A DNA stretch of 64,000 nucleotides. It comes from Methanosarcina sp. Lineage in GTDB: Archaea; Halobacteriota; Methanosarcinia; Methanosarcinales; Methanosarcinaceae. A model generated the notes under the pieces. The model was given only the letters and a program-made list of their open reading frames with translations. It did no database searches and was not told the origin of the DNA. The position numbers and the translations under genes are program-made. Where the stretch lies: NCBI RefSeq assembly GCF_028693135.1, contig NZ_JAQUVZ010000007.1:62001-126000 (forward strand), given 5' to 3'. Shown piece by piece: positions 1-64,000 of the stretch (positions within the stretch are counted from its first letter, which is position 1; every line of letters begins with the position of its first letter).

Positions 1-249
1 TCAGATTAAAAATTTCAAAATTAGTATAGGGTTCTATGTTTATCCATTTTGTCGGATCAACCTTTAAAACTCTATTTTAGTTATTCACTTAACAAATTAA
101 ATTCCAAACTGATAGAGTCTGTTCAATAGAGTCTGTTCAACATTGTTTAACATTATGTTTTGGATTCTACCAATGTCTGTTAATGTCCCCAGGCGATCCA
201 GCCAAGACCTGCCAAACGCCTACTAAAAGCCCCTACAGAACGAGACTAC

Positions 250-308
250 AAAAATCTGATTACAGATACTTCAAAAATCTGATTACAGATACTTCAAAAA
301 TCTGATTA
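250..308. repeat. 23-bp direct repeat, 2.5 copies
   Basis: Two full copies (250-272, 273-295) and a partial third (296-308) of a 23-bp unit beginning AAAAATCTGATT lie in a gene-free stretch. The first 840 bases hold no convincing gene on either strand. They are AT-rich spacer with this repeat and a second short duplication (AGAGTCTGTTCAA) near 115-140. Confidence 0.8.
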
Positions 309-840
309 TCGAGACTTCGAGCTTAAAGAAAACCCTGTCCCGGACTTCTAATCTGTCTTTTAGCTGTCAGCCATGTATATACTCTCCTGCCCTGTAAGCT
401 CAAAAGAAGAACAGGTAATAGATAAAGCTGCAAGATTGAATTAAATCCATTAGCAGATACTAAATCTGTATTGCGGTTAGTGGAATGGTTGATTGCCCCT
501 TATATGGGTTTTTTCAGTCTCTTCTATAGGCACAGTAACTCAGTAATCACGCCGAATGTGCTTGATTTTGTATTTCAAGTGCGTAAGTCCTACTTAAAAA
601 AAGAGCTATAGTAAGTTTGAAATTATAGTAAGCTTGAAATATTTTACTTCAAACTATTTTTTGCTTGAAAACAATTTTTTGTATAATTAATTTAATATAA
701 TTTCTTCTATTAGTATGTGCTGGAGTTGGGAAATAAAATTGGGGATACAGTAGATTCAGCGCCTTTGGGCTTCTTCTTGCATTACATGCTCTGAAGATTC
801 GTTATCAAGTTTAAAAATAAAAATTAAAGGGGTTTTATAA

Positions 841-981
841 ATGGAACATCTAAAAACATGTCCAAAATGCAATGCTAAACTTAAATTGAGTGCAGATGGT
901 GAGACTCAGTACTGTGTCATTTGTAAATACTGGACAAAACTAGGTACTGCAAGACTCGATTCAATAATGATTTACGCATGA
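841..981 (+). CDS. 46-aa zinc-ribbon protein
   Basis: The ATG at 841 opens a 46-codon frame ending in TGA. It is preceded by AAAGGGG about eight bases upstream, a good ribosome binding site. The product has two cysteine pairs, CPKC (about residues 8-11) and CVIC (25-28), spaced like a four-cysteine zinc ribbon, and a Lys-rich N-terminus. Such mini zinc ribbons are common in Methanosarcina and usually have no assigned function; nucleic-acid or protein binding is an inference. It stands alone, with repeat-rich spacer on both sides. The RBS and the paired cysteines are the reasons to believe it despite its length. Confidence 0.6.
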   Translation: MEHLKTCPKCNAKLKLSADGETQYCVICKYWTKLGTARLDSIMIYA

Positions 982-1163
982 GGAATCTGCAAGAAGAAGA
1001 GCGGGATTTTTTTTAATTTCCTGCCCTGCAAGCTCAAATGAAATAAAAGTGGTTTTCAGTCGAATACCCCTAGCTTGCTGCGGGGTGCGCCAGCGCAACT
1101 TTGATTTATGAACCACACTTTTCGTCCCTCTTTAATGGGTTTAAAATTAGCTCGATATCTAAT

Positions 1164-1233
1164 AACTTACTTATCTTAACTTACTTATCTTAACTTACTT
1201 ATCTTAACTTACTTATCTTAACTTACTTATCTT
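1164..1233. repeat. 14-bp tandem repeat, 5 copies
   Basis: Five perfect head-to-tail copies of AACTTACTTATCTT. No gene overlaps it. It lies between the small zinc-ribbon gene and a structured transposon-end relic. Confidence 0.95.
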
Positions 1234-1298
1234 ATTTTTCAATATCAATAGGTTTGAAACGAAAAAAAATTGTATTGAGTTATGCAATGATACAATTT

Positions 1299-1383
1299 AT
1301 CTCCCGAAGTGGGAAGACTCCTTCCTCGGACAATCCGGTAGAACCGGATCGGACAGGTGGGAGATGAGAGCGTCAACCTCTAA
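1299..1383 (+). mobile_element. Structured transposon-end relic (IS200/IS605-like)
   Basis: ATCTCCC at 1299 pairs with GGGAGAT at 1359, enclosing an inner hairpin ATCCGGT-AGA-ACCGGAT. The right part (CTTCCTCGGACA...GGACAGGTGGGAGA...AACCTCT) recurs in diverged form at 16858-16921 and partly at 19261-19313. That pattern fits repeated right-end/guide-RNA-like segments of an IS200/IS605 family. No transposase frame adjoins it. The family assignment is inferred from resemblance to the copies that end in GTAGTTCAC. Confidence 0.45.
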
Positions 1384-1479
1384 TCTTATCGTTTTTTAAT
1401 TCTGAAAATCTATTTCAACTTTGCGGATAATATAATATTAGATTTTGCTGTCACCACTAACCTACCGCTTTCTAAGGTT

Positions 1480-1755
1480 CCCTTCATAACTTATGCGAAA
1501 ACCAAGCGAAGGGAACTTAAGCATCAGGCAGTTGGATACCAGAGGCAAGAATCATCCTGAAGGGATCGGGATTAAGCCGTGGAAAGACGGTAGTCACAGA
1601 ACATCTCAAGTATATCACACTCATGTTTTCACCGTAGGGACAACGGGTAGAGCCTGTGGACTTGGAAAAAACGGCAACCACCAAGCATGAAGCAGGAAGC
1701 TCCGTCCTCAAAAACTTGAGCTATTAAGCGAAAGTTTTAGGGAGGGGTAGTTCAC
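1480..1755 (+). mobile_element. IS200/IS605 (tnpB-type) right-end relic
   Basis: The segment carries GAAGCAGGAAGC followed by a short stem and a terminal GGGGTAGTTCAC. This arrangement is typical of the right end, and the overlapping TnpB-associated RNA, of IS1341/IS605 elements. A clearly homologous copy lies at 44931-45154: both share the string GGTAGAGCCTGTGGACTTG and an upstream AACCAAGC-AAGG block. A 65-codon frame across 1493-1690 looks like a broken tnpB tail rather than a gene. No intact tnpA or tnpB is present. Confidence 0.6.
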
Positions 1756-2056
1756 ATTGTTTCGAGCAATATATAATCTGGTCTGGCACTCTCTTTTACG
1801 GGTCCAGACGTTTAATCCCTCTAATCCGGAAGGGTGCCGGGTTATCGAGGTTCTGTAGTTATGGAGGGGGTCTAATTTCATGGGGCTAAAACGGGTTTAC
1901 ATATCCGTTTCTTTACGGGTCAAAGATATTGCTGGAAAATTTCAGCCTGTTCATTAATCTCAGTTTTTGCTCCGATGTCTGGACATTAGCTCAGGCTAAC
2001 TGATAATTAGGTCCTGAAACAAACCTGAAACTATTAAATTAGGAGAATGTGAAAAT

Positions 2057-2734
2057 ATGGTAAGCAAAGAATACGACAAGGGAGACCTTCCTGAGAAAGC
2101 TGCAATCCTGCAAAGAGATGGAGAAACCTATGCAATTGCTCCACACATTCCTGGAGGGATCGTCTATCCAAAAACCCTCAGAAAGATAGCAGATATTGCA
2201 GACAAATATGGAGCTGCGGCTCTGAAACTTACCTCGGCACAGAGAATTGCGATTGTAGGGCTTAAGGAGGAAGATCTGGATGCAGCATGGGCTGAACTGA
2301 ATATGAAACCCGGGGCTGCCATCGGGCTCTGTGTCAGGAGTGTTAAAATCTGCCCCGGAACTACATTTTGCAAGAGGGGCAAGCAGGATGCCGTCGGGCT
2401 TGGCTTGAAACTTGATGAAAAATATCACGGTATGCAGCTTCCTTCTAAATTCAAAATGGCTGTTTCCGGCTGTCAGAACTCCTGTTCCGAACCGATAATA
2501 AAAGATCTGGGAATCATGGGCACGGCAAAAGGCTATACTTTGACTGTCGGAGGAAGCGCAGGTCCGAGTCCGAGGCTTGGGGATGTGGTGGCGAAGGACC
2601 TTTCCGAAGATCAGGTGCTGGACCTCGTTGAAAAGATAATTAATTTTTACAAAGGTTATGGGAAGCCGAAAAGGCTCGGAAAAGTACTGGATGAGATCGG
2701 GATTGAGAAATTCAAAGAAGAGGTAGGGCTGTAA
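2057..2734 (+). CDS. Small siroheme sulfite/nitrite reductase-like protein
   Basis: A 225-residue protein made of one nitrite/sulfite-reductase repeat. The siroheme/[4Fe-4S] cysteines are visible as C99-x5-C105 and C139-x3-C143 (SGCQNSC), the classic pattern. This matches the small dissimilatory-sulfite-reductase-like proteins widespread in methanogens; physiological substrate and electron donor are unknown for most. There is no flavin or F420 domain, so it is not the fused F420-dependent sulfite reductase. The start is fixed by AGGAG eight to ten bases upstream. It is monocistronic, with a decayed 15-bp repeat tract behind it and hdrED about 0.8 kb further on. Roles in sulfite detoxification or assimilation are plausible but not shown by the sequence. 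Confidence 0.85.
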   Translation: MVSKEYDKGDLPEKAAILQRDGETYAIAPHIPGGIVYPKTLRKIADIADKYGAAALKLTSAQRIAIVGLKEEDLDAAWAELNMKPGAAIGLCVRSVKICPGTTFCKRGKQDAVGLGLKLDEKYHGMQLPSKFKMAVSGCQNSCSEPIIKDLGIMGTAKGYTLTVGGSAGPSPRLGDVVAKDLSEDQVLDLVEKIINFYKGYGKPKRLGKVLDEIGIEKFKEEVGL

Positions 2735-2770
2735 GCAGATCTCTAATTGTGAGTTAATCTCAGTCGAGCT

Positions 2771-2890
2771 AGTTTCAAATGGACAAGTTTCAAATGGACA
2801 AGTTTCAAATGGACAAGTTTCAAATGGACAAGTTTCAAATGGGCAAGTTTCAAATGGGCAAGTTTCAGATGAACTTATTTCAAATAAACT
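2771..2890. repeat. 15-bp tandem repeat, about 8 copies
   Basis: The unit AGTTTCAAATGGACA is repeated head to tail. Four copies are identical, then two have GGGCA, then two are degraded. It lies just after the sulfite-reductase-like gene. The gradient of decay suggests slippage-driven growth from the left side. Confidence 0.95.
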
Positions 2891-3373
2891 GATCCAGATA
2901 TGCTAGTTTCAAACGGGTTAAGCTAAGGAAGAATGCTGGGTAGTTTTACTTCAGAGTAAAAAGTACTTTCAAACGTCTTATAACTATTTTAATCTAGATG
3001 TCCCTCTTTCCCCAGCTTTTTCCATACTATTATTTTTCGCTTTTTCGGAGTCAGTCTTATCTTTTTTTAGTTGTTTATCATTCTATATAGATAAGACGAT
3101 TCTCAATTCAAGACTGCGTTGGTTCTTATGAGGGTATACACACAAAACAACGAAGTGCCTCTTTTTTCAGCACCTTTTTCTTATTTCCTTAAACTCAGTT
3201 TTTTTTCATTTTCAGCTAGAATGAATTTTAGTTGGGTTCTTTATAATTCACATATTATAATTTTACCCTTATTTTCCCAGTTTCTCTTTTTTTTATCTGT
3301 TAGACCCCTTTAATGTTTCCCTATTTTCGCGCCTCTTGCGAGCTTTTCGATGTATTGTATGTTAAAGATAACG

Positions 3374-3385
3374 TTTAAATATAAT
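3374..3385 (+). promoter_or_regulatory. Probable TATA box of hdrED
   Basis: TTTAAATATAAT is the best archaeal TATA match upstream of hdrE and would start transcription near 3410, giving a leader of about 140 nt. The 2900-3540 region is otherwise T-rich spacer. A 64-codon frame at 3119-3313 lacks an RBS and is not called. Confidence 0.4.
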
Positions 3386-3550
3386 AGATACAAAGACTAA
3401 CAGACTATTCAAACCTTATACAGACAGTTGCTACGGTTCTTGCTCTGTCTTTACTGTTATTGATATCCTGTAACATCAATGATATTTATAAAGCAGTATC
3501 AGTTCTCAGTTTTTACCCATATATAGGAGGAATAAACTATTAGCATTGAG

Positions 3551-4333
3551 ATGGAATACTTCTCTGGGCTCTCGGATGCACTCAGACTTACGTTTGTCCA
3601 GATAATGATATTCAGCACAATAGCCATTGTGATTTTCTTATACGGCATGATCCTTAACTTCCAGAAATGGGGTGCTGGCGTCACAGGCTATGCCCTTGAG
3701 CCTCAGGCAGGAAGCAAGGGAAGCGCGATCAGATTTTTAAAGACCTGGTGGAAACAGGTAGTAGAAGAGTCTCACCATGGACACGGAAAACCGATTCTTG
3801 AGGTTCTGATTCTCGACATTATGTTCCAGAGGAGAATTCTCAAGAGAAGCCCATTGCGCTGGTTCATGCACTTCACGATTTTTGCAGGCTGGATGTCCCT
3901 TTTTGCTCTCTCGGGGCTCATGTTCGCGGTGGAAATGACTGAAAAGTTCGGAATCGAGCTTCCATTCACCCCCGCCGAGTTCAGAGACTTCCTCTCGCTC
4001 CCGAACTACATCTTCGGATACGTCCTGCTTCTTGGAGTCATTATTGCAGTGGTCAGAAGACTCGTTGTCTCGAATGCAAGGGAAGCTACCATCATGTATG
4101 ACTGGATTCTGCTCGGAGGAGTTTTCATAGTCACGATTTCCGGTTTCATTGCCGATGGTATCAGAACCGGATTTATCTGGAGCTTTGGGCTTGACCCCGC
4201 AACTGCACCCCCTGCAGCTCTCTTCCACTCCATAATTTCCCTGCTCTTCTGTATTGCATACATCCCGTACAGCAAGTACATACACGTAATCGCCACCCCT
4301 CTTGCAATCCTTGCAAATAAGGGAGGAGAATAA
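3551..4333 (+). CDS. hdrE: Heterodisulfide reductase subunit E (cytochrome b)
   Basis: A 260-residue integral membrane cytochrome b with about five transmembrane helices. It takes electrons from reduced methanophenazine and passes them to HdrD, which reduces the CoM-S-S-CoB heterodisulfide; this is the last energy-conserving step of Methanosarcina respiration. Histidines suited to b-heme ligation lie in or near helices (the MHFTIFAGW segment, and FHSIISLLF and YIHVIATP near the C-terminus). GGAGG at 3526 is 20 bases from this ATG, longer than usual, but the frame is closed by TAA a few codons upstream, so little extension is possible. hdrD follows after two bases, as in other Methanosarcina genomes. 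Confidence 0.97.
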
Positions 4334-4335
4334 AA

Positions 4336-5595
4336 ATGGCAAAAAAAACTCCATCAATAGACACCAAGAACCTTACAGCAGTCCAGCTCATGGAGCTTGA
4401 CTCCTGCACCCGCTGCGGTGAATGTGTAAAATGGTGTCCAACTTACGCCGCTTCTGGCCAGAAGCCCGGGTTAGCTCCCAGGGACAAGATCCTGCGCTGG
4501 AAGCAGTACATGGACAAGTCCTACGGGCTTAAAGCAAAGCTTTTCGGCCCTAAGGAAATCCCCCAGTCCGAACTTGAAGAATTCAAGGATGATTTACACG
4601 GCTGTAGCACCTGCGGTATCTGTGCAACCGTCTGTGAATCCGGGATCAACACCGTTGAACTCTGGGAAGCTCTGAGGACAAACCTTGTTAAGAAAGGAAT
4701 TGGTCCCTTCGGAAAGCAGAGCATGTTCCCAAAACTTATTGGGCAGTACCACAATCCCTACCTGCTTGACCAGAAAGACAGGCTTGCCTGGGTGCCCCCA
4801 GACGTGAAGATCGCAGACAAGGCAAACATTGTCTACTTCACCGGCTGTACTGCCGGGTACAAGCAGCTCGCTCTGGCTTTTGCAACTTCCCGTGTGCTGA
4901 ACAAGCTGGGCATCGAGTTCACAATGCTCGGGGAAGAGGAATGGTGCTGCGGCTCCGCCCTTATCAGGACCGGACAGGTTCATGTCGATGATGTGGCCCG
5001 GAATCTTGCAAAGCACAATGTGGAAGCCATTAAGGCAAAGGGTGCCACAAAGGTTCTCTACGCCTGTGCAGGCTGCTTCCGTGCCTCCAAGGTTGACTGG
5101 CCGAGGCTTCTCGGAGAAGAGCTGCCCTTTGAGGTAGTCCACATCACCGAGTTCCTTGAAGACCTGATCAAGAAAGACAAGATTAAATGGGAAAAGACCA
5201 TCGACAAGACCGTTACATACCACGACCCCTGCCACCTTGGCCGCCACGTAGGAGTCTACGATGCTCCCAGGTTTGTGCTTGAACACATCCCGGGTGTTAA
5301 GTTTGTAGAAATGGACAGGGTCAGGGAATTCCAGCGCTGCTGTGGAGCCGGTGGTGGTGTGAAGGCCGGTCTTCCGGATCTCGCCCTCGGCGTTGCCGAA
5401 TCCCGTGTCAAGGATGCCCTCGATACCAATGCAGATATCCTCTCAAGTGCATGTCCTTTCTGTAAGAGGAACCTCATGGACGGCCGTGACTCCCTCAAAG
5501 CCGACATCGAGGTTGAGGATATAATTGTACTGGTTGCACAGGCACTCGGTCTTAGTGTAGAAGAACCCAAAAAGGCAGAACCCAAAAAGGCTTGA
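4336..5595 (+). CDS. hdrD: Heterodisulfide reductase subunit D (catalytic iron-sulfur subunit)
   Basis: A 419-residue catalytic subunit that reduces CoM-S-S-CoB at the inner membrane face with electrons from HdrE. The N-terminus carries two ferredoxin-type [4Fe-4S] motifs: [12 protein letters not shown] (residues 24-34) and [11 protein letters not shown] (about 90-100). Two CCG domains follow, with their CCG cores in EEWCCGSA (about 203) and QRCCGAGGG (about 335), each flanked by an upstream Cys and a downstream CxxC (CAGC, CPFC). These bind the non-cubane clusters at the active site. The C-terminus ends in a short Lys/Glu/Pro-rich repeat. It is co-transcribed with hdrE (2-bp gap, GGAGG RBS). 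Confidence 0.97.
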
Positions 5596-5664
5596 AGGCT
5601 GGTTTTTTCCAGCTTTCTTTATTTCTATTTTTCTTGATCCTGTATCTTATTGTTTCATAGTAAA

Positions 5665-5674
5665 ACTTAAATAC
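5665..5674 (+). promoter_or_regulatory. TATA box of the DUF116 pair
   Basis: ACTTAAATAC lies about 27 bases upstream of the ATG at 5697 and no Shine-Dalgarno sequence precedes that ATG. This suggests a leaderless transcript for the first DUF116 gene. Confidence 0.4.
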
Positions 5675-5696
5675 CGATACCTACCTCCCCTTGAAT

Positions 5697-6332
5697 ATGC
5701 AGATCCCTTACGAATTTCTAGGAAGAGTATTCATATCCCTGATGCTTCTTGCTCTTGTAGGTACCGGGCTTGCCCTGCTTATAGGGGCTTATTCGTTTAA
5801 AAAGCACAGGATTATTTTTCCGGGGTTCGTATTATTCATGCTCTATCTTTTCTATTCTCCCTCCAAGTGGATATGTAAGGTCTTTCGAATCCGGGAAACC
5901 CTTGTTGACGATATTCTTATCGATGTCCGGAATGCTATGATGCTGGATGATTTCGTACATACGAAGGAGAAGCGCATCGTTCTTCTGCCGCAGTGTATGC
6001 GCCATCCTAATTGTAAGGCAAGATGTGACCCCGTTCACGGGTATGAATGCAAGCGCTGCGGGCTCTGTGATATTTCAACGATTTGTGAGGCCGGCGACAA
6101 GTACGGGTTTCAGATATTCGTGATTCCGGGGGGCAGTTTTGTCAAAAAGATCTTCAAGGAATACGGGCCCCGGGCCTGCCTAGGTGTTGCCTGCTACAAT
6201 GAGCTTGCAGAAGATATGCAGGAAGTATCTTTTGTTCCTGTGCAGGGGGTTCTTCTCCTTCGTGATGGCTGCTTCAATACCGAAGCTAACGTTGAAGAAA
6301 TTATTAGAAAAATGGAGATGTGCAATGTATAA
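5697..6332 (+). CDS. DUF116 family membrane-anchored protein, copy 1
   Basis: A DUF116 protein of about 211 residues. It starts with one or two hydrophobic helices (about 5-60), then a soluble part with the family signature: LPQCMRHPNCKARC, a cysteine-rich CKRCGLCDISTIC cluster, an IPGGSFVKKI segment and a late GVACYNEL/LRDGCFNT region. The conserved cysteines suggest a metal or Fe-S site, but the family's reaction is not established. The ATG at 5697 is preferred over TTG at 5691 because a TATA box sits about 27 bases upstream. It overlaps the next gene, also DUF116, by 8 bp. Position directly after hdrED and before a prenyl reductase makes a role near the membrane redox chain or lipid/quinone metabolism conceivable. 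Confidence 0.8.
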   Translation: MQIPYEFLGRVFISLMLLALVGTGLALLIGAYSFKKHRIIFPGFVLFMLYLFYSPSKWICKVFRIRETLVDDILIDVRNAMMLDDFVHTKEKRIVLLPQCMRHPNCKARCDPVHGYECKRCGLCDISTICEAGDKYGFQIFVIPGGSFVKKIFKEYGPRACLGVACYNELAEDMQEVSFVPVQGVLLLRDGCFNTEANVEEIIRKMEMCNV

Positions 6333-6945
6333 TCTTATAGGAAAAGTCCTGTTCTTTACAGTAATCTTTTCGGTTTTTATCGCGTCGACTGCTCTTCTGG
6401 TAAGTCGGATAAGCCTGAACAGATATGTCTGGCTGGCCGGCTTTTTTGCAAATGTGCTTGACTTTTTCTATATGCCACTCAGGCATCTCTTTGTTAAGTT
6501 TTCGGATTCCAGAATATTGGACAAATGGATGGCTTCCCTAAAAAACATGGCTCATAAATCAGCTTTTGTAAAAACCAGGAAACGGATCATTCTTGCTCCC
6601 CACTGCATGCGGGCCCTTGACTGTCCTGCCCATTCCACGAGGGAAGGCATCCAGTGCAAGTCCTGTGGAAAATGTGTGTTTGCTCAGCTAAAAAAAGATT
6701 CGGAAAAATACGGGTACAAGCTTTTTATCCTGACCGGGTCTTCTTTTGTCAAGCGCATCCTGCAGATGGAAAAAGCTGATGGAGTGCTCCTTATCGCCTG
6801 TGATTACGAGCTCAATAAGGTTATGCGTGCCATCAAAAGTAAAAAAATCGTGACCTACGGTGTTCCGATGGAAAGGGACGGTTGCTTCGGAACTGAAGTG
6901 GATTATCAAAAGGTTCTGGATGCTTTCGAAACTTTCAAATACTGA
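6325..6945 (+). CDS. DUF116 family membrane-anchored protein, copy 2
   Basis: A 206-residue paralogue of the preceding protein. It has an N-terminal hydrophobic stretch (about 5-50), then LAPHCMRALDCPAH, CKSCGKC, ILTGSSFVKRI, LIACDYELNK and ERDGCFGTEVD, matching copy 1 block by block. The ATG at 6325 lies inside the last codons of copy 1 (8-bp overlap), with GGAG just upstream, so the pair is translationally coupled. A longer frame opens at 6184 but would run through copy 1 and is rejected as a start. The duplicated pair may act as a heterodimer; function unknown. Confidence 0.8.
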   Translation: MYNLIGKVLFFTVIFSVFIASTALLVSRISLNRYVWLAGFFANVLDFFYMPLRHLFVKFSDSRILDKWMASLKNMAHKSAFVKTRKRIILAPHCMRALDCPAHSTREGIQCKSCGKCVFAQLKKDSEKYGYKLFILTGSSFVKRILQMEKADGVLLIACDYELNKVMRAIKSKKIVTYGVPMERDGCFGTEVDYQKVLDAFETFKY

Positions 6946-7073
6946 ACCTGATTTCCTTCTTCCGGGTAAAAAGCAACTTTTTTCCCTGCAAATCTATATT
7001 TTAAATACGTGCCTCTCCAAATTAATCTGTGATTTTGAATTTATTTCAGGATACTTTTGAAGGTGTTGCTTTC

Positions 7074-8198
7074 ATGTATGACTTAATCATCGTAGGTGGT
7101 GGCCCTTCCGGAGCCTCGGCCGGAAGAAGGGCGGGAAAGCTCGGTTTGAATACTCTGCTGCTTGAAAAAGAAGAATTTCCCAGATACAAGCCCTGCGGAG
7201 GAGGGCTTTCGGACCATGCTCTCTCTTATCTTGATTTTGAACTTCCCGAGGAGTTTATTGAGTGGGAAGTCACAGGTGCAAAAGTCTTTTTCAAAAGCCA
7301 GTTGATTGAGGCACATAAAGATTACCGTTTGTCAGTGATTGTCTCCCGGTATATGTTTGATAATCTCCTGCTTGAAAAGGCAAAGGAAACCGAAATTGAA
7401 GTTCATACAGGGGAAAAGGCTCTTTGTTGCAGGGAAATGCCCGAATGTGTCGAAGTCGAGACTAATAGGGGCACATACAGAGCAAAATTTGCAATCGTTG
7501 CCGAGGGGGCACAGGGGCTCGTCAAAACCTGTGTGAGGCCTGCGGATACTAAAGAGGAGTACGGGATCTGCATGGTCACTGAAGTTCCTGCCGATGAAAA
7601 AGAAATTGAAGAACGACTGGGAAAAACCATCGAACTGCATTTCGGGATTGCAGGCGGGGGGTACGGCTGGATTTTTCCTCACAGGACTTATTATTCAGTT
7701 GGAATCGGAGGGGTTGTTAAAGACCTTCCCCACCCAAAAGAAACAATGCTTGAGTTCCTGAAAGACAACGGTTTTACAGGCGAATACAAACTGCATGGGC
7801 ATAAGATCCCGTGGGGGGGGTTTAAGCGCAGAGTTGCAGGTTCAAGGGTCCTCTTGAGCGGGGATGCCGCAGGTTTTGTTGACTCCTTTTCTGGAGAAGG
7901 GCTGGCCTATGCCATCAGTTCCGGGCAATTTGCTGCAGAAGTAATTGCCGGAATTTGCATGTGCGGTGGAAAAATCAAAGACCTGAATAAATACGAGTCT
8001 CTCTGCCAGGCTGAGTTTGGGACTCACCTTAAGTATTCCCTTCTGTTTTCAAAGGTGATGCACCGTTTCCCGGACAGGACGTTTAAGATTTTCACTTCAA
8101 GTGAAAAAATGATTGATAAATATCTTGAAGTTGTGGATTTCAAGATCAATTATAAAGATTACCTGCGCTGGGCATTTTTGAATTTCAAGCTAAGGTAA
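7074..8198 (+). CDS. Geranylgeranyl reductase family flavoprotein
   Basis: A 374-residue FAD-dependent prenyl reductase. The N-terminus has the Rossmann motif VGGGPSGASAGR (residues 7-18). KPCGGGLSDHAL follows near residue 45, a substrate/flavin segment of geranylgeranyl reductases, and LLSGDAAGFVDSFSGEG (about 260-276) is the second FAD-binding motif. The family saturates isoprenoid double bonds in archaeal lipids, quinones and chlorophyll side chains. The frame is open from 7029, but the ATG at 7074 puts the flavin motif at its usual distance from the N-terminus. It follows hdrED and the DUF116 pair on the same strand. Methanophenazine carries a partly saturated C25 chain, so it is a candidate substrate (inference); archaeol precursors are the alternative. 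Confidence 0.85.
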   Translation: MYDLIIVGGGPSGASAGRRAGKLGLNTLLLEKEEFPRYKPCGGGLSDHALSYLDFELPEEFIEWEVTGAKVFFKSQLIEAHKDYRLSVIVSRYMFDNLLLEKAKETEIEVHTGEKALCCREMPECVEVETNRGTYRAKFAIVAEGAQGLVKTCVRPADTKEEYGICMVTEVPADEKEIEERLGKTIELHFGIAGGGYGWIFPHRTYYSVGIGGVVKDLPHPKETMLEFLKDNGFTGEYKLHGHKIPWGGFKRRVAGSRVLLSGDAAGFVDSFSGEGLAYAISSGQFAAEVIAGICMCGGKIKDLNKYESLCQAEFGTHLKYSLLFSKVMHRFPDRTFKIFTSSEKMIDKYLEVVDFKINYKDYLRWAFLNFKLR

Positions 8199-8290
8199 TG
8201 AAATGTCTCTTTGCTCAGGATGGAACGTTTTCCCGGGTAAATACCTAAAAAAAACCAGAGAAAAGGAATAAAGAACAGATTAGAGTAATT

Positions 8291-8662
8291 GTATGCGAGT
8301 GAGGCATGTAAGCTCCCTTCTGTTCATGCAAAAATTCCTGCCACTTCATCAGTGGAAGAAATAGTCCCTGAGGACTCTTGCATCGACGGCATTCGGCTAA
8401 GCGTTACCAAAACCAATCGGGCGATTCCAGACTGCTCGTTATTCCCGATTTCCAACTTGCACCCACGAGGATTCGCCGTTTCATCCACTCTCCCTGCGAC
8501 CTCAGCTTATGGCATCATCGCATTTGCAGGGGATGGTTATCGTTTCTGTGCCAGGGCCCGGGCTCTCGCCCGACATCCTTTACAGATGTTCGTGTGTCTG
8601 GAGCGGTGGGGAGACTTTCCTCAGACCAGAAGGTCCGGCAGCCGTCCAGCCTCTCTCGCATG
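8291..8662 (-). ncRNA. rnpB: RNase P RNA (archaeal)
   Basis: Read on the minus strand, the 5' and 3' ends pair as helix P1: GCGAGAGAGGC (8659-8649) with GCCTCACTCGC (8305-8295). GAGGAAAGTC, the universal CR-I core, lies at 8622-8613, and ACAGAAACG, a conserved core segment, at 8549-8541. A 3' core segment GAACAGAAGGGAGC precedes the closing P1 strand. The length of about 370 nt is normal for euryarchaea. A TATA element (AAAATATATA, 8690-8681) sits about 25 bases before the 5' end. The RNA is the catalytic subunit of RNase P, maturing tRNA 5' ends. Open frames across this region on the plus strand are spurious. Exact ends are uncertain by a few bases. Confidence 0.92.
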
Positions 8663-8680
8663 TTACTGATTAACTTGCTC

Positions 8681-8690
8681 TATATATTTT
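8681..8690 (-). promoter_or_regulatory. TATA box of the RNase P RNA gene
   Basis: AAAATATATA on the minus strand, centred about 26 bases from the inferred RNA 5' end. Confidence 0.6.
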
Positions 8691-9047
8691 TTGATCGTAT
8701 ATATATTTATGGGATAATATTTCTGCAAAAGGAGATTGGCTAAAGAAGGAGCTTGAATCAAATTGTTTTCAGCTACCACTTGCTGATTTTTCGGGCTGAT
8801 TTTAACTCTTTCCCTGTCCGGATAAACAGGTGCATTCCTTACGTGTAATCTATATAACTTTTGTGTGTTAGGGAAATGCCCAAATATTAATATATATGTA
8901 TTGTAATCGATAAAATAAAATGGATTTTCCATTTCATAAATCTCTTAGTAATATTCTCTTAAGATTAAAAAAATTCGTTAGCTTAATATGTGACTATAAC
9001 TATCATTTTTGTGTTTAGTTTCCAGTCTTATTTTTTAGAGGTAAAAC

Positions 9048-10187
9048 ATGAGTGATTATCTATTTGATTTGCATATTGGATATGTCCGTTTTAGAAATCC
9101 CATTGCATTGGCGCCGATGGCAGGAATTGTCGACAGCGCTTTTGCCAACCAGTATGCATGTGATGCCGGACTGGTAGTGCTTGGAGCCTTCAATCTTGAT
9201 GAAGGATCTATTGCAGTTGCATCAAAGCTCGTAGCCAGGGGTAGAAAAGAGTTCATTTCCGATGAACCTATGGAGCTTATAAAAACGGAAATCCGGGCAG
9301 TAAACTCGGGCAGTGCTGTTGCCGTAAACGTAAGAAGCACCACCCTTGAGCCGTTAATTGAAGCTGCAAAAATTGTAAAGGAAGAAGGGGCAATCCTTGA
9401 GTTAAACGCTCACTGCAAGCAGCCTGAAATGCTTGAAGCAGGCATAGGAGTAGCCCTTCTGCACGACCTCCCCAGGCTTTCTGCCTGGATAAAGGCAATT
9501 AAGGAAACAGGAGTCGTGCTTTCTGTAAAGGTACGGGCAAATGTAGTGAATGATGTCGAACTTGCCAGGCTTATTGATAAGGCTGGGGCGGATATCATCC
9601 ATGTAGATGCCATGCTGGAAGGTTTTGGAGCCGACCTTGATGCGATCATAAGTTACAGGGATGCTACAAGGCTCTTCCTTATAGGCAACAACTCGGTTAC
9701 TGACTTTGCCACGGCAAAGGAGATGTTTTCCCGAGGAGCTGACATGGTTTCTGTTGCAAGGGGAGCTATGGAAAACCCCACACTGATAAATGAACTTGTA
9801 GAGAGTGTCAGTTCGTATCAGGAGTCTATAGGCTGGTATAATGCTCCCAAACACGTTTGCAGTGAAGGGGATTTCAGGGGTTTGGCTTTCTGCTGCCTCC
9901 CGGTAAAAGCCTGTCCCGTGCACGGGAAATCCCGAAAACTGGGATACACTGCCGAAGAGTTCGCCCGGACAAAAATGGATTTTGCCAAAGGCACAATGCT
10001 GGAATTCGGGGAGGATACCTGTTTCGGCAGCCTTGTCTGGTGCTGTAAAATTACAAAACCTTGCTGGATCAGGGACGGTGTCCTGAACACACTTGACCTC
10101 TCTGATGCAGAGTATATGAAGCTTAAGGAGCAGCTGGCAAAATACATTCTTGACCATGCCAGGATTCCGGTAAATGAATCTCAATAA
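9048..10187 (+). CDS. Methanogenesis marker protein 9
   Basis: A 379-residue protein with a dihydroorotate-dehydrogenase/Dus-like TIM barrel (about 1-260): NPIALAPMAGIVDSAFA at the N-terminus, VNVRSTTLEP, LELNAHCKQPEM, LSVKVRANVV, DIIHVDAML and LIGNNSVTD following barrel strand order. A C-terminal part carries clustered cysteines (FCCLPVKACPVHG, CFGSLVWCCKITKPCW) that look like a metal or Fe-S site. It belongs to the set of proteins found almost only in methanogens, hence marker 9; the reaction is not known. AGAGGT eight bases before the ATG is the RBS. It overlaps the next gene by 14 bp, implying an operon with the CitG-like and DUF447 genes. Confidence 0.9.
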   Translation: MSDYLFDLHIGYVRFRNPIALAPMAGIVDSAFANQYACDAGLVVLGAFNLDEGSIAVASKLVARGRKEFISDEPMELIKTEIRAVNSGSAVAVNVRSTTLEPLIEAAKIVKEEGAILELNAHCKQPEMLEAGIGVALLHDLPRLSAWIKAIKETGVVLSVKVRANVVNDVELARLIDKAGADIIHVDAMLEGFGADLDAIISYRDATRLFLIGNNSVTDFATAKEMFSRGADMVSVARGAMENPTLINELVESVSSYQESIGWYNAPKHVCSEGDFRGLAFCCLPVKACPVHGKSRKLGYTAEEFARTKMDFAKGTMLEFGEDTCFGSLVWCCKITKPCWIRDGVLNTLDLSDAEYMKLKEQLAKYILDHARIPVNESQ

Positions 10188-11229
10188 CCCTGCTTTCTCC
10201 TGTCATATTCCCGAATGGGCAGAGGAATCCCGAACCTCGAGTCTTATTGCACGCTGTGCACAGCTTGCCATGCTGCTCGAGGTCTCAGCCTCTCCAAAGC
10301 CGGGGAACGTTGATAGGGAACATAATTATCCTGATACCTGTTTTGAGCATTTTATAGCTTCTTCAGTTGCCGTCTATCCTGTCCTGGAGCTTGCTGCAAG
10401 GAGCAGAGACGGGATAGGAACACTTCTCAGGAGTGCGGTTTACGAAAGTTCTGCCTGGCAGCAGGGAGGAAATACCCACTTTGGCGCTTTTTTACTCCTG
10501 ATTCCTCTGGCAATGGCTGCAGGCGAAATCTCCAGGGAACAGGGAGAACAAACTTGCTGTGGAAAAGCAGGTTTCCGGCTTGATGCCGGGGAATTTGAGA
10601 GTCTTGCTGCCCGAGCCCATGCTTTTGTCCGCGTAACTAACTGCGAAGACGCGGTTGAGTTCTACAGGGCTTTCGGGCACGCGGGAGTCAGGGTAAATAG
10701 CGTGGAAGAATTTGATCTTGAAGACCCTGAAGCAACTGCTGATCTCAGGACACAGAATATTACCCTTTACGGCCTTATGGACATTGCCAGAGGGTATGAC
10801 CTGATCGCAAATGAGTGGACCTCTGGGTTCGGGCGTTGCCTTGAGGGAGCAAAAAGCATTCTTGAGTTTATGCAGGCACGAAACTGTAAAGCAGAAGCTT
10901 TCACCGGGGGCTCGGTTTCCAGCTGTTCGGGCACAGGAATCAACGAGGCTATAGTTTATACTTTCCTTAAACTGCTTTCCAGGCACAGAGATACCTTCAT
11001 CCAGACCAAGTTCGATATTGAAACTGCAGATTATGTTTCTTTCAGAGCAGGCGAGATCCTCTCAAGCTGGGAAACTTCAGGGAAAACAGCAAGGGACTTT
11101 GCATCCATCCTTCCTGCAGTACAGGATTTTGACTCCGAGCTTCTGGATAAAAGGATCAATCCGGGTTCTACGGCAGATATCATTATTGCAGGGCTTTTTA
11201 TTTCTCTTCTTGGAGGCTTACGCTTTTGA
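10174..11229 (+). CDS. Triphosphoribosyl-dephospho-CoA synthase-like protein (CitG/MdcB family)
   Basis: A 351-residue homologue of CitG/MdcB. The signature SASPKPGNVDREHNY near residue 43 fits the nucleotide-binding motif of the family; QGGNTHFGAFLLLIPLA and a C-terminal NPGSTADIIIAGLFISLL are also family-like. CitG makes the 2'-(5''-triphosphoribosyl)-3'-dephospho-CoA precursor of citrate and malonate decarboxylase prosthetic groups. Methanogens lack those enzymes, so a different ribosyl transfer is more likely. It starts inside the end of the marker 9 gene and its stop overlaps the DUF447 start (TTGA). The neighbours suggest methanopterin or a related cofactor (inference). Confidence 0.8.
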   Translation: MNLNNPAFSCHIPEWAEESRTSSLIARCAQLAMLLEVSASPKPGNVDREHNYPDTCFEHFIASSVAVYPVLELAARSRDGIGTLLRSAVYESSAWQQGGNTHFGAFLLLIPLAMAAGEISREQGEQTCCGKAGFRLDAGEFESLAARAHAFVRVTNCEDAVEFYRAFGHAGVRVNSVEEFDLEDPEATADLRTQNITLYGLMDIARGYDLIANEWTSGFGRCLEGAKSILEFMQARNCKAEAFTGGSVSSCSGTGINEAIVYTFLKLLSRHRDTFIQTKFDIETADYVSFRAGEILSSWETSGKTARDFASILPAVQDFDSELLDKRINPGSTADIIIAGLFISLLGGLRF

Positions 11230-11864
11230 CCGGGCTTTCTTCTGATTGCAGGGAATCTGAAAAATTCTCTCCGGAAATCTCCCTCTCTTCTTTAGGGATC
11301 CGGGAGGGAATCTCTGAAGTAATAGTGACCACAGGCTTTGAGAGCCCGAACGCTGCTCCTATAGGTATCATTACAAAGGGTGGGAAGCCTTTTGTCCGGC
11401 TCTTCAAAGGCAGCCATACCTGGGCAAATGTCTTTAAAGAAAGGTATCTTGCTTCAAATGTAGTTTATGACCCTCTCCTTTTTGTGCGTTCCACCTTTTT
11501 CGACCTTGAACCCTCCGAGTTTGAATATGTAACGGCTGGCGGGCTTAAGTTTCCGATCCTAAAAGAAGCCGCTGCCTGGATCGTTTTCGAATGCGTTAAT
11601 GTTAAGAATACAGAGCAGGCTCTTGTTGCCGATCTTGTTCCTGTGGATGCGGGCTTTAATGAAGAAAACCTGAAAGACCTTCCCGTACCTAACAGGGGAT
11701 TCAATGCTGTGCTTGAGGCTACAGTCCATGCAACCCGCTATCAGCTTTCGGGGGATGAAAAATATCTTGAATGGATCCGACACTATGAAGCCCTTGCTTT
11801 CAAATGCGGGGGAGATGGTGAAAAGAAAGCTATGAAACTGCTTTATGAAGTGCTGGGGATTTGA
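11226..11864 (+). CDS. DUF447 family flavin-binding protein
   Basis: A 212-residue DUF447 protein, related in fold to FMN-binding split barrels: EVIVTTGFESPNAAPIGIITK near the N-terminus and LVPVDAGFNEENLKDLPVPNRGFNAVLEATVHATRY in the middle. Relatives are found in methanogens and in methylotrophic bacteria that use tetrahydromethanopterin. The start is TTG at 11226, overlapping the previous stop by four bases, with GGAGG seven to eight bases upstream; no ATG sits near the expected N-terminus. Translational coupling to the CitG-like gene is strong. A role in methanopterin-linked C1 metabolism is inferred from that distribution. Confidence 0.8.
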   Translation: MTGLSSDCRESEKFSPEISLSSLGIREGISEVIVTTGFESPNAAPIGIITKGGKPFVRLFKGSHTWANVFKERYLASNVVYDPLLFVRSTFFDLEPSEFEYVTAGGLKFPILKEAAAWIVFECVNVKNTEQALVADLVPVDAGFNEENLKDLPVPNRGFNAVLEATVHATRYQLSGDEKYLEWIRHYEALAFKCGGDGEKKAMKLLYEVLGI

Positions 11865-12032
11865 GTTTCTTTCTAACTCCAGATTCTTTTCTGAATTTCT
11901 TTCTAACTCCAAATACTTTTCTGATTCATTCAAATTCCCTATCCTTTTCTGATTCTTTCTGGTTTCATTTCCCTATCTAAGTTACTCTTTTTTTAGAAAA
12001 TTATATTATCCTCTACGGCATGACTTCTGTCC

Positions 12033-12752
12033 ATGAATTTTCAGAGAATTGCATGGGGAATTACCGGAGCCGGACATTTTCTGGATCGCAGTTACCAGGT
12101 CTTTAAGGAACTCAAAATCAGAGACCACGGGCTTTCCGTAAACACGTATATTTCCAGGGCAGCTGAAGAGGTGCTCCGGATGTACGGGCTTGAGCAGAAG
12201 CTTGTGAAAATCTCGGGAGGAGACTACCTTGAAGAAATCTTCCGGGAAAGTGAGCAGGGTTCAAGTTCTCCCAAAGTCGGGCGCTTTCTCCTTGACAGGT
12301 ACGATGCCCTCTTCGTTACGCCTGCAACCTCAAACACAGTTTCGAAAATCGCTTATGGAATTGCCGATTCCCTTGTAACCAATGCCGTTGCCCAGGCTGT
12401 TAAGGGAAGGGTCCCGGTCTATATCGTGCCCGTAGACATTGAAGGTTCGATAGTGTCGGAAATGCCCTACAACATTGACAGGAAACAGTGCCAGCACTGC
12501 GAGGACTGCCCCCCGAGGGATAACTGCCCCCACGAAGCAATAACTGTGAAAAATGGTGTTACAGACCAGATAGACCTCCTGAAATGCAAAGGCTGCGGGA
12601 TTTGCAAGGAATTGTGCCCGTATAATGCCATCAAAGGCGGGCCTGTTGAAGTCCTGGTCAGGGATGTGGACATGCGCAATGTTGAGATTGTAAAAGAGCT
12701 ACAGGGAATCACTGTACTTGAAAGCCCGGAAGCCATTCTGGATCTGTTCTAA
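12033..12752 (+). CDS. dmrX: Dihydromethanopterin reductase, iron-sulfur flavoprotein (DmrX)
   Basis: A 239-residue protein with an N-terminal flavoprotein (HFCD) domain, residues about 1-150: WGITGAGHFLDRS and ATSNTVSKIAYGIADSLVTNAVAQA. Two [4Fe-4S] ferredoxin-type motifs follow, CQHCEDCPPRDNCPHEAI and CKGCGICKELCPYNAI. The domain order and size match the M. mazei enzyme characterised as archaeal dihydromethanopterin reductase, the last step of tetrahydromethanopterin/tetrahydrosarcinapterin synthesis. AAATTATATTA about 30 bases upstream of the ATG and the absence of an RBS suggest a leaderless mRNA. A hairpin follows at 12816. The other candidate in the family is a generic archaeoflavoprotein electron carrier. 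Confidence 0.85.
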   Translation: MNFQRIAWGITGAGHFLDRSYQVFKELKIRDHGLSVNTYISRAAEEVLRMYGLEQKLVKISGGDYLEEIFRESEQGSSSPKVGRFLLDRYDALFVTPATSNTVSKIAYGIADSLVTNAVAQAVKGRVPVYIVPVDIEGSIVSEMPYNIDRKQCQHCEDCPPRDNCPHEAITVKNGVTDQIDLLKCKGCGICKELCPYNAIKGGPVEVLVRDVDMRNVEIVKELQGITVLESPEAILDLF

Positions 12753-12815
12753 GTTTGTCCACTTTTCCGGTCAAAAAACGTCCAGGCAATGAAAAATTTG
12801 AAAAAATAAAAAAGG

Positions 12816-12846
12816 AAATGGATTATCTGGATAATCCATTTTTCCG
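12816..12846 (+). terminator. Hairpin terminator-like site after dmrX
   Basis: A perfect 12-bp stem (AAATGGATTATC / GATAATCCATTT, two-base loop) runs into a T-rich tail. The rest of 12850-13198 is pyrimidine-rich spacer between convergent genes; the hydrophobic frame at 12853-13083 has no RBS or family look and is not called. Confidence 0.6.
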
Positions 12847-13198
12847 TGGAAATTGTGGAGATTTCCATTGGCAAAAGATTCTAATATCAACTTAAATTGT
12901 TTTGTTAATTTTTATATTCTTTACATATATATAAATATTCTGTTAACACTGTTATTCTATGTAGTCTTCCGATCTTCTTTTCTTTCTTCCTCTTCAGTGG
13001 TCACCCGGGCTCTTATTTCCAACTCAAATCTCCTTTCTGTTTGCCAATTTTTTTTGTCAGTTTTTCTCCCTTTCTCTTTGTAAGCTTACATCGGGGTGCA
13101 AATTCAAATAGGCCTTTAATTTTCCTTATTTAGTTTTTTTATTCCGTTTTTATTCAGTTTTTCCTTATAATCTGCCTGTTTCGGGACCTGCCCCCGTA

Positions 13199-13900
13199 TC
13201 ACACTTCAATCAAGTCCATCTGCCCGTTTTCAAGCTCCCCGCAGCTATCGGACATAAAACGGATCACAGCCTCATCATGGGAGATAAGGAGGTAACTTAT
13301 TCCCTGCTCAGCCTGCACATTTTTCAGCAGGTGGAGGATCTGGGCCTGGACCGAAACATCAAGAGCAGAGGTCGGTTCGTCAAGGACAATGTATTCTGGG
13401 TCTAGCAGGAGAATCCGGCCCAGGGCAAGGCGCTGTAACTGGCCGCCTGAGAGCTGGGAAGGGTAGCGTAAAAGAACTTCTTCCGGGAGGCCTGTGGTCT
13501 TTAGTATTTCTTTTGTACATCGGATACGCTCGGTTCCGGAGATCTCGAGCAGGTTCAGGACTTCAAAAATCGAATGCTTGATCCGCTTTCTGGGGTTAAA
13601 GGCATCTGTCGGGTCCTGGAACATCATCTGGACCTTTCGGCGGAAAGTTGTATATTCGGCTTTTTTCATCCTGGAAAGTGGATTCCCGTTAAAAAAGACT
13701 GCACCATCTGTGGGACTCTCAAGTCCTGAAATTATTCTTCCAAGTGTGCTTTTCCCTTCTCCTGAGGGGCCCATCAGCCCGAAGGTTTTCCCGGGTTCAA
13801 GTTCAAAAGATACGTCCCGGAAAATGCATTTTCCCCTTCCCAGCAGGCCGGACCCGTACTTCCTGGAGAGGTTTTCGGCTTTCAGAGACACAAAAAACAC
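13199..13900 (-). CDS. Opp/Dpp/Nik-type ABC transporter ATP-binding protein (second ATPase)
   Basis: A 233-residue ATPase of the OppF/DppF/NikE type. Walker A is GPSGEGKST, the Q-loop MMFQDP, the signature LSGGQLQR, Walker B YIVLDEPTSALD and the H-loop ISHD. It powers uptake with its partner ATPase. The frame opens at GTG 13900, but GTG 13891 has GGTG at better spacing; the first form overlaps the upstream ATPase gene by 19 bp. It is the last gene of the minus-strand importer operon. The C-terminus is short, without the OppF C-terminal substrate-family extension. Confidence 0.9.
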   Translation of the reverse strand: MFFVSLKAENLSRKYGSGLLGRGKCIFRDVSFELEPGKTFGLMGPSGEGKSTLGRIISGLESPTDGAVFFNGNPLSRMKKAEYTTFRRKVQMMFQDPTDAFNPRKRIKHSIFEVLNLLEISGTERIRCTKEILKTTGLPEEVLLRYPSQLSGGQLQRLALGRILLLDPEYIVLDEPTSALDVSVQAQILHLLKNVQAEQGISYLLISHDEAVIRFMSDSCGELENGQMDLIEV

Positions 13901-14940
13901 CTCACAGCCCTTCCATTGCTTTCTTTGAGTTCGGGATGTTCCTGCATGCAGAGTTTTTCCTTAAAAGGGCATCTCGGATGGAACCTGCAGCCTTCAGGCG
14001 GGCTGCTGAGAGGTGGGGATGAACCGGGTATGGGCACAAACCCCCTTTCAGGCAGGCTGTTCAGGAGTCCCTGGGTGTAGGGGTGTAGTGGTCTTTCAAA
14101 AAGGCTTGAAGGGTCAGCAATCTCAACGATTTCTCCGGCATACATTACGGCAACCCTATCTGCAAGCCGCCGCACAAATCCGAGGTCGTGACTTATGAGA
14201 AGAATGGCAGTTTCACTTTTTTCTTTCAGTCGTTTCAGTTCTATTTCCAGTTCGGCTACGCGGTTCCTGTCGAGCCCTTTGCTGGGTTCGTCTGCTATAA
14301 TAAGGACTGGGTCAAGCATTGTTGAAGCCGCAATCAAAAAGCGCTGGTTCATCCCTCCGGAACACCAGGAGGGGTAGTATCCCATATATTCATGGGGATT
14401 TGAAAAACCCATACGTTTAAGGACTCTTGCGACGTTTGAGAAATTGTTCTTCCTCATCTTCAACCCTTTCTCATTTTTCTCCTCCTTTTCTCTCCATACC
14501 TTTTCCTTTCTCTCCTCTTTTTCCTTCCATTCCTTCCCTTTTCTTTTTTCCTGTCCGTGAATTCGGAGGGGTTCTGCAAGCTGGTGCCCTATGGAATATA
14601 CAGGATTTAAAGCAAGAGAAGGGTTCTGGAAAATTATAGATATTTCTTTTCCCCTGAGCTTTGTCATCTCTTTTTCGCTCAGTTCGAGGAGGTTTTTGCC
14701 TCCGAATTCTATTGTTCCTTTAACTCTGGATTCCGGGGGAAGCAGACGCATAATCGCATGTGCAACGACGGATTTCCCACAACCCGTTTCCCCTACGAGG
14801 GCCAGGGTTTCTTTTTCCCTAATCGAAAATGAAACGTAGAAAACAGCTGTCCCGCTTTCTTTTTCGTTTTCATTTCCTTTTTCGTTTTCATTTCCCTGGA
14901 AAGAAACGTTGAGGTCTTTTACTTCCAGCAGGGCATTCAT
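13882..14940 (-). CDS. Opp/Dpp/Nik-type ABC transporter ATP-binding protein (first ATPase) with charged insertion
   Basis: A 352-residue OppD/DppD-type ATPase: Walker A GETGCGKS, Q-loop IIFQNP, Walker B LIIADEPSKGLD, H-loop ISHD and the C-terminal oligopeptide-family tail with CRFHPRCPFKEKLC. Two oddities stand out. A Gly-Asn-Glu-Lys repeat sits after the first strand (about residues 17-32). A run of about 35 Lys/Glu/Arg/Trp residues lies between the Q-loop and the signature (about 145-180). The signature reads WCSGGMNQR where LSGGMxQR is usual. The ATG at 14940 is chosen because family homology starts there; the open frame to 15270 is read-through of the permease gene. The start overlaps the permease stop (ATGA). 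Confidence 0.9.
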   Translation of the reverse strand: MNALLEVKDLNVSFQGNENEKGNENEKESGTAVFYVSFSIREKETLALVGETGCGKSVVAHAIMRLLPPESRVKGTIEFGGKNLLELSEKEMTKLRGKEISIIFQNPSLALNPVYSIGHQLAEPLRIHGQEKRKGKEWKEKEERKEKVWREKEEKNEKGLKMRKNNFSNVARVLKRMGFSNPHEYMGYYPSWCSGGMNQRFLIAASTMLDPVLIIADEPSKGLDRNRVAELEIELKRLKEKSETAILLISHDLGFVRRLADRVAVMYAGEIVEIADPSSLFERPLHPYTQGLLNSLPERGFVPIPGSSPPLSSPPEGCRFHPRCPFKEKLCMQEHPELKESNGRAVRCFLCL

Positions 14941-15854
14941 TCCGAATCCACTCCCCTTTTTCCGTTTTCTTTTTCTCTTCCTTCGAACCCGAACCCCATC
15001 AGTGCGATGAACATTACACAGAGTGTGATGCATATTCCCGGGGGCAGGTACCACCACCACATGTCTCTTATAAAGCCTCCTCGAGAAAAGGCAAAGGAAA
15101 GCATGATTCCCCAACTTTTCATGCTTATGTCCCCCAGTCCCAGGAAAGAGAGTGAAGCTTCTGAAATCATTGCTGAAGCCGTTGCCAGCATGAACTTGGG
15201 CAGCAGGACGTGGATGAGGTTCGGGAAGATGTCCGAGACCATGATATGAAATGAGGAAAAACCCATGCATCGGGCACTTTTGACATAGCCTGTTTCCCTT
15301 ATCTGCAGGGTTTTTGAGCGGACAACTCTGGCAATGGACTCCCAGGAAAGAAGCCCAAGAACAAGGATCAGGATCCAGATGCTCGGGTGCAGGAAAGCTC
15401 CCAGGATTATGATCAGGGGGATTTTCGGGATTATGAGGACAACGTCGGTAAAGCCCATAAGCAACTCGTCCGGCGTCCCCCTGAAGTAGCCTGAAAAGAG
15501 TCCTATCATGAGGCCTATTAAGGTTGAGATGGAGGCTGAGGCAAAGCCTACCATCAGCGAGATTCTGGCCCCGTAAACCAGTTCCGAGAGTATGTCATTT
15601 CCTATATCATTTGTCCCTAGAAGGTGAGCAGTTGATGGGGCTTCATAAGGAATGAAACGCTCGGTTGGAGAGTAAGGGGCAAAAAGGGACGGAAACAGGG
15701 CAAGGATAAGGAAAAATGTAAAGAGAAAAAGTCCTCCTCGGTTTAATTTTTTCAGGTTTCTTTTGTATTTCCGGATATCAAGGTTTAAATTATGGGCTAG
15801 AAAATCTTTCCATTTCCTGGGGCGTTCCCTTATGTACGCTTCCTCTTGCATCAT
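14937..15854 (-). CDS. Opp/Dpp/Nik-type ABC transporter permease (C type)
   Basis: A 305-residue inner-membrane permease of the DppC/NikC type with about six transmembrane helices. It has the N-terminal OppC motif (SPTERFIPYEAPSTAHLLGT), a TDVVLIIPKIPLIIILGA helix, and the ATPase-coupling EAA loop (ARVVRSKTLQIRETGYVKSARCMG). It ends in a short Glu/Lys/Asn-rich tail. Overlaps of four bases with both neighbours (ATGA) show tight operon packing. Confidence 0.92.
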   Translation of the reverse strand: MMQEEAYIRERPRKWKDFLAHNLNLDIRKYKRNLKKLNRGGLFLFTFFLILALFPSLFAPYSPTERFIPYEAPSTAHLLGTNDIGNDILSELVYGARISLMVGFASASISTLIGLMIGLFSGYFRGTPDELLMGFTDVVLIIPKIPLIIILGAFLHPSIWILILVLGLLSWESIARVVRSKTLQIRETGYVKSARCMGFSSFHIMVSDIFPNLIHVLLPKFMLATASAMISEASLSFLGLGDISMKSWGIMLSFAFSRGGFIRDMWWWYLPPGICITLCVMFIALMGFGFEGREKENGKRGVDSE

Positions 15855-16798
15855 GCCGGCCTCCTGACTCTCGGGTCGGCAACTGCATACAGCAGGTCTG
15901 CAAGCATGTTTGCAAGCAGGACTGCAAGGGCTATTACCAGAAACGACCCCTGGAGGACAGGGTAATCCTTTCCAATTATTGCATCATAGATGAGGGTTCC
16001 CATGCCGTTTAAGGAAAAAACGATCTCTGTAAAAAGGGCTCCGCTAAAGAGAAATCCTACATCAAGGGCCAGTAGGGTAATGATCGGAAGAGAAGCATTC
16101 TTCATTACGTGCCTGAAAAGAATGGCTGTATCGTAAAGGCCCTTTGCTCGGGCATAGAGGGCATAAAGTTGCCCTTTTTCCTGTATGACGCTTCCTCGCA
16201 TTATCAGGAAGTTCCTGGAAGCGGAAAAGAGGGTCATCACAGTTACCGGTAAAAACATGTGGTACATAATATTTTCCGGGGTCGGGATGTCATAAAAGCC
16301 TTTAAAAGGAAAAAGCCCGAGCTTGAAGGCAAAGATTTCCAGGAAAAGAAGGGCAAGGAAATAGGGAGGTGTGCAGGAGAGCGCAATAAACCCGTAGCAT
16401 ACGAGGCGGTTTGCCTTTGTTTCAGGTTTCCAGCCTGAGTATGCCCCGAGCAGGGTTCCAAGGACTGTCCCCAGGAGTACGGAAACCCCCACAAAAAGGA
16501 TGGTCCAGCCAATCCTCTCCCTCAAAACCTCGGCAACGGGGCTGTGAAGGTGATATGAGTAACCCAGGTCAAACCGGAGGAGATCTCCGATGTAAGCTGT
16601 AAACTGGTTGTAAAGCGGCATGTTCAGCCCCATCTCGGCCCTCAACTCCTCCATTACGGTCTCCGAAACGTAGACATCCTCCCCTATGAGATTCTTTACG
16701 GGGTCCCCTGGCATAAGCCTCGGAAACGCAAAGTTGAGGGTAACTATGAGGAAAAAGGAGGCCGCGTACCTGAGTGTTTTTTTAATCACTTCACTCAT
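15851..16798 (-). CDS. Opp/Dpp/Nik-type ABC transporter permease (B type)
   Basis: A 315-residue DppB/NikB-type permease. The N-terminal helix ends in the typical PRLMPGDPVKNLIGED; FDLGYSYHLHSPVAEVLRERIGWT and an EAA loop (LYALYARAKGLYDTAILFRHVMKNASLPIIT) follow, ending LYAVADPRVR. It pairs with the C-type permease to form the channel. The substrate-binding-protein gene lies upstream on the same strand, separated by about 300 bp that contain a transposon-end relic. Confidence 0.92.
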   Translation of the reverse strand: MSEVIKKTLRYAASFFLIVTLNFAFPRLMPGDPVKNLIGEDVYVSETVMEELRAEMGLNMPLYNQFTAYIGDLLRFDLGYSYHLHSPVAEVLRERIGWTILFVGVSVLLGTVLGTLLGAYSGWKPETKANRLVCYGFIALSCTPPYFLALLFLEIFAFKLGLFPFKGFYDIPTPENIMYHMFLPVTVMTLFSASRNFLIMRGSVIQEKGQLYALYARAKGLYDTAILFRHVMKNASLPIITLLALDVGFLFSGALFTEIVFSLNGMGTLIYDAIIGKDYPVLQGSFLVIALAVLLANMLADLLYAVADPRVRRPA

Positions 16799-16857
16799 TG
16801 TATCACCTTGCCGTTTTCAAATCTTTTTGTCGTTTTCAACCGCCTGAGCAGTATTCA

Positions 16858-16921
16858 CCTTCCTCGACAGGTTGGATTTATCCGATCTGGCAGGTGGGGG
16901 AGGAATGTGTAACCTCTCTCG
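16858..16921 (+). mobile_element. Transposon-end relic inside the ABC importer operon
   Basis: CTTCCTCGACAGG...GGCAGGTGGGGGAGGAATGTGTAACCTCTCTCG aligns with 1319-1383 over most of its length. It lies in the 300-bp gap between the permease and substrate-binding-protein genes, a gap not expected in an otherwise overlapping operon. No transposase frame is present. Confidence 0.45.
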
Positions 16922-17100
16922 ATTTTCGTTATCATTAAACATTAAAATCAGTATTCGCTTCTGCATTCGGAGTTTCAATTCCTGAAGCTTCTTCATTTTC
17001 CGAAGGCAACATTGCTAGGGGAATCTCCCGAAAAATAGTAAAGAGAGGGCCACAACGCAGAACAGCTTGCTTTTTGTCCTCTCCATACATCGCCTTCTCC

Positions 17101-18885
17101 TTAAGCAGATTTTTTCTTTACATTTACAAAGGTATCCAGGTTGTAAATTCCGTAAAGGGGATCAGTGTACCAGCCTTCGAAGTGCCTGTTATACGGAGTA
17201 ACCACGTTGCTCCAGTAGAGGGGAATTGCAGGCAGGTTCTCTGCATAGTAGTCCTGAAGCTCGTATGCATAATCCTGAAGTTCTGCAGGGTCTGTGGTTG
17301 CGAGGATATTGTCGCAGAGCTGAAGGAATTCGGGATCATCCAGGTTATGCATAACCCCCTGTCCTGTTCTCCTTGAATCAAAATAGCCGCTTCCCCAGCT
17401 TGCGTGCATGAGCATGCCCCAGGGGGTGGAACGGGTTACTGTCAGGTCATATTCATAACTGTCCTTAAGGGTAAACCAGGTATCTGAATCTACAGTCCTC
17501 AAGTCTGCGGCAAGGCCCACCTGTTCCAGATATTCTTTGAGAAGCTCGCCTGTGCGGGCGTACTCCGGCCGGATAAGGATTTCAAGCTTGAAATCTTTCC
17601 CGTCTTTTCCTTCCAGGACTCCGTTCCCATTGCTGTCCGAATATCCTGCTTTTTCCAGGAGTTCTCTGGCTTTTTCGGGGTTGTACTCAAGTTTTTCAGT
17701 TTCCTTGAATGCTTCCATTGAAGGCGGCACAAAACCGCGGTTTGGGACTTCCCCGTACCCCTGGGTCTCGAGTCTGGCAATTTCTTCATAATTTATAGTA
17801 TAGGCCAGAGTTTCCCTGAATTCCGGATCCGAAAAAGGAGCTCTCTTCAAGTTCGGGGCAAGGAAGATAAGCCCGATGTCTGTTTTTTCAAGAAAGTCGA
17901 AATCTCCGGTTTTTTCAAGCTGCTCAATGCTGGAATAAGGGTATGACCCGGCATATTTATAATAAGTGTCAACATCCCCGTTTTTAAGGGCCAGAGTGGC
18001 AACGTCCACGTTTGAATAAAAATGGACCTCCACAGTTTCAGATTCCGGAGCCTTTCCTTTCCAGTAAGGGTTTATCTCAAAAACGAGTTTTCCGGCATTA
18101 AAGTCTATCTGCTTGAGGTAATAGGGTCCGCAGCCCACGTATGGGCCTTCGTTTAAGTATTCCATGGGGTTATCGATTGATTTCCATACATGGGCAGGAA
18201 GGATATTGTAGGTCGCAAACTCCAGGTCAATGCGGGTGTAAGGCTTGTTAAATCTGAAGGTTACGGAATTGTTTGCATCCGAAACAGCCGAACTTTCCAG
18301 TGTATCGTTTATCCATCTGGCCGAGGGCGTTTCTTTCCCATAGTAGCGGATCGAAAACTCAATATCTTCGGGGGTTACCGGCTCTCCGTCGCTCCAGTAG
18401 AGGTCGTCTTTCAGGTAGAAGGTCCAGCATGTATTATTTTCCGATACCTCATAGCTTTCAGCAAGCTGGCCTGCAAGGTGCCCCTCAGAGTCTATTTTCA
18501 TGAGGGGTGGGTTTGAGAGATGGGCAAAAACTCCAAGACTTGAATCCCCGAGAAATGATGCAGATTTTATTACGCTTGGGGTTGCGATTTTCAGGGCCAC
18601 TCCTTCGGTATCTGTTGACTGCTCCATATCTGAGGCTGATTCTTCGGATCTGGTTCTCGAGTCTTGCAGTTTTTCTTCTTCTCCAAGCAGGACTTTTATA
18701 TATGTAATAACCCGGTCAAAAATCCCCTCTTTCGAGGGCGTAAGATTTTCTCCGGAAGCCTCATGTTCTGCCGCTCCTGCGGGATACATGTTTGCGCAAA
18801 AAATAAAAATGAGTACTGCAAAGGTCAGCCACCGTTTCAACCCTCTGTTAAATCCTGATTCCGTGAAATGTTTCCCCTGTTTCAT
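17101..18885 (-). CDS. ABC transporter substrate-binding protein, family 5
   Basis: A 594-residue extracellular binding protein (SBP_bac_5, Opp/Dpp/Nik family). It has a signal peptide (about 10-38, ending in AGAAEHE). A Ser/Glu-rich linker with a short helix (about 45-95) precedes the binding domain. Family blocks include LSNPPLMKIDSEGHLAGQLAE, TWTFYLKDDLYWSDGEPVT-like text (here CWTFYLKDD) and AYTINYEEIARLETQGYGEV. No clear lipobox is seen, so anchoring is uncertain. The RBS AGGAGG lies nine bases before the ATG. The ligand (peptide, nickel chelate or other) cannot be read from the sequence; the neighbours contain no nickel or peptidase gene to decide it. Confidence 0.9.
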   Translation of the reverse strand: MKQGKHFTESGFNRGLKRWLTFAVLIFIFCANMYPAGAAEHEASGENLTPSKEGIFDRVITYIKVLLGEEEKLQDSRTRSEESASDMEQSTDTEGVALKIATPSVIKSASFLGDSSLGVFAHLSNPPLMKIDSEGHLAGQLAESYEVSENNTCWTFYLKDDLYWSDGEPVTPEDIEFSIRYYGKETPSARWINDTLESSAVSDANNSVTFRFNKPYTRIDLEFATYNILPAHVWKSIDNPMEYLNEGPYVGCGPYYLKQIDFNAGKLVFEINPYWKGKAPESETVEVHFYSNVDVATLALKNGDVDTYYKYAGSYPYSSIEQLEKTGDFDFLEKTDIGLIFLAPNLKRAPFSDPEFRETLAYTINYEEIARLETQGYGEVPNRGFVPPSMEAFKETEKLEYNPEKARELLEKAGYSDSNGNGVLEGKDGKDFKLEILIRPEYARTGELLKEYLEQVGLAADLRTVDSDTWFTLKDSYEYDLTVTRSTPWGMLMHASWGSGYFDSRRTGQGVMHNLDDPEFLQLCDNILATTDPAELQDYAYELQDYYAENLPAIPLYWSNVVTPYNRHFEGWYTDPLYGIYNLDTFVNVKKKSA

Positions 18886-19232
18886 CCTGCTGCCTCCTCC
18901 TGTTCTAAGTTCTTTTCTCCTGGATTACAGAAATGGCACCAAAGGTTCCGGTTATTTCGAAAAACTAATTATTATCCTGCTCTCCTTTGCATCAATAGAG
19001 GGCGTGGGCAGTGCTATGCGTGAATTATGAGTAAGAAGGATAATGGTAACCTTAATGTGCTCTATTTTTTAATTTTATTTGCATCTTTTATTAAGATTAA
19101 ATATTTACATAATTAAAAATCATACGAATTTATTCTTTTTTATGTTCTATTATCTAAACAATTTTGTAATATAAACCTTTTGATTTTTTAATATTTCTTT
19201 GAAAAATAGATTCCTGTGCAGCCTGTCTTTTA

Positions 19233-19313
19233 ACTCTGGGAGCGCGGAGGAACAGCGGGAAGTACCCTTTCTCGGAGGACATCAGTCCGACAGGTGGGGG
19301 TAGTTCACGTGCC
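19233..19313 (+). mobile_element. IS200/IS605-like end relic
   Basis: The stretch GGGAGCGCGGAGGAACAGCGG... to GACAGGTGGGGGTAGTTCAC has the terminal GGGGTAGTTCAC of the right-end relic at 1480-1755 and the TCGGA...TCCGACAGGTGGGGG block shared with 1299-1383 and 16858-16921. Its left part resembles 52512-52552. The surrounding 18.89-19.37 kb holds no gene. Confidence 0.5.
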
Positions 19314-19371
19314 AGACTTCAATTAAACTGGAAAACTTCAATCAAACTGGAAAAATAGAAAAAATGCGTTT

Positions 19372-20376
19372 TTATTTCCGATTTTCAATCTCAATCTTTT
19401 TTTCAATTTCTCTTGCAAAGCTTTCTTTCGAGTGAATATAGAGGGAAGCCGGAAGCCCGGTATTTGAGATCATGTAAAGCAAGCTCATGGTTGTCCGGTT
19501 CAACATGGGGGAGCAGTTTAAAAGTGCGCTCCTGGAGATCCTTACTATTGTATCCAGGGACTTTATTCCTGTAAGGTAATTTTTTATATCCCGGCTCTTC
19601 TGACTTTTTTCAAATATCAGGTCTATCCATGTATTCATTTCTTCTATCAGAATTTCCCTTGTAAGGTCTTCAGGAACAATGTAACTTTTTCCTTTCTCTA
19701 TATTCTTGAAAAACTCCCTGAAACTGTCTCCTTTTGCAAGAGTATATATCTTCCCCAGCCCCCCTGAGTGGGTGTCTGTTGTTGCAGCGATACCTTTGCC
19801 AAATCTTTCCGCAAGGGCGATCGTAAGCTCATTTTTCTGCTTAAGCTCATGCATATTATATTCAAGTACGGGAAAGAGCTTTGCCAGTTTAAGTATTGCA
19901 GAGGGCTTAGGCTCCTGGTGGTCCTCAAACCAGAAGGGATGATTGTAGATAAAAGGTAGTTTATGGCGCTTGAGATATCTTATAAAACTCTTAAGGTCAT
20001 GTTCGATTTCTGCAATCTCAGTAAGTGCTAGAAAGTCCTCCTGATAAAGGTCGAAAACGTTCACGTGCAGGGTGTGCCCCGCGAACTCCGGGTCATATAT
20101 GGTCATTTCAACGCCAGATACCAGTTTTTCCCTATCCCATCCGAGAATATCATATGCATCGACTGTATCGTGGTCCGTAAATGTGACAAAATCCATCCCC
20201 ATACCGAGGGCTTTTTCATAGAGGCTCTCGGGACGCAAATCTTTTACCGGGAGCACGTCATAAGAACAGGTTGTATGCACATGCAGGTCTGCCCGTTTCC
20301 AGCCCTCCTCCATAAGCTCAGCTGCTCGTTCCGGTGTTATCAATTTTTCCTGATAATTCTTCGACCTTCTCCCCAT
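19372..20376 (-). CDS. PHP-domain phosphoesterase
   Basis: A 334-residue protein with a PHP domain. Metal-binding motifs are in the expected order: ADLHVHTTCSYD (about 30-41), VTFTDHDTVDAY (about 65), GVEMTIYD, a central YNHPFWFE histidine and TDTHSGG late in the domain. PHP proteins hydrolyse phosphate esters with a di- or trinuclear metal centre; stand-alone archaeal members have no agreed substrate (3',5'-bisphosphonucleotides and histidinol phosphate are known for relatives). A helical C-terminus of about 90 residues is added. It is monocistronic. Confidence 0.8.
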   Translation of the reverse strand: MGRRSKNYQEKLITPERAAELMEEGWKRADLHVHTTCSYDVLPVKDLRPESLYEKALGMGMDFVTFTDHDTVDAYDILGWDREKLVSGVEMTIYDPEFAGHTLHVNVFDLYQEDFLALTEIAEIEHDLKSFIRYLKRHKLPFIYNHPFWFEDHQEPKPSAILKLAKLFPVLEYNMHELKQKNELTIALAERFGKGIAATTDTHSGGLGKIYTLAKGDSFREFFKNIEKGKSYIVPEDLTREILIEEMNTWIDLIFEKSQKSRDIKNYLTGIKSLDTIVRISRSALLNCSPMLNRTTMSLLYMISNTGLPASLYIHSKESFAREIEKKIEIENRK

Positions 20377-20662
20377 AGGTGTAGAATCCAGTGATTGTTA
20401 TTTTTTCCTGATTATTTTAATTAAGTTTTATATTTCTCCTACTATAATATAATCCTTTTTTTAGATTAAGTTTTTCTGAGAAACTCATCTCAGAATCTAT
20501 AAGTTTTTTTACTCCTAGTTTTTTTACTCCTGAAAAAACTCTTTCATGGCTTTTTTCCGGTTTCAACACTTGATACACTTTTTTTTTCAATTCATACCAC
20601 CACATTTATAAAAATATACTGTAATATCCCGATATTTTCACAAAAACAATAGTGGTATAACT

Positions 20663-21160
20663 ATGGGTCTATTTAGAAAGCTAAGGACGATTTTAAGCGT
20701 AATTTTTGAAAACGAATCCGAGCAAAAAGGGGATGATTTTGAAAGGTATGTGGTGGATCTCTTCGATGAAAAATACTTCTCCATCGTGCAGTGGACTACA
20801 GATATGGCAAGAAAACATACGCGATTCGTAGAATCCGACTGCGGTCCTGACCTTGTCTTCCGCTACAAGCCTACCAATGAAATCTTCTGTGTAGAATGCA
20901 AGTTCAGGTCAAAACTCTTTAAAGGCAAACTCCAGTGGTCAAGTCCCAGGCAGCTGGGGCGTTACAGGTGTTTTGAAGGGGACAATGAGATTCCGTTTTA
21001 CGTCGTCATAGGCCTCGGTGGCAAGGCCGGAAAGCCAAAAAGAATGTTCTGTATCCCTCTTGATGAAACGAAGTCTCCTGCGCTTTCTCCGGAGCTTTTT
21101 GAAAAGTTTGAACGAAGCCCGAAGAAGAAGTTTTTCTGGAAAAACGGAATGTTGAAATAA
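20663..21160 (+). CDS. PD-(D/E)XK nuclease-like protein
   Basis: A 165-residue protein. After a short N-terminal helix, GDDFERYVVDLFDEKYFSIVQW resembles the first helix of the restriction-endonuclease fold. CGPDLVFRY followed by EIFCVECKFRS supplies the D-(10-15)-ExK active-site pattern (D at about 68, E-x-K near 80-82). QLGRYRCFEGDNEIPFYVVIGLGG continues the core. Such small proteins are found as Mrr-like nucleases or as DUF-type defence accessories; the target is unknown. It opens an AT-rich accessory island, followed closely by a decayed coiled-coil gene and a TIR gene. Confidence 0.7.
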   Translation: MGLFRKLRTILSVIFENESEQKGDDFERYVVDLFDEKYFSIVQWTTDMARKHTRFVESDCGPDLVFRYKPTNEIFCVECKFRSKLFKGKLQWSSPRQLGRYRCFEGDNEIPFYVVIGLGGKAGKPKRMFCIPLDETKSPALSPELFEKFERSPKKKFFWKNGMLK

Positions 21161-21192
21161 ATTTCCCAAATTAATTTTTTCTACTGCGTTAA

Positions 21193-21507
21193 AGGTCGAG
21201 GGTTGGAAGCAGTGATGTAGATGCAGACAACGGCACACAAGCCAGCTCACTGACCGAGGAAAGCAAGTCCCTTAATAACGATCTGCTCGTATCACAGGCT
21301 TTAGGGGAAAGAATAGAAGACCCAAGAAAGCAGATAGACTTAATGAGTGATCAACTAGGCAGGAAGGATGACCAAAGCGAAAAGTTAAATGAAAATGTGC
21401 ATAACCAAGCTGTTCATATTCAAACTCTTATTCAGGAAAATAGCAAATTGAATCTGAAACTCTTACCCAAAATCACCGAGAATAAACCATGGTGGCGCTT
21501 TTGGTAA
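21193..21507 (+). pseudogene. Decayed coiled-coil protein, C-terminal part
   Basis: A 104-codon frame with no start codon near its beginning (a TAA closes it at 21190) encodes a Gln/Glu/Asn-rich heptad pattern (ALGERIEDPRKQIDLMSDQL, then KLNENVHNQAVHIQTLIQEN) and ends KPWWRFW. An aromatic PWWxFW tail is frequent at the C-terminus of coiled-coil proteins of mobile or plasmid origin. The first in-frame ATG (at about 21340) would leave only the tail. It is most likely the 3' remnant of a longer gene whose 5' end was lost near the preceding nuclease-like gene. Confidence 0.55.
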
Positions 21508-21630
21508 TATTTGAAATATTTTGAAATATGTTGATATTTAAGCAAAATAGAAAGAGTTATTTATACTATCTCTTGATATAATTTTAAAAATTAAGGCTCT
21601 AAAGTGTGATAAATATGGATAGATTGAACT

Positions 21631-22515
21631 ATGATCACGAAGAACTGGGATGTATTCATAAGTCACGCAAGTGAAGATAAAGAATCATTCGTGAAGCCTC
21701 TTGCAGAGACTCTAAATAGTTTTGGTATAAGAGTTTGGTATGATGATTTCACTTTAAGTATTGGAGATAGTTTATCAAGATCTATAGACAAAGGATTGAT
21801 AAACTCAAATTATGGCATCGTTGTCCTTTCTCCAAGTTTTGTTCAAAAAGATTGGCCAGAGTATGAATTAAGAGGTTTGTTCGCCAAAGAAATAGGAAAT
21901 AATAAGCTAATTTTACCCATATGGCATCAAATTGATAGAGAACAACTTTTAAATTATAGTGCTATTCTTGCGGATAAGTTTGCTCTTTCTTCTTCAAAAT
22001 TAAATATATATGAAATTGCTATAAAAATAATAGAAGTTGTAAGGCCGGATCTATTTAAAAGAATAAATAGAAAGTTAGCATTTTATGATGCATTGAAGAA
22101 AGGCAAAAGATCTTTCGTTCCGATTGAATCAATTGTACCAGGTCCTATAAGACATAAAAATTTGAGCTCTTTGTATGTAAACAGTATAAGGTTAATCAGA
22201 ATCAGTTTATGGGATGTTTATCCCAATTCAATGGAATTTTGGTTGGATGGTTTTAAGAGAGACTTAAATCCAGAAAGGGAAATAGCCATTTGGGAACGAA
22301 TTGCAACTGTTTTTCTCGAGTACAGTAATTTTCAAGAATTAAGCATCGAACAAAAAAATGTTGCCTTTAACGTTATCATAAAAATATCTATGGGATTTAC
22401 GGATGAAGAATTCAAAACTGACCAAAAGGAACTTCCTCCTGGTGGATTCAAGATCATTAATCATCTTATGCGTAATGACATACCTTCTATAAACTTTGAT
22501 GAAGATTTTGAATAA
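21631..22515 (+). CDS. TIR-domain protein
   Basis: A 294-residue protein whose first ~130 residues form a TIR domain: WDVFISHASEDKESFVKPLAE (box 1), FGIRVWYDDFTLSIGDSLSRSI, YGIVVLSPSFVQKDW (box 2) and LILPIWHQI. E79, four residues after W75, sits where the catalytic Glu of NAD-cleaving TIR domains lies. The ~160-residue C-terminal part (GKRSFVPIESIVPG..., FWLDGFKRDLNPEREIAIWERIA...) is not a domain I recognise and could be the sensor. Prokaryotic TIR proteins often act in abortive-infection defence by depleting NAD. Codon use is distinctly AT-rich compared with housekeeping genes nearby, suggesting transfer. Confidence 0.8.
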   Translation: MITKNWDVFISHASEDKESFVKPLAETLNSFGIRVWYDDFTLSIGDSLSRSIDKGLINSNYGIVVLSPSFVQKDWPEYELRGLFAKEIGNNKLILPIWHQIDREQLLNYSAILADKFALSSSKLNIYEIAIKIIEVVRPDLFKRINRKLAFYDALKKGKRSFVPIESIVPGPIRHKNLSSLYVNSIRLIRISLWDVYPNSMEFWLDGFKRDLNPEREIAIWERIATVFLEYSNFQELSIEQKNVAFNVIIKISMGFTDEEFKTDQKELPPGGFKIINHLMRNDIPSINFDEDFE

Positions 22516-22794
22516 TAATATTCAGTCCTCTTAGAGTAGAGTTGATTGACTTTCTCTATTGATATTTTTTTAGTTTATATTCGACATTCTTACTCTCTTA
22601 TTTTTCTCCCATGTTTCATACTATGCTTTTCTGAAATCCATTATTCTGTATCCTGTAGAAATACGTAGTAATTGACCGATTAACCCGCCATCAAATTTAA
22701 AAAAGAGGATGAGATTCCGATTTATTTTAATTGAAATATTGGGTAACTTATCGAGAACGAGCTTTTAATTTCTGTTGCGAGTTTTACACTTTGA

Positions 22795-23055
22795 TTAATA
22801 AGCATCTTTGTGATGGGCTAATTTCACTAATGTCACGGTTTGCGCTTTTTCATCAACAGAAAAACATAGTATAAAGTTAGAATCAATGTGTACTCGCTTA
22901 TATTTATGTAGAGGATAATTGAGGTTTTTGTAATGCTGAGGATTGATACAAATTTCATTAGCTTTCTTGAAAATTGCCTCAAACAGTACATGATTCTTCT
23001 TGTTTAACTTTCTCAGCTCTTTTGAAAGTTTTCCTCTGATCAACAATTTGTACAA
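22795..23055 (-). CDS. RelE/YafQ-like toxin
   Basis: An 86-residue RelE/ParE-superfamily toxin: YKLLIRGKLSKELRKLNKKN, then LHKYKRVHIDSNFILCFSVDE and VTLVKLAHHKDAY. The closing His-rich HHKDAY resembles the C-terminal end of YafQ/RelE-type mRNA endonucleases. It starts two bases after the stop of the antitoxin gene, the usual antitoxin-toxin order. mRNA cleavage at the ribosome is the expected action if active. Confidence 0.85.
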   Translation of the reverse strand: MYKLLIRGKLSKELRKLNKKNHVLFEAIFKKANEICINPQHYKNLNYPLHKYKRVHIDSNFILCFSVDEKAQTVTLVKLAHHKDAY

Positions 23056-23057
23056 GC

Positions 23058-23324
23058 TTACTCATCCTCATCAGGCAAGCTTTTGATGTATGCTTTTAAT
23101 TCATCGGCATTTTTGAATGGTCCAATTACTTCATCATTCTCCGAATCAAGCATTTCCTTTATGAACTCAGGACTGTATCGAGGCTCAAGTATTTTCTCTT
23201 CATATTGAGCTACAACTAAGTCGAGCGCGGCACTCTTATCCTTTAAATTATATTTGGCTTTAACAATATTCAGAACTTGATTCGTTTTGTCTGACATTTT
23301 AACTCTAGCTTGTATCATGTGCAT
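23058..23324 (-). CDS. RelB-like antitoxin (DUF2683 type)
   Basis: An 88-residue protein: VKMSDKTNQVLNIVKAKYNLKDKSAALDLVVAQY is a ribbon-helix-helix-like DNA-binding start, followed by an acidic C-terminal part (EFIKEMLDSENDEVIGPFKNADELKAYIKSLPDEDE) that would wrap the toxin. Both ATGs at 23324 and 23318 are possible; no RBS is visible, so the mRNA may be leaderless. Inverted repeats overlapping the start fit autoregulation by the complex. Confidence 0.8.
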   Translation of the reverse strand: MHMIQARVKMSDKTNQVLNIVKAKYNLKDKSAALDLVVAQYEEKILEPRYSPEFIKEMLDSENDEVIGPFKNADELKAYIKSLPDEDE

Positions 23325-23362
23325 TCCGTATGCACATTATATGCACACACCGCATATAATAC
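23317..23362 (-). promoter_or_regulatory. Operator and promoter of the toxin-antitoxin pair
   Basis: ATGTGCAT (23317-23324) and ATGCACAT (23330-23337) form a perfect 8-bp inverted repeat with a 5-bp spacer. A further half site ATGCACA lies at 23341-23347, and TATA-like TTATATG sits beside it. The antitoxin start codon is inside the first arm. Confidence 0.6.
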
Positions 23363-23785
23363 TATCTTATCAATGAGATTATGTCACCTGTAACATATTC
23401 CATGCAGCAAGTTGTTCTTTTATCATAATAATAACCATAGAAAGCCCAAAAATAAGCCGTTTGATTTCTCGAATTCATCTAATATTTTTCCAAGGGCATA
23501 TATTCCACCCAATTTAACCAGAGGAACAAGAAAAAACTGGGAAAGAATAAGAGGACTTCAAACACTTTCCGTGAGTTTGGCGTTTGTAGAGTCATCATGT
23601 TGCAAAGGCATCAATACGCAATCAAAAGTCGCGTTTGGTATTCTATCCTGAAAACACCAATCCTGTATAAGTGGACGACCAGAGCACTGGTTTGCTTTGA
23701 TTGTAACTGTAACAAAAAGATAAGTATTTTTATAAGAAACCGTAACCAACTGTAACAAAGTTACGAACGATTATCAAACAATCTT

Positions 23786-23920
23786 AGAGCCTATCCGAAA
23801 AGGCAGTAATGCATGTTCAAAAGTTACAATAAATCTATAATATCCGAGCATCCTTCCCGTTTGTGAATATTGCTTATCGTGAAAGTTACAGCAGGTCACA
23901 ACACTTTTCGGATAGGCTCT
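23786..23920. mobile_element. 135-bp MITE with perfect 17-bp terminal inverted repeats
   Basis: The left end AGAGCCTATCCGAAAAG and the right end CTTTTCGGATAGGCTCT are exact reverse complements. The interior has no open frame. A clear target duplication is not visible. Length and end structure fit a miniature inverted-repeat element mobilised by a full-length IS elsewhere in the genome, possibly IS5-like (inference). Region 23.4-24.0 kb otherwise has only short, doubtful frames. Confidence 0.8.
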
Positions 23921-24071
23921 TGGCCGATTTCCATTATTATACGACAAGTGGGTACAAAGGTTCTAAAGAGTTAAATTCTAAACAAATTGGGTTTCAATCA
24001 AGATGACACTTTGAAAAGTAACGTAAAACCCAAACTTAAGTTGAAAAAAGGATAATTAAGGGGTGTAGTGA

Positions 24072-26447
24072 TTGAAGAAAAAATCAGGGATGTGTAAAGG
24101 AATATCTGGTAGAAAATGGAGAGTAACCTGGATTTTATTAATTCTTGTTTTTTCAATAATTTCAGTATCAGCTACAGGAGCAGATAACAGCACAAAAAGC
24201 CACGCAAGTGATGTAGTAGATATCTCCGAACAAAACATAAATGCAAGTAACGTAGTAGATGTAACCTACCAAAACACAAATTCAAGTGACGTAGTAGATG
24301 ATCCGGAACAACACACAAATTCAAGTGACGTAGTAGATGATCCTAATCAAAAAACAGATTCAAGTGACGTAGTAGATGACTCAAAACAACACACAAATTC
24401 AAGTGACGTAGTAGATGATCCGGAACAAAACACAAATTCAGGTGCCGTAGTAGATGATCCGGAACAAAACACAAATTCAAGTGACGTAGTAGATGATCCG
24501 GAACAAAACACAAATTCAAGTGACGTAGTAGATGATCCGGAACAAAACACAAATTCAGGTGCCGTAGTAGATGATCCGGAACAAAACACAGATGCTAGTA
24601 ACGGAGCAGATGATCAGAAGCCAAACACAAATTCAAGTGACGTAGTAGATGATCCGGAACAAAACACAGATGCTAGTAACGTAGTAGATGATCCGGAACA
24701 AAACACAAATTCAAGTGACGTAGTAGATGATCCGGAACAAAACACAGATGCTAGTACCGGAGCAGATGATCAGAAGCCAAACACAAATTCAAGTGACGTA
24801 GTAGATGACCAGAACCAAAACACAAATTCAAGTTCTAGAGTAGATGATCAGAAGCCAAACACAGATGCAAGTAATGTAGTAGATGATCCGGAACAAAAAA
24901 CAGATGCAAGTAATGTAGTAGATGATCCGGAACAAAACACAAATTCAAGTGACGTAGTAGATGATCAGAAGCCAAACACAGATGCAAATTCCGGAGTAGA
25001 TTCTAAGCAAAAAACAGATGCATGTACCTGCGTAGATGATCCGGAACAAAAAACAGACGTATGTACCTGTGTAGATGATCAGGGTCAAAAAACAGATGCA
25101 AGTCCCGGAGTAAATTGTCCGGAAAGTTCCAAAGTTAACTCTGAACAAAAAACAGATGTAAGTAATGAAATAAGTATCGGGGCGAAAACTGAATCAAAAA
25201 CTGAAACATACAACGGCACAAAATCCCTCGAAAATGGGGAAGCGAATCCTGAAATAAAAGTATACAACTGGAATGACAGCGCAGGAAACGAGTCGGTAAT
25301 ACCTGAGATAAAATCAGAGGGTAGTAGCTGGAACAATCTGAAACTCATACAATCATATCCCTATTCTCTTCGTTCTTTTTATACTGTAAACGAGAGCGTG
25401 AAGATAATCTATAGAGGGCCTGAAACTCTCGGACAGCAGAAAATTGACATATATCTTGTCAAGGAAAAAAGCTCGAATTTTCCTGAAAATGCTATTTCAA
25501 ACGGCATAAACGAAAGCACGATTCCTCTTGAAGATGTCTTCAATAATAATACAGAATCTTACATCCAGATACCTGCGACTTTGAACAAATACGGAGACTT
25601 ATCTCCCCTGACTGTTGGTCCTCTTCCTGCTGGCAGTTACTGGGTCCTTATAACCCTCGCAGGAAACGAAACCAAAAAGCCTGAATCCGAAAAAGAGATT
25701 CTTTTAGCGAACTATTTCGAAGTTCTCAAATACGAACTGGTAGCCGGAGTTCCGTATACCCTCGAAGAAGGCGAAAGTTTTGAAGTCAATCTGAACCTGA
25801 AGAATGCACCTGCTCTGAAGAATTATACGTACTGGGCTGTACTGATAAGGGAAGATGCCTATACAACATCTGAAGGTACAAATCCAGGTTCGATGAATTC
25901 CGGAATCAGGCCTATTGTAAACGGAATCGATATTATCAGAAGTTTAGAAACCAGCTTGATAAAATCTGAGTCCGAAACCGGAAAAGGAGAACTTGAAAGC
26001 AATATCCAGGCCCTTATCGGAAAAGGCAACGGCATGATAAGTATAGGCGAAAAAAACCAGAGCACCCTTTCCCTAAAAAGCTTCGAACTTCCTCCCGGAG
26101 ACTACCTCCTCCTTGCAGGTGCCTATGAAAATGACGAGGGCCTTGCAGGTATAAACCAGAAAAAACTGAGAATCTCCGCCGAAAACTCATACGGGTCAGG
26201 CTTGAAAGCCAGCTCAGAAAATCAGATCTTCGGCAATATCTCTCCAAGAAAATACACAGTCTCTTCCTTGTTGGGAATTAACCCCCCTCTTGAAACTCCA
26301 GAAGTATTCATATCCAAAGATATCAAACCCTACATTCAGGCAAGAGCATCAGTAGAAGTCGTAAGAAATCCTCTCAAAATCCCCTCCTTCCTGCTAGGTT
26401 TTACAGGAACCCTGATCGGGCTTGCTATACTGAGGAAATATAGATAA
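24072..26447 (+). CDS. Repeat-rich surface protein
   Basis: A 791-residue exported protein. The TTG start at 24072 is preceded by GGGGTG. A signal peptide (about 15-37, ending SATGADN) is followed by about 23 copies of a 13-residue acidic repeat (consensus NSSDVVDDPEQNT, about residues 45-345), with late variants holding Cys pairs (CTC). A globular domain of about 360 residues follows (SWNNLKLIQSYPYSLRSFY, YIQIPATLNKYGDLSPLTVG, LPPGDYLLLAGAYENDEG), then a C-terminal membrane anchor (SFLLGFTGTLIGLAILRKYR). The likely role is a cell-envelope stalk or adhesin; DxDD-rich repeats could bind cations. Methanosarcina genomes hold several relatives with the same C-terminal domain. Confidence 0.8.
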   Translation: MKKKSGMCKGISGRKWRVTWILLILVFSIISVSATGADNSTKSHASDVVDISEQNINASNVVDVTYQNTNSSDVVDDPEQHTNSSDVVDDPNQKTDSSDVVDDSKQHTNSSDVVDDPEQNTNSGAVVDDPEQNTNSSDVVDDPEQNTNSSDVVDDPEQNTNSGAVVDDPEQNTDASNGADDQKPNTNSSDVVDDPEQNTDASNVVDDPEQNTNSSDVVDDPEQNTDASTGADDQKPNTNSSDVVDDQNQNTNSSSRVDDQKPNTDASNVVDDPEQKTDASNVVDDPEQNTNSSDVVDDQKPNTDANSGVDSKQKTDACTCVDDPEQKTDVCTCVDDQGQKTDASPGVNCPESSKVNSEQKTDVSNEISIGAKTESKTETYNGTKSLENGEANPEIKVYNWNDSAGNESVIPEIKSEGSSWNNLKLIQSYPYSLRSFYTVNESVKIIYRGPETLGQQKIDIYLVKEKSSNFPENAISNGINESTIPLEDVFNNNTESYIQIPATLNKYGDLSPLTVGPLPAGSYWVLITLAGNETKKPESEKEILLANYFEVLKYELVAGVPYTLEEGESFEVNLNLKNAPALKNYTYWAVLIREDAYTTSEGTNPGSMNSGIRPIVNGIDIIRSLETSLIKSESETGKGELESNIQALIGKGNGMISIGEKNQSTLSLKSFELPPGDYLLLAGAYENDEGLAGINQKKLRISAENSYGSGLKASSENQIFGNISPRKYTVSSLLGINPPLETPEVFISKDIKPYIQARASVEVVRNPLKIPSFLLGFTGTLIGLAILRKYR
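24202..25110 (+). repeat. 39-bp coding tandem repeat, about 23 copies
   Basis: In-frame array encoding the 13-residue repeat of the surface protein. Several adjacent units are nearly identical in DNA (24412-24590), while two higher-order variants (GAVVDDPEQNT, and NGADDQKPNT with TGADDQKPNT) recur at intervals, indicating unequal exchange of multi-unit blocks. Copy number is expected to vary between strains. Confidence 0.9.
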
Positions 26448-26469
26448 AACCGAAAAATCAAATCGCGGG

Positions 26470-26512
26470 CGGCCACCTCACCCCAATCAGGCCGTCCGAC
26501 AATTACTGATAG
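26470..26512 (+). pseudogene. Relic of a small secreted protein C-terminus
   Basis: Read in frame, this short stretch gives GGHLTPIRPSDNY then stop. It matches the C-terminus CGHPTLNRLFDNYYQ of the protein at 54158-54460, and the DNA similarity continues for about 45 bases. It is probably a 3' remnant of a second copy of that gene. It sits in the 140-bp spacer between the surface protein and nurA. Confidence 0.4.
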
Positions 26513-26558
26513 AGTTTTTTCCAGGCAATCTGCCGCCAATTCCCCTTTTCCACTCAAC

Positions 26559-26569
26559 AAATTTATATC
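26559..26569 (+). promoter_or_regulatory. TATA box of nurA-herA
   Basis: AAATTTATATC lies about 25-30 bases before the nurA ATG, with no RBS between, suggesting a leaderless mRNA. Confidence 0.5.
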
Positions 26570-26591
26570 ACTCCTAAAGTATCTTTTATCT

Positions 26592-27932
26592 ATGACCCTT
26601 GAGCCTGTGCATATGCATAAGATCTCGGAGCTTGCAGAGAGAATTGATCGTTCATTTGAGCTTGATGAGTCGAAAACGGCGTCAGACATTTATTCTCTGC
26701 TTGACGAATTGAAGATTGACGGGAAGGTAATCCTGAAGGCTGTGGGCAGGCTCTTTAGGGGGATTGTCAGGACCGAGCTGATGGCACAGGGCGATGACCC
26801 GTATCCGGTTACTTATGCCTGTGACAGCGGGAGCACAAACCCCAAGACCTATGATAGTGGGCTTTTTGTGGATTTTTGCCATTGCGGGCTGGGAGCAACA
26901 CCTACCGATCTTGATATCCAGAGGTGCCGGACAATTGTTTGTGCTGCTTATTCTTCTTCGCAGAAGATAGCAATGCGTGCAACTTCAGGCTGGGAAACTT
27001 TTGATGAAGGGCTTGGAAGGGCAAAGCTTGTTACAATTGCTCCGGACGAGTTGAAAAGAAAGGCTCCTGATATGGTGCATAGTTTTGCCATGTACCTGGC
27101 AGAATCCGAACACATGCTTTTCATGAAGGATCTGTTAGAACCGGAGAGCTTTTTCATAATGGACGGGCCTCTTTATCCAAAACAGCTCATGTACTGGATG
27201 GTGCTGGACGACGAGGAAGTGCAAATCCGGCAGAATAATGACGCCCGAAAAATCCTCCAGAATTACATTGATATTATGGATCATTTTCTGGAAAAGCAGA
27301 AACCTGTGATAGGATTTGTAAAAAATCCGATTGATAAGCAGATCATGGACGGGGTCCGGAAGAAAAGGGAAGGTTTTGACCTGCCCTGGATGCTTGATGC
27401 TCAGTTTTTCCGAAACCTTCTCTCCCCGAACAAAGTTGATGGCACATCCGGGCAGGGACAGGATGGACGGAATTCGATAAATAACGGGAAAAACGGTAAG
27501 TATAATGGTTCCAGAAATACTTACATTACTTACACCAGCTGGTTTTTACAGCCCAACAGGTTTTACGAGAAGCTGCTCAACGGGACTTCCCCTCTTGCAG
27601 CCGGGGATGCGCTCTCGCAAAAGCTCAGGCATAAGTTTTCGCCTGAGGATTATGCCCTCTGTTTTTTCATGCTTTACGTGCCTTCCACAGATGTGGTTTT
27701 TAAGGTTGAAGCTCCTTATGGGCTTATTAAGGATGATTCCCTGCGCATGCAAATTACCAAAAAAGTGCTCTTTGACCTTTCTCTGAATGGGTTTCCCCTT
27801 ACCCTCACAAAGGCAGACCACCTCGCAAAAATCAGGGCAGTGGAGAGGCAGGAAATCGATAAATTCTTTGAAAATATGAGTCCTGATACCTCTTATAATG
27901 ACACTCGGTGGGGTAATATCAATGAAATATGA
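26592..27932 (+). CDS. nurA: DNA double-strand break repair nuclease NurA
   Basis: A 446-residue NurA-domain nuclease. It acts with the HerA translocase in 5'-end resection during archaeal double-strand break repair. The metal-binding N-terminal Asp is visible in TYACDSGSTNPKTYDSG (D78), a later Asp in FFIMDGPLYPKQL, and C-terminal conserved residues in VKAPYG-like text (VFKVEAPYG) and PLTLTKADHLAKI. A Gly/Asn-rich linker (about residues 285-310) is longer than usual. herA starts inside its last codons, so the two are translationally coupled. mre11/rad50, often linked, are not in the window. Confidence 0.88.
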   Translation: MTLEPVHMHKISELAERIDRSFELDESKTASDIYSLLDELKIDGKVILKAVGRLFRGIVRTELMAQGDDPYPVTYACDSGSTNPKTYDSGLFVDFCHCGLGATPTDLDIQRCRTIVCAAYSSSQKIAMRATSGWETFDEGLGRAKLVTIAPDELKRKAPDMVHSFAMYLAESEHMLFMKDLLEPESFFIMDGPLYPKQLMYWMVLDDEEVQIRQNNDARKILQNYIDIMDHFLEKQKPVIGFVKNPIDKQIMDGVRKKREGFDLPWMLDAQFFRNLLSPNKVDGTSGQGQDGRNSINNGKNGKYNGSRNTYITYTSWFLQPNRFYEKLLNGTSPLAAGDALSQKLRHKFSPEDYALCFFMLYVPSTDVVFKVEAPYGLIKDDSLRMQITKKVLFDLSLNGFPLTLTKADHLAKIRAVERQEIDKFFENMSPDTSYNDTRWGNINEI

Positions 27933-30009
27933 AGATTCCGATATTCTGGCTTTTATTTCCAAAAAGTCAAAACCGACTTCTGCTCCTGAAAAGGATGCAG
28001 GATCATACGAAAATACAGGACCAAAGGAAAGTCCCGAGAATGAGGCGAAGGGTCCCGAGGCGAAGGTTCCGGAAACGAAATACCTGGAAAAGGATCTGCT
28101 TACGGAAGCCTCCGGACAGGACTCGCTGCCGGATTTTGAAACATTTCCTGTTTCCTCATCTGAAGTTCCAATGGAAGCCGATCTACAGGACTCTTTTAAT
28201 GGTGGTTCAAATACAGGTTCTACCATAGGCTCAACTACAGCCCCCCACACTCTTTCCGAAAAAGATGAACTTCCCTTTGAAGCATTTGACGGCTATGATT
28301 TCGAAACCAGCAGAGTTACTCCCTCTCTGGATGAAGCTTTCGGGATTGTCACAACTGGCATAGAACCTCTGGAAATAACCCACTCGGGAGCTACAATTAC
28401 AGGATATATTTCTTCTGCCCGCAGGAGCGAGATAAGGCTCGGGACATATGTTGTCGTGCCTTATGAGGGCGGAGAAAAGCTCTTTGCAAGGGTCGGAAAA
28501 CTTCAGTACAGGCAGGAGTTTGCAGTAGATGATGCAACTGAAATCCACTCAAGACGCATGCTGAATGCCCGGGCAAGCCCTATGAATGAGGCAGATTATA
28601 AGTTCCTTGCCTGCCTTGACCCCCTTTGCATCCTGTACCGGAAAAAAGCAGATAGTGCGCTCACGCGCAGGATGGCAGACAGAATTCCCCGCCCGAACAC
28701 TCCTATACTGCCTGTTACGGACCGGCTTGAAGTCCAGACAGGGCTGAACATTCCGGAAGAGGGGGTTTTCCTGGGGCACCTCAGTGTTGGGGGAGAACTT
28801 GTAAAGACTCACTCAGAGCCCGAAACAGTTGCTTATTACCTGAGAAACGACTATTTTCTGGGCGACCCCCTCATTTTCAGGCATATGCTTATCTGCGGGA
28901 GCACGGGAACAGGAAAGACGTTTCTATCGAAAAACATCCTCCGCCAGTTCATGACTGAAACCAACAGGTATCGACTGCGGAATTCTCCCGGCAAAGCCCA
29001 GAAAAACCCCTGCCTGGTAATCATGGACCCTCAGGATGAATATTCTCAGCTTTTCGAGGATAACGAAACCCTGGCCGAAGAGGACAAATTCAGGTTTGAG
29101 TCCGAAAATGTCACTTACGGCAGGGTTCAGTCCACAAAGGCTTTTGTGGCAAAGGTCGACGGGCAGAGATATCCCGGGGATAAGTCAAGGGCAGAACAGA
29201 TCGAGTTTACAATTCCTTTTTCCCTTGTGAAGCACAACTCCTGGCTGATATCGGCAACCGGGATGTCCGAACTTCAGTACATAGGGCTTGAAGTGCTCCT
29301 GGGGGACTTTTTCAAATCAAGCGTTCCCCATACATACCTGAACTTCATTAACCATGTTGAAAATGAAGGTACTCGTTCCTACTATGTTGACAGCGGAAAA
29401 CTGCATGAGGCTTCTTATGATGGAATTGTAAGGAGAGTAAGTAGTCGGTTTTTCCCGAAGGTTTTTGACCAGGATGCAACTCCCATTACCGAAATCCTTG
29501 ATAAAATTTTCAAGCCTGGGCAGATTTCGGTTTTCCCAACCGAGTACATAAGTTCTCCCAGAATCAGGGACCTCATAGTGCTCACAATCATGAACCTGAT
29601 TGTTGACAACAAGCTCAATACTACAGGGATTGATGCCATCAAAGAAACTCCAATTATTCTGGCGCTGGATGAAGCTCACCGCTATCTTTCCCATGCTAAC
29701 GGGGAACATGCCCGCCTTATCATCTCCCGTTTCGCAGATGCAGCTCGCCAGGGAAGAAAAGAAGCGTTGGGGCTCTTTTTGATCACGCAGGACCCTCAGG
29801 ATATCGATGACACTGTTTTCAAGCAGGTTAACACAAAGCTGATCCTTAACCTCAATAATGATGCTGCAATCTCAGCCTTAAAAGTCCCCAAAGAGTACGA
29901 ACGCAGGATTCCCTATCTCAAAAAAGGGCAGATGATAATCCACAGCCCTGACAACAGTGATATTGTGGAAATCCTCGGGCTTTCAAGCTGCGTTGTAAGG
30001 CACCGCTAA
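27922..30009 (+). CDS. herA: HerA-family DNA translocase/ATPase
   Basis: A 695-residue HerA/FtsK-superfamily hexameric ATPase. The ATG at 27922 (GGTGGGG upstream) overlaps nurA by 11 bp; an earlier ATG at 27898 is rejected because it lies deeper in nurA. Residues about 10-120 are a low-complexity Glu/Pro/Ser-rich stretch absent from typical HerA. A HAS-barrel (GATITGYISSARRSEIRLGTYVVV) follows, then Walker A CGSTGTGKT (about 325-333), DPQDEYSQLFEDN, Walker B ILALDEAHRYL and an arginine-finger region (SRFADAARQGRKEALG). Together with NurA it pumps DNA into the nuclease for end resection. Confidence 0.9.
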   Translation: MKYEDSDILAFISKKSKPTSAPEKDAGSYENTGPKESPENEAKGPEAKVPETKYLEKDLLTEASGQDSLPDFETFPVSSSEVPMEADLQDSFNGGSNTGSTIGSTTAPHTLSEKDELPFEAFDGYDFETSRVTPSLDEAFGIVTTGIEPLEITHSGATITGYISSARRSEIRLGTYVVVPYEGGEKLFARVGKLQYRQEFAVDDATEIHSRRMLNARASPMNEADYKFLACLDPLCILYRKKADSALTRRMADRIPRPNTPILPVTDRLEVQTGLNIPEEGVFLGHLSVGGELVKTHSEPETVAYYLRNDYFLGDPLIFRHMLICGSTGTGKTFLSKNILRQFMTETNRYRLRNSPGKAQKNPCLVIMDPQDEYSQLFEDNETLAEEDKFRFESENVTYGRVQSTKAFVAKVDGQRYPGDKSRAEQIEFTIPFSLVKHNSWLISATGMSELQYIGLEVLLGDFFKSSVPHTYLNFINHVENEGTRSYYVDSGKLHEASYDGIVRRVSSRFFPKVFDQDATPITEILDKIFKPGQISVFPTEYISSPRIRDLIVLTIMNLIVDNKLNTTGIDAIKETPIILALDEAHRYLSHANGEHARLIISRFADAARQGRKEALGLFLITQDPQDIDDTVFKQVNTKLILNLNNDAAISALKVPKEYERRIPYLKKGQMIIHSPDNSDIVEILGLSSCVVRHR

Positions 30010-30059
30010 GAGAATATATACCACAAAAAAGGAAATTCAAAAATGTTTAAAACCTGATC

Positions 30060-30165
30060 CTGAAAGGGAATCTCCGCACATGCCCTTACTGGACAGGCAT
30101 GTACTTTTTTCTCTCTGCCGGGCAATTTTTATTCCCGGCATTTCCTTTCAGGTCTTGTCTTCTTC
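30060..30165. terminator. Two hairpins after herA
   Basis: CATGCC(N10)GGCATG followed by a T run, and TGCCGGG(N9-10)CCCGGCA with a T-rich loop, lie between convergent genes herA and the 142-aa gene. They could terminate transcription from either side. Confidence 0.4.
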
Positions 30166-30188
30166 AGGTCTATCTTTTTTTTGCCGTT

Positions 30189-30617
30189 TCAGAGTTTTTC
30201 GAAAAGAATCATGTTATCCAGAACAGCCTGGATATTCCAGTATACATAAGTTCTATAGGCTTCGTTGTTGACGATGTCGTAAATTGCCATGCCTCCAACA
30301 TTCCAGGAAACGCTTTTGATAAGCTCACTCTCTTGCAGTTTGTCTACGAACGCTTTGAGTTTGCTGAAGTCATTGATACTTTCTCTCCAGTCCGCAGCCC
30401 TCAGTCCACTGTCCCTGTCCGCGTTTGCCATCTCCAGCTTCTGCAGGGCAAATGCATATATCTCGATCAGGTCGATGTTTGCAGGCGAGACGTTCTTGAC
30501 AATCGGAGCTCCTTCTCGCATACTTTCTTTCAGCCTTTCCGTAAATGCAAAGATGTCGTCGGATGTCAGGGTTTTTTCGGCTATCTTTCCTTTTAATGTT
30601 TCAAGAGTCTGTTTCAT
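30189..30617 (-). CDS. 142-aa helical protein of unknown function
   Basis: A soluble, mostly helical protein (MKQTLETLKGKIAEKTLTSDD start, EIYAFALQKLEMANADRDSG, IYDIVNNEAYRTYVYWNIQ near the end). No catalytic motif or known family is recognised. AGGGG about eight bases upstream supports the ATG at 30617. It is monocistronic, converging on herA. Confidence 0.65.
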   Translation of the reverse strand: MKQTLETLKGKIAEKTLTSDDIFAFTERLKESMREGAPIVKNVSPANIDLIEIYAFALQKLEMANADRDSGLRAADWRESINDFSKLKAFVDKLQESELIKSVSWNVGGMAIYDIVNNEAYRTYVYWNIQAVLDNMILFEKL

Positions 30618-30710
30618 AATATTTTACCCCTACATAAAATGGCTCACATAGTCTAATTTTTATGGGTGAGTTCCAGGGAGTAGTTTATTCACACCTAAAA
30701 TAAGTAATAA

Positions 30711-30774
30711 GTTTTCTATATTAAAATGATTCTAAATCAGTTTTTTTCTATATTAAAATGATTCTAAATCAGTT
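30711..30774. repeat. Direct duplication of about 31 bp
   Basis: TTTTCTATATTAAAATGATT... occurs twice in tandem in the 390-bp AT-rich spacer between the 142-aa gene and tRNA-Pro. A weaker third copy of the flanking TTATTCAC-CACCTAAAA text lies on each side. No gene is visible here. Confidence 0.7.
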
Positions 30775-31004
30775 CGTTCTGCGGAGTTATTCACTCACAC
30801 CTAAAACAGGATTATCTGTTTTCTGCCTTAAAATTACCCGTCATTTATAAAGATATTACTTAAAAATTAATATTTTTTTATTGTAATTATTAAAAATAAT
30901 ATCTTTTACGCTGTAAACCGAAGTAATAAAACTATTAAACAGTCATTTCCTGTTCAGGATTTTATCTAAAAGATGAAAACTTTTATAAAAAAGATAAAAA
31001 ATGA

Positions 31005-31079
31005 TGGGATAGCGCGGATTTGAACCGCGGTCCAAGCGTCCCAAACGCTCGAGGATGGACCAAGCTACCCTACTATCCC
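31005..31079 (-). tRNA. tRNA-Pro (TGG anticodon)
   Basis: Minus-strand cloverleaf: acceptor arms GGGATAG and CTATCCC, anticodon stem-loop GAGCG-TTTGGGA-CGCTT giving anticodon TGG, T-arm CGCGG-TTCAAAT-CCGCG. The discriminator is A and CCA is not encoded. No intron is seen. Confidence 0.95.
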
Positions 31080-31149
31080 AAGGGTACTTCCTCTCAAATG
31101 CGATTCTCCTTTATATAGCTTTCGTTAGAACATGCACCTGTACTCTGAC

Positions 31150-31197
31150 TTTACTTGTGACAGGCAGAAAGCTCCAAGGCTTCAGCGTGGGGTAGTT
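31150..31197 (+). mobile_element. IS200/IS605 right-end relic
   Basis: GGCAGAAAGCTCCAAGGCTTCAGCGTGGGGTAGTTCAC is a short hairpin followed by the GTAGTTCAC end seen at 1480-1755. A near copy lacking that terminus lies at 44897-44929. It sits between tRNA-Pro and ubiX. Confidence 0.55.
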
Positions 31198-31254
31198 CAC
31201 TTACTCCAATTCTGGACTTTGTGCTGGGATCCTCCTGATCCTCAGCCTTTTTTC

Positions 31255-31806
31255 TCACTCCCAACGCTGGTAGATGTCGTTTTCTACTCCTAAAAGGTCA
31301 AGCGCCCTGCCAGCCATGGTGTCTATGAGGTCATCCAGGGTTTTCGGTCTGGAATAGAAGCCCGGACATGCCGGGAGAATGCTTGCCCCTGCTTTTTTAG
31401 CCTTCAGCATGTTCTCGAGGTGTATGAGATTAAGAGGGGTTTCGCGAGTCATCAGGATAAGTTTCCTCTCCTCTTTCAGGCAGACATCTGCAGCCCTTGT
31501 AAGAAGGGTGTCAGATATCCCATTTGCAACTGCCCCGAGAGTTTTCATACTACAGGGAGCAATAATCATTCCCGCTGTCCTGTAAGAGCCGCTGGCTATA
31601 GGCGCTGAAAAGTCTTTCTGGGAATAATTCCAGGTTGCAAGTTTTTCCACTTCAATGGGTAAGTAATCAGTTTCGATCTCGATTATCTGTTTTGCAGCTT
31701 CGGTCAGTACAAGGTGAGTCTTAATCCCGGTTTTCGCCAGTACTTCAAGAAGGCGGATCCCATACTGTACCCCTGAAGCCCCGCTGATTCCTACAATTAC
31801 TTCCAT
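31255..31806 (-). CDS. ubiX: Flavin prenyltransferase UbiX
   Basis: A 183-residue UbiX/Pad1 protein that joins dimethylallyl phosphate to FMN to make prenylated FMN, the cofactor of UbiD decarboxylases. The flavin motif VGISGASGVQYGIRLLE is at the N-terminus; IIAPCSMKTLGAVANGISDTLLTRAADV and LMTRETPLNLIHLENM are hallmark segments. It overlaps the upstream LpdD-like gene by one base (TAATG). No ubiD lies in the window, so the client enzyme is elsewhere. Confidence 0.95.
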   Translation of the reverse strand: MEVIVGISGASGVQYGIRLLEVLAKTGIKTHLVLTEAAKQIIEIETDYLPIEVEKLATWNYSQKDFSAPIASGSYRTAGMIIAPCSMKTLGAVANGISDTLLTRAADVCLKEERKLILMTRETPLNLIHLENMLKAKKAGASILPACPGFYSRPKTLDDLIDTMAGRALDLLGVENDIYQRWE

Positions 31807-32186
31807 TATTCGCTTCTCCTTGCTGTCATGTCACTTTTTTCGCAGGAGGCAATGAAGCTTCCAACCATCTCCTCTGCGGCTGAGACTATTTCCCCTATCT
31901 CTTCCTGGCTGATATTGTCCACATGGATTCCGGCAACAAATACCGATGTCTTTCCTGTTGCCTTGCTTATCCGCCGTGCGCTGTCCAGGGCAAGTTGCTC
32001 TTCCCTGTGTCCGGGCAGGGTGATCACAGAAGAGCTTGCTCTCCTGCTTTTTTCATCAAATAGCCCGACTGCAACTGCACCTGCATGCTCTTTTCCGCCG
32101 GTAAGGGTCAGCAGGTAGTCTTCTCCGAGCTTTTTTGCTTCGAGTACGATTTCTACACTGCCGACTTTCCTTGTGGTTTTAAACAA
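31806..32186 (-). CDS. LpdD-like prenylated-FMN chaperone domain protein
   Basis: A 126-residue protein resembling the small LpdD-type proteins linked to UbiD-type decarboxylases: GKEHAGAVAVGLFDEKS, SSVITLPGHREEQLALDSARRIS and VFVAGIHVDNISQEEIGEIV. Members are proposed to help deliver or mature prenylated FMN. The stop overlaps the ubiX start by one base, so the pair is co-translated, which supports the assignment. Recognition rests on remembered family motifs and could be confused with another small archaeal DUF. Confidence 0.6.
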   Translation of the reverse strand: MFKTTRKVGSVEIVLEAKKLGEDYLLTLTGGKEHAGAVAVGLFDEKSRRASSSVITLPGHREEQLALDSARRISKATGKTSVFVAGIHVDNISQEEIGEIVSAAEEMVGSFIASCEKSDMTARRSE

Positions 32187-32204
32187 AAGTTTTACTCCTG
32201 TATT

Positions 32205-33410
32205 TTAAGTTTTTTCCAGGTCACTCAGCTTAAATTGTTTTGTGGCTTTTTTTACGTTAAAGTATTCCTTTGCAGCTTTTCCCACGGCTTCGCAGTGCTC
32301 TTTCGGGCTATATACTCCCATTCTCCAGTTATCCATATGGGCTTCCTGCAGGATTGATACGAAATGTGAAGCTTCATTAAGCGGGATCATCCTGTGATCT
32401 GCTTTTATCATTGCTTTCATTTCCAGCATTTCAGGAGTCTTTGGGATATCCACAATCACACATTGTGGGTCTACTCCTGCAAGTTCTGCAATCTCCTTCT
32501 CAGTTCTCTCAATTTTATCACGGTGCTTAAGCACACCTTTTCCTGCATCTTCAAGTCCAGTATAAAGCGCCCGCTTATAGAGTTTGCGTGTATCCAGTCG
32601 CCTGGCAAGTTCTCCTGCATATCCGCTTGCGTTTCGCATGGCTGCTGTCAGGTCTGTGTCATCCATTTGCCTGAGCCCGGAGGGGTCAAGTTCCCCATTT
32701 GTGATCATATACTCCACGGCTTTTGAGCACATTGCTTCCGAGATTCTGGTCACGTGATGATAGTAAACCGAGGTATTCATCCAGAAACGGGAAACCAGAA
32801 GAGATTCGGCAGCTTTCAACCCTCCATAGTCGACAACAAGCCTGTCTTCGTAAAAGTGCATCTGGTTGATCAGGCGGTTGTAGTCCACGATCCCGAAAGC
32901 AACGCCTGTGTAATGAGCGTCCCGGACAAGGTAGTCCATCCTGTCCACATCGATCTCACTGCTGAGAATCTGCCCTAAAGAGGTCTCGCCTTTGACATGT
33001 TTTGCAAGGTCCCCGGGGGAAATCCCGTGCTTTTTCAGTACTTCTTTTATTTCCCCTTTCCCTACAATTTCCTTTACATCGTCATGCCTGTGCCGGGTAT
33101 ACTTGTCGATAACATTCTCGGTTACGTGGGAAAAAGGTCCATGCCCCACATCGTGCAAAAGAGCGGCAGCCCTGATCTCCTTTTTTTTATCTTCTCCAAT
33201 GGAGTCGAGATTTTTCATCAGCATGGAGGCAAGGTGCATGGCTCCGAGGGAGTGTTCAAAACGGGTGTGGTTTGCTCCCGGATATACGAGGTTTGAAAAG
33301 CCAAGCTGCTTGATCCTTCTGAGGCGCTGCATCTGTGGGGTAGCCAGAAGTTCCTGGACTATTTCATCCATTTCGATGTAACCGTGTACGGGATCAAGGA
33401 CGACTTTCAT
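32205..33410 (-). CDS. HD-superfamily phosphohydrolase (dNTPase/SAMHD1-like)
   Basis: A 401-residue HD-domain protein. DPVHGYIEMDEIVQELLATPQMQRLRRIKQLG starts the family; the metal ligands are in TRFEHSLGAMHLA (H), LLHDVGHGPFSHVTE (HD) and SEIDVDRMDYLVRDAHYTG (D). Relatives hydrolyse dNTPs or other phosphomonoesters; the substrate of the archaeal branch is not settled. ATATATAATG about 25-30 bases upstream and no RBS suggest leaderless translation. It is divergent from cofD and shares a 127-bp spacer with it. Confidence 0.85.
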   Translation of the reverse strand: MKVVLDPVHGYIEMDEIVQELLATPQMQRLRRIKQLGFSNLVYPGANHTRFEHSLGAMHLASMLMKNLDSIGEDKKKEIRAAALLHDVGHGPFSHVTENVIDKYTRHRHDDVKEIVGKGEIKEVLKKHGISPGDLAKHVKGETSLGQILSSEIDVDRMDYLVRDAHYTGVAFGIVDYNRLINQMHFYEDRLVVDYGGLKAAESLLVSRFWMNTSVYYHHVTRISEAMCSKAVEYMITNGELDPSGLRQMDDTDLTAAMRNASGYAGELARRLDTRKLYKRALYTGLEDAGKGVLKHRDKIERTEKEIAELAGVDPQCVIVDIPKTPEMLEMKAMIKADHRMIPLNEASHFVSILQEAHMDNWRMGVYSPKEHCEAVGKAAKEYFNVKKATKQFKLSDLEKT

Positions 33411-33537
33411 TATTCTTTAGACAGATGTCATTATATATTGTTGTATCTATTACTTTGATGCTATTACTTTGATACTGCATAAGCTGCAGAAGCACCTGCC
33501 ACCCGAAGGCGGAATAAATCCGGGAAAGGTTATTATC

Positions 33538-34461
33538 ATGATCATATTATCAGGCGGTACCGGAACTCCCAAACTCCTTGACGGGCTCAAGGAAATCCTC
33601 CCGCCGGAGGAACTGACTGTTGTTGTAAACACTGCCGAAGACCTGTGGGTTTCAGGGAACCTGATCTCTCCAGACCTTGATACAGTGCTCTATCTCTTCT
33701 CAGACCAGATTGACCGAAAGAAATGGTGGGGCATAGAAAACGATACCTTCAGGACTTATGAGCGCATGCAGGAGCTTGGGGTCGAAGAAAGCATGAAGCT
33801 CGGGGACAGGGATCGGGCAACCCATATTATCCGCTCAAACCTCATCCGGGACGGGGCATCCATTACGGAAGCGACAGTAAAGCTTGCAGCCCTTTTCGGG
33901 ATCGAGGCAAACATTCTTCCTATGTCCGATGACCCGGTTTCTACCTGTATCGAGACTCTGAACGGGGTTATGCATTTTCAGGACTTCTGGATCGGAAAAC
34001 ATGGAGAGCCCGATGTGCTTGGAGTTGACATAAGAGGCGTTTCCGAAGCTTCAGTTGCTAAAAAGGTCATGGAAGCCCTTGAGAAGGACGACAAAGTCCT
34101 CATCGGCCCGAGCAACCCCATAACCAGCATAGGTCCCATCATTTCCCTACCAGGGATGAGGGAACTGCTGAAACAGAAAAAAGTGATTGCAGTTAGCCCC
34201 ATAATCGGGAATGCTCCTGTCAGTGGCCCCGCCGGGAAGCTGATGAAGGCATGCGGGCTTGAAGTCTCTTCTATGGGAGTTGCGGAGTACTATCAGGAAT
34301 TCCTTGACGTCTTTGTTTTCGATGAAAGGGATAGGGCAGACGAATTTGCATTTGAGAGGCTTGGTTGCCGTGCCTGTCGTGCAGATACCTTGATGACCTC
34401 AACGGAGAAAAGCAGGGAACTGGCAGAGTTCGTAGTCGGACTTTTCGACACCATATTATGA
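33538..34461 (+). CDS. cofD: 2-phospho-L-lactate transferase CofD
   Basis: A 307-residue enzyme of coenzyme F420 synthesis; it transfers the phospholactate-type moiety from the guanylylated donor to 7,8-didemethyl-8-hydroxy-5-deazariboflavin (Fo). ILSGGTGTPKLLDGL at the N-terminus, VVNTAEDLWVSGNLISPDLDTVLY, DRDRATHIIRSN and IGPSNPITSIGPII are CofD signatures. The frame is open from 33469, but the ATG at 33538 with AAAGGT upstream places GGTGTPK where CofD proteins begin. Downstream 34462-34815 is a pyrimidine-rich spacer with no gene. Confidence 0.95.
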   Translation: MIILSGGTGTPKLLDGLKEILPPEELTVVVNTAEDLWVSGNLISPDLDTVLYLFSDQIDRKKWWGIENDTFRTYERMQELGVEESMKLGDRDRATHIIRSNLIRDGASITEATVKLAALFGIEANILPMSDDPVSTCIETLNGVMHFQDFWIGKHGEPDVLGVDIRGVSEASVAKKVMEALEKDDKVLIGPSNPITSIGPIISLPGMRELLKQKKVIAVSPIIGNAPVSGPAGKLMKACGLEVSSMGVAEYYQEFLDVFVFDERDRADEFAFERLGCRACRADTLMTSTEKSRELAEFVVGLFDTIL

Positions 34462-34815
34462 TTTTTCCCTTTTTCCTTTTCCTTTTTAATTTTTTTCCTT
34501 TTTAATTTTTTTCCTTTTCTCTTTTTCCCTTTTTCTGTTCTTTTTTCTTCATTCTCTCTTTTCTTTCCTGTAAATTTCTTTTTCCTTCTTTTTTCTCATG
34601 ATATGGGTTTTTCTGCGGATCTGATTTTTTTCCCTGCTGATATGGTCTTCAACGTTAACAAAATTCGAAAGATTTATGTATTATTTTTTTCTTCTTTTGT
34701 AACATTAAAAAACATAAAATTGAAATTTTGTCTTATTTGTTAAGCTATATCTCCTTGCAAATGCTATTTTGTTGTAAGATTAAAGAAATGATTAACGGGT
34801 AGTAGAGGATAAAGC

Positions 34816-36909
34816 ATGATTGGAATAGGTTTAATTGCTAATAGAAAAATAAAAACAAAAATCATAGATTTTGTTTTACTGACAATACTTGTTTTCTCCC
34901 TTGGTTCCATACCGGGGATGGCACATGAAGCTGATAACCAGGAGTTGATGGCTCAGGTTTTTACTGCAGCCGAAGCAAGCCTTGGAGATATTGGAGCTGA
35001 AGATACTCTCATTATCACAGACATTGGTTCTCCTGCAGAATCTTATGTTTTCCTGGACGACTTCTATTCGGAGTTTTACGGAAGGGAGTTATTGTATACA
35101 GAGAACCTGCTTGTAGTCCAGAACGCCAGGAATGCTCCTCTCTGGTTTGCTTTCTTTAACAAATCCAGTGAGAACTGTACTTATATCGAAGTTTCATACG
35201 GAGATGAGAATGAGGTCAGCTACCAGGTAACAGAAAATATAGACTTTGATACCCTTTCCGAAAGCTCGGAGTCCGTAGCAGCCTGGAATGAAAAAGTAAG
35301 CTCAAAGGTGTTTGACGGGCGTGAATTTGCCATCCTTACAATTTCCAATGCTTGGGCTACAGGAAATCTTGATTATGACCTGATGCAATGCCTGGAACTT
35401 CACAACCACTTCTGTCCAGGAGTTTCCAGCGGCTTTGTGCTTGCGAACTGGATGGAAGAAAATTACCCGCTTGAGGAAGGGGTAAGTTATACGGTTTTCT
35501 CTTGCCCTAACTGGTGCAAAGAAGACGTTTTTGTAAAGCGCTGGGATGCCACCCCTGGAAAAGGAGGGATCTGGGTTTCTGCGCTCACGGATGAAGAGAT
35601 AGAAGCAATCGGGAACTCTCCTGCCGGAATCTTTGTGGTTACGGATAAGAAAGCCGGAACAATGAAGGCAGTAGTCCTCGGATTTGACTTTGATGTCGTG
35701 AATGCGAAGTGCGGGGCAAAAGAAGACGATCCTGCCTGGCTTTCGAAATACTTGATGGACCTCTGGCTTATGGACAGGGAAAACTGGGATGAGGAAGGAC
35801 TTGTTACGGAAATCGCAGTCATTGACATTGATGAGGATACCCTGAGTGAAATGAAAATGTCGGGTGTTAATCCTTATGTTGTCCTTGGGCTGCTCAACCC
35901 GGCAGGAAATGGCAATCCCTCAGTTGATAACTCGGAGTTGATGGATCAGGTTTTTGCCGAGGCCGAAGAAAGCCTTGGAGACCTTAACCCTGAAAACACT
36001 CTTATTATCACGGATATCGGCTCTCCGGCAGAATCTGATTTTTTTCTGAATGACTTCTATTCGGAGTTTTACGGAAGGGAGTTACAATACACACAGAACC
36101 TGCTTGCAGTGCAGAACGCAAGAAATGCCCCTCTCTGGTTTGCCTTCTTTGACAAATCCAGCGGGAACTGTACTTATATCGAAGTTTCATACGAAGATGA
36201 TACTGAGATTAGCTATCAGGTAACGGAAAATATAGACTTTGACACCCTTTCCAAAAACCAGAAGTCCATAGATGCCTGGAGTGAAAAAGTAAACTCTTCG
36301 GTTTTTGATGGGCGTGAATTTGCTATCCTTACAATTTCCAATGCCTGGGCTACCGGAGATCTTGATTATGAACTTATGCAGTGCCTGGAACTGCACAACC
36401 ACTTCTGTCCTGGGGTTTCAAGTGGCTATGTACTTGCAAACTGGATGGAAGATAATTACCCGCTTGAGGATGGGGTAAGTTATACGGTCTTTTCCTCCCC
36501 TCAGTGGTGTAAAGATGATGTTTTCTTAAAGCGCTGGGATGCCACCCCAGGAACAGGAGGAATCTGGGTCTCTGAATTGACCGACGAACAAATAGAAGCA
36601 ATTGATAACTCTCTTGCCGGAATTTTCGTTGTTAAGGATAAAAATGCCGGAACTCTTAAGGCAGTGGTGCTTGGATATGATTCTGATCTTGTGAGTGCAC
36701 AGTGCGGGGCAAAAGAGAATGATCCTGCATGGGTCTCAAAATATCTAAAGGACCTCTGGCTTATGGACCCGGATAACTGGGAAGGTCTTGTTACGGAAAT
36801 CGCAGTTATTGACATTAATGGGGATACCCTGAGCGAAATGGAACTGGCAGATACAAATCCCTATGAAGTTCTTGGACTGCTCAACTCGCCAGGGAATGTG
36901 AGTGCCTGA
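34816..36909 (+). CDS. Secreted protein with two tandem FmdE-like domains
   Basis: A 697-residue exported protein: a signal peptide (about 18-38, ending GMAHEAD), then two ~330-residue repeats (about 44-365 and 372-690) that are some 80% alike. Each has the FmdE/FwdE signature ELHNHFCPGVSSG, a Cys pair region (CPNWCKED or SPQWCKDD), WDATPGKGGIWVS and a C-terminal CGAKEDDP. FmdE-domain proteins are usually cytoplasmic partners of formylmethanofuran dehydrogenase or metal-binding relatives; the exported tandem form suggests an external metal- or heme-related role (inference). The second repeat has lost the first Cys of its CPNWC pair. AGAGGAT precedes the ATG. Confidence 0.8.
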   Translation: MIGIGLIANRKIKTKIIDFVLLTILVFSLGSIPGMAHEADNQELMAQVFTAAEASLGDIGAEDTLIITDIGSPAESYVFLDDFYSEFYGRELLYTENLLVVQNARNAPLWFAFFNKSSENCTYIEVSYGDENEVSYQVTENIDFDTLSESSESVAAWNEKVSSKVFDGREFAILTISNAWATGNLDYDLMQCLELHNHFCPGVSSGFVLANWMEENYPLEEGVSYTVFSCPNWCKEDVFVKRWDATPGKGGIWVSALTDEEIEAIGNSPAGIFVVTDKKAGTMKAVVLGFDFDVVNAKCGAKEDDPAWLSKYLMDLWLMDRENWDEEGLVTEIAVIDIDEDTLSEMKMSGVNPYVVLGLLNPAGNGNPSVDNSELMDQVFAEAEESLGDLNPENTLIITDIGSPAESDFFLNDFYSEFYGRELQYTQNLLAVQNARNAPLWFAFFDKSSGNCTYIEVSYEDDTEISYQVTENIDFDTLSKNQKSIDAWSEKVNSSVFDGREFAILTISNAWATGDLDYELMQCLELHNHFCPGVSSGYVLANWMEDNYPLEDGVSYTVFSSPQWCKDDVFLKRWDATPGTGGIWVSELTDEQIEAIDNSLAGIFVVKDKNAGTLKAVVLGYDSDLVSAQCGAKENDPAWVSKYLKDLWLMDPDNWEGLVTEIAVIDINGDTLSEMELADTNPYEVLGLLNSPGNVSA

Positions 36910-37373
36910 AAATGGATTTTCTGAAATCGGGAGCTGGATGAATATGTCTAAAACAGGGCAAAATGTCCGTTGCTGACTATTGAAGGCAAGTTCCTGACTA
37001 TTGGAGGATTTTGATGGGTTTTTTAACCCCTTTTCTTTTTTACCCTGTTTTCTTTTTTATTTTTTATTTTTCACGATTTTTTACATATCCCTTTACCTTT
37101 ATTATCCTTAAATTTATTAACACTGACATAACTATTTATTACAAATTCTCCTGCACCCCCGGATGCATGCACTCAAGGGTGTAAATAGAAATAGCATCTG
37201 GAAAACCAAAGTTATATCAAGTACTTCAATGTTTCCTGAACTCGATTTATCTTTCTCGGTAGCGTGTTGTATATCCGTATCCGCTTCGAGATGCAGTATT
37301 CTCGAGGGAACAGGATCTAATTTCAGGGTTTTTACTTCCCGGAATATTGAGACAGCCAAAAAAGGTTAGAACC

Positions 37374-37943
37374 ATGCTTGAAAGACTGAAAAATTCACTA
37401 ATTAATTCTCCTGTGATGAAGCGAGGGGAGTATAACTATTTTATCCATCCTATTTCTGATGGTGTACCTTCCCTTGATCCCCATATGGTAGAGGAGATTG
37501 CCGATTACATCGCAGAGATAGCAGATATGAACGTTGACACTATCCTGACTGTGGAAGCTATGGGCATTCCGGTTGCAAACGCCCTCTCCCTGAAAACCGG
37601 ACTTCCTCTTACCATCGTCCGGAAGCGCCCTTACTTCCTTGAAGGAGAAGTGGAACTCTCCCAGAGCACAGGCTATTCGAAAGGTGTCCTCTATATAAAC
37701 GGGCTCAAAAAGGGAGACAGAGTAATTATCGTTGACGACGTTATCAGTACGGGTGGAACGCTTCTTGCCCTTGTAAGGGCGTTAAAAAATATGGGCGTCG
37801 AGGTAACGGATGTAATTTCCGTTATAGGGCGCGGAGACGGTTATCTTAAGCTAAAGGAACTCGGATTTAAACCCAAGGTTCTCGTCACAATTGATGTGAG
37901 TGAGAAAGGTGTGGAGATTAAGGATGTCTTTGGGGATCAGTGA
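37374..37943 (+). CDS. hpt: Hypoxanthine phosphoribosyltransferase
   Basis: A 189-residue archaeal purine salvage enzyme (type I PRTase), converting hypoxanthine (possibly adenine/guanine) plus PRPP to the nucleotide. The PRPP motif is [17 protein letters not shown] (about 116-132); [20 protein letters not shown] and [13 protein letters not shown] are typical of the archaeal Hpt group. The ATG at 37374 is chosen because archaeal Hpt starts MLERL; AAGGTT lies upstream. Its end overlaps dph2 by 20 bp. About 450 bp of leader/spacer precede it, with a GCACCC...GGGTGT hairpin near 37150-37180 but no gene. Confidence 0.9.
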
Positions 37944-38931
37944 AGCATTCGATTTAAGGCCTGACTATATTATCAGCGTAATAAAGGATACGAAAGCAAA
38001 GCTTGTGGGCTTTCAGTTTCCTGAAGGGCTGAAACGGAAAGGCCCGAAGCTTGCGAAAGTTGTTGAGGAAGCTACCGGAGCTGAGATTCTCATCTCAGGA
38101 GATCCCTGTTTTGGGGCGTGTGACCTTGATCGGACTCTCCTTGACCATGTTGATATTCTTTTCCACTTTGGGCATGCGGAACTGGAAGACGTTAAGCTTT
38201 CAGATAAAGTGTACTTTATCGAAACCCGCTCCTCAATTGATGTCCGGCCTGTTGTTGAGAAGGCTGTCCCGGAATTGAAAGGACAGAGAATAGGGCTGAT
38301 CACCACTGTCCAGCATGTCCATAAGCTTTCGGATGCATGCAGTGTGCTCGAGAAACTTGGGAAAACCTGCGTTATCGGACGTGGGGACTCCAGGATTGCT
38401 TATGCAGGGCAGGTGCTCGGCTGCAATTTCTCGGCAGCGCGGGATGAAGATTGTGATGAGTACCTTTATATCGGAAGCGGGGACTTCCATCCCCTTGGGG
38501 TATCCCTTTCCACAAAAAAACGTGTCCTTGCAGCTGATCCCTTTTCCGGGGAAGTCCGTGAGGTTAACCCTTCAAAGGTTCTCCGTCAGCGGAGTGCGGT
38601 AATTGCAAAGTCTCTGGATGCGCAGGTTTTCGGGATCATTGTCTCAAGCAAAAACGGGCAGAAAAGGATGGAACTAGCTTCTTCTCTCAAAAAACTTGCA
38701 AGAAAACATGGAAAGGAAGCACACCTGATCCTTATCGATCTCGTAACTCCTGACCAGCTCCTTCAGTTCAAGGTGGATGCTTTCGTAAACACTGCCTGTC
38801 CGCGGCTTGCTGTGGATGAAGTAGGACGTTTTCCTTCCCCTATGCTGACCCCACAGGAGTTTGAGATCGTGCTTGGAGAACGTGAATGGGAAAAGCTTGT
38901 GCTGGACGAAATTACCGAGGAACCTGTATAA
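37924..38931 (+). CDS. dph2: Diphthamide synthase subunit Dph2
   Basis: A 335-residue archaeal Dph2, a [4Fe-4S] enzyme that uses S-adenosylmethionine to add the 3-amino-3-carboxypropyl group to a histidine of elongation factor 2. The three cluster cysteines are in [19 protein letters not shown] and [26 protein letters not shown] is the N-terminal family block. The start at 37924 lies inside hpt. The 3' end, including the stop codon, is the first unit of a 23-bp tandem repeat. Confidence 0.92.
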
Positions 38932-39054
38932 CCTTTTATCAGATGCCTGTATAACCTTTTACCAAATGCTTGTATAACCTTTTACCAAATGCTTGTATAA
39001 CCTTTTACCAAATGCTTGTATAACCTTTTACCAAATGCTTGTATAACCTTTTGC
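38922..39054. repeat. 23-bp tandem repeat spanning the dph2 stop codon, 6 copies
   Basis: Unit TGCTTGTATAACCTTTTACCAAA, about six copies. The first, CCTGTATAACCTTTTATCAGA, contains the last Val codon and TAA stop of dph2; the array thus appears seeded from the gene's 3' end. Each unit has a TATAA and a CCTTTT run. Confidence 0.9.
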
Positions 39055-39085
39055 CAGATCTAAAACAGAGAAGAAAACAAAAGAT

Positions 39086-39679
39086 ATGAAACAGAGAAAA
39101 CTTGAAATTCTGCTTGAAGAAGTCGAAGGTTTTTCCAATCCCGAACTTGAGCTGGAGCAATACCAGACCCCTTCTCCCCTTGCTGCGGAAATACTCCATT
39201 TCGCTTATATGCAGGGAGACCTTAACGAATCGGTCCAGGACCTGGGCTGCGGTACCGGTATTCTTGCAATCGGAGCAAAATTTCTGGGAGCCAGGGAGGT
39301 CGTGGGTTATGATACTGACCCGAAGGCGCTTGAGGTTGCAAAAAAAAATTCAGAGAAGCTTGGAGTGGATGTGGAGTTCATTTGCTCCGATATTTCGGAA
39401 GTCTCAGGGCATGTAAAAACCACACTTATGAACCCTCCATTCGGGGCAAGAGTTAAAGGCAGGGACAGACCTTTTCTTTCATCAGCATTAAGAACAAGTG
39501 AGATAATATATTCCATCCACAACCGCGGAAGCCTTGCTTTTATCCAAAAGTTCATTAAGCCTGCGGTCATTACACACTCTTACGTTGCGAAATTCCCCCT
39601 AAAAAAGACTTTCGATTTCCATCAAAAAGAAAGAGAAATTATTGAGGTAGAGATTTACAGGGTCGCTGTTCATGAATAA
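39086..39679 (+). CDS. METTL5-like N6-adenine RNA methyltransferase
   Basis: A 197-residue class I methyltransferase: DLGCGTGILAIGAKFLGA (SAM motif I, about 53-70), YDTDPKALEVAKKN (acidic loop) and the catalytic motif NPPFGARVKGRDRPFL (about 114-129), NPPF being that of N6-adenine enzymes. The N-terminal LEQYQTPSPLAAEILHFA is also typical. The human relative METTL5 modifies 18S rRNA; an archaeal rRNA target is likely. It lies between dph2 and csl4, a known archaeal translation/exosome neighbourhood. Confidence 0.85.
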   Translation: MKQRKLEILLEEVEGFSNPELELEQYQTPSPLAAEILHFAYMQGDLNESVQDLGCGTGILAIGAKFLGAREVVGYDTDPKALEVAKKNSEKLGVDVEFICSDISEVSGHVKTTLMNPPFGARVKGRDRPFLSSALRTSEIIYSIHNRGSLAFIQKFIKPAVITHSYVAKFPLKKTFDFHQKEREIIEVEIYRVAVHE

Positions 39680-39826
39680 AGCCTGTGTTCAGGAGCCATT
39701 TAAGGCATCATGTTTGACAGCTTTACATCTCATATTTCATTTTAAAAGGCGGAATTAATAACTCTATTGTATAGAGAACAGGTCATAGTATAGAGGATAA
39801 ATACGTAACACATAGAATAAACCCAT

Positions 39827-39921
39827 GGCGTAAACAGATACTTCGGGATAAATAATCTGAAAGAAATAAGCTGGATGGATGCTTTACAAGATATACTGTA
39901 TGCATTGAAACTTACGCCATG
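39827..39921. repeat. Inverted repeat bounding a 95-bp spacer segment
   Basis: CATGGCGTAA (about 39827) is matched by TTACGCCATG (about 39911). The same GGCGTAAAC string starts the element relic at 44931. This suggests a small non-autonomous insertion or its ends. The rest of 39680-40095 shows no gene. Confidence 0.4.
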
Positions 39922-40095
39922 CTGCAAGGGAAGAATTAACTTGAAGATACTAAGGAAGGAAATTTTACTCCTATTCCTTCCGAAGATGAGTTATCTATGA
40001 GTTCGATTGCCGCCAAAAACTCTATAAAGACTAATTAAAAATTATTAAAACGACTTATCTATATCCACTAATAGCGATAATTCGAATGAGGGATC

Positions 40096-41115
40096 ATGAT
40101 TAGAATCCGAAAAAATAAAACTACTAGGAAAAAATTAACAGGTCCTGGTGAAGGAAAGTCGATTGCTGATAAATCGGTCCCAGCAGCTGCAGACAGCAGG
40201 GGCTCCCAAAGGGATCCGCCACGGGATCAATCTCGGGATCAGTCGCGGGAACCAAGGCCCCAGTTTAAAAGCCAGCCCCGAACTCAGTCCAGAGATCAGT
40301 CCAGAGATCAGTCCAGAGATCAGTTCAAGGGTCCGGCAAGGGACAAGTTTAGGGCTCAACCCAGGGGTCAACCTAGAGGTCAGCCCAGAGATCAGTTCAA
40401 GGGCCCGTCTAGAGACCAGCCCACAGATCATTTCAAAGGTGATCCTAACAAAAAGAGAAGGTTCCCATATCCTAAGAAAACTTCCCGGGATGGGAAGGAA
40501 ATGCCAGGTTCCAGGCCTTCTGCCGGAGAAGCCGTGAGATCTGAAGAAGACCTTGAAAAAGGAGGCTTTGTCCTTCCGGGAGAACTTGTCGGAACTACAG
40601 AGGAATTCAAATCTGGCTCCGGAACAGCAGTAATTGCTGGAGACATTTATTCTACTGCCACAGGCAATGTATTCATTGACCAAAAAGCCCGAGTGGTCCT
40701 GGTTAAGCCAAATACTCTTACTCCAAATCTTCTTAAAGTAGGGGACATAGTCTACGGCAGGATCACTGACGTCCGCGAGTCCGGGGCAATGGTGGAAGTT
40801 GCAGGAATTGAAGGAAAAGAAAACAGGGAAATTGTTAGCTTAAGGCCCGGGGATATCCACGTTTCAAATGTAAGGGACTCCTATGTTAAGAGGCTGTTAG
40901 ATGAGTTCAGACCCTTTGATATTATAAGAGCCAGAGTCATTGAAGTTGACAGAATGCGCCTTACCACAGCCGAAGACTCCCTCGGAGTTGTAAAAGCTTA
41001 CTGCTCAAACTGTAGAGGAGATCTTGTTCTGGAAGGGAAAAAGCTTAAATGCCCTGTCTGCAATATGACTGAAACCCGTAAGATTTCAACCGAGTACGGG
41101 AAAGGAATCCAATAA
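40096..41115 (+). CDS. csl4: Exosome RNA-binding protein Csl4 with repeat-rich N-terminal extension
   Basis: A 339-residue Csl4, cap subunit of the archaeal exosome. The canonical part is residues about 155-339: an N-terminal barrel (FVLPGELVGTTEEF), an S1 RNA-binding domain (VGDIVYGRITDVRESGAMVEV) and a zinc ribbon (CSNCRGDLVLEGKKLKCPVC). Ahead of it lie about 150 residues of low complexity, a Basic/Arg-Asp-Gln-rich stretch with SRDQSRDQ, QPRGQPRG and QFKGPSRDQ repeats (about 38-118), absent from ordinary Csl4 (~180-200 aa). GAGGGATC precedes the ATG closely. It is followed by rpoL; dph2 and the methyltransferase are upstream. Confidence 0.9.
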   Translation: MIRIRKNKTTRKKLTGPGEGKSIADKSVPAAADSRGSQRDPPRDQSRDQSREPRPQFKSQPRTQSRDQSRDQSRDQFKGPARDKFRAQPRGQPRGQPRDQFKGPSRDQPTDHFKGDPNKKRRFPYPKKTSRDGKEMPGSRPSAGEAVRSEEDLEKGGFVLPGELVGTTEEFKSGSGTAVIAGDIYSTATGNVFIDQKARVVLVKPNTLTPNLLKVGDIVYGRITDVRESGAMVEVAGIEGKENREIVSLRPGDIHVSNVRDSYVKRLLDEFRPFDIIRARVIEVDRMRLTTAEDSLGVVKAYCSNCRGDLVLEGKKLKCPVCNMTETRKISTEYGKGIQ

Positions 41116-41231
41116 ATTTCTCTTTCCCTTTCTTACCTTATACAGGCATCAGCATTTTATGACGAATTATACATTCTATGGCAGGCTTGTTGTAGCCGGC
41201 TATATTATTCACCATTTACAGGTGGTCACCA

Positions 41232-41510
41232 ATGGAACTGAACATCATTAACAAAACAAATAATGAGCTCGAAGTCGAGTTCAGAGGCGAATCTCACACC
41301 CTTCTCAATCTTCTCAAGGACCTCCTGATTAAAGATGACAGGGTTGAAGTAGCTTTTTACGACATGAAACACGTGAGCATCAGCGAACCCATCCTTTACC
41401 TCAAAACCGATGGTACTGACCCGATTCTGATCTTAAAGGAAACGGCAGCAATCATTGTTACTCAGTGCGACGAGTTTATCGAGGTCTTCAGCAAGGCAGT
41501 AAATGCCTGA
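41232..41510 (+). CDS. rpoL: DNA-directed RNA polymerase subunit L (Rpo11)
   Basis: A 92-residue archaeal RNA polymerase assembly subunit, the partner of Rpo3 and homologue of eukaryotic Rpb11. NELEVEFRGESHTLLNLLKDLLIKDDRVEVAFYD matches the conserved dimerisation fold. It lies downstream of csl4 with a short gap. AGGTGG precedes the ATG. Terminator-like hairpin follows. Confidence 0.95.
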   Translation: MELNIINKTNNELEVEFRGESHTLLNLLKDLLIKDDRVEVAFYDMKHVSISEPILYLKTDGTDPILILKETAAIIVTQCDEFIEVFSKAVNA

Positions 41511-41525
41511 AGCCGATGCCTGCAG

Positions 41526-41562
41526 GACGTCTCTTAAACAGACGTTTTGCTCATTTTTCTTC
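41526..41562 (+). terminator. Terminator-like hairpin after rpoL
   Basis: ACGTCT-CTTAAAC-AGACGT stem-loop followed by TTTTGCTCATTTTTCTT. The rest of 41563-42008 is AT-rich spacer with a CTACGGTAGTCTT duplication (about 41682-41712) and several TATA-like stretches upstream of the SepCysS gene; no gene is seen there. Confidence 0.5.
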
Positions 41563-41996
41563 GATCGGAGATTTTTTCCTGCTCTGTACTTTCAGGTAAC
41601 GGCTTCTGGATAGTATTTTCTTTTCACTTTGCCTTTTTTACGTTATGCTTTTAAATAAATGAAATTCAGTTATCCCTCTTCTACGGTAGTCTTTTTCTAC
41701 GGTAGTCTTCTTCTACAGTATTTTGCTGTCTTTTTTATAGCTATTTCTGGAATACATTTTTATGAATTCTTGATAATATCACTGGATACATAGAGCCTTA
41801 AGAAAGTTAATTTTCATAAGAAATGCTAAATCAATCCACAGTAAATGGTTTTTATAGCCTTATGAACAGTAGACCAGAAACTTATATCCTGGATTCATAA
41901 CATTTACAACTATACCGGAAGTCTTACACAGGATATAATTGTACAGTCTAAGCCAGAAATTTATAAGTTTAAATCACAAATTTACATTTATAATGA

Positions 41997-43169
<1,173 letters not shown>

Positions 43170-43375
43170 AATCTGTCAGGAAGTCTTTTGCTCTTTCCTG
43201 AGTAAATTGTGTTTTTGAAGTCCCGGTCTACTTCTCAGTTGAAGTTTTAAATTCCGGGCGACTTTATTTTTTGATTCCAGGCTACTTTATTTCTGATTTT
43301 TGGTTTGCTTCCTGTTATTTTTGCTCATTTTATCTTTTTCCTTTCCCGCTTATCCGGTGAGGGTAGAAAGCTATT

Positions 43376-43525
43376 TCATTTAGAATGAGCTAATATATGT
43401 CTAAAACATCATTCTAAATGAGAGTTTCTATAAATTAGTTCTCGTTTTAAATGAGGATATCCTCAATTAAAGTTTCATTTGAAATGAAATATCTTCTAGG
43501 TTACCTCTCTAAATGAATTCTTTAG
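43376..43525. promoter_or_regulatory. Cluster of ATTTxxAAAT palindromes upstream of an ATPase gene
   Basis: CATTTAGAATGAG and CATTCTAAATGAG are inverted partners about 30 bases apart. TTCATTTGAAATGAAA and further CTAAATGAATTC, TTTTAAATGAGG half sites follow within 130 bp. The cluster lies 80-230 bases before the ATPase at 43604 and could be operators for a regulator. No open frame uses this stretch. Confidence 0.4.
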
Positions 43526-43603
43526 AGTTTTATCCTCACTGGAATGGAACATACCTTAAATCAGTAGTCTCTGATCAGCAGTCTCTGCAGGACTGGTTTT
43601 CCC

Positions 43604-44863
43604 ATGGATGTACAGGTATTAAAAGAAATCATACGTGAACAAAAAGCATTTTTCGAGGCAGAAGGACCTGAAGGGCTGGTTGAGCGGGAGGCCCTCAAAA
43701 AGGTTTCTGAATTCTTGAAACTCCCTCATGCTCTTGTGATCTCGGGTTTGAGGCGTTCCGGAAAGAGCACCCTTCTGAAGCAGATCCGTAAAAATTTCTA
43801 CGGGGACGAGTCGGTTTACTACTTCAATTTCGAGGATGAACGTCTGATTGGTTTTGAGGTAGGGGACTTCAATTTCCTGTATGAGACGTTTATTGAGCTG
43901 TTTGGAAAAAGCCGGGTTTTTTTCTTTGATGAAATCCAGAACGTTGAAGGCTGGGAGCATTTCGTCCGGCGGATGTACGACAGGGAGTTCAAGTTCATTA
44001 TTACGGGTTCGAACTCCTCTTTGCTGAGCCGGGAACTCGGGACCAAATTAACAGGGCGTTACGTGGGGCTGGAACTTTACCCCTTTTCTTTCTTGGAGTT
44101 CCTTAAATTCAAAGGCATCCCTTCCCCGAAAGAACCTCTTACTGAAGAAAGGGGCCTTATCAAAGGCGCTTTCAATGAATTCCTGGAAAAAGGGGGTATC
44201 CCCGAGTACCTGCGTTTTGAGAGCGCAGAACTCCTGAAGACCCTTTATGAAAACATCCTTTACAAAGACATCCTTGTCCGCTATGGGCTTGGAGATGAAA
44301 AAGCCCTGAGGGAACTTTCCCTCTACCTTTTTTCAAATTACACCTCCGAGGTCAATTACAGCAAATTGCAGAAACTTCTGGGTTTGGGCAGTGCAAATAC
44401 GGTCAAGAACTACATCGGCTACCTAGAAAACTCCTACATGGTCTTTACCATCCCGAAGTATGATTTTTCCCTCAAAAAACAAATTTATGCCCCTAAAAAG
44501 GTTTATGCGATCGATTCAGCCTTCATAAACCTCATATCCTTCAAGTTTTCCCGGGACCGGGGCAAACTGCTGGAAAATCTTGTTTTCCTGGAACTCAAAA
44601 GGAGAAACATGGAGCTTTACTACCACAAGGGCCGGCAGGAATGTGATTTCATCGTTACTGAAAATGAACGGCCTGTGGAAGCTATCCAGGTGACTGTGGC
44701 TCTGAATGGCAACAGGGAGCGGGAATACGGGGGGCTCCTTGAAGCCCTGGAAGCCTACGGACTTGATAGAGGTTTGATCCTTACTGAGGGAGAAGAGTTT
44801 GAAGAGACGGTTCAGGGTAAAAAGATAGTAGTCAGACCTATCTGGAAGTGGCTTCTGGAATAA
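43604..44863 (+). CDS. AAA/DUF4143 ATPase
   Basis: A 419-residue P-loop ATPase of the AAA_14 + DUF4143 type. Walker A is GLRRSGKSTLLKQ (about 48-60), Walker B VFFFDEIQNVEGWE (about 105), a sensor segment FIITGSNSSLLSRELGTKLTGRY, then LYPFSFLEFLKF, a winged-helix region (SKLQKLLGLGSANTVKNYIGYLE) and a C-terminal nuclease-like fold with RQECDFIVTENERPVEAIQV. This family is abundant and variable in archaea, often in multiple copies; the function is unclear. The start at 43604 follows a palindrome-rich region. The gene ends near transposon relics. Confidence 0.85.
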   Translation: MDVQVLKEIIREQKAFFEAEGPEGLVEREALKKVSEFLKLPHALVISGLRRSGKSTLLKQIRKNFYGDESVYYFNFEDERLIGFEVGDFNFLYETFIELFGKSRVFFFDEIQNVEGWEHFVRRMYDREFKFIITGSNSSLLSRELGTKLTGRYVGLELYPFSFLEFLKFKGIPSPKEPLTEERGLIKGAFNEFLEKGGIPEYLRFESAELLKTLYENILYKDILVRYGLGDEKALRELSLYLFSNYTSEVNYSKLQKLLGLGSANTVKNYIGYLENSYMVFTIPKYDFSLKKQIYAPKKVYAIDSAFINLISFKFSRDRGKLLENLVFLELKRRNMELYYHKGRQECDFIVTENERPVEAIQVTVALNGNREREYGGLLEALEAYGLDRGLILTEGEEFEETVQGKKIVVRPIWKWLLE

Positions 44864-44896
44864 ATACAAAATTAGTGGAAAAAGTTACTTTACATG

Positions 44897-44929
44897 TAAT
44901 AGCCAGAAAGCCCCAAGGTTCAGCGTGGG
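44897..44929 (+). mobile_element. IS200/IS605-type end relic, hairpin part
   Basis: GCCAGAAAGCCCCAAGGTTCAGCGTGGGG is a near copy of the relic at 31150-31197. Its terminal GTAGTTCAC is missing, replaced by the start of the next relic. Confidence 0.45.
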
Positions 44930-44930
44930 G

Positions 44931-45154
44931 ATGAATGGCGTAAACTTATCTCATTTTCGCTATCTTCTAACCTTGAAATACTTTCCAGTCCCATATTATG
45001 GACTGAATTCCTAAGCGATAACCAAGCAAAGGAAACCAGAAATGTTTGTATTAAATAATTTTTCACCTCTGGGACAGAGGGTAGAGCCTGTGGACTTGTG
45101 AACGGTAGTTCGAGGTATGAAGCAGGAAGTCTCACAGCTTTAGCTTGAGGTAGT
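44931..45154 (+). mobile_element. IS200/IS605-like non-autonomous element or relic
   Basis: It starts with ATGGCGTAAACTT (compare 39827) and ends with GAAGCAGGAAGTCTCACAGC...TTGAGGTAGTTCAC, homologous to 1480-1755 over the shared GGTAGAGCCTGTGGACTTG segment. The inside encodes no transposase. It butts directly on the stop codon of the winged-helix gene on the other strand. Confidence 0.55.
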
Positions 45155-45502
45155 TCACTTCTTCATTTCCACGTTTTCCACATACCCTTCTCCCCGCGGC
45201 GTTGGGACATAAAATACTTTTCCTTCCTCTTCTATTTTTTCTATGTAAAGTGCATCTTCCAGCATGTTGAGGTGGAAATTTGCCATGCTGTCGTTCAGGT
45301 TGAATTTTTCCTTTATTTCCTCAAAGGATTTTCTCTCACTTCCGAGCGAGATAAGGATCTCTCTTCTCATGGTATTCTGAAGAACCTTGAGTCCGAATTT
45401 ATGGTCTTCGGTCGGGTTCCTTGTCAGTTTACCTTCACGTTTCATTCGCTCGAGCCATTCTTCTTTTCTTTTTGTAGCTTCCTCGGGGGTCATGGTAATC
45501 AT
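45155..45502 (-). CDS. Winged-helix transcriptional regulator
   Basis: A 115-residue winged-helix protein (ArsR-like). GLKVLQNTMRREILISLG is the first helix, ERKSFEEIKEKFNLNDSMANFHLNMLEDALYIEKI the HTH and wing, and FYVPTPRGEGYVENVEM the tail. The ATG at 45502 is picked because TTTATATATTC lies about 25 bases upstream, implying a near-leaderless mRNA; the frame extends to 45550 only through the promoter. It is divergent from the DUF2148 gene. No metal-binding Cys cluster is visible. Confidence 0.75.
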   Translation of the reverse strand: MITMTPEEATKRKEEWLERMKREGKLTRNPTEDHKFGLKVLQNTMRREILISLGSERKSFEEIKEKFNLNDSMANFHLNMLEDALYIEKIEEEGKVFYVPTPRGEGYVENVEMKK

Positions 45503-45595
45503 TAATATACTGTCCTGAATATATAAATAAGTTGGGGGGGGGTTTGCCACCTCCCGGATTCATTTATAAATAGCATAGTTTCCAATTTCTTTTCC

Positions 45596-46150
45596 ATGAA
45601 ACTGAATCCCGAACTCGAATCCCTGGATATCCTTGCAAAAGTCATCCTCACCGCCGCCCGTACCGCCCCTAAAGGCAAGGGTATCGACGACATCGTTACC
45701 TGCCTCCTCTCCCCTGAAGAAAAAACCGAACTTGCCTTCAGGATGGAAGAGCTAAGCGAAATCAAAGACCTCAAATTCCTTATCCGGGACGCCCAGAACG
45801 TCAGGGACGCAGATGCCGTTATCCTTATCGGGCTCAAAGCTTCGGGTGTGAGCAACCTGGACTGCGGAGCCTGCGGCTTTGCGACCTGCAAAGAGATGCT
45901 CGAACACGAAAAGGTGCAGAAAGAGTTTCTCGGTCCCCAGTGCATGATCAAGTACCTGGACCTCGGAATTGCGGTGGGCTCGGCTGTTGCTAAAGCAAAA
46001 GACCTCTGCATTGATAACCGGATCATGTATTCGGCAGGGGCGGCAGCCTGTTATTTTGAGATGATTGATGCGGATGTAGCAATGGGAATTCCATTGAGCG
46101 TCACAGGGAAAAATCTCTTTTTTGACAGGGAATCTACGAGAAAAAGTTAA
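45596..46150 (+). CDS. DUF2148 ferredoxin-domain protein
   Basis: A 184-residue DUF2148 protein. SLDILAKVILTAARTAPKGKGIDDI is the family start; the centre has NLDCGACGFATCKEM (Cys near 87, 90 and 95), and CMIKYLDLGIAVGSAVAKAKDLCIDNRIMYSAG closes the core. The cysteines are like those of the 4Fe-4S motif in AcsE/CdhD-type Fe-S domains. The function is unknown, presumably redox. ATTTATAAAT about 28 bases upstream is the promoter. Confidence 0.8.
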   Translation: MKLNPELESLDILAKVILTAARTAPKGKGIDDIVTCLLSPEEKTELAFRMEELSEIKDLKFLIRDAQNVRDADAVILIGLKASGVSNLDCGACGFATCKEMLEHEKVQKEFLGPQCMIKYLDLGIAVGSAVAKAKDLCIDNRIMYSAGAAACYFEMIDADVAMGIPLSVTGKNLFFDRESTRKS

Positions 46151-46457
46151 GCTTGTAAAAAAAGGAAAGATGAGTAAAATTCCTTTTTACCAGATTAAAT
46201 GTCAGCAGGAGTTGAATATGTACTGAAATCCGAATTTTCCGGGCTCCTGCTTCAGATTGACTTTCCAATTTAATGTCATGTATTGGACATTTCATTTAAA
46301 TGAAATCTTTTTTGTTATTTATTCCCACGGGAAACGGGCAGCAGAGAATTCTGGCTCTACTGCAGTTATTGGAGATATATATTTTTTCTCTCATTTAACT
46401 CCGTGGTTCTTTACCCTGTGATTCTGAGGTTTCTTCTTTCACAATCACCGGTTTCTT

Positions 46458-47069
46458 TCAGTACTTGCTTTTTCCGTTTGAACTTCCTTTTCCAGGAGCT
46501 ACCTGTTCGTCATTCTGTCTTGCTCCTGATCCTTTTCCTTTTCCAGGTGAAATTACCGGTCCCTTATCAGCAGGTTTTTTTGACTTGTCGCTTCCTCCTT
46601 TTAACATTGTTTTGGCAAGGCAATTTGCCGTGAAGGTATTTGTTCCGACTGATCCCTCTGCTGCAAAATTCAAGCCTTTGTTATCAAGCTCTAGCTCCTT
46701 TGTGTTTAGCAAATCTGATGCCAGATAGATCAAAACAAGTTCTTGGTCGAGACCATCGCCATCCGCATCTGTTATCTCAAACCGATCATACTGCTCTGTA
46801 GCGATGAAATTCTGATTATCTTTGCTGTCCGTGATCATAAGGGTGATGGATGTAGGATCGATATTCGCCGCTGTATAGGGACACCCATCATATGCATCTT
46901 CCACATGGAAAACTACTGATGCCCATCTGGCATTAGTTCCTATCACCAGATTTTCCGGTGAAACCGAAAGACCCAGTTGTACATTCTCGGCTGCTGCAGT
47001 AGAAGCAAATGCACCCATCAAAATAAGTAAAGCCCCAAAACAAATTGCTATATTTCTTTTAGTTTTCAT
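46458..47069 (-). CDS. Exported protein with Gly/Lys-rich tail
   Basis: A 203-residue exported protein. A signal peptide (about 5-27, ending STAAAEN) precedes a beta-rich domain (VQLGLSVSPENLVIGTNARW, ITLMITDSKDNQNFIATEQYD, ITDADGDGLDQELVLIYLASDLL), followed by a disordered basic Gly/Lys/Ser tail from about residue 155 (KGPVISPGKGKGSGARQ). DADGDGLDQE resembles a calcium-binding loop. No family is recognised. GGGGAAAC precedes the ATG. Confidence 0.65.
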   Translation of the reverse strand: MKTKRNIAICFGALLILMGAFASTAAAENVQLGLSVSPENLVIGTNARWASVVFHVEDAYDGCPYTAANIDPTSITLMITDSKDNQNFIATEQYDRFEITDADGDGLDQELVLIYLASDLLNTKELELDNKGLNFAAEGSVGTNTFTANCLAKTMLKGGSDKSKKPADKGPVISPGKGKGSGARQNDEQVAPGKGSSNGKSKY

Positions 47070-47639
47070 TTTAGTTTCCCCAATCTATTTTTTCCCACTC
47101 AATGGTGTTTCCGTTATTTTCATTTTTAAATCAGTCGCACCAATAATATACTTTTGGAATTTCTATTAAGTAAATTGCCTCCTTATAATACGTCTCTTGA
47201 TGTCTTTTTTTGTGTAATTTTCAGTTTCTTATTCCAATATTATTTTTAATTTAACCGTGAGAACTTTCACTAAAGTTCAAGTTAACAGCGACATCGTTTT
47301 TCTTTTATTAAATAAGATAACGCTGCATATTCCGATGAATAAATTGAAGAAGAAGAGGGGAGTTATCCAGCTCCACATTTTCATATTATTTCACCTCAAT
47401 GTAACAAATTTTTGTGAATAATGCTCAGACGATTCTGAATCTTTAAATTTTTGAGCATTAACTCTATTACCCTCCGCAGCATTCGGTTTTTGGATCATGA
47501 GGAACTTTTAAACCACAAACTAAATACAAAGGGAATTTATCGGTTACATGCGACTGATTATATCTTGCGGTATTGGGGCCTCTCCAAGCTCCGCTGCGGC
47601 AGGAAAAAATACCTCTGCATAGACATATTGGTCTAAAAA

Positions 47640-47745
47640 ATCAAATCTGTACTTAGAAGATAGTCTTAGAAAGTTGACTTAGAAGATAGTCTCAGAAAGC
47701 TGACTTAGAAGATAGGCTTAGAAGGTAAAATTAGAGGTAAATAGG
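47640..47745. repeat. Degenerate tandem repeat
   Basis: Three to four imperfect units of ACTTAGAAGATAGTCTTAGAAAG-type text. The wider spacer 47070-47831 is AT-rich with no supported gene; the 61-codon frame at 47451 has no RBS or family features. Confidence 0.7.
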
Positions 47746-47831
47746 TTAAAGATCGAATTAAAAAAGGAAAAAATAGAAAGTTTTAGGCATCTGAATGGAA
47801 TTATCTGGGCTGTTTTTAATCTTTTAAGCTT

Positions 47832-49094
47832 TCACCTGAAACCTTTCAGCTCCTCGAAATCAAGGGTTGCAAAATAGTCCTCGATGGTCTCTGCCCTGCG
47901 GATCTGCACAACGCTTCCGTCTTCTCTCAGCAGGAGTTCGGCAGAGCGGAGTTTTCCGTTGTAGTTGAATCCCATGGCATGCCCGTGGGCTCCGGTGTCG
48001 TGGATTGCCAGGACGTCACCGATTTCGATTTCGGGGAGCATCCTGTCGATTGCGAACTTGTCGTTGTTTTCGCAGAGGGAGCCGGTCACGTCGTATTTGT
48101 GGGAAGGAGCTGCCTTTTCTTTTCCGAGAACGGTTATATGGTGGTATGCCCCATAAATTCCAGGGCGCATGAGGTTTGCCATGCAGGAGTCCATGCCCAC
48201 GTAGTCCTTATACGTGCTTTTGAGGTGCCTGACCTGAGATATGAGGTAGCCGTAGGGGCCTGTGATAACCCTGCCGCATTCCAGGTAGACCTTGAGCGGA
48301 GCGAGCCCGTTGGCTGTAATGGTGGCTTCGTAGGCTTCTTTTACGCCTTTTGCCACGGCTTCTAAGGAGACTGGCTCCTGTTCCGGCTTGTAGGGGATGC
48401 CTATTCCTCCTCCGAGATTTACGAACTCGAATCTTATTCCGAGTTCCTTTGAGATCTCAACTATGAGTTCGAAGAGGATCCTTGCGGTTTCCGCGAAATA
48501 ATCTGGATTAAGTTCGTTCGAGGCAACCATTGTGTGCATCCCGAAGCGCTTTACGCCTTTATCTCTGAGGATCCTGTACCCTTCAAACATCTGTTCCTTC
48601 GTAAAACCGTACTTTGCCTCTTCCGGCTTTCCGATGATTTCGTTTCCTTCCTTGAGGGGGCCGGGGTTGTACCTGAAGCAGACGATTTCCGGAAGCCCGG
48701 CATACTTTTCCAGGTAGGGAATGTGGCTGATGTCATCAAGGTTGATGTAGCCTCCCATTTCCTTTGCCTTTACGAACTCCTCGGCCGGGGTGTCGTTTGA
48801 GCTGAACATGATGTCGTCCCCTATCATTCCTGCCTTTTCCGCAAGGATCAGTTCCGGCAGGGAACTGCAGTCAGCCCCAAAACCTTCCTCTTTGAGGACC
48901 TTAAGGATGAAGGGGTTAGGGAGGGCCTTTACGGCAAAAAACTCCTTGAAGCCGGGAACGTCTTTAAAGACAGATTTCATTCTTCTGGCGTTTTCCCTAA
49001 TGGCTTTTTCATCGTAAATATGAAAAGGGGTGGGATATTTTTCCATTATTTTCAGGATCTGTTCTCTGGTGAAGGGGAGGTCCTTTGAAACCAT
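47832..49094 (-). CDS. lysA: Diaminopimelate decarboxylase
   Basis: A 420-residue fold-III PLP decarboxylase that makes lysine from meso-diaminopimelate. FFAVKALPNPFILKVLKEEG contains the PLP lysine (about 54), ADCSSLPELILAEKAG follows, NLGGGIGIPYKPE is the phosphate-binding Gly loop, and VTGSLCENNDKFAIDR is the C-terminal active-site block, reading CENND where CESGD is usual. The variant suggests a divergent lysA subgroup; an arginine- or carboxynorspermidine-type decarboxylase is the alternative. AAAGGTT precedes the ATG. Confidence 0.82.
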   Translation of the reverse strand: MVSKDLPFTREQILKIMEKYPTPFHIYDEKAIRENARRMKSVFKDVPGFKEFFAVKALPNPFILKVLKEEGFGADCSSLPELILAEKAGMIGDDIMFSSNDTPAEEFVKAKEMGGYINLDDISHIPYLEKYAGLPEIVCFRYNPGPLKEGNEIIGKPEEAKYGFTKEQMFEGYRILRDKGVKRFGMHTMVASNELNPDYFAETARILFELIVEISKELGIRFEFVNLGGGIGIPYKPEQEPVSLEAVAKGVKEAYEATITANGLAPLKVYLECGRVITGPYGYLISQVRHLKSTYKDYVGMDSCMANLMRPGIYGAYHHITVLGKEKAAPSHKYDVTGSLCENNDKFAIDRMLPEIEIGDVLAIHDTGAHGHAMGFNYNGKLRSAELLLREDGSVVQIRRAETIEDYFATLDFEELKGFR

Positions 49095-49238
49095 TATTGT
49101 AACCTTTTGCCTGATTTTTGTTTAAATCGATTTTATACCAATTTGAACTTTTATTCCTTTATTAGTTTTTCCACGATCTCGAGTACTGAATGAAAAAGTA
49201 TCGATTTACCGAAATAGAACTTTGTTTCAAAAAGATGT

Positions 49239-49424
49239 TCAATTTCCGTTATTTAATACCAGTTTCAAGCATTTAATGCCAGTTTCAAACTCTGCAATTT
49301 TCCTTACGGTCTTCTTGTGGGGTGTGATCTTCTCAAGCTCCTCAAAAAGCTCTGCAAGCTTTTTATACTGTGCCATTGCCCCCTCTCCGAAAAAGCGTTT
49401 GAAGTTTTCTACAATAACTATTCC
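49239..49424 (-). pseudogene. Decayed gene fragment
   Basis: On the minus strand a coding-looking frame (ENFKRFFGEGAMAQYKKL, then AELFEELEKITPHKKTVRKI) runs to a stop at 49239 but is closed upstream by an in-frame TAG, with a plausible continuation only in another frame. No start is found. It is probably the 3' part of a lost gene of unknown family. The rest of 49100-49580 is spacer. Confidence 0.4.
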
Positions 49425-49587
49425 CTACCCCTGCCTTTATCGCTTTGCACCTTCAAGTTTCTGACACAGATATTCATTTCCAGTAGGGGGTAAACCAGCG
49501 CTTTCCGGTATTTAATCCCTTTTACCGAAACCTTTAATATCTAAAAGATGCATGAGAAGAGTACACAGCAGTTCCTTAAGACAGTCT

Positions 49588-49659
49588 GCGACCGTGGTTT
49601 AGTGGCTATGACCTGAGCTTCCCAAGCTTAGAACCCGGGTTCGAATCCCGGCGGTCGCA
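49588..49659 (+). tRNA. tRNA-Gly (CCC anticodon)
   Basis: Acceptor arms GCGACCG and CGGTCGC, anticodon stem-loop TGAGC-TTCCCAA-GCTTA giving anticodon CCC, T-arm CCGGG-TTCGAAT-CCCGG. Discriminator A, CCA not encoded, no intron. Confidence 0.95.
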
Positions 49660-49861
49660 TTTCAGGCTTTTTTCAGATTCCTTCATTTACGGTGCCCATT
49701 TTTTAATTCTATCTCTCTCACATGAAGTGCTTGTAAGCTCTTGAATTACTACTTCTCTAAATAATATTACTACTTCTCCTAATTATGTTGCTACTTCTCC
49801 GAATAATTATATATTCACCTGCACAATATATTTATAATATTACTAATATAATTATTTATGG

Positions 49862-50077
49862 ATGTTTCATATGAATAAAATTATCGTAATTGCAATGGTG
49901 CTTATGTTTGCTATCACCCTGTTTTCCGGAAATGTTTCGGCAAATGGTGATGAAAACTATAACGATCACAGCAGTGATGATTCACAACCAGGCTCCGGCG
50001 ACATCGGACCCGGGGGACCATCTGACAATGAATATGCCAATCCGGCAGAAGACCGGACAAGACACAAAGACGCCTGA
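49862..50077 (+). CDS. Small exported acidic protein
   Basis: A 71-residue (or 68, from the second ATG at 49871) protein. A clear signal peptide (MNKIIVIAMVLMFAITLFSG, ending NVSANGD) is followed by about 40 residues rich in Asp, Ser, Gly and Asn (HSSDDSQPGSGDIGPGGPSD). TATA-like ATATTTATAATATT lies upstream. No family is recognised. The high quality of the signal peptide is the reason for the call. Confidence 0.6.
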   Translation: MFHMNKIIVIAMVLMFAITLFSGNVSANGDENYNDHSSDDSQPGSGDIGPGGPSDNEYANPAEDRTRHKDA

Positions 50078-50165
50078 TATAAAAAATCTGGCATTTTTTT
50101 CTTTTCAAATTTGATTTCCGTTTTCTCCATTGGATCTTTATTAACGGTAAAATCCTCTTTTTTAT

Positions 50166-50573
50166 TCAATCCTCAGAAAAATCAAGTGAAAACTTTTTTC
50201 TGTAGACCATTCCCTGAAATATTGCCACCAGGTCTCCTTCGTCATCAGTGATATTCACAGTATATGTGGCAATTTTAGGGTTTATTGAAGTCTCCTTTGC
50301 TTCGGCTGTGAGAGTCCCTTTTGTTCCGGCTTTTACAAAGGAGATGTTTGCATTGATCCCAACTGCAGCAATCCCGTATGCGTTTGAAGCTGCTGCAAAA
50401 GCAAGGTCTGCAAGGGTAAATAATGCCCCTCCCTGCACTGCCCTTAAAGCGTTAAGATGTTTTTCTTCAATTTCCATCCTGGCTTTTGCATAGCCCGGGG
50501 AAACTTCCAGCAGTTCTATTCCTGCATGTGCAGCGAATTTGTCTTTTTTAAACAACTTTTTGAGATCTTCCAT
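50166..50573 (-). CDS. PaaI-like hotdog thioesterase
   Basis: A 135-residue hotdog-fold acyl-CoA thioesterase. HLNALRAVQGGALFTLADLAFAAASNAYG is the PaaI signature, in which the Asp of LADLAF matches the catalytic position, and NISFVKAGTKGTLTAEAKE follows. The start at 50573 has CGGAG at eight bases; a GTG at 50612 would add 13 residues without family support. The natural substrate is unknown. Confidence 0.85.
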   Translation of the reverse strand: MEDLKKLFKKDKFAAHAGIELLEVSPGYAKARMEIEEKHLNALRAVQGGALFTLADLAFAAASNAYGIAAVGINANISFVKAGTKGTLTAEAKETSINPKIATYTVNITDDEGDLVAIFQGMVYRKKFSLDFSED

Positions 50574-50745
50574 GTAGTAACTCCGGTAATTGTCAGTAAT
50601 GTCGTGGTTCACTTTAACATTTTAACAATTAAAGTTATTCCTCCCAAATTGTACCTGGCAAATTTCACTTCTCTCTAATTGCTCATCGCCTTAATTGCAC
50701 TACTGGAGTGCTTTCCTTCTCGCGGATTACTCCGATTTTTCAAAT

Positions 50746-51345
50746 TCAAAGCCCTGATGCCGGCTCAATTGCGTCATAGGGGCAATTTTCATAACACCTG
50801 CCGCATTCCAGGCATATTGACCCGTCAATTTTGTAAATTTTTCCTTTGCTGATCGCTCCCGTGGGGCATAAATCTTCACATATTCCGCAGGCTGTACATT
50901 TTTCCGTAATTTTATAGCCCGGTTCTTCTACTGTCGCTCCTCCAAAGGCGAACCTCTCACGTTTCGGTGGGGCAACAGATAAGTCAAATATCTCCCCTGC
51001 CCCGGCTGATAGACAAAAAACCTCAAGAATATCTTTTGTATCTTCCGGGTATATGTCATCAAGAACAGGATTTATTTCAAATATTTTTTCCAGAAAACTG
51101 TTATCAACAAATTCTATCTTCCCTCTAACCCTGACCATAACGTAGTTTTTATTCATCCCAACGATTGCAATTTCTGGATTTTTCTTCAATTGTTTATAGT
51201 ACGGTTTTCCCCTTGCAGTGAGAAAGTATAATTTCCCATTTTCATAAAGCATTATATCGCTCATTCTAACTGCCGGTTTTCCACCCTCAATTGTTGCAAA
51301 GGCTACGGATTTGATATTTCTTAACAATTCCAGTGGATCTTCCAT
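50746..51345 (-). CDS. FMN-binding split-barrel protein fused to a 2[4Fe-4S] ferredoxin
   Basis: A 199-residue protein. Residues 1-120 are a pyridoxamine-5'-phosphate-oxidase-like FMN-binding split barrel (SVAFATIEGGKPAVRMSDIMLYENGKLYFLTARGKPYYKQLK). Residues about 145-195 hold two [4Fe-4S] motifs, CTACGICEDLCPTGAI and CLECGRCYENCPYDAI. The fusion suggests electron transfer between ferredoxin and a flavin substrate. GAGGGAG lies five bases before the ATG. The neighbouring gene on the same strand is 60 bases upstream. Confidence 0.85.
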   Translation of the reverse strand: MEDPLELLRNIKSVAFATIEGGKPAVRMSDIMLYENGKLYFLTARGKPYYKQLKKNPEIAIVGMNKNYVMVRVRGKIEFVDNSFLEKIFEINPVLDDIYPEDTKDILEVFCLSAGAGEIFDLSVAPPKRERFAFGGATVEEPGYKITEKCTACGICEDLCPTGAISKGKIYKIDGSICLECGRCYENCPYDAIEPASGL

Positions 51346-51406
51346 TTTCTCCCTCTTCTTTACTTTTATGTTTTTTTCAACTTTATGATGGAGTAGATAA
51401 TTAATA

Positions 51407-52201
51407 TCAACTTTTACAAATCTCTGGTGAAGTATTGGATGCTCTCCCCGGAGGTGAAAGGTCGTCGTATATCCTTACTGCGAACAGCTTTCCGGTCTTG
51501 CTTATTTCATACACTGCCATGCCTGCCTGGGGTGGGAGTTTCGTCTTCCCCCATTCGTCACAGATGAATTCCACAATGAAGCGGGTCCCGTCAAAGGTTG
51601 TAGTGCAGTGCTTGAGTGAAATGCCCCCTTCAGCAAGGGCTGCATCATAAAACTCCTTACGTCCGGTCGGTCCGCTGTGTTTGTAGTTTGAGCCGCTGGG
51701 CTCCCGCACGTATCCTTCTTCTTCAAAAAGCTCAAGTATTGCTGCTTTGTCCGGTTTGGCAAGCCCTGTCATGTATTTCTCGATTATCAGGGGTTCGTCC
51801 AGGTGCCTGGCAGGGCTCATGAGAGGTTGTCTTAATGCATGTTTTCCGGTTAGCGGCCAGGTGCTGTGGTATACCCGGATTTCGGGTGTGGTGTTCCCGG
51901 AACGGTCTGCTACAATGGAGACCGGCAGCTCAATATTCTTGCTTTCATGCTTCAGGTAGAGCACAAACTCAACAACGATGCGCTGGTCTGTATCCGTGAG
52001 GGCGAAAAGTTCGGCTTTTGCCTCATGTTCCTGTAAAAAAGCTCGCTGGTCACTCAAATACCGTATAAAATTGGCTTTACCTCTGATTTCACCCTGAAGT
52101 GGGGTATTGATCAGCGGTTCATCGGAAAATAGGGAAAGTAATGTTTCAATTTCTCCCCCGAGAATGCCTGCATAGAAATTCTTTAATGTCTCCCGTAACA
52201 A
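51407..52201 (-). CDS. Double SnoaL/NTF2-like protein
   Basis: A 264-residue protein of two SnoaL-type NTF2-like domains (about 1-125 and 135-250): FYAGILGGEIETLLSLFSDEPLINTPLQGEIRGK, then EKYMTGLAKPDKAAILELFEEEGYVREPSG. Such domains form conical barrels, used by isomerases, hydrolases or ligand binders; substrate unknown. The start is TTG at 52201 with GGAGGGA five bases upstream. Directly ahead is an array of twelve 13-bp units, each with a TATA-like and GGGAG motif. Confidence 0.7.
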   Translation of the reverse strand: MLRETLKNFYAGILGGEIETLLSLFSDEPLINTPLQGEIRGKANFIRYLSDQRAFLQEHEAKAELFALTDTDQRIVVEFVLYLKHESKNIELPVSIVADRSGNTTPEIRVYHSTWPLTGKHALRQPLMSPARHLDEPLIIEKYMTGLAKPDKAAILELFEEEGYVREPSGSNYKHSGPTGRKEFYDAALAEGGISLKHCTTTFDGTRFIVEFICDEWGKTKLPPQAGMAVYEISKTGKLFAVRIYDDLSPPGRASNTSPEICKS

Positions 52202-52207
52202 TAAAGT

Positions 52208-52363
52208 CCCTCCTTTATATCTCCCTTTTATATCTCCCTTTTATATCTTCCTTTTATATCTCCCTTTTATATCTCCCTTTTATATCTCCCTTTTATATCT
52301 CCCTTTTATATCTCCCTTTTATATCTCCCTTTTATATCTCCCTTTTATATCTCCCTTTTATAA
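52208..52363 (-). repeat. 13-bp tandem array (12 copies) of TATA-like plus SD-like motif
   Basis: On the minus strand the unit ATATAAAAGGGAG is repeated twelve times without interruption. It ends in GGAGGGA, the ribosome binding site of the gene starting at 52201. One unit has GGAAG, and the outer ones differ by a base or two. Each unit holds ATATAAAA (TATA-like) and GGGAG (Shine-Dalgarno-like). The plus-strand open frame across it is an artefact of the repeat. Confidence 0.95.
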
Positions 52364-52511
52364 TAATTCCCTCTTTAATTTCGCTGTCAAAAGTGATATA
52401 TATTGGTATTCTGGGGGACAGTAGGAAGTGATGTGTGAATTACTGTTTATGGAATGTCGGTAAACAATTTTGAATGAAAGGTGGTCATTTTTATGAATTA
52501 AAAAAGTTATT

Positions 52512-52552
52512 ACTTTGGGAGTACGGAGGGCTACAAATACCCCCGCCTCAGG
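52512..52552 (+). mobile_element. Possible transposon-end relic
   Basis: ACTTTGGGAGTACGGAGG...AATACCC resembles the left part of the relic at 19233-19313. Short and weak evidence. The remaining 52364-52770 has no gene. Confidence 0.25.
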
Positions 52553-52774
52553 ATCGTTCTGCCAAAATAGTTAATACTGGTTATTTTTCTTCCTGGCGCG
52601 GTGTAAAGGATAAGTGTCTGGTTAAAGTAATTTAGCTAAGATAGCTATAAATGCTCTCAAAAGGCTAATTACATTTGTCGATTATTTCTTTTAGTTATAA
52701 ACCGTACCTTCAATTAATGGCGGGTCAAAAACTCACCTGTAACTCAATAATAAACTTGGGTGAAATATAAAGAC

Positions 52775-53536
52775 ATGGATAAAGAAGAATTACAAAAGGA
52801 ACGAATAGATTTACTTTCCCAGATTAACGAGCTTTTAGATTTCCCTCTTATTCTGTTGTCAATCTTATGGTTGATCCTTATTGTTGTTGAGTTTGTTTAC
52901 GGGCTTTCACTGCGTTTGCAAACAGCAGTTACTGTTATCTGGGGTATATTTATAGTTGATTTTTTTATTGAGCTGTATATTGCTCCGAAAAAAAAGGTTT
53001 ATTTAAAGGAAAACTGGCTTGTTGCTCTGGCTCTATTTTTGCCTGCGTTGCGTATTCTAAGGTTATTCAGTGGATTCAGAGTACTTAGAGTTACGATTTT
53101 TGTTCGGTCTTTTAATCTTGCCCGGATTCTCTCTTCTTTTAACAGGAGTATAAGGACCGTTAGGCAGGCAATGAGGCAGAGAGGCCTGGAATATGTCCTG
53201 CTCCTCACGACTTTAATAACTGTTATCGGGGCAGCAGGCATGTATAGTTTTGAACGCCCGGGTCTTAGCTCCTATGGAGATGCTTTCTGGTGGACAGCTA
53301 TGATTATGACGACAATAGGAAGCGACTACTGGCCAAAAACCGCCGAAGGGAGGATACTGACTTTTTTATTATCGGTTTATGCTTTTGCAATTTTCGGATA
53401 CATAACTGCAGCCCTTGCAAGTCTTCTTATAGGAAAAGAAAAGGAAGCATCTTCAAAAGAAATTGCAGAACTGCGTGGGGAAGTACAGCGGCTTTCCAGT
53501 GAGATTCGCACGTTTTTGGACCGAGAAAAAAAGTAA
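52775..53536 (+). CDS. Voltage-gated K+ channel-like protein
   Basis: A 253-residue ion channel. S1-S4-like helices lie at about 25-125, with an S4-type run ALRILRLFSGFRVLRVTIFVRSFNLARIL bearing spaced arginines. A pore helix and filter MTTIGSDYWPKTAEGR (about 183-200) and S6 (FLLSVYAFAIFGYITAALASLLIG) follow, then a C-terminal coiled coil (EIAELRGEVQRLSSEIRTFL). The filter reads TIGSDYWP in place of the K+-selective TVGYGD, so ion selectivity is in doubt. The ATG at 52775 is used; GTG at 52760 is possible. Confidence 0.8.
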   Translation: MDKEELQKERIDLLSQINELLDFPLILLSILWLILIVVEFVYGLSLRLQTAVTVIWGIFIVDFFIELYIAPKKKVYLKENWLVALALFLPALRILRLFSGFRVLRVTIFVRSFNLARILSSFNRSIRTVRQAMRQRGLEYVLLLTTLITVIGAAGMYSFERPGLSSYGDAFWWTAMIMTTIGSDYWPKTAEGRILTFLLSVYAFAIFGYITAALASLLIGKEKEASSKEIAELRGEVQRLSSEIRTFLDREKK

Positions 53537-53644
53537 CTTTAAGTGAAGTTCCCTGAACAATTTCTTTAACTACTCCTACTCACTATCCTTATTTTCCTTC
53601 CATTATTATTTTCCTGTCCCGGATTTGAAATATTGAATTTTGCA

Positions 53645-53905
53645 TCACTCCTTTTTATTATCATCAGGGACTTTAAACAGCCTTACCAGTCCTATAAAGG
53701 CTACGAGTGCCCATGTCCCTTCAAGAATCACGAAAGGCATGTAGTCAATAAGTACCGAGGCATAACATGAAAGCCCTGCTCCGACTACATTTAGCATTGC
53801 ATAGGTCTTTGTATCCTGCATCAATATCTTGAAGAGATTCAGGAGAAAAGCTAGTAACAGCAGGAGTACTCCTATTGAGCCTAATATCACTGATAATTCA
53901 ACCAT
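53645..53905 (-). CDS. Small membrane protein, CBU_0592-like
   Basis: An 86-residue protein of three transmembrane helices (VILGSIGVLLLLLAFLLNLF, LNVVGAGLSCYASVLID, ILEGTWALVAFIGLVRLF). The pattern fits the CBU_0592-like family of small membrane proteins with no known function. A TATA-like ATATATAAAT sits about 27 bases upstream. Confidence 0.65.
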   Translation of the reverse strand: MVELSVILGSIGVLLLLLAFLLNLFKILMQDTKTYAMLNVVGAGLSCYASVLIDYMPFVILEGTWALVAFIGLVRLFKVPDDNKKE

Positions 53906-54157
53906 ATGCGGGCAATATATCTTTATTTATATATCTTTTTTCCGAGCTTAGTTTAATAGAATATACGGCTTCGCATTTTCAAATTTAACTATTTCTGTCC
54001 TGCCTAGTTTTCATAAATCTTCAGCAGGAAACCCCTGAGTCTTTAGAGGCTGTCCGACAATTCAATTTCAAGGTGAAAACATTTAATAAATAATGTATCT
54101 AGAACCAATAAATAAGGTATCTAGAACCTTTAAATCGAAAAAAAAGAAATTCTGTTA

Positions 54158-54460
54158 TTACTGATAGTAGTTGTCGAACAGCCTGTTCAGGGTGGGGTGG
54201 CCGCACGCAGTTTGATTTCCATTAGCGCAGGCGAATCCTGACGGGTAACCAGGGTTTACGAAATAATCAAAATTATCAATCACACCATCCCTGTATTTCC
54301 CGTCATTACCGTTGGTTAGTTCTCCTTCTGTCAATTCCGTTGGCAAATCTACGGCTGCAGAATCGGAATTTTCCATACACTTTATCCAATCTATGTTTGT
54401 AGCCGGAAGTACAAGGAATAAAATGAATACGAATGGCAGCAAAGCTCTCTTAAACCTCAA
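54158..54460 (-). CDS. Small exported protein
   Basis: A 100-residue protein: signal peptide or N-terminal anchor (about 5-25, ALLPFVFILFLVLPATNID), then an acidic region and a tail rich in aromatic and small residues, with DGVIDNFDYFVNPGYPSGFAC and CGHPTLNRLFDNYYQ. A relic of the same C-terminus exists at 26470. The terminal AGGCTGTTCGACAACT of the gene is almost an inverted match to AGGCTGTCCGACAATT at 54048, 110 bp downstream, so the pair may bound a small element or form a terminator. No family is recognised. Confidence 0.55.
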   Translation of the reverse strand: MRFKRALLPFVFILFLVLPATNIDWIKCMENSDSAAVDLPTELTEGELTNGNDGKYRDGVIDNFDYFVNPGYPSGFACANGNQTACGHPTLNRLFDNYYQ

Positions 54461-55015
54461 ATTAACTTTCCCCCACCTTTTATATTTCGATTATTCTATT
54501 TTAATTTTCCCTGTTTTTCTAAAAGTATGTTAAATAATCCTGTATTCCTCTCTATTTTTAGTTAAATTCGGGTATTGAAAACAAGAGGTTAATAACTATT
54601 GTTATGCAAAAAACAACTTCCTAACATATGAGTTAATTTTATATAACTGTACCATTTTTACATAGTAATTATATTTCAAATATTAGGTGCCCCGGATTCA
54701 AAAATTGTTCTTATATCTATGAGATAAGTGAGGCAGCCGTATTAATAAATTGGATAATAATAAATTCTAAAAGTTTTCAGTCAGTACCTGGTTTTATTTC
54801 AGGTCTTTAGCTCAAAGACCTTTCTAAAATTTGAAGTTTACAGGTAAATCAGCCTCATTATCCTGACAGGACTATTTTTCCGGTATTTTATGTCACCTGT
54901 AGCGCTTTAGATTCGATCTCTCCCGTACACCTCTGAGATCTGACTATTAATTCAGATAATTGTCCGAAAAATCGGTTTCGTTACAGAATTCAAGAATTTT
55001 GTTACGGAGTTTACT

Positions 55016-57607
55016 ATGTGTCAAACAAAAAGAAAAAGCATAATCGTTTTCATAGCAATTCTCACGTTTAATCTCGTGATTACAGGAAATGCAGCAGCTA
55101 TCGCAATTACGGTAAATAACAATACAGGGCAGGCTGCTGATTTTACATCCATCCAGGCTGCAGTAAATGCTGCAAATCCAGGTGATGAAATACTTGTCAA
55201 ACCAGGCATTTATGAGGAAAATATTGAGATTACCAAAGCTCTGACTATTCTTTCCGAATCCGGCAACCCTTCGGATACAATCATTCAGGCCGCTGATAGT
55301 TCTAAAGACGTTCTCGGCATCTGGGCAAATGAAGTGAGCATTAAGGGCTTTAGTATAAGAGGGTCGGACTCCGGTGCCGGGATTCACTTTATTGGAGCTT
55401 CTGACTGCCGCATTGAGCAAAATATACTCTCGAATAATAGCTGTGGTATCGATCTTTATATGTTTAGCTCAGGTAATACTCTGATTGATAATGATGTTTC
55501 ATATAGCTTTACAGGCGTCAGCCTTGGGGACAGCCAGAAAAATACTCTGAGAAACAACTCTATTTCATACTGTAGCAGTGGAATTTCACTTTTTGATTCT
55601 CCTGACAACACACTGGAAAATAACGCGGTTTCGGAAAACAATGAAGGTATTTCTCTTACTGGTGAGTCAAACGGAAATATTCTGGTTAGCAATACAATAA
55701 AATCCAACAAAAAAGTGGGCATGCACATCTACGAAACTTCCAATAACCTGATTTATAACAACTATCTCAATAATGCAGCAAACGTGGAATCTGAACTGGG
55801 CGCAGGGAAAAATATCTGGAATACAACGAGGTCCGAAGGCACTAATATTGTAGGCGGCTCTTACCTTGGTGGCAACTTCTGGGGAAAACCCGATGGGACG
55901 GTCTATCCCAGGGGTGTCAGGGATACTGACCTTGACGGCATCTTTGATTCCATGTATGATATTGAAGGCAGTGGGTTCATTGATTATCTCCCGCTCAAAG
56001 AATCGAAGTCCACGGTAATTACTGTAAGCAACAGTGAAGACCAGGCTGCCGATTTCACCTCCATCCAGGCTGCGGTATACAGTGCATATCCAGGGGATAC
56101 GATTCTTGTTTATCCGAGCATCTATGTGGAAAACGTAGAAATAAATGTTAAAGATCTGGTTGTTGTTTCGGCATCCGGAAACACTTCAGATACTATCGTT
56201 CAGGCAGCCAGCAGCTTAAAGGATGTTTTTTCTGTCACAGCTGACGGAGTGGCGATTAGCGGGTTCAATGTTACAGGAAATATAAGTTCTCTCCATTCTG
56301 GAATTCACCTTTATGGTGTTGAAGATTGCCGCATTGAAAACAACGAATTATTTAACTATCAGGGTACTCTTCAGAACTCTGTCGGAAACTATACTCCAGC
56401 TTCCGGAAGCAACTCTATCTTAAATCCAGGGTTCGGGATCCGTTTTGATTTCTCAAGCAACAACACGCTTAGCAACAACACAGTCTCATATAGCAATGTC
56501 GGTATCCTTTTGCGCAGCTCAAACGAAAATATACTTCTTAATAACAGGGTATCTAACAGCACTTACGGTATCTGGGTTGATTCTTCTCTCGATAATGTAC
56601 TGGACAATAATACTGCAGCAAACAATAAGATCGGTATATATCTGAAAGCTTCCAGCAGAAATACAGTTGCCAGCAGTATGGCGTTTAATAACTCCGAGTC
56701 CGGCATCAATTTGTGGGATTCCAGCGAAAACACGGTAAGTAACAATACAGCCTCAAACAGCAGCAATGTCTGTATTATTTTACATAATTCAAGCGGAAAC
56801 ATCCTTGGCAATAACACGGTATTTAACAGCAACTATGGTATCTGGCTGGACTCGTCAAGTAACAGTAATACTCTGAATGAGAACAGGGCATCATATAATA
56901 ATAAAGTGGGTATTTACCTGAAAGCGTCAAACGAAAATATACTTGACAACAATACAGCATTAAACAACGATAAGTACGGCATCAGTCTGTGGAATTCTAT
57001 TGCAAATGAACTGGAAAACAACACCGTTTCTTACAGTGAGGTCTCCATCCTTCTGCATAACGCCAGCAAAAATGTGCTTGCAAGCAATACAGCATCTGAC
57101 AGCAGTTATGGTTTCTGGCTTGATTCTTTCAGCAGTGAAAACACACTGAGTGACAGCCGGGCACCAAACAATAGAATTGGCATATACCTGAAAGCCTCCA
57201 GCAAAAATGTTCTAACAGGCAACAGTGCGAATTTGAATTCTAAGTATGGCATCTGTCTGAGCTCTTCCAGCAATAACCTGCTTAACAGTAATACAGTGGA
57301 TTCGAATTCAGGATATGGCATTTGTATTCTGGACTCAAATAACAATACCATCTATAACAACTATCTTAACAACACGAAAAATATCTATGCCGAAGGCAAA
57401 AGCACAGGCAATGTCTGGAATGTGAGTAAAAACTCAGGCACCAACATTGTTGGAAAATCTTTCATGGGTGGGAACTTCTGGGCTTCACCTGAAGGAAATG
57501 GTTTCAGTCAGATACATCCGGATGCGGATGGCGATGGCATTTGTGAGGCAGCTTACGATATGGGTAAAGGAAACATTGATTACCTGCCCCTTGCAGGTTC
57601 TTTTTAA
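55016..57607 (+). CDS. NosD-like beta-helix surface protein
   Basis: An 863-residue exported protein. A signal peptide (about 8-28, ending GNAAAIA) is followed by two units, each starting DFTSIQAAVNAANPGDEILV (the second DFTSIQAAVYSAYPGDTILV near 345), then right-handed beta-helix (PbH1) repeats dominated by N-T-L-x-N-N-x and SSxNxLxxN turns, of 22-23 residues each. A motif NYLNN..NVWN and GGNFW / DxDxDGICDxxYD ends each unit. Carbohydrate binding or lyase-like surface roles are typical, but no catalytic site is evident. No C-terminal anchor is seen. GGAG precedes the ATG. Methanosarcina encode many paralogues. Confidence 0.8.
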   Translation: MCQTKRKSIIVFIAILTFNLVITGNAAAIAITVNNNTGQAADFTSIQAAVNAANPGDEILVKPGIYEENIEITKALTILSESGNPSDTIIQAADSSKDVLGIWANEVSIKGFSIRGSDSGAGIHFIGASDCRIEQNILSNNSCGIDLYMFSSGNTLIDNDVSYSFTGVSLGDSQKNTLRNNSISYCSSGISLFDSPDNTLENNAVSENNEGISLTGESNGNILVSNTIKSNKKVGMHIYETSNNLIYNNYLNNAANVESELGAGKNIWNTTRSEGTNIVGGSYLGGNFWGKPDGTVYPRGVRDTDLDGIFDSMYDIEGSGFIDYLPLKESKSTVITVSNSEDQAADFTSIQAAVYSAYPGDTILVYPSIYVENVEINVKDLVVVSASGNTSDTIVQAASSLKDVFSVTADGVAISGFNVTGNISSLHSGIHLYGVEDCRIENNELFNYQGTLQNSVGNYTPASGSNSILNPGFGIRFDFSSNNTLSNNTVSYSNVGILLRSSNENILLNNRVSNSTYGIWVDSSLDNVLDNNTAANNKIGIYLKASSRNTVASSMAFNNSESGINLWDSSENTVSNNTASNSSNVCIILHNSSGNILGNNTVFNSNYGIWLDSSSNSNTLNENRASYNNKVGIYLKASNENILDNNTALNNDKYGISLWNSIANELENNTVSYSEVSILLHNASKNVLASNTASDSSYGFWLDSFSSENTLSDSRAPNNRIGIYLKASSKNVLTGNSANLNSKYGICLSSSSNNLLNSNTVDSNSGYGICILDSNNNTIYNNYLNNTKNIYAEGKSTGNVWNVSKNSGTNIVGKSFMGGNFWASPEGNGFSQIHPDADGDGICEAAYDMGKGNIDYLPLAGSF

Positions 57608-57756
57608 TGTTCCTTTTTCCTATTATCTTTTTTCCTTTTCTTTGGCATGAAAGTACTGTGATTTGAAAATTACTTTCATTTCTTTGTGCCTGTAATCTGA
57701 AGAATTTCATGTTTGTTTTCCTATTCTCTTTTTTACTCTTGATTTTACTCTTGATT

Positions 57757-58302
57757 TTACTCCTGATCTTCCTCAAGGAACTTATGCAGCCATACAATGT
57801 CAAAATATTTCCCAAATTTGGTTCCGACTTTCCGGAACTTTCCGCATTCAATAAAACCATGTTTCAGATGAAAGTTCAGGCTGGCTTCATTTTTTGAGGA
57901 TACATTTGCAAGGAGGCTTTTCATCTTTTTCTTGCTTGCTTCCGTACAGAGTTTGTCCAGCATCCCGGATCCAAGGCCTTTTCTTGTGTGCCCGGGCAGG
58001 ATAAAATAGGAAACCACACCTGTGTGCCGGAAATTCGGGAATGGAAAATATGGTCGGAGGGTTCCGATTCCTATTATTTTGCCCATTTCTTCTATAACGT
58101 AATAAGGAAAATACTTATGTTCATCCTGCTCTTTTTCACTCTGAACAGATTGAAAAAACTCGGGTCCAATCGGAGTTTCGATATAGGCTGCAAAACTATT
58201 TTCAACGTAATAGTTAAAGACCTCAAGCATTCCGGAGATGTCTTCGGCTGTAGCTTCTCTTATTAAGTACTTTTCGGAATATTTACTTCCTTGCATATAC
58301 AA
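57757..58302 (-). CDS. GNAT acetyltransferase
   Basis: A 181-residue GNAT: YLIREATAEDISGMLEVFNYYVENSFAAY is the N-terminal block; FILPGHTRKGLGSGMLDKLCTEA holds the acetyl-CoA motif (R/Q-x-x-G-x-G/A), and NEASLNFHLKHGFIECGKFRKVG is motif B. It resembles the phosphinothricin/methionine-sulfoximine acetyltransferase (Pat) group. The substrate is unknown. Confidence 0.85.
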   Translation of the reverse strand: MYMQGSKYSEKYLIREATAEDISGMLEVFNYYVENSFAAYIETPIGPEFFQSVQSEKEQDEHKYFPYYVIEEMGKIIGIGTLRPYFPFPNFRHTGVVSYFILPGHTRKGLGSGMLDKLCTEASKKKMKSLLANVSSKNEASLNFHLKHGFIECGKFRKVGTKFGKYFDIVWLHKFLEEDQE

Positions 58303-58780
58303 GAAGTCTTGAAATTAGTATTTAAATTTTTTTGATCAGTGCTACTTTTCCCTTGAATAACATACTTATATACCTGAAACTTTGCAGTAAACAGAGATTT
58401 ATTTCTCCGCTTCTTTACTTTTTATTATACTCAGGGCTACTTCTGATAGTTCTCCTTTGAATCCTGCAGAGGGCAGCTTCACGTTTTTTATTCGTCTTTA
58501 TTCGTTTTTATTTACAGCTGCTATTTGTCATAATTTATATTTATAATTATTTTTCAGTGCGAATATATTTATATACCTATGTTATTCTACTACTTCCTGC
58601 AGGTAAGTATACAAACCCTATCCTGTGTTTAAGGCCGGATTTTGATGTTTTTAATGGGGCATCAGAGTCCAGATTGCTGAGATAAAATTATTTTTTAACA
58701 ACTCAGGCAAGATCCAGCCCTGAGAATAAAAACAAGAGAAATGGAATTTTCTCAATATATTTCTAAGAAGTGAAAAATAG

Positions 58781-59842
58781 ATGTTCCTGAATGAAACCCA
58801 AATTGTAGAAAAGATCTGTGAATTTCCGACTAAACTTGGAGACATCTCCAAAAGCATCTTTGGAGGCATTAGTACCAAAAATGGTTTGATGCACAGGCTT
58901 TTCGTTCCCGAAGGAAGCGATTCTGACTCGCTTTATCTTTGTGAAGGTCTCTGTAAACCCGTAATTTTAGAACCTGAACTAATTTATCCCTATGTCTCAG
59001 GCACATTTTCCGAAAAATTTGCATTTAACTCCTCACCTTACCGTTTTATGCTGCCTTATGAACTGTCAGACAAAGGCAACAGGAAAGATGGCAGAATAAT
59101 CCCTCCTGAAGAGCTGAAAGTCAGGTTCCCTATGGCATATGGGAGAATCCTGGAATTCAAAAATCAGTTCGGTCACGACAACTCTCCTCTTGAATCTGCA
59201 GACTACTATAGTGTAAGGGGCAAGAAACTCCTGGAGTACCTTGGCACTCCAAAAATCATTGCTACTGAAGGCTACCGTTTGCAGGCCGCATTTGATGCTT
59301 CCGGAAATCATGTCTTTGAGGGTGGCTGTGGTATTGTTCTTAATGACCCGGAAAAATACCCTTATGTAACTGCAGTCCTTAATAGCCAGATTGCCAGATT
59401 TTATCCAGCAGTCTGCGAGTCTGAGATGATGTACTCAAGCTCTGTAACCCCTGCAGCAATCAAACGCTTCCCAATTGTATTTCCCGAAGACAGGCTGACT
59501 GAGGATCTGATCACCAATATTTCCGGCTATCTTATGTTCCTTAGCCGGCAGAAGTATGTAGCAGGAAACGATGTTTCGGGGTGGCTCGAGGAGCTTACAG
59601 GCTTTTATGAGCAGATTTCAAACCTTCTCGTTATGGATGCTTACTTTGGAGAAGGTATTGACTCGAAACTTCTGTACGCCCTTGAAGATAATATCCACCC
59701 ATATGCAGGAGATATGGAATCCGAAAACAGTGAAAGCCTTCTGAGTGTACTCTACTACATTAAGCAGAAGATTTTCGAAACCTCTTCCTTTAAAAATGAT
59801 AGTTTTGACACGGAATTTTCTGGAATTCTCAGTCTCCTTTAA
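58781..59842 (+). CDS. Stand-alone type IIG-like target-recognition domain protein
   Basis: A 353-residue protein. It opens with LGDISKSIFGGISTKNGL (about 19-36), the start of the DNA-specificity domain (TaqI/Eco57I-type) of type IIG restriction-modification proteins; LEPELIYPYVSG, FKNQFGHDNSPLESADYYSVRGKKLLEYLGTPKIIATEG and a GGCGIVLNDPEKYPYVTAVLNS (central) with RFPIVFPEDRLTED complete that homology. There is no methyltransferase NPPY motif and no nuclease motif, so it is an orphan specificity unit. A paralogue starts at 63063. No RBS is clear. It may bind DNA or be the remains of split R-M genes. Confidence 0.7.
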   Translation: MFLNETQIVEKICEFPTKLGDISKSIFGGISTKNGLMHRLFVPEGSDSDSLYLCEGLCKPVILEPELIYPYVSGTFSEKFAFNSSPYRFMLPYELSDKGNRKDGRIIPPEELKVRFPMAYGRILEFKNQFGHDNSPLESADYYSVRGKKLLEYLGTPKIIATEGYRLQAAFDASGNHVFEGGCGIVLNDPEKYPYVTAVLNSQIARFYPAVCESEMMYSSSVTPAAIKRFPIVFPEDRLTEDLITNISGYLMFLSRQKYVAGNDVSGWLEELTGFYEQISNLLVMDAYFGEGIDSKLLYALEDNIHPYAGDMESENSESLLSVLYYIKQKIFETSSFKNDSFDTEFSGILSLL

Positions 59843-59967
59843 AAAGTGGAAAATCTGAATAACTTCTATTTGAGGTCTATTCAGAATCTCACTTTTTACT
59901 TTTTTCTCTCGAGCATTTCTAATATTTGACTTACTAGTTTTTAATCCAGAGGAAATCTCCGAGAATG

Positions 59968-60094
59968 CACATTTCGAACCCCTGCCAATATGGGCAAATA
60001 ATGCGCGATTTCAGGTCGTTTTATTGACTCCATGTCAGAAAAATAATTTTTTTGTGCAGTATATTGGTACAAGAATGTTAGGGTTCGAAATGTG
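59968..60094. mobile_element. 127-bp MITE with 14-bp terminal inverted repeats
   Basis: The left end CACATTTCGAACCC and right end GGGTTCGAAATGTG are exact inverted repeats. The interior is AT-rich with no frame. No target duplication is evident. The 59843-60408 spacer contains no other supported element. Confidence 0.75.
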
Positions 60095-60408
60095 GGTGAG
60101 AAGGCTATTTTTGAATTATGCTAAGCTCAGATCCGGGCTTAAACTGTTCCTGACAGCAGTTGCGTGGTGACTACAACAGGAACTTAGATAAATTACTTTT
60201 GCTGTACATACAATTTTTTTTCATCACTTCTTTTTACTACAAAACAAACATTTTTATAGACATCATTATCTATATTAAACCACAGTTTGTTAGTTCCTGG
60301 CCTGGCAGCTACTTAATATAAAAACTAATGTGTATTTGGGGCACACACGACTGCACATGTGGGGAGCTTGAACGCAAATCTCAATAATCATTAGGAAGAG
60401 TGGGGCAA

Positions 60409-62202
60409 ATGGAGATGTCATATAAAATAAAAATATTTTTGTTTATGTTCTTGATATTAAATTACTCATGTGCCGGAGAACTCGGAGTTTCCCGGGACAC
60501 AAACAGTTCAAAAACCATCACCAATATTAATCAAGGTAATATTCTTCTTTTCGCGGGCAACTATTCTGAGAACAACGGTGTTCCGGAAAATGCCTTTGTC
60601 GCAAAGCTTCAGAAGAATGGGACTTCTGACATACTGTATTCAACAATTTACGGGACCCATGAATCAAAAGTCATTTTTGATGATTCTTCGATGGGGTTAA
60701 AATATACAACTACAAGAGACTGTTCTCCCGTTTCTTACTTCATACTTCCGGTTGTGGATCCCATCACTAATTTTGGAATAGATACATATTTAGGATATTT
60801 CAAGAAATCTTCAAAGACATACAATTTCTGTAAATGTGCTTCCATTCCTCTGATTCACTATCTTGAACAATCTAAACAGGCAGGGTCACTTTATATCTGT
60901 GGTTTTACTCCGATGGCCAAATGCACTTATCAAATTTCAATGGATATAAATACGGACGACCCTGAAAGTTTCGTTGAACTCAATAGTCCGGGTTCAAGGA
61001 TGATTATTACAGAAACAGGTGACAAATCAATCTTAAAAAGCTATTATAAAGGCCCTTCCGGCGAACTTAAACATGAAACCATATCCCTGGAAAATGCCGG
61101 TGAAATATCTTATTTCAAAATAATATTTGACGGATTCAACAAAACAAATACTATTGCTGTAAATGATGGCACATGCATAGTTACTCCATTTTATGATCTT
61201 GAAAGGCAAAAATTGCCTTATGTGGATTTCTCAAACGGGTACATCAAGTTCACGGGTTTTGTCATCGGAAAAGGAACATTTCTTGATGTGAATATATATA
61301 GCATAGACCAGTATGCGGACCGAAAGTTCATAACAGCAATTGGAGATAGCAGAATGCTTGCCTTCGGGCTTGATGGGCCGCATCCGAAAAATACGACGGA
61401 ACAGGGCATCAACTACCTTAAAAGCAAAGGGGATAAAGGCACAATATGGTTCGATGTAGGACATCTCAAGACGTGCAATGAAACGGATCTTGAATACCTG
61501 CGGGGTCTGGTGGAAAATGACTCATGGGATACGGGCATACACTATTCAAAAGAATTGACCCTCCTTCCCCTCGAAGAAGCATACAGATTAATGGATGAGG
61601 AGTATTGGTATGTTTATGAGACAATAGGGGAGAAGCCGACAAACTGGTGTTCTCTTAGAAATAGTGATAACATTACACACGCAATTTATGCATATGAAAA
61701 CCTGGGCATGGTCTGGAGGAATGGAAACTCGGGGGTTCATGCTGAACAAAGTGTCGGAAACCTGGACGACGATACCTGGGGATGGTGGGAAACAGCGTCG
61801 TCGGCAGGGATGGCATATCCGGTTTTTACCCACCAAACCGATAAAGATCCCTCTATAGAGTACTCTATAAGCTACCCAAAATTCCAGACATGGGCTGACA
61901 ACTACGATTCAAAGAATGTATCCATAGTGTCGTTTTACGAATATTACATGGTAAATAGCAATACATACGATGCATTTTTTGATTCCCTGGAATATAAGGA
62001 TGATTATTTCACTTTCAAGGCAAACACAAATGGTGTCGATGCACTAATAAATGTAAATATAATTGCCGGGAACAATACGCAGGTTTACGACAATACCTCG
62101 GGTGAATTCCTCGGTTACAGGGTTGAAGGGGATAGATCAATCGCATTCCAGGTTGAAAACAACCACACTTACAACATATATCCAGGGGGCACGGAACAGT
62201 GA
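60409..62202 (+). CDS. Large exported protein, possibly polysaccharide-deacetylase-like
   Basis: A 597-residue exported protein. A hydrophobic start (MSYKIKIFLFMFLILNYSCAG) with a Cys at its end could be a lipoprotein-like signal. The first ~300 residues are a beta-rich region (YFKIIFDGFNKTNTIAVNDG). Residues about 310-440 (FGLDGPHPKNTTEQGINYLKSK, GIHYSKELTLLPLEEAYRLMDEEYWYVYETIGEKPTNWCSLRN) resemble a NodB/glycosidase-like barrel, with possible metal ligands D and H, but no family is certain. A short beta domain closes it. ATG 60409 is preferred over GTG 60400; GGAAG lies upstream. It is likely part of envelope glycan handling. Confidence 0.6.
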   Translation: MEMSYKIKIFLFMFLILNYSCAGELGVSRDTNSSKTITNINQGNILLFAGNYSENNGVPENAFVAKLQKNGTSDILYSTIYGTHESKVIFDDSSMGLKYTTTRDCSPVSYFILPVVDPITNFGIDTYLGYFKKSSKTYNFCKCASIPLIHYLEQSKQAGSLYICGFTPMAKCTYQISMDINTDDPESFVELNSPGSRMIITETGDKSILKSYYKGPSGELKHETISLENAGEISYFKIIFDGFNKTNTIAVNDGTCIVTPFYDLERQKLPYVDFSNGYIKFTGFVIGKGTFLDVNIYSIDQYADRKFITAIGDSRMLAFGLDGPHPKNTTEQGINYLKSKGDKGTIWFDVGHLKTCNETDLEYLRGLVENDSWDTGIHYSKELTLLPLEEAYRLMDEEYWYVYETIGEKPTNWCSLRNSDNITHAIYAYENLGMVWRNGNSGVHAEQSVGNLDDDTWGWWETASSAGMAYPVFTHQTDKDPSIEYSISYPKFQTWADNYDSKNVSIVSFYEYYMVNSNTYDAFFDSLEYKDDYFTFKANTNGVDALINVNIIAGNNTQVYDNTSGEFLGYRVEGDRSIAFQVENNHTYNIYPGGTEQ

Positions 62203-62372
62203 TCATTCCACTAAATATAGAAATGCCGATATATGTTGTTTTTTTACAATAAGGCGGGAAGTCCCCTTCCTTAAATATCTGAGTTTACGAAGATTTTTGG
62301 GGGGAGTAATTGACAACATAATATTGTGATTTATCCCACAATTATTTCCCTTTTTTAATTATTTTTTTGCGG

Positions 62373-62419
62373 TTGTATATTGGATATAGTTGTATATTGG
62401 ATATAGTTGTATATCGGGT
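62373..62419. repeat. 17-bp tandem repeat, 3 copies
   Basis: GTTGTATATTGGATATA occurs twice exactly and a third time diverged (GTTGTATATCGGGTACA). A second short duplication CATGCCATTGTGTC lies at about 62504-62530. The 62203-63000 spacer holds no firm gene; see the small frame at 62661. Confidence 0.8.
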
Positions 62420-62660
62420 ACATAAGACTCACTATTTCCCCGGATCATTTCGTAGTATCATGAAGGAATTGCAATTTCTTCAACTCTTAACCATTTACGT
62501 CTCATGCCATTGTGTCCATGCCATTGTGTCATGCACTGAACTGTATATTTATTTTACATATATTGACTCATTTTTCGATACAACACATTTAGATTTTTGT
62601 GAAATATTTATATATATTGACCTTTTCTAACCCCTGGGGTAAAAGTGCTCTCAGGGCATA

Positions 62661-62795
62661 ATGCTAAGTTTTCCACCTGGAATCATTGATACCGTAAAAG
62701 GTTCAGATCTTTGCTGTGCAAAAGGATTTATTTCTATGGCTCCGAATGCTGCGGGAGCCCGGGGGTCAATCCAGGCAGTTTATTCCCCTCCTTAA
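62661..62795 (+). CDS. Possible 44-aa protein
   Basis: The ATG at 62661 opens a 44-codon frame with ordinary codon use for the genome (MLSFPPGIIDTVKGSDLC..., ending GSIQAVYSPP). No Shine-Dalgarno sequence or family match is seen. It may be a tail remnant of a lost gene. Low confidence. Confidence 0.2.
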   Translation: MLSFPPGIIDTVKGSDLCCAKGFISMAPNAAGARGSIQAVYSPP

Positions 62796-63062
62796 TGCTC
62801 GAAAATTTTAACGAAAAACGATAGCTTTGAGAGAATTTTTAGCCTTTATAGAGCCGGATTAAAGGGGCTGTTTATTAGAAATTAATACGTAAGGTCCAGT
62901 TCCTTTCAGATTTTTTCTCTATGGGAACTGCATTTCCGTTTCCCTTTTTGTTTCTGGGAGCGGTTTTTAATGCTTTAAACTGGCCGGAATAAATACGTTG
63001 ATGAAAAATGAAAAAGTCCGTTCATATCTAAATCCCGGACTTATAAAGAAGTGAAACCGATC

Positions 63063-64000
63063 ATGTTCTGGAGTAAAAACAGTATTATAGATAAAGTAAG
63101 CAAGATTTTGAACACATTGGATGATATTTCAGCAGATATTTTTTGCGGGATAAATACTGATAGCGAATATCTACACAAGTTAAGCCTTTCTGATGAAAAT
63201 TCTCCTGAAACCCCTTATAAATGTATGGGCCTGAACAGGGAGATAAATCTCGAACGAGAACTTGTATATCCATTTATAGACAGTGCCTTTTCTAATGAAT
63301 ATGCGGTCCATCCCTCCTCTTATTGTTTCATGCTACCTTACGAAATTAAAGCCGATGGCCTGAGGAAAGAATGTAGGCTCCTCGAACCTGAAGAATTGAA
63401 GGCAAGGTACCCTCTAACATATTCCAGGATTACAGATTTTAAAAACAATTTTAAACACGATTCCACTCCTCTTTCATCTACAGATTACAGTGTTGGAGGC
63501 TGCAAACTGCTGCAGTACATCAATACCCCGAAAATTGTCGTTTCGGATCATTACAGTTTGCAGGCTTCTTTTGATGCAGCAGGAAACAGTATCTTTGAAA
63601 AAGGCTGTGGAATCGTGCTTCAAGACCCTTCCAGATCTTTTTACGTTCTTGCTGCACTTAATAGTTCAATTTCAAGGGTCTTTTCCGAGATCTGCCAGAA
63701 GGACCGGCTTTGCAATGGGAGCCTTACTCCGGGAGTTTTAAGGCGTTTCCCTATTGTTTTTCCTGAAGAAAAAAACCTTGAATCTCTGATAAGCACACTT
63801 TCCAGCTATTTGACCTATATTCATGGACAGATTTACCGGACTGCTCCTCCTTACACTCCCGGAAGTGAAGACTACGAGCTTCTAAAATTCTATGAAAGAC
63901 TCGTAAATCTCCTTGTGCTGGACACTTATTTTACAAAAGATCTTGATCCAAGATTCCTGGAAATTCTGGAGGGAAATATCGTGCCTTTCGGAGAGTATTC
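63063..64000 (+). CDS. Stand-alone target-recognition domain protein, paralogue (truncated by window end)
   Basis: From ATG 63063 the frame is open to the window end, about 312 codons. It lines up with the protein at 58781 block by block: DISADIFCGINTDSEYLH, the PYEIKADGLRKECRLLEPEELKARYP segment, KHDSTPLSSTDYSVGGCKLLQYINTPKIVV, GCGIVLQDPSRSFYVLAALNS and FPIVFPEEKNLESLI. The N-terminus is a divergent version of the specificity-domain start. Methyltransferase and nuclease motifs are absent in the visible part. A 17-codon frame (63001-63054) ends eight bases upstream. The C-terminus lies outside the window. Confidence 0.7.
   Translation, partial: MFWSKNSIIDKVSKILNTLDDISADIFCGINTDSEYLHKLSLSDENSPETPYKCMGLNREINLERELVYPFIDSAFSNEYAVHPSSYCFMLPYEIKADGLRKECRLLEPEELKARYPLTYSRITDFKNNFKHDSTPLSSTDYSVGGCKLLQYINTPKIVVSDHYSLQASFDAAGNSIFEKGCGIVLQDPSRSFYVLAALNSSISRVFSEICQKDRLCNGSLTPGVLRRFPIVFPEEKNLESLISTLSSYLTYIHGQIYRTAPPYTPGSEDYELLKFYERLVNLLVLDTYFTKDLDPRFLEILEGNIVPFGEY

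What the first reader, a model, noticed from the sequence alone, without database searches (positions are those of the whole stretch)
9048..12752. Marker 9 + CitG-like + DUF447 + DmrX: candidate missing steps of methanopterin metabolism
Three genes overlap head to tail, with DmrX (dihydromethanopterin reductase) just after. From memory, DUF447 and CitG-like genes also accompany tetrahydromethanopterin genes in methylotrophic bacteria. A CitG-like enzyme attaching a phosphoribosyl unit fits the ribosyl chemistry of the pterin side chain, in an organism lacking citrate/malonate decarboxylase.
Basis: partly seen in the sequence, partly recalled or inferred. Interest (0 to 1): 0.6.

Follow-up and report, generated by a model that had tools for sequence, protein, structure and literature searches.

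The report
Likely missing methanopterin side-chain enzymes
Two neighbouring genes of unknown function in a methane-producing archaeon, a CitG-like transferase and an FMN protein (DUF447), occur almost exactly in organisms with genes for methanopterin-type cofactors, in archaea and bacteria alike, and are good candidates for two enzymes still missing from that cofactor's pathway.

Summary
In detail: Marker 9 (9048-10187), a CitG-family gene (10174-11229) and DUF447 (11226-11864) overlap head to tail; DmrX (12033-12752) follows. In 150 Burkholderiaceae genomes the 27 with Mch are exactly the 27 with DUF447, and each has an extra CitG-type gene about 1 kb from mch. All 79 bacterial loci of this CitG type lie among mch/mptG/mtdB-type genes, none near citrate lyase genes. 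In archaea CitG is followed directly by DUF447 in 107 of 120 genomes. Both follow the RFAP synthase mptG rather than methanofuran genes; three haloarchaea lack mptG, CitG and DUF447 together but keep Mch. H4MPT-type CitGs form a clade apart from CitG/MdcB (support 100/100). The DUF447 orthologue was crystallised with FMN. Best reading (inferred): DUF447 reduces the aryl-riboside to ribitol, and the CitG-like enzyme adds the alpha-ribosyl unit, probably from ATP. Marker 9 is only weakly tied to this: 68 of 128 archaea lack it, and most of those keep the pair. The bacterial gene association has been published since about 2005; the step assignments, the clade and the haloarchaeal pattern are what this adds. 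No reaction is shown.

The parts
9048..10187 (+). Marker 9 protein: Dus-like (MJ0144-type) domain, residues about 1-256, plus methanogenesis marker 9 domain, residues 262-369. Neighbour of the pair; not part of the core claim.
   Evidence: PF01207 1.3e-15; TIGR03277 177 bits, cut-off 96.2
10174..11229 (+). CitG-like protein of the H4MPT clade; proposed alpha-ribosyl transferase of the methanopterin side chain
   Evidence: PF01874 2.7e-72; clade with bacterial mch-linked CitG-like genes, 100/100
11226..11864 (+). DUF447 protein, FMN-binding split-barrel type; proposed reductase of the aryl-riboside
   Evidence: PF04289 3e-32, PF20766 7.9e-20; PDB 2nr4 (FMN-bound MM1853) 1e-106 by sequence, best fold match
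12033..12752 (+). DmrX, dihydromethanopterin reductase (known last step)
   Evidence: TIGR02700 406 bits, cut-off 251; PF02441 and Fer4

Best explanation
The CitG-like protein and the DUF447 protein are biosynthetic enzymes of the methanopterin side chain. With MptG (RFAP synthase) they would form a three-step module: (1) MptG makes the aryl C-riboside from pABA and PRPP (known); (2) DUF447, as an FMN-dependent reductase, opens the p-aminophenyl ribofuranoside and reduces it to the 1-deoxy-ribitol, the para-amino group helping to expel the ring oxygen so that a hydride can add at C1 (inferred); (3) the CitG-like enzyme attaches a 5-phosphorylated alpha-ribosyl unit to the 5-OH of the ribitol, probably with ATP as donor and release of adenine as in CitG/MdcB; inversion at the beta N-glycosidic bond of ATP would give the alpha linkage that methanopterin has (inferred, from knowledge of the CitG reaction and the structure of methanopterin). 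DmrX makes the final reduction (known). Shown: membership of the H4MPT gene set, the separate clade, the kept core residues, FMN in the crystallised orthologue. Inferred: which step each one catalyses, and their order relative to joining the pterin. My estimates: both act in H4MPT synthesis 0.93; CitG-like is the ribosyl transferase 0.65 (ATP as donor 0.5); DUF447 is the ring-opening reductase 0.45. The confidence below is for the statement as a whole.
For: Burkholderiaceae: DUF447 in exactly the 27 of 150 genomes that have Mch, each with an extra CitG copy near mch. 79 of 79 bacterial loci of this CitG type lie in H4MPT clusters, no cit genes nearby, and DUF447 is in all of those genomes (33 in the flank; 46 of 46 others). 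Archaea: CitG directly followed by DUF447 in 107 of 120; mptG, CitG and DUF447 missing together in three haloarchaea that keep Mch. Present with mptG in Haloferax volcanii and Sulfolobus acidocaldarius, which lack MfnB. Tree splits the H4MPT clade from CitG/MdcB, 100/100; core residues K42, P43, G44, N100, T101, G104, D273, G331, D335 shared with CitG/MdcB. DUF447 orthologue 2nr4 and relatives 2iml, 2ptf solved with FMN. About seven proteins of methanopterin synthesis were unknown in 2011 (PMC3087415).
Against: No biochemistry or genetics was done here. Haloarchaea have the trio but are reported to use folate (PMC8305020), so the trio's product there is unknown. From memory, White's extract work used PRPP as ribosyl donor, not ATP. 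The Dus-like FMN protein next door could be the reductase instead. Co-occurrence cannot tell which step each protein performs, and counts are not corrected for kinship.
Confidence: 0.45

Rival explanations
1. The two proteins act in H4MPT synthesis but at other steps: for example DUF447 reduces the pterin or another intermediate, the Dus-like (Marker 9) protein does the ring reduction, and the CitG-like enzyme uses PRPP or a different acceptor.
For: Genomic evidence fixes the pathway, not the step. A Dus-like FMN-family gene also stands next to CitG in methanogens and in most of the haloarchaea looked at.
Against: The Dus-like gene was not seen in the bacterial cluster read, while DUF447 is in all bacterial genomes tested; the pterin is common to folate-type synthesis while the trio follows mptG.
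Confidence: 0.45
2. The two proteins act in methanofuran/methylofuran synthesis, whose genes share the bacterial cluster.
For: MfnE/MfnF-type and RimK-type (MyfB-like) genes lie in the same bacterial clusters; another gene once assigned to H4MPT, orf17, proved to belong to methylofuran (PMC8141765).
Against: H. volcanii, S. acidocaldarius and the sampled haloarchaea lack MfnB but have CitG, DUF447 and mptG.
Confidence: 0.04
3. The CitG-like gene is an ordinary triphosphoribosyl-dephospho-CoA synthase that makes the prosthetic group of an acyl carrier protein.
For: Same Pfam family.
Against: 44 bits against curated cut-offs of 272 (TIGR03125) and 29 against 282 (TIGR03132); clade apart, 100/100; no citrate lyase genes near any of 79 bacterial relatives; H4MPT-positive Burkholderiaceae keep a separate distant CitG-family copy.
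Confidence: 0.02

Closest known systems
CitG / MdcB, triphosphoribosyl-dephospho-CoA synthases (PF01874)
   Same: Same Pfam family over the full length; core residues K-P-G-x-V, N-T-x-x-G, D273 and P-G-x-x-A-D kept; proposed chemistry, ribosyl transfer from ATP, is analogous
   Different: Far below the CitG and MdcB equivalog cut-offs; separate clade; N45 for L and N329 for S, canonical H50 column missing; H4MPT gene neighbourhood instead of cit/mdc
CitG-like H4MPT-linked gene of methylotrophic bacteria (orf7 by synteny mch-orf5-orf7, PMC3615186)
   Same: Sister group in the tree; H4MPT neighbourhood
   Different: 24-28% identity to the window protein; in bacteria DUF447 stands further down the cluster or elsewhere
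DUF447 proteins of known structure: MM1853 (2nr4), AF protein 2iml, MTH_863 (2ptf), Rhodopirellula 3b5m
   Same: 2nr4 is the orthologue from Methanosarcina mazei (78% identical in the fold alignment); FMN bound in 2nr4, 2iml, 2ptf
   Different: None in fold; no function has been assigned to those structures in their titles
DmrX / AfpA / DmrB dihydromethanopterin reductases
   Same: Window protein 4 passes TIGR02700
   Different: Known enzyme (PMC6193120), not a missing step
Methanogenesis marker 9 proteins (TIGR03277)
   Same: Over cut-off
   Different: Narrower spread than CitG and DUF447

Membership tests
CitG/MdcB equivalogs (TIGR03125, TIGR03132) | Score over the curated equivalog cut-off | tested here: not met
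   44 bits vs 272.3; 29.1 vs 282.35
CitG/MdcB equivalogs (TIGR03125, TIGR03132) | Groups with CitG/MdcB in a tree | tested here: not met
   Split from 12 CitG/MdcB sequences with 100/100 support
CitG/MdcB equivalogs (TIGR03125, TIGR03132) | Transfers triphosphoribosyl from ATP to dephospho-CoA | not testable with these tools
   Needs an enzyme assay
PF01874 superfamily | Pfam gathering score and conserved core residues | tested here: met
   244 bits vs 27; shared core residues
DUF447 (PF04289, PF20766) | Both domains over gathering score | tested here: met
   111.4 vs 24 and 71.1 vs 24.8 bits
DUF447 (PF04289, PF20766) | FMN binding | tested here: inconclusive
   Orthologue 2nr4 is FMN-bound and the fold matches; binding by this protein itself not measured
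H4MPT biosynthesis gene | Co-occurrence with H4MPT genes, both ways, in a group where they are patchy | tested here: met
   DUF447: 27 of 27 with Mch, 0 of 123 without; CitG-like: extra copy near mch in the 27
H4MPT biosynthesis gene | Needed for H4MPT in vivo; a defined reaction in vitro | not testable with these tools
   Needs mutants, LC-MS and assays
DmrX (TIGR02700) | Score over cut-off; flavoprotein domain plus ferredoxin-type 4Fe-4S domain | tested here: met
   406.1 vs 251.35 bits; PF02441, PF00037
Methanogenesis marker 9 (TIGR03277) | Score over cut-off | tested here: met
   177.2 vs 96.2 bits

The most novel reading that the evidence does not exclude
MptG, DUF447 and the CitG-like enzyme are the three-step side-chain module of methanopterin-type cofactors, with the CitG-like enzyme using ATP as ribose donor; and haloarchaea, held to use only folate, still make a cofactor or compound with such a side chain, which the haloarchaeal genomes G008, G049 and G104 have lost as a block.
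Probability: 0.25. Interest if true: 0.8.

Novelty: new variant of a known kind. Interest (0 to 1): 0.6.

Why it matters
The pathway of H4MPT, the C1 carrier of methanogenesis and of most methylotrophs, still has unassigned steps (about seven unknown proteins in the 2011 inventory, PMC3087415). Naming a candidate for the ribosyl transfer and one for the ring reduction makes both directly testable, offers targets special to methanogens, would help rebuild the pathway in other hosts, and raises the question of what pterin haloarchaea really make.

Tried and rejected
Ordinary CitG for citrate lyase: rejected. Methanofuran role: disfavoured. Marker 9 as a core H4MPT enzyme: not supported. Literature: no held paper joins CitG or triphosphoribosyl with methanopterin (one search matched only at word starts and missed 'tetrahydromethanopterin', so it was repeated); the two key papers of 2005 are not held, nor the DmrX paper. 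The 'orf7' of PMC7391723 is a different M. extorquens gene (xox cluster) and was not used. A PDB search with E. coli CitG found nothing. A weak Foldseek match of the CitG model to ADP-ribosylserine hydrolase ARH3 (E about 0.5) is not significant. A tblastn of DUF447 against plasmids found only one haloarchaeon, because the bacterial proteins are too far off for that query.
Full report
What is there. The window (G000:C50:62001-126000) is from a methanogen of Methanosarcina type: its top-scoring relatives are same-genus genomes, and the PDB orthologue of its DUF447 is MM1853 of M. mazei. Four plus-strand genes stand at the stated place: Marker 9 (9048-10187), CitG-like (10174-11229), DUF447 (11226-11864) and DmrX (12033-12752). 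The first three overlap by 14 and 4 nt. Pfam and NCBIfam confirm each family. Marker 9 is a Dus-like domain with the marker-9 domain at its C-terminus.

Bacterial test. A tblastn search of plasmids found CitG-like relatives on megaplasmids. The Paraburkholderia phymatum plasmid (L002) holds, in order, mptG, mtdB, an ATP-grasp gene, mch, a RimK-type ligase, CitG-like, an AfpA/DmrX-like flavoprotein, a DUF6513 protein with weak similarity to a pterin-binding family, DUF447 and, on the other strand, an amino-acid-kinase gene of MfnE type. A scan of bacterial genomes kept the best 79 loci: Mch within the flank in 78, RimK-type ligase in 79, MptG and MtdB in 75 each, AfpA/DmrX in 70, citrate lyase genes in none. 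DUF447 lay in the flank of 33, and all 46 other genomes carry it elsewhere. In 150 Burkholderiaceae genomes, a family where H4MPT is patchy, DUF447 and Mch occur in the same 27 genomes and in none of the other 123; Fisher p is 2e-30, not corrected for kinship. CitG-family genes are in 84: the 27 have one copy near mch besides a distant one, and the others have only a distant copy.

Archaeal test. In 128 genomes of the window's phylum mptG was found in 124, CitG in 122, DUF447 in 123; CitG is followed directly by DUF447 in 107 of 120. Three genomes of a haloarchaeal family (G008, G049, G104) lack all three but keep Mch, and G104 shares its genus with three genomes that have all three. Other absences of CitG (G068, G078, G088) or DUF447 (G016, G093) are in genomes of 91-93% completeness and may be assembly gaps; G081 lacks only mptG. 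MfnB (methanofuran) is missing from H. volcanii and S. acidocaldarius, and Mch from the latter, although mptG, CitG and DUF447 ring in both. So the pair follows the pterin side chain, not the furan cofactor. Marker 9 was found in 60 genomes (55 over the cut-off), next to CitG in the regions read. Haloarchaea have the Dus-like gene without the marker domain, often in the order cofD, Dus-like, CitG, DUF447.

The CitG clade. A maximum-likelihood tree of 56 sequences puts 22 archaeal and 22 bacterial mch-linked sequences on one side and 12 CitG/MdcB sequences on the other, with 100/100 support; the Burkholderiaceae H4MPT copies do not group with the MdcB-type copies of the same family. Both sides keep K42, P43, G44, V46, G82, N100, T101, G104, D273, G331, A334 and D335 (window numbering). 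The H4MPT side has N45 where CitG/MdcB has L, N329 where they have S, and lacks the column of their H50. This fits kept donor chemistry and a changed acceptor; that reading is inference. The model (pLDDT 85) matches only 3h9p of Archaeoglobus in the PDB.

DUF447. The model (pLDDT 84.5) matches 2nr4, the FMN-bound orthologue MM1853 of M. mazei, then 2iml and 2ptf, also with FMN, and 3b5m of the planctomycete Rhodopirellula. Residues E31, T36, A44, G47, T65, N68, D82, R157, R171 and A202 are kept in methanogens, haloarchaea and bacteria.

Mechanism. Bacterial dephospho-H4MPT lacks the phosphate and hydroxyglutarate (PMC8141765), so the steps shared by both domains build the aryl-ribitol-ribose part (that the ribose is kept in it is from memory). 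MptG makes the aryl riboside (PMC6787355). An FMN reductase suits the ring opening, and a CitG-type transferase suits the second ribose; inversion on ATP gives an alpha linkage. These assignments rest on fold, family chemistry and elimination and have not been shown. The 2011 inventory counts at least nine steps for the non-pterin part and about seven unknown proteins (PMC3087415); later discoveries in papers not held could have closed some of these.

What is known. The bacterial genes have been called H4MPT-linked since the work cited in PMC3615186 (Chistoserdova 2005, Kalyuzhnaya 2005, not held). Equating the CitG-like gene with orf7 is by synteny (mch-orf5-orf7). No held paper links CitG to methanopterin. 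Haloarchaea are described as lacking methanopterin-specific enzymes, and HVO_2628 as an unlikely RFAP synthase (PMC8305020). The presence of the trio puts that in question: haloarchaeal RFAP-synthase homologues mostly pass the curated cut-off of TIGR00144, yet may have another substrate.

Limits. Counts are not corrected for kinship. The bacterial locus scan kept only the 80 best and leans to Burkholderiales. Planctomycetes and Alphaproteobacteria were hardly sampled. The structural models rest on shallow alignments.

Noticed in passing
L005, L102, L104, L109, L110: Haloarchaea carry cofD (F420 synthesis), a Dus-like gene without the marker-9 domain, CitG and DUF447 in a row.
   Followed up: partly
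G076, G086, G106 (family f22); G046, G125: These archaeal genomes have CitG and DUF447 but only a divergent RFAP-synthase homologue (E about 1e-20, below the TIGR00144 cut-off), which may be their working RFAP synthase.
   Followed up: no
L002 16086-17477: A DUF6513 protein with weak similarity to a pterin-binding family (PF14251, below its cut-off) lies next to DUF447 in the bacterial clusters; similar proteins are in 68 of 79 loci. It could be the bacterial enzyme that joins pterin and aryl-riboside.
   Followed up: no
window 5691-6332 and 6184-6945: Two tandem DUF116 genes.
   Followed up: no
window 4336-5595 and 7074-8198: An HdrD/TfrB-like iron-sulfur protein and a geranylgeranyl-reductase family protein upstream.
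   Followed up: no
window 13199-18885: A minus-strand set that reads like a peptide-type ABC transporter (two ATPases, two permeases, a binding protein), seen in the ORF list only.
   Followed up: no
window 11865-12032: The gap between DUF447 and dmrX holds short repeats of the type TTTCTAACTCCA.
   Followed up: no
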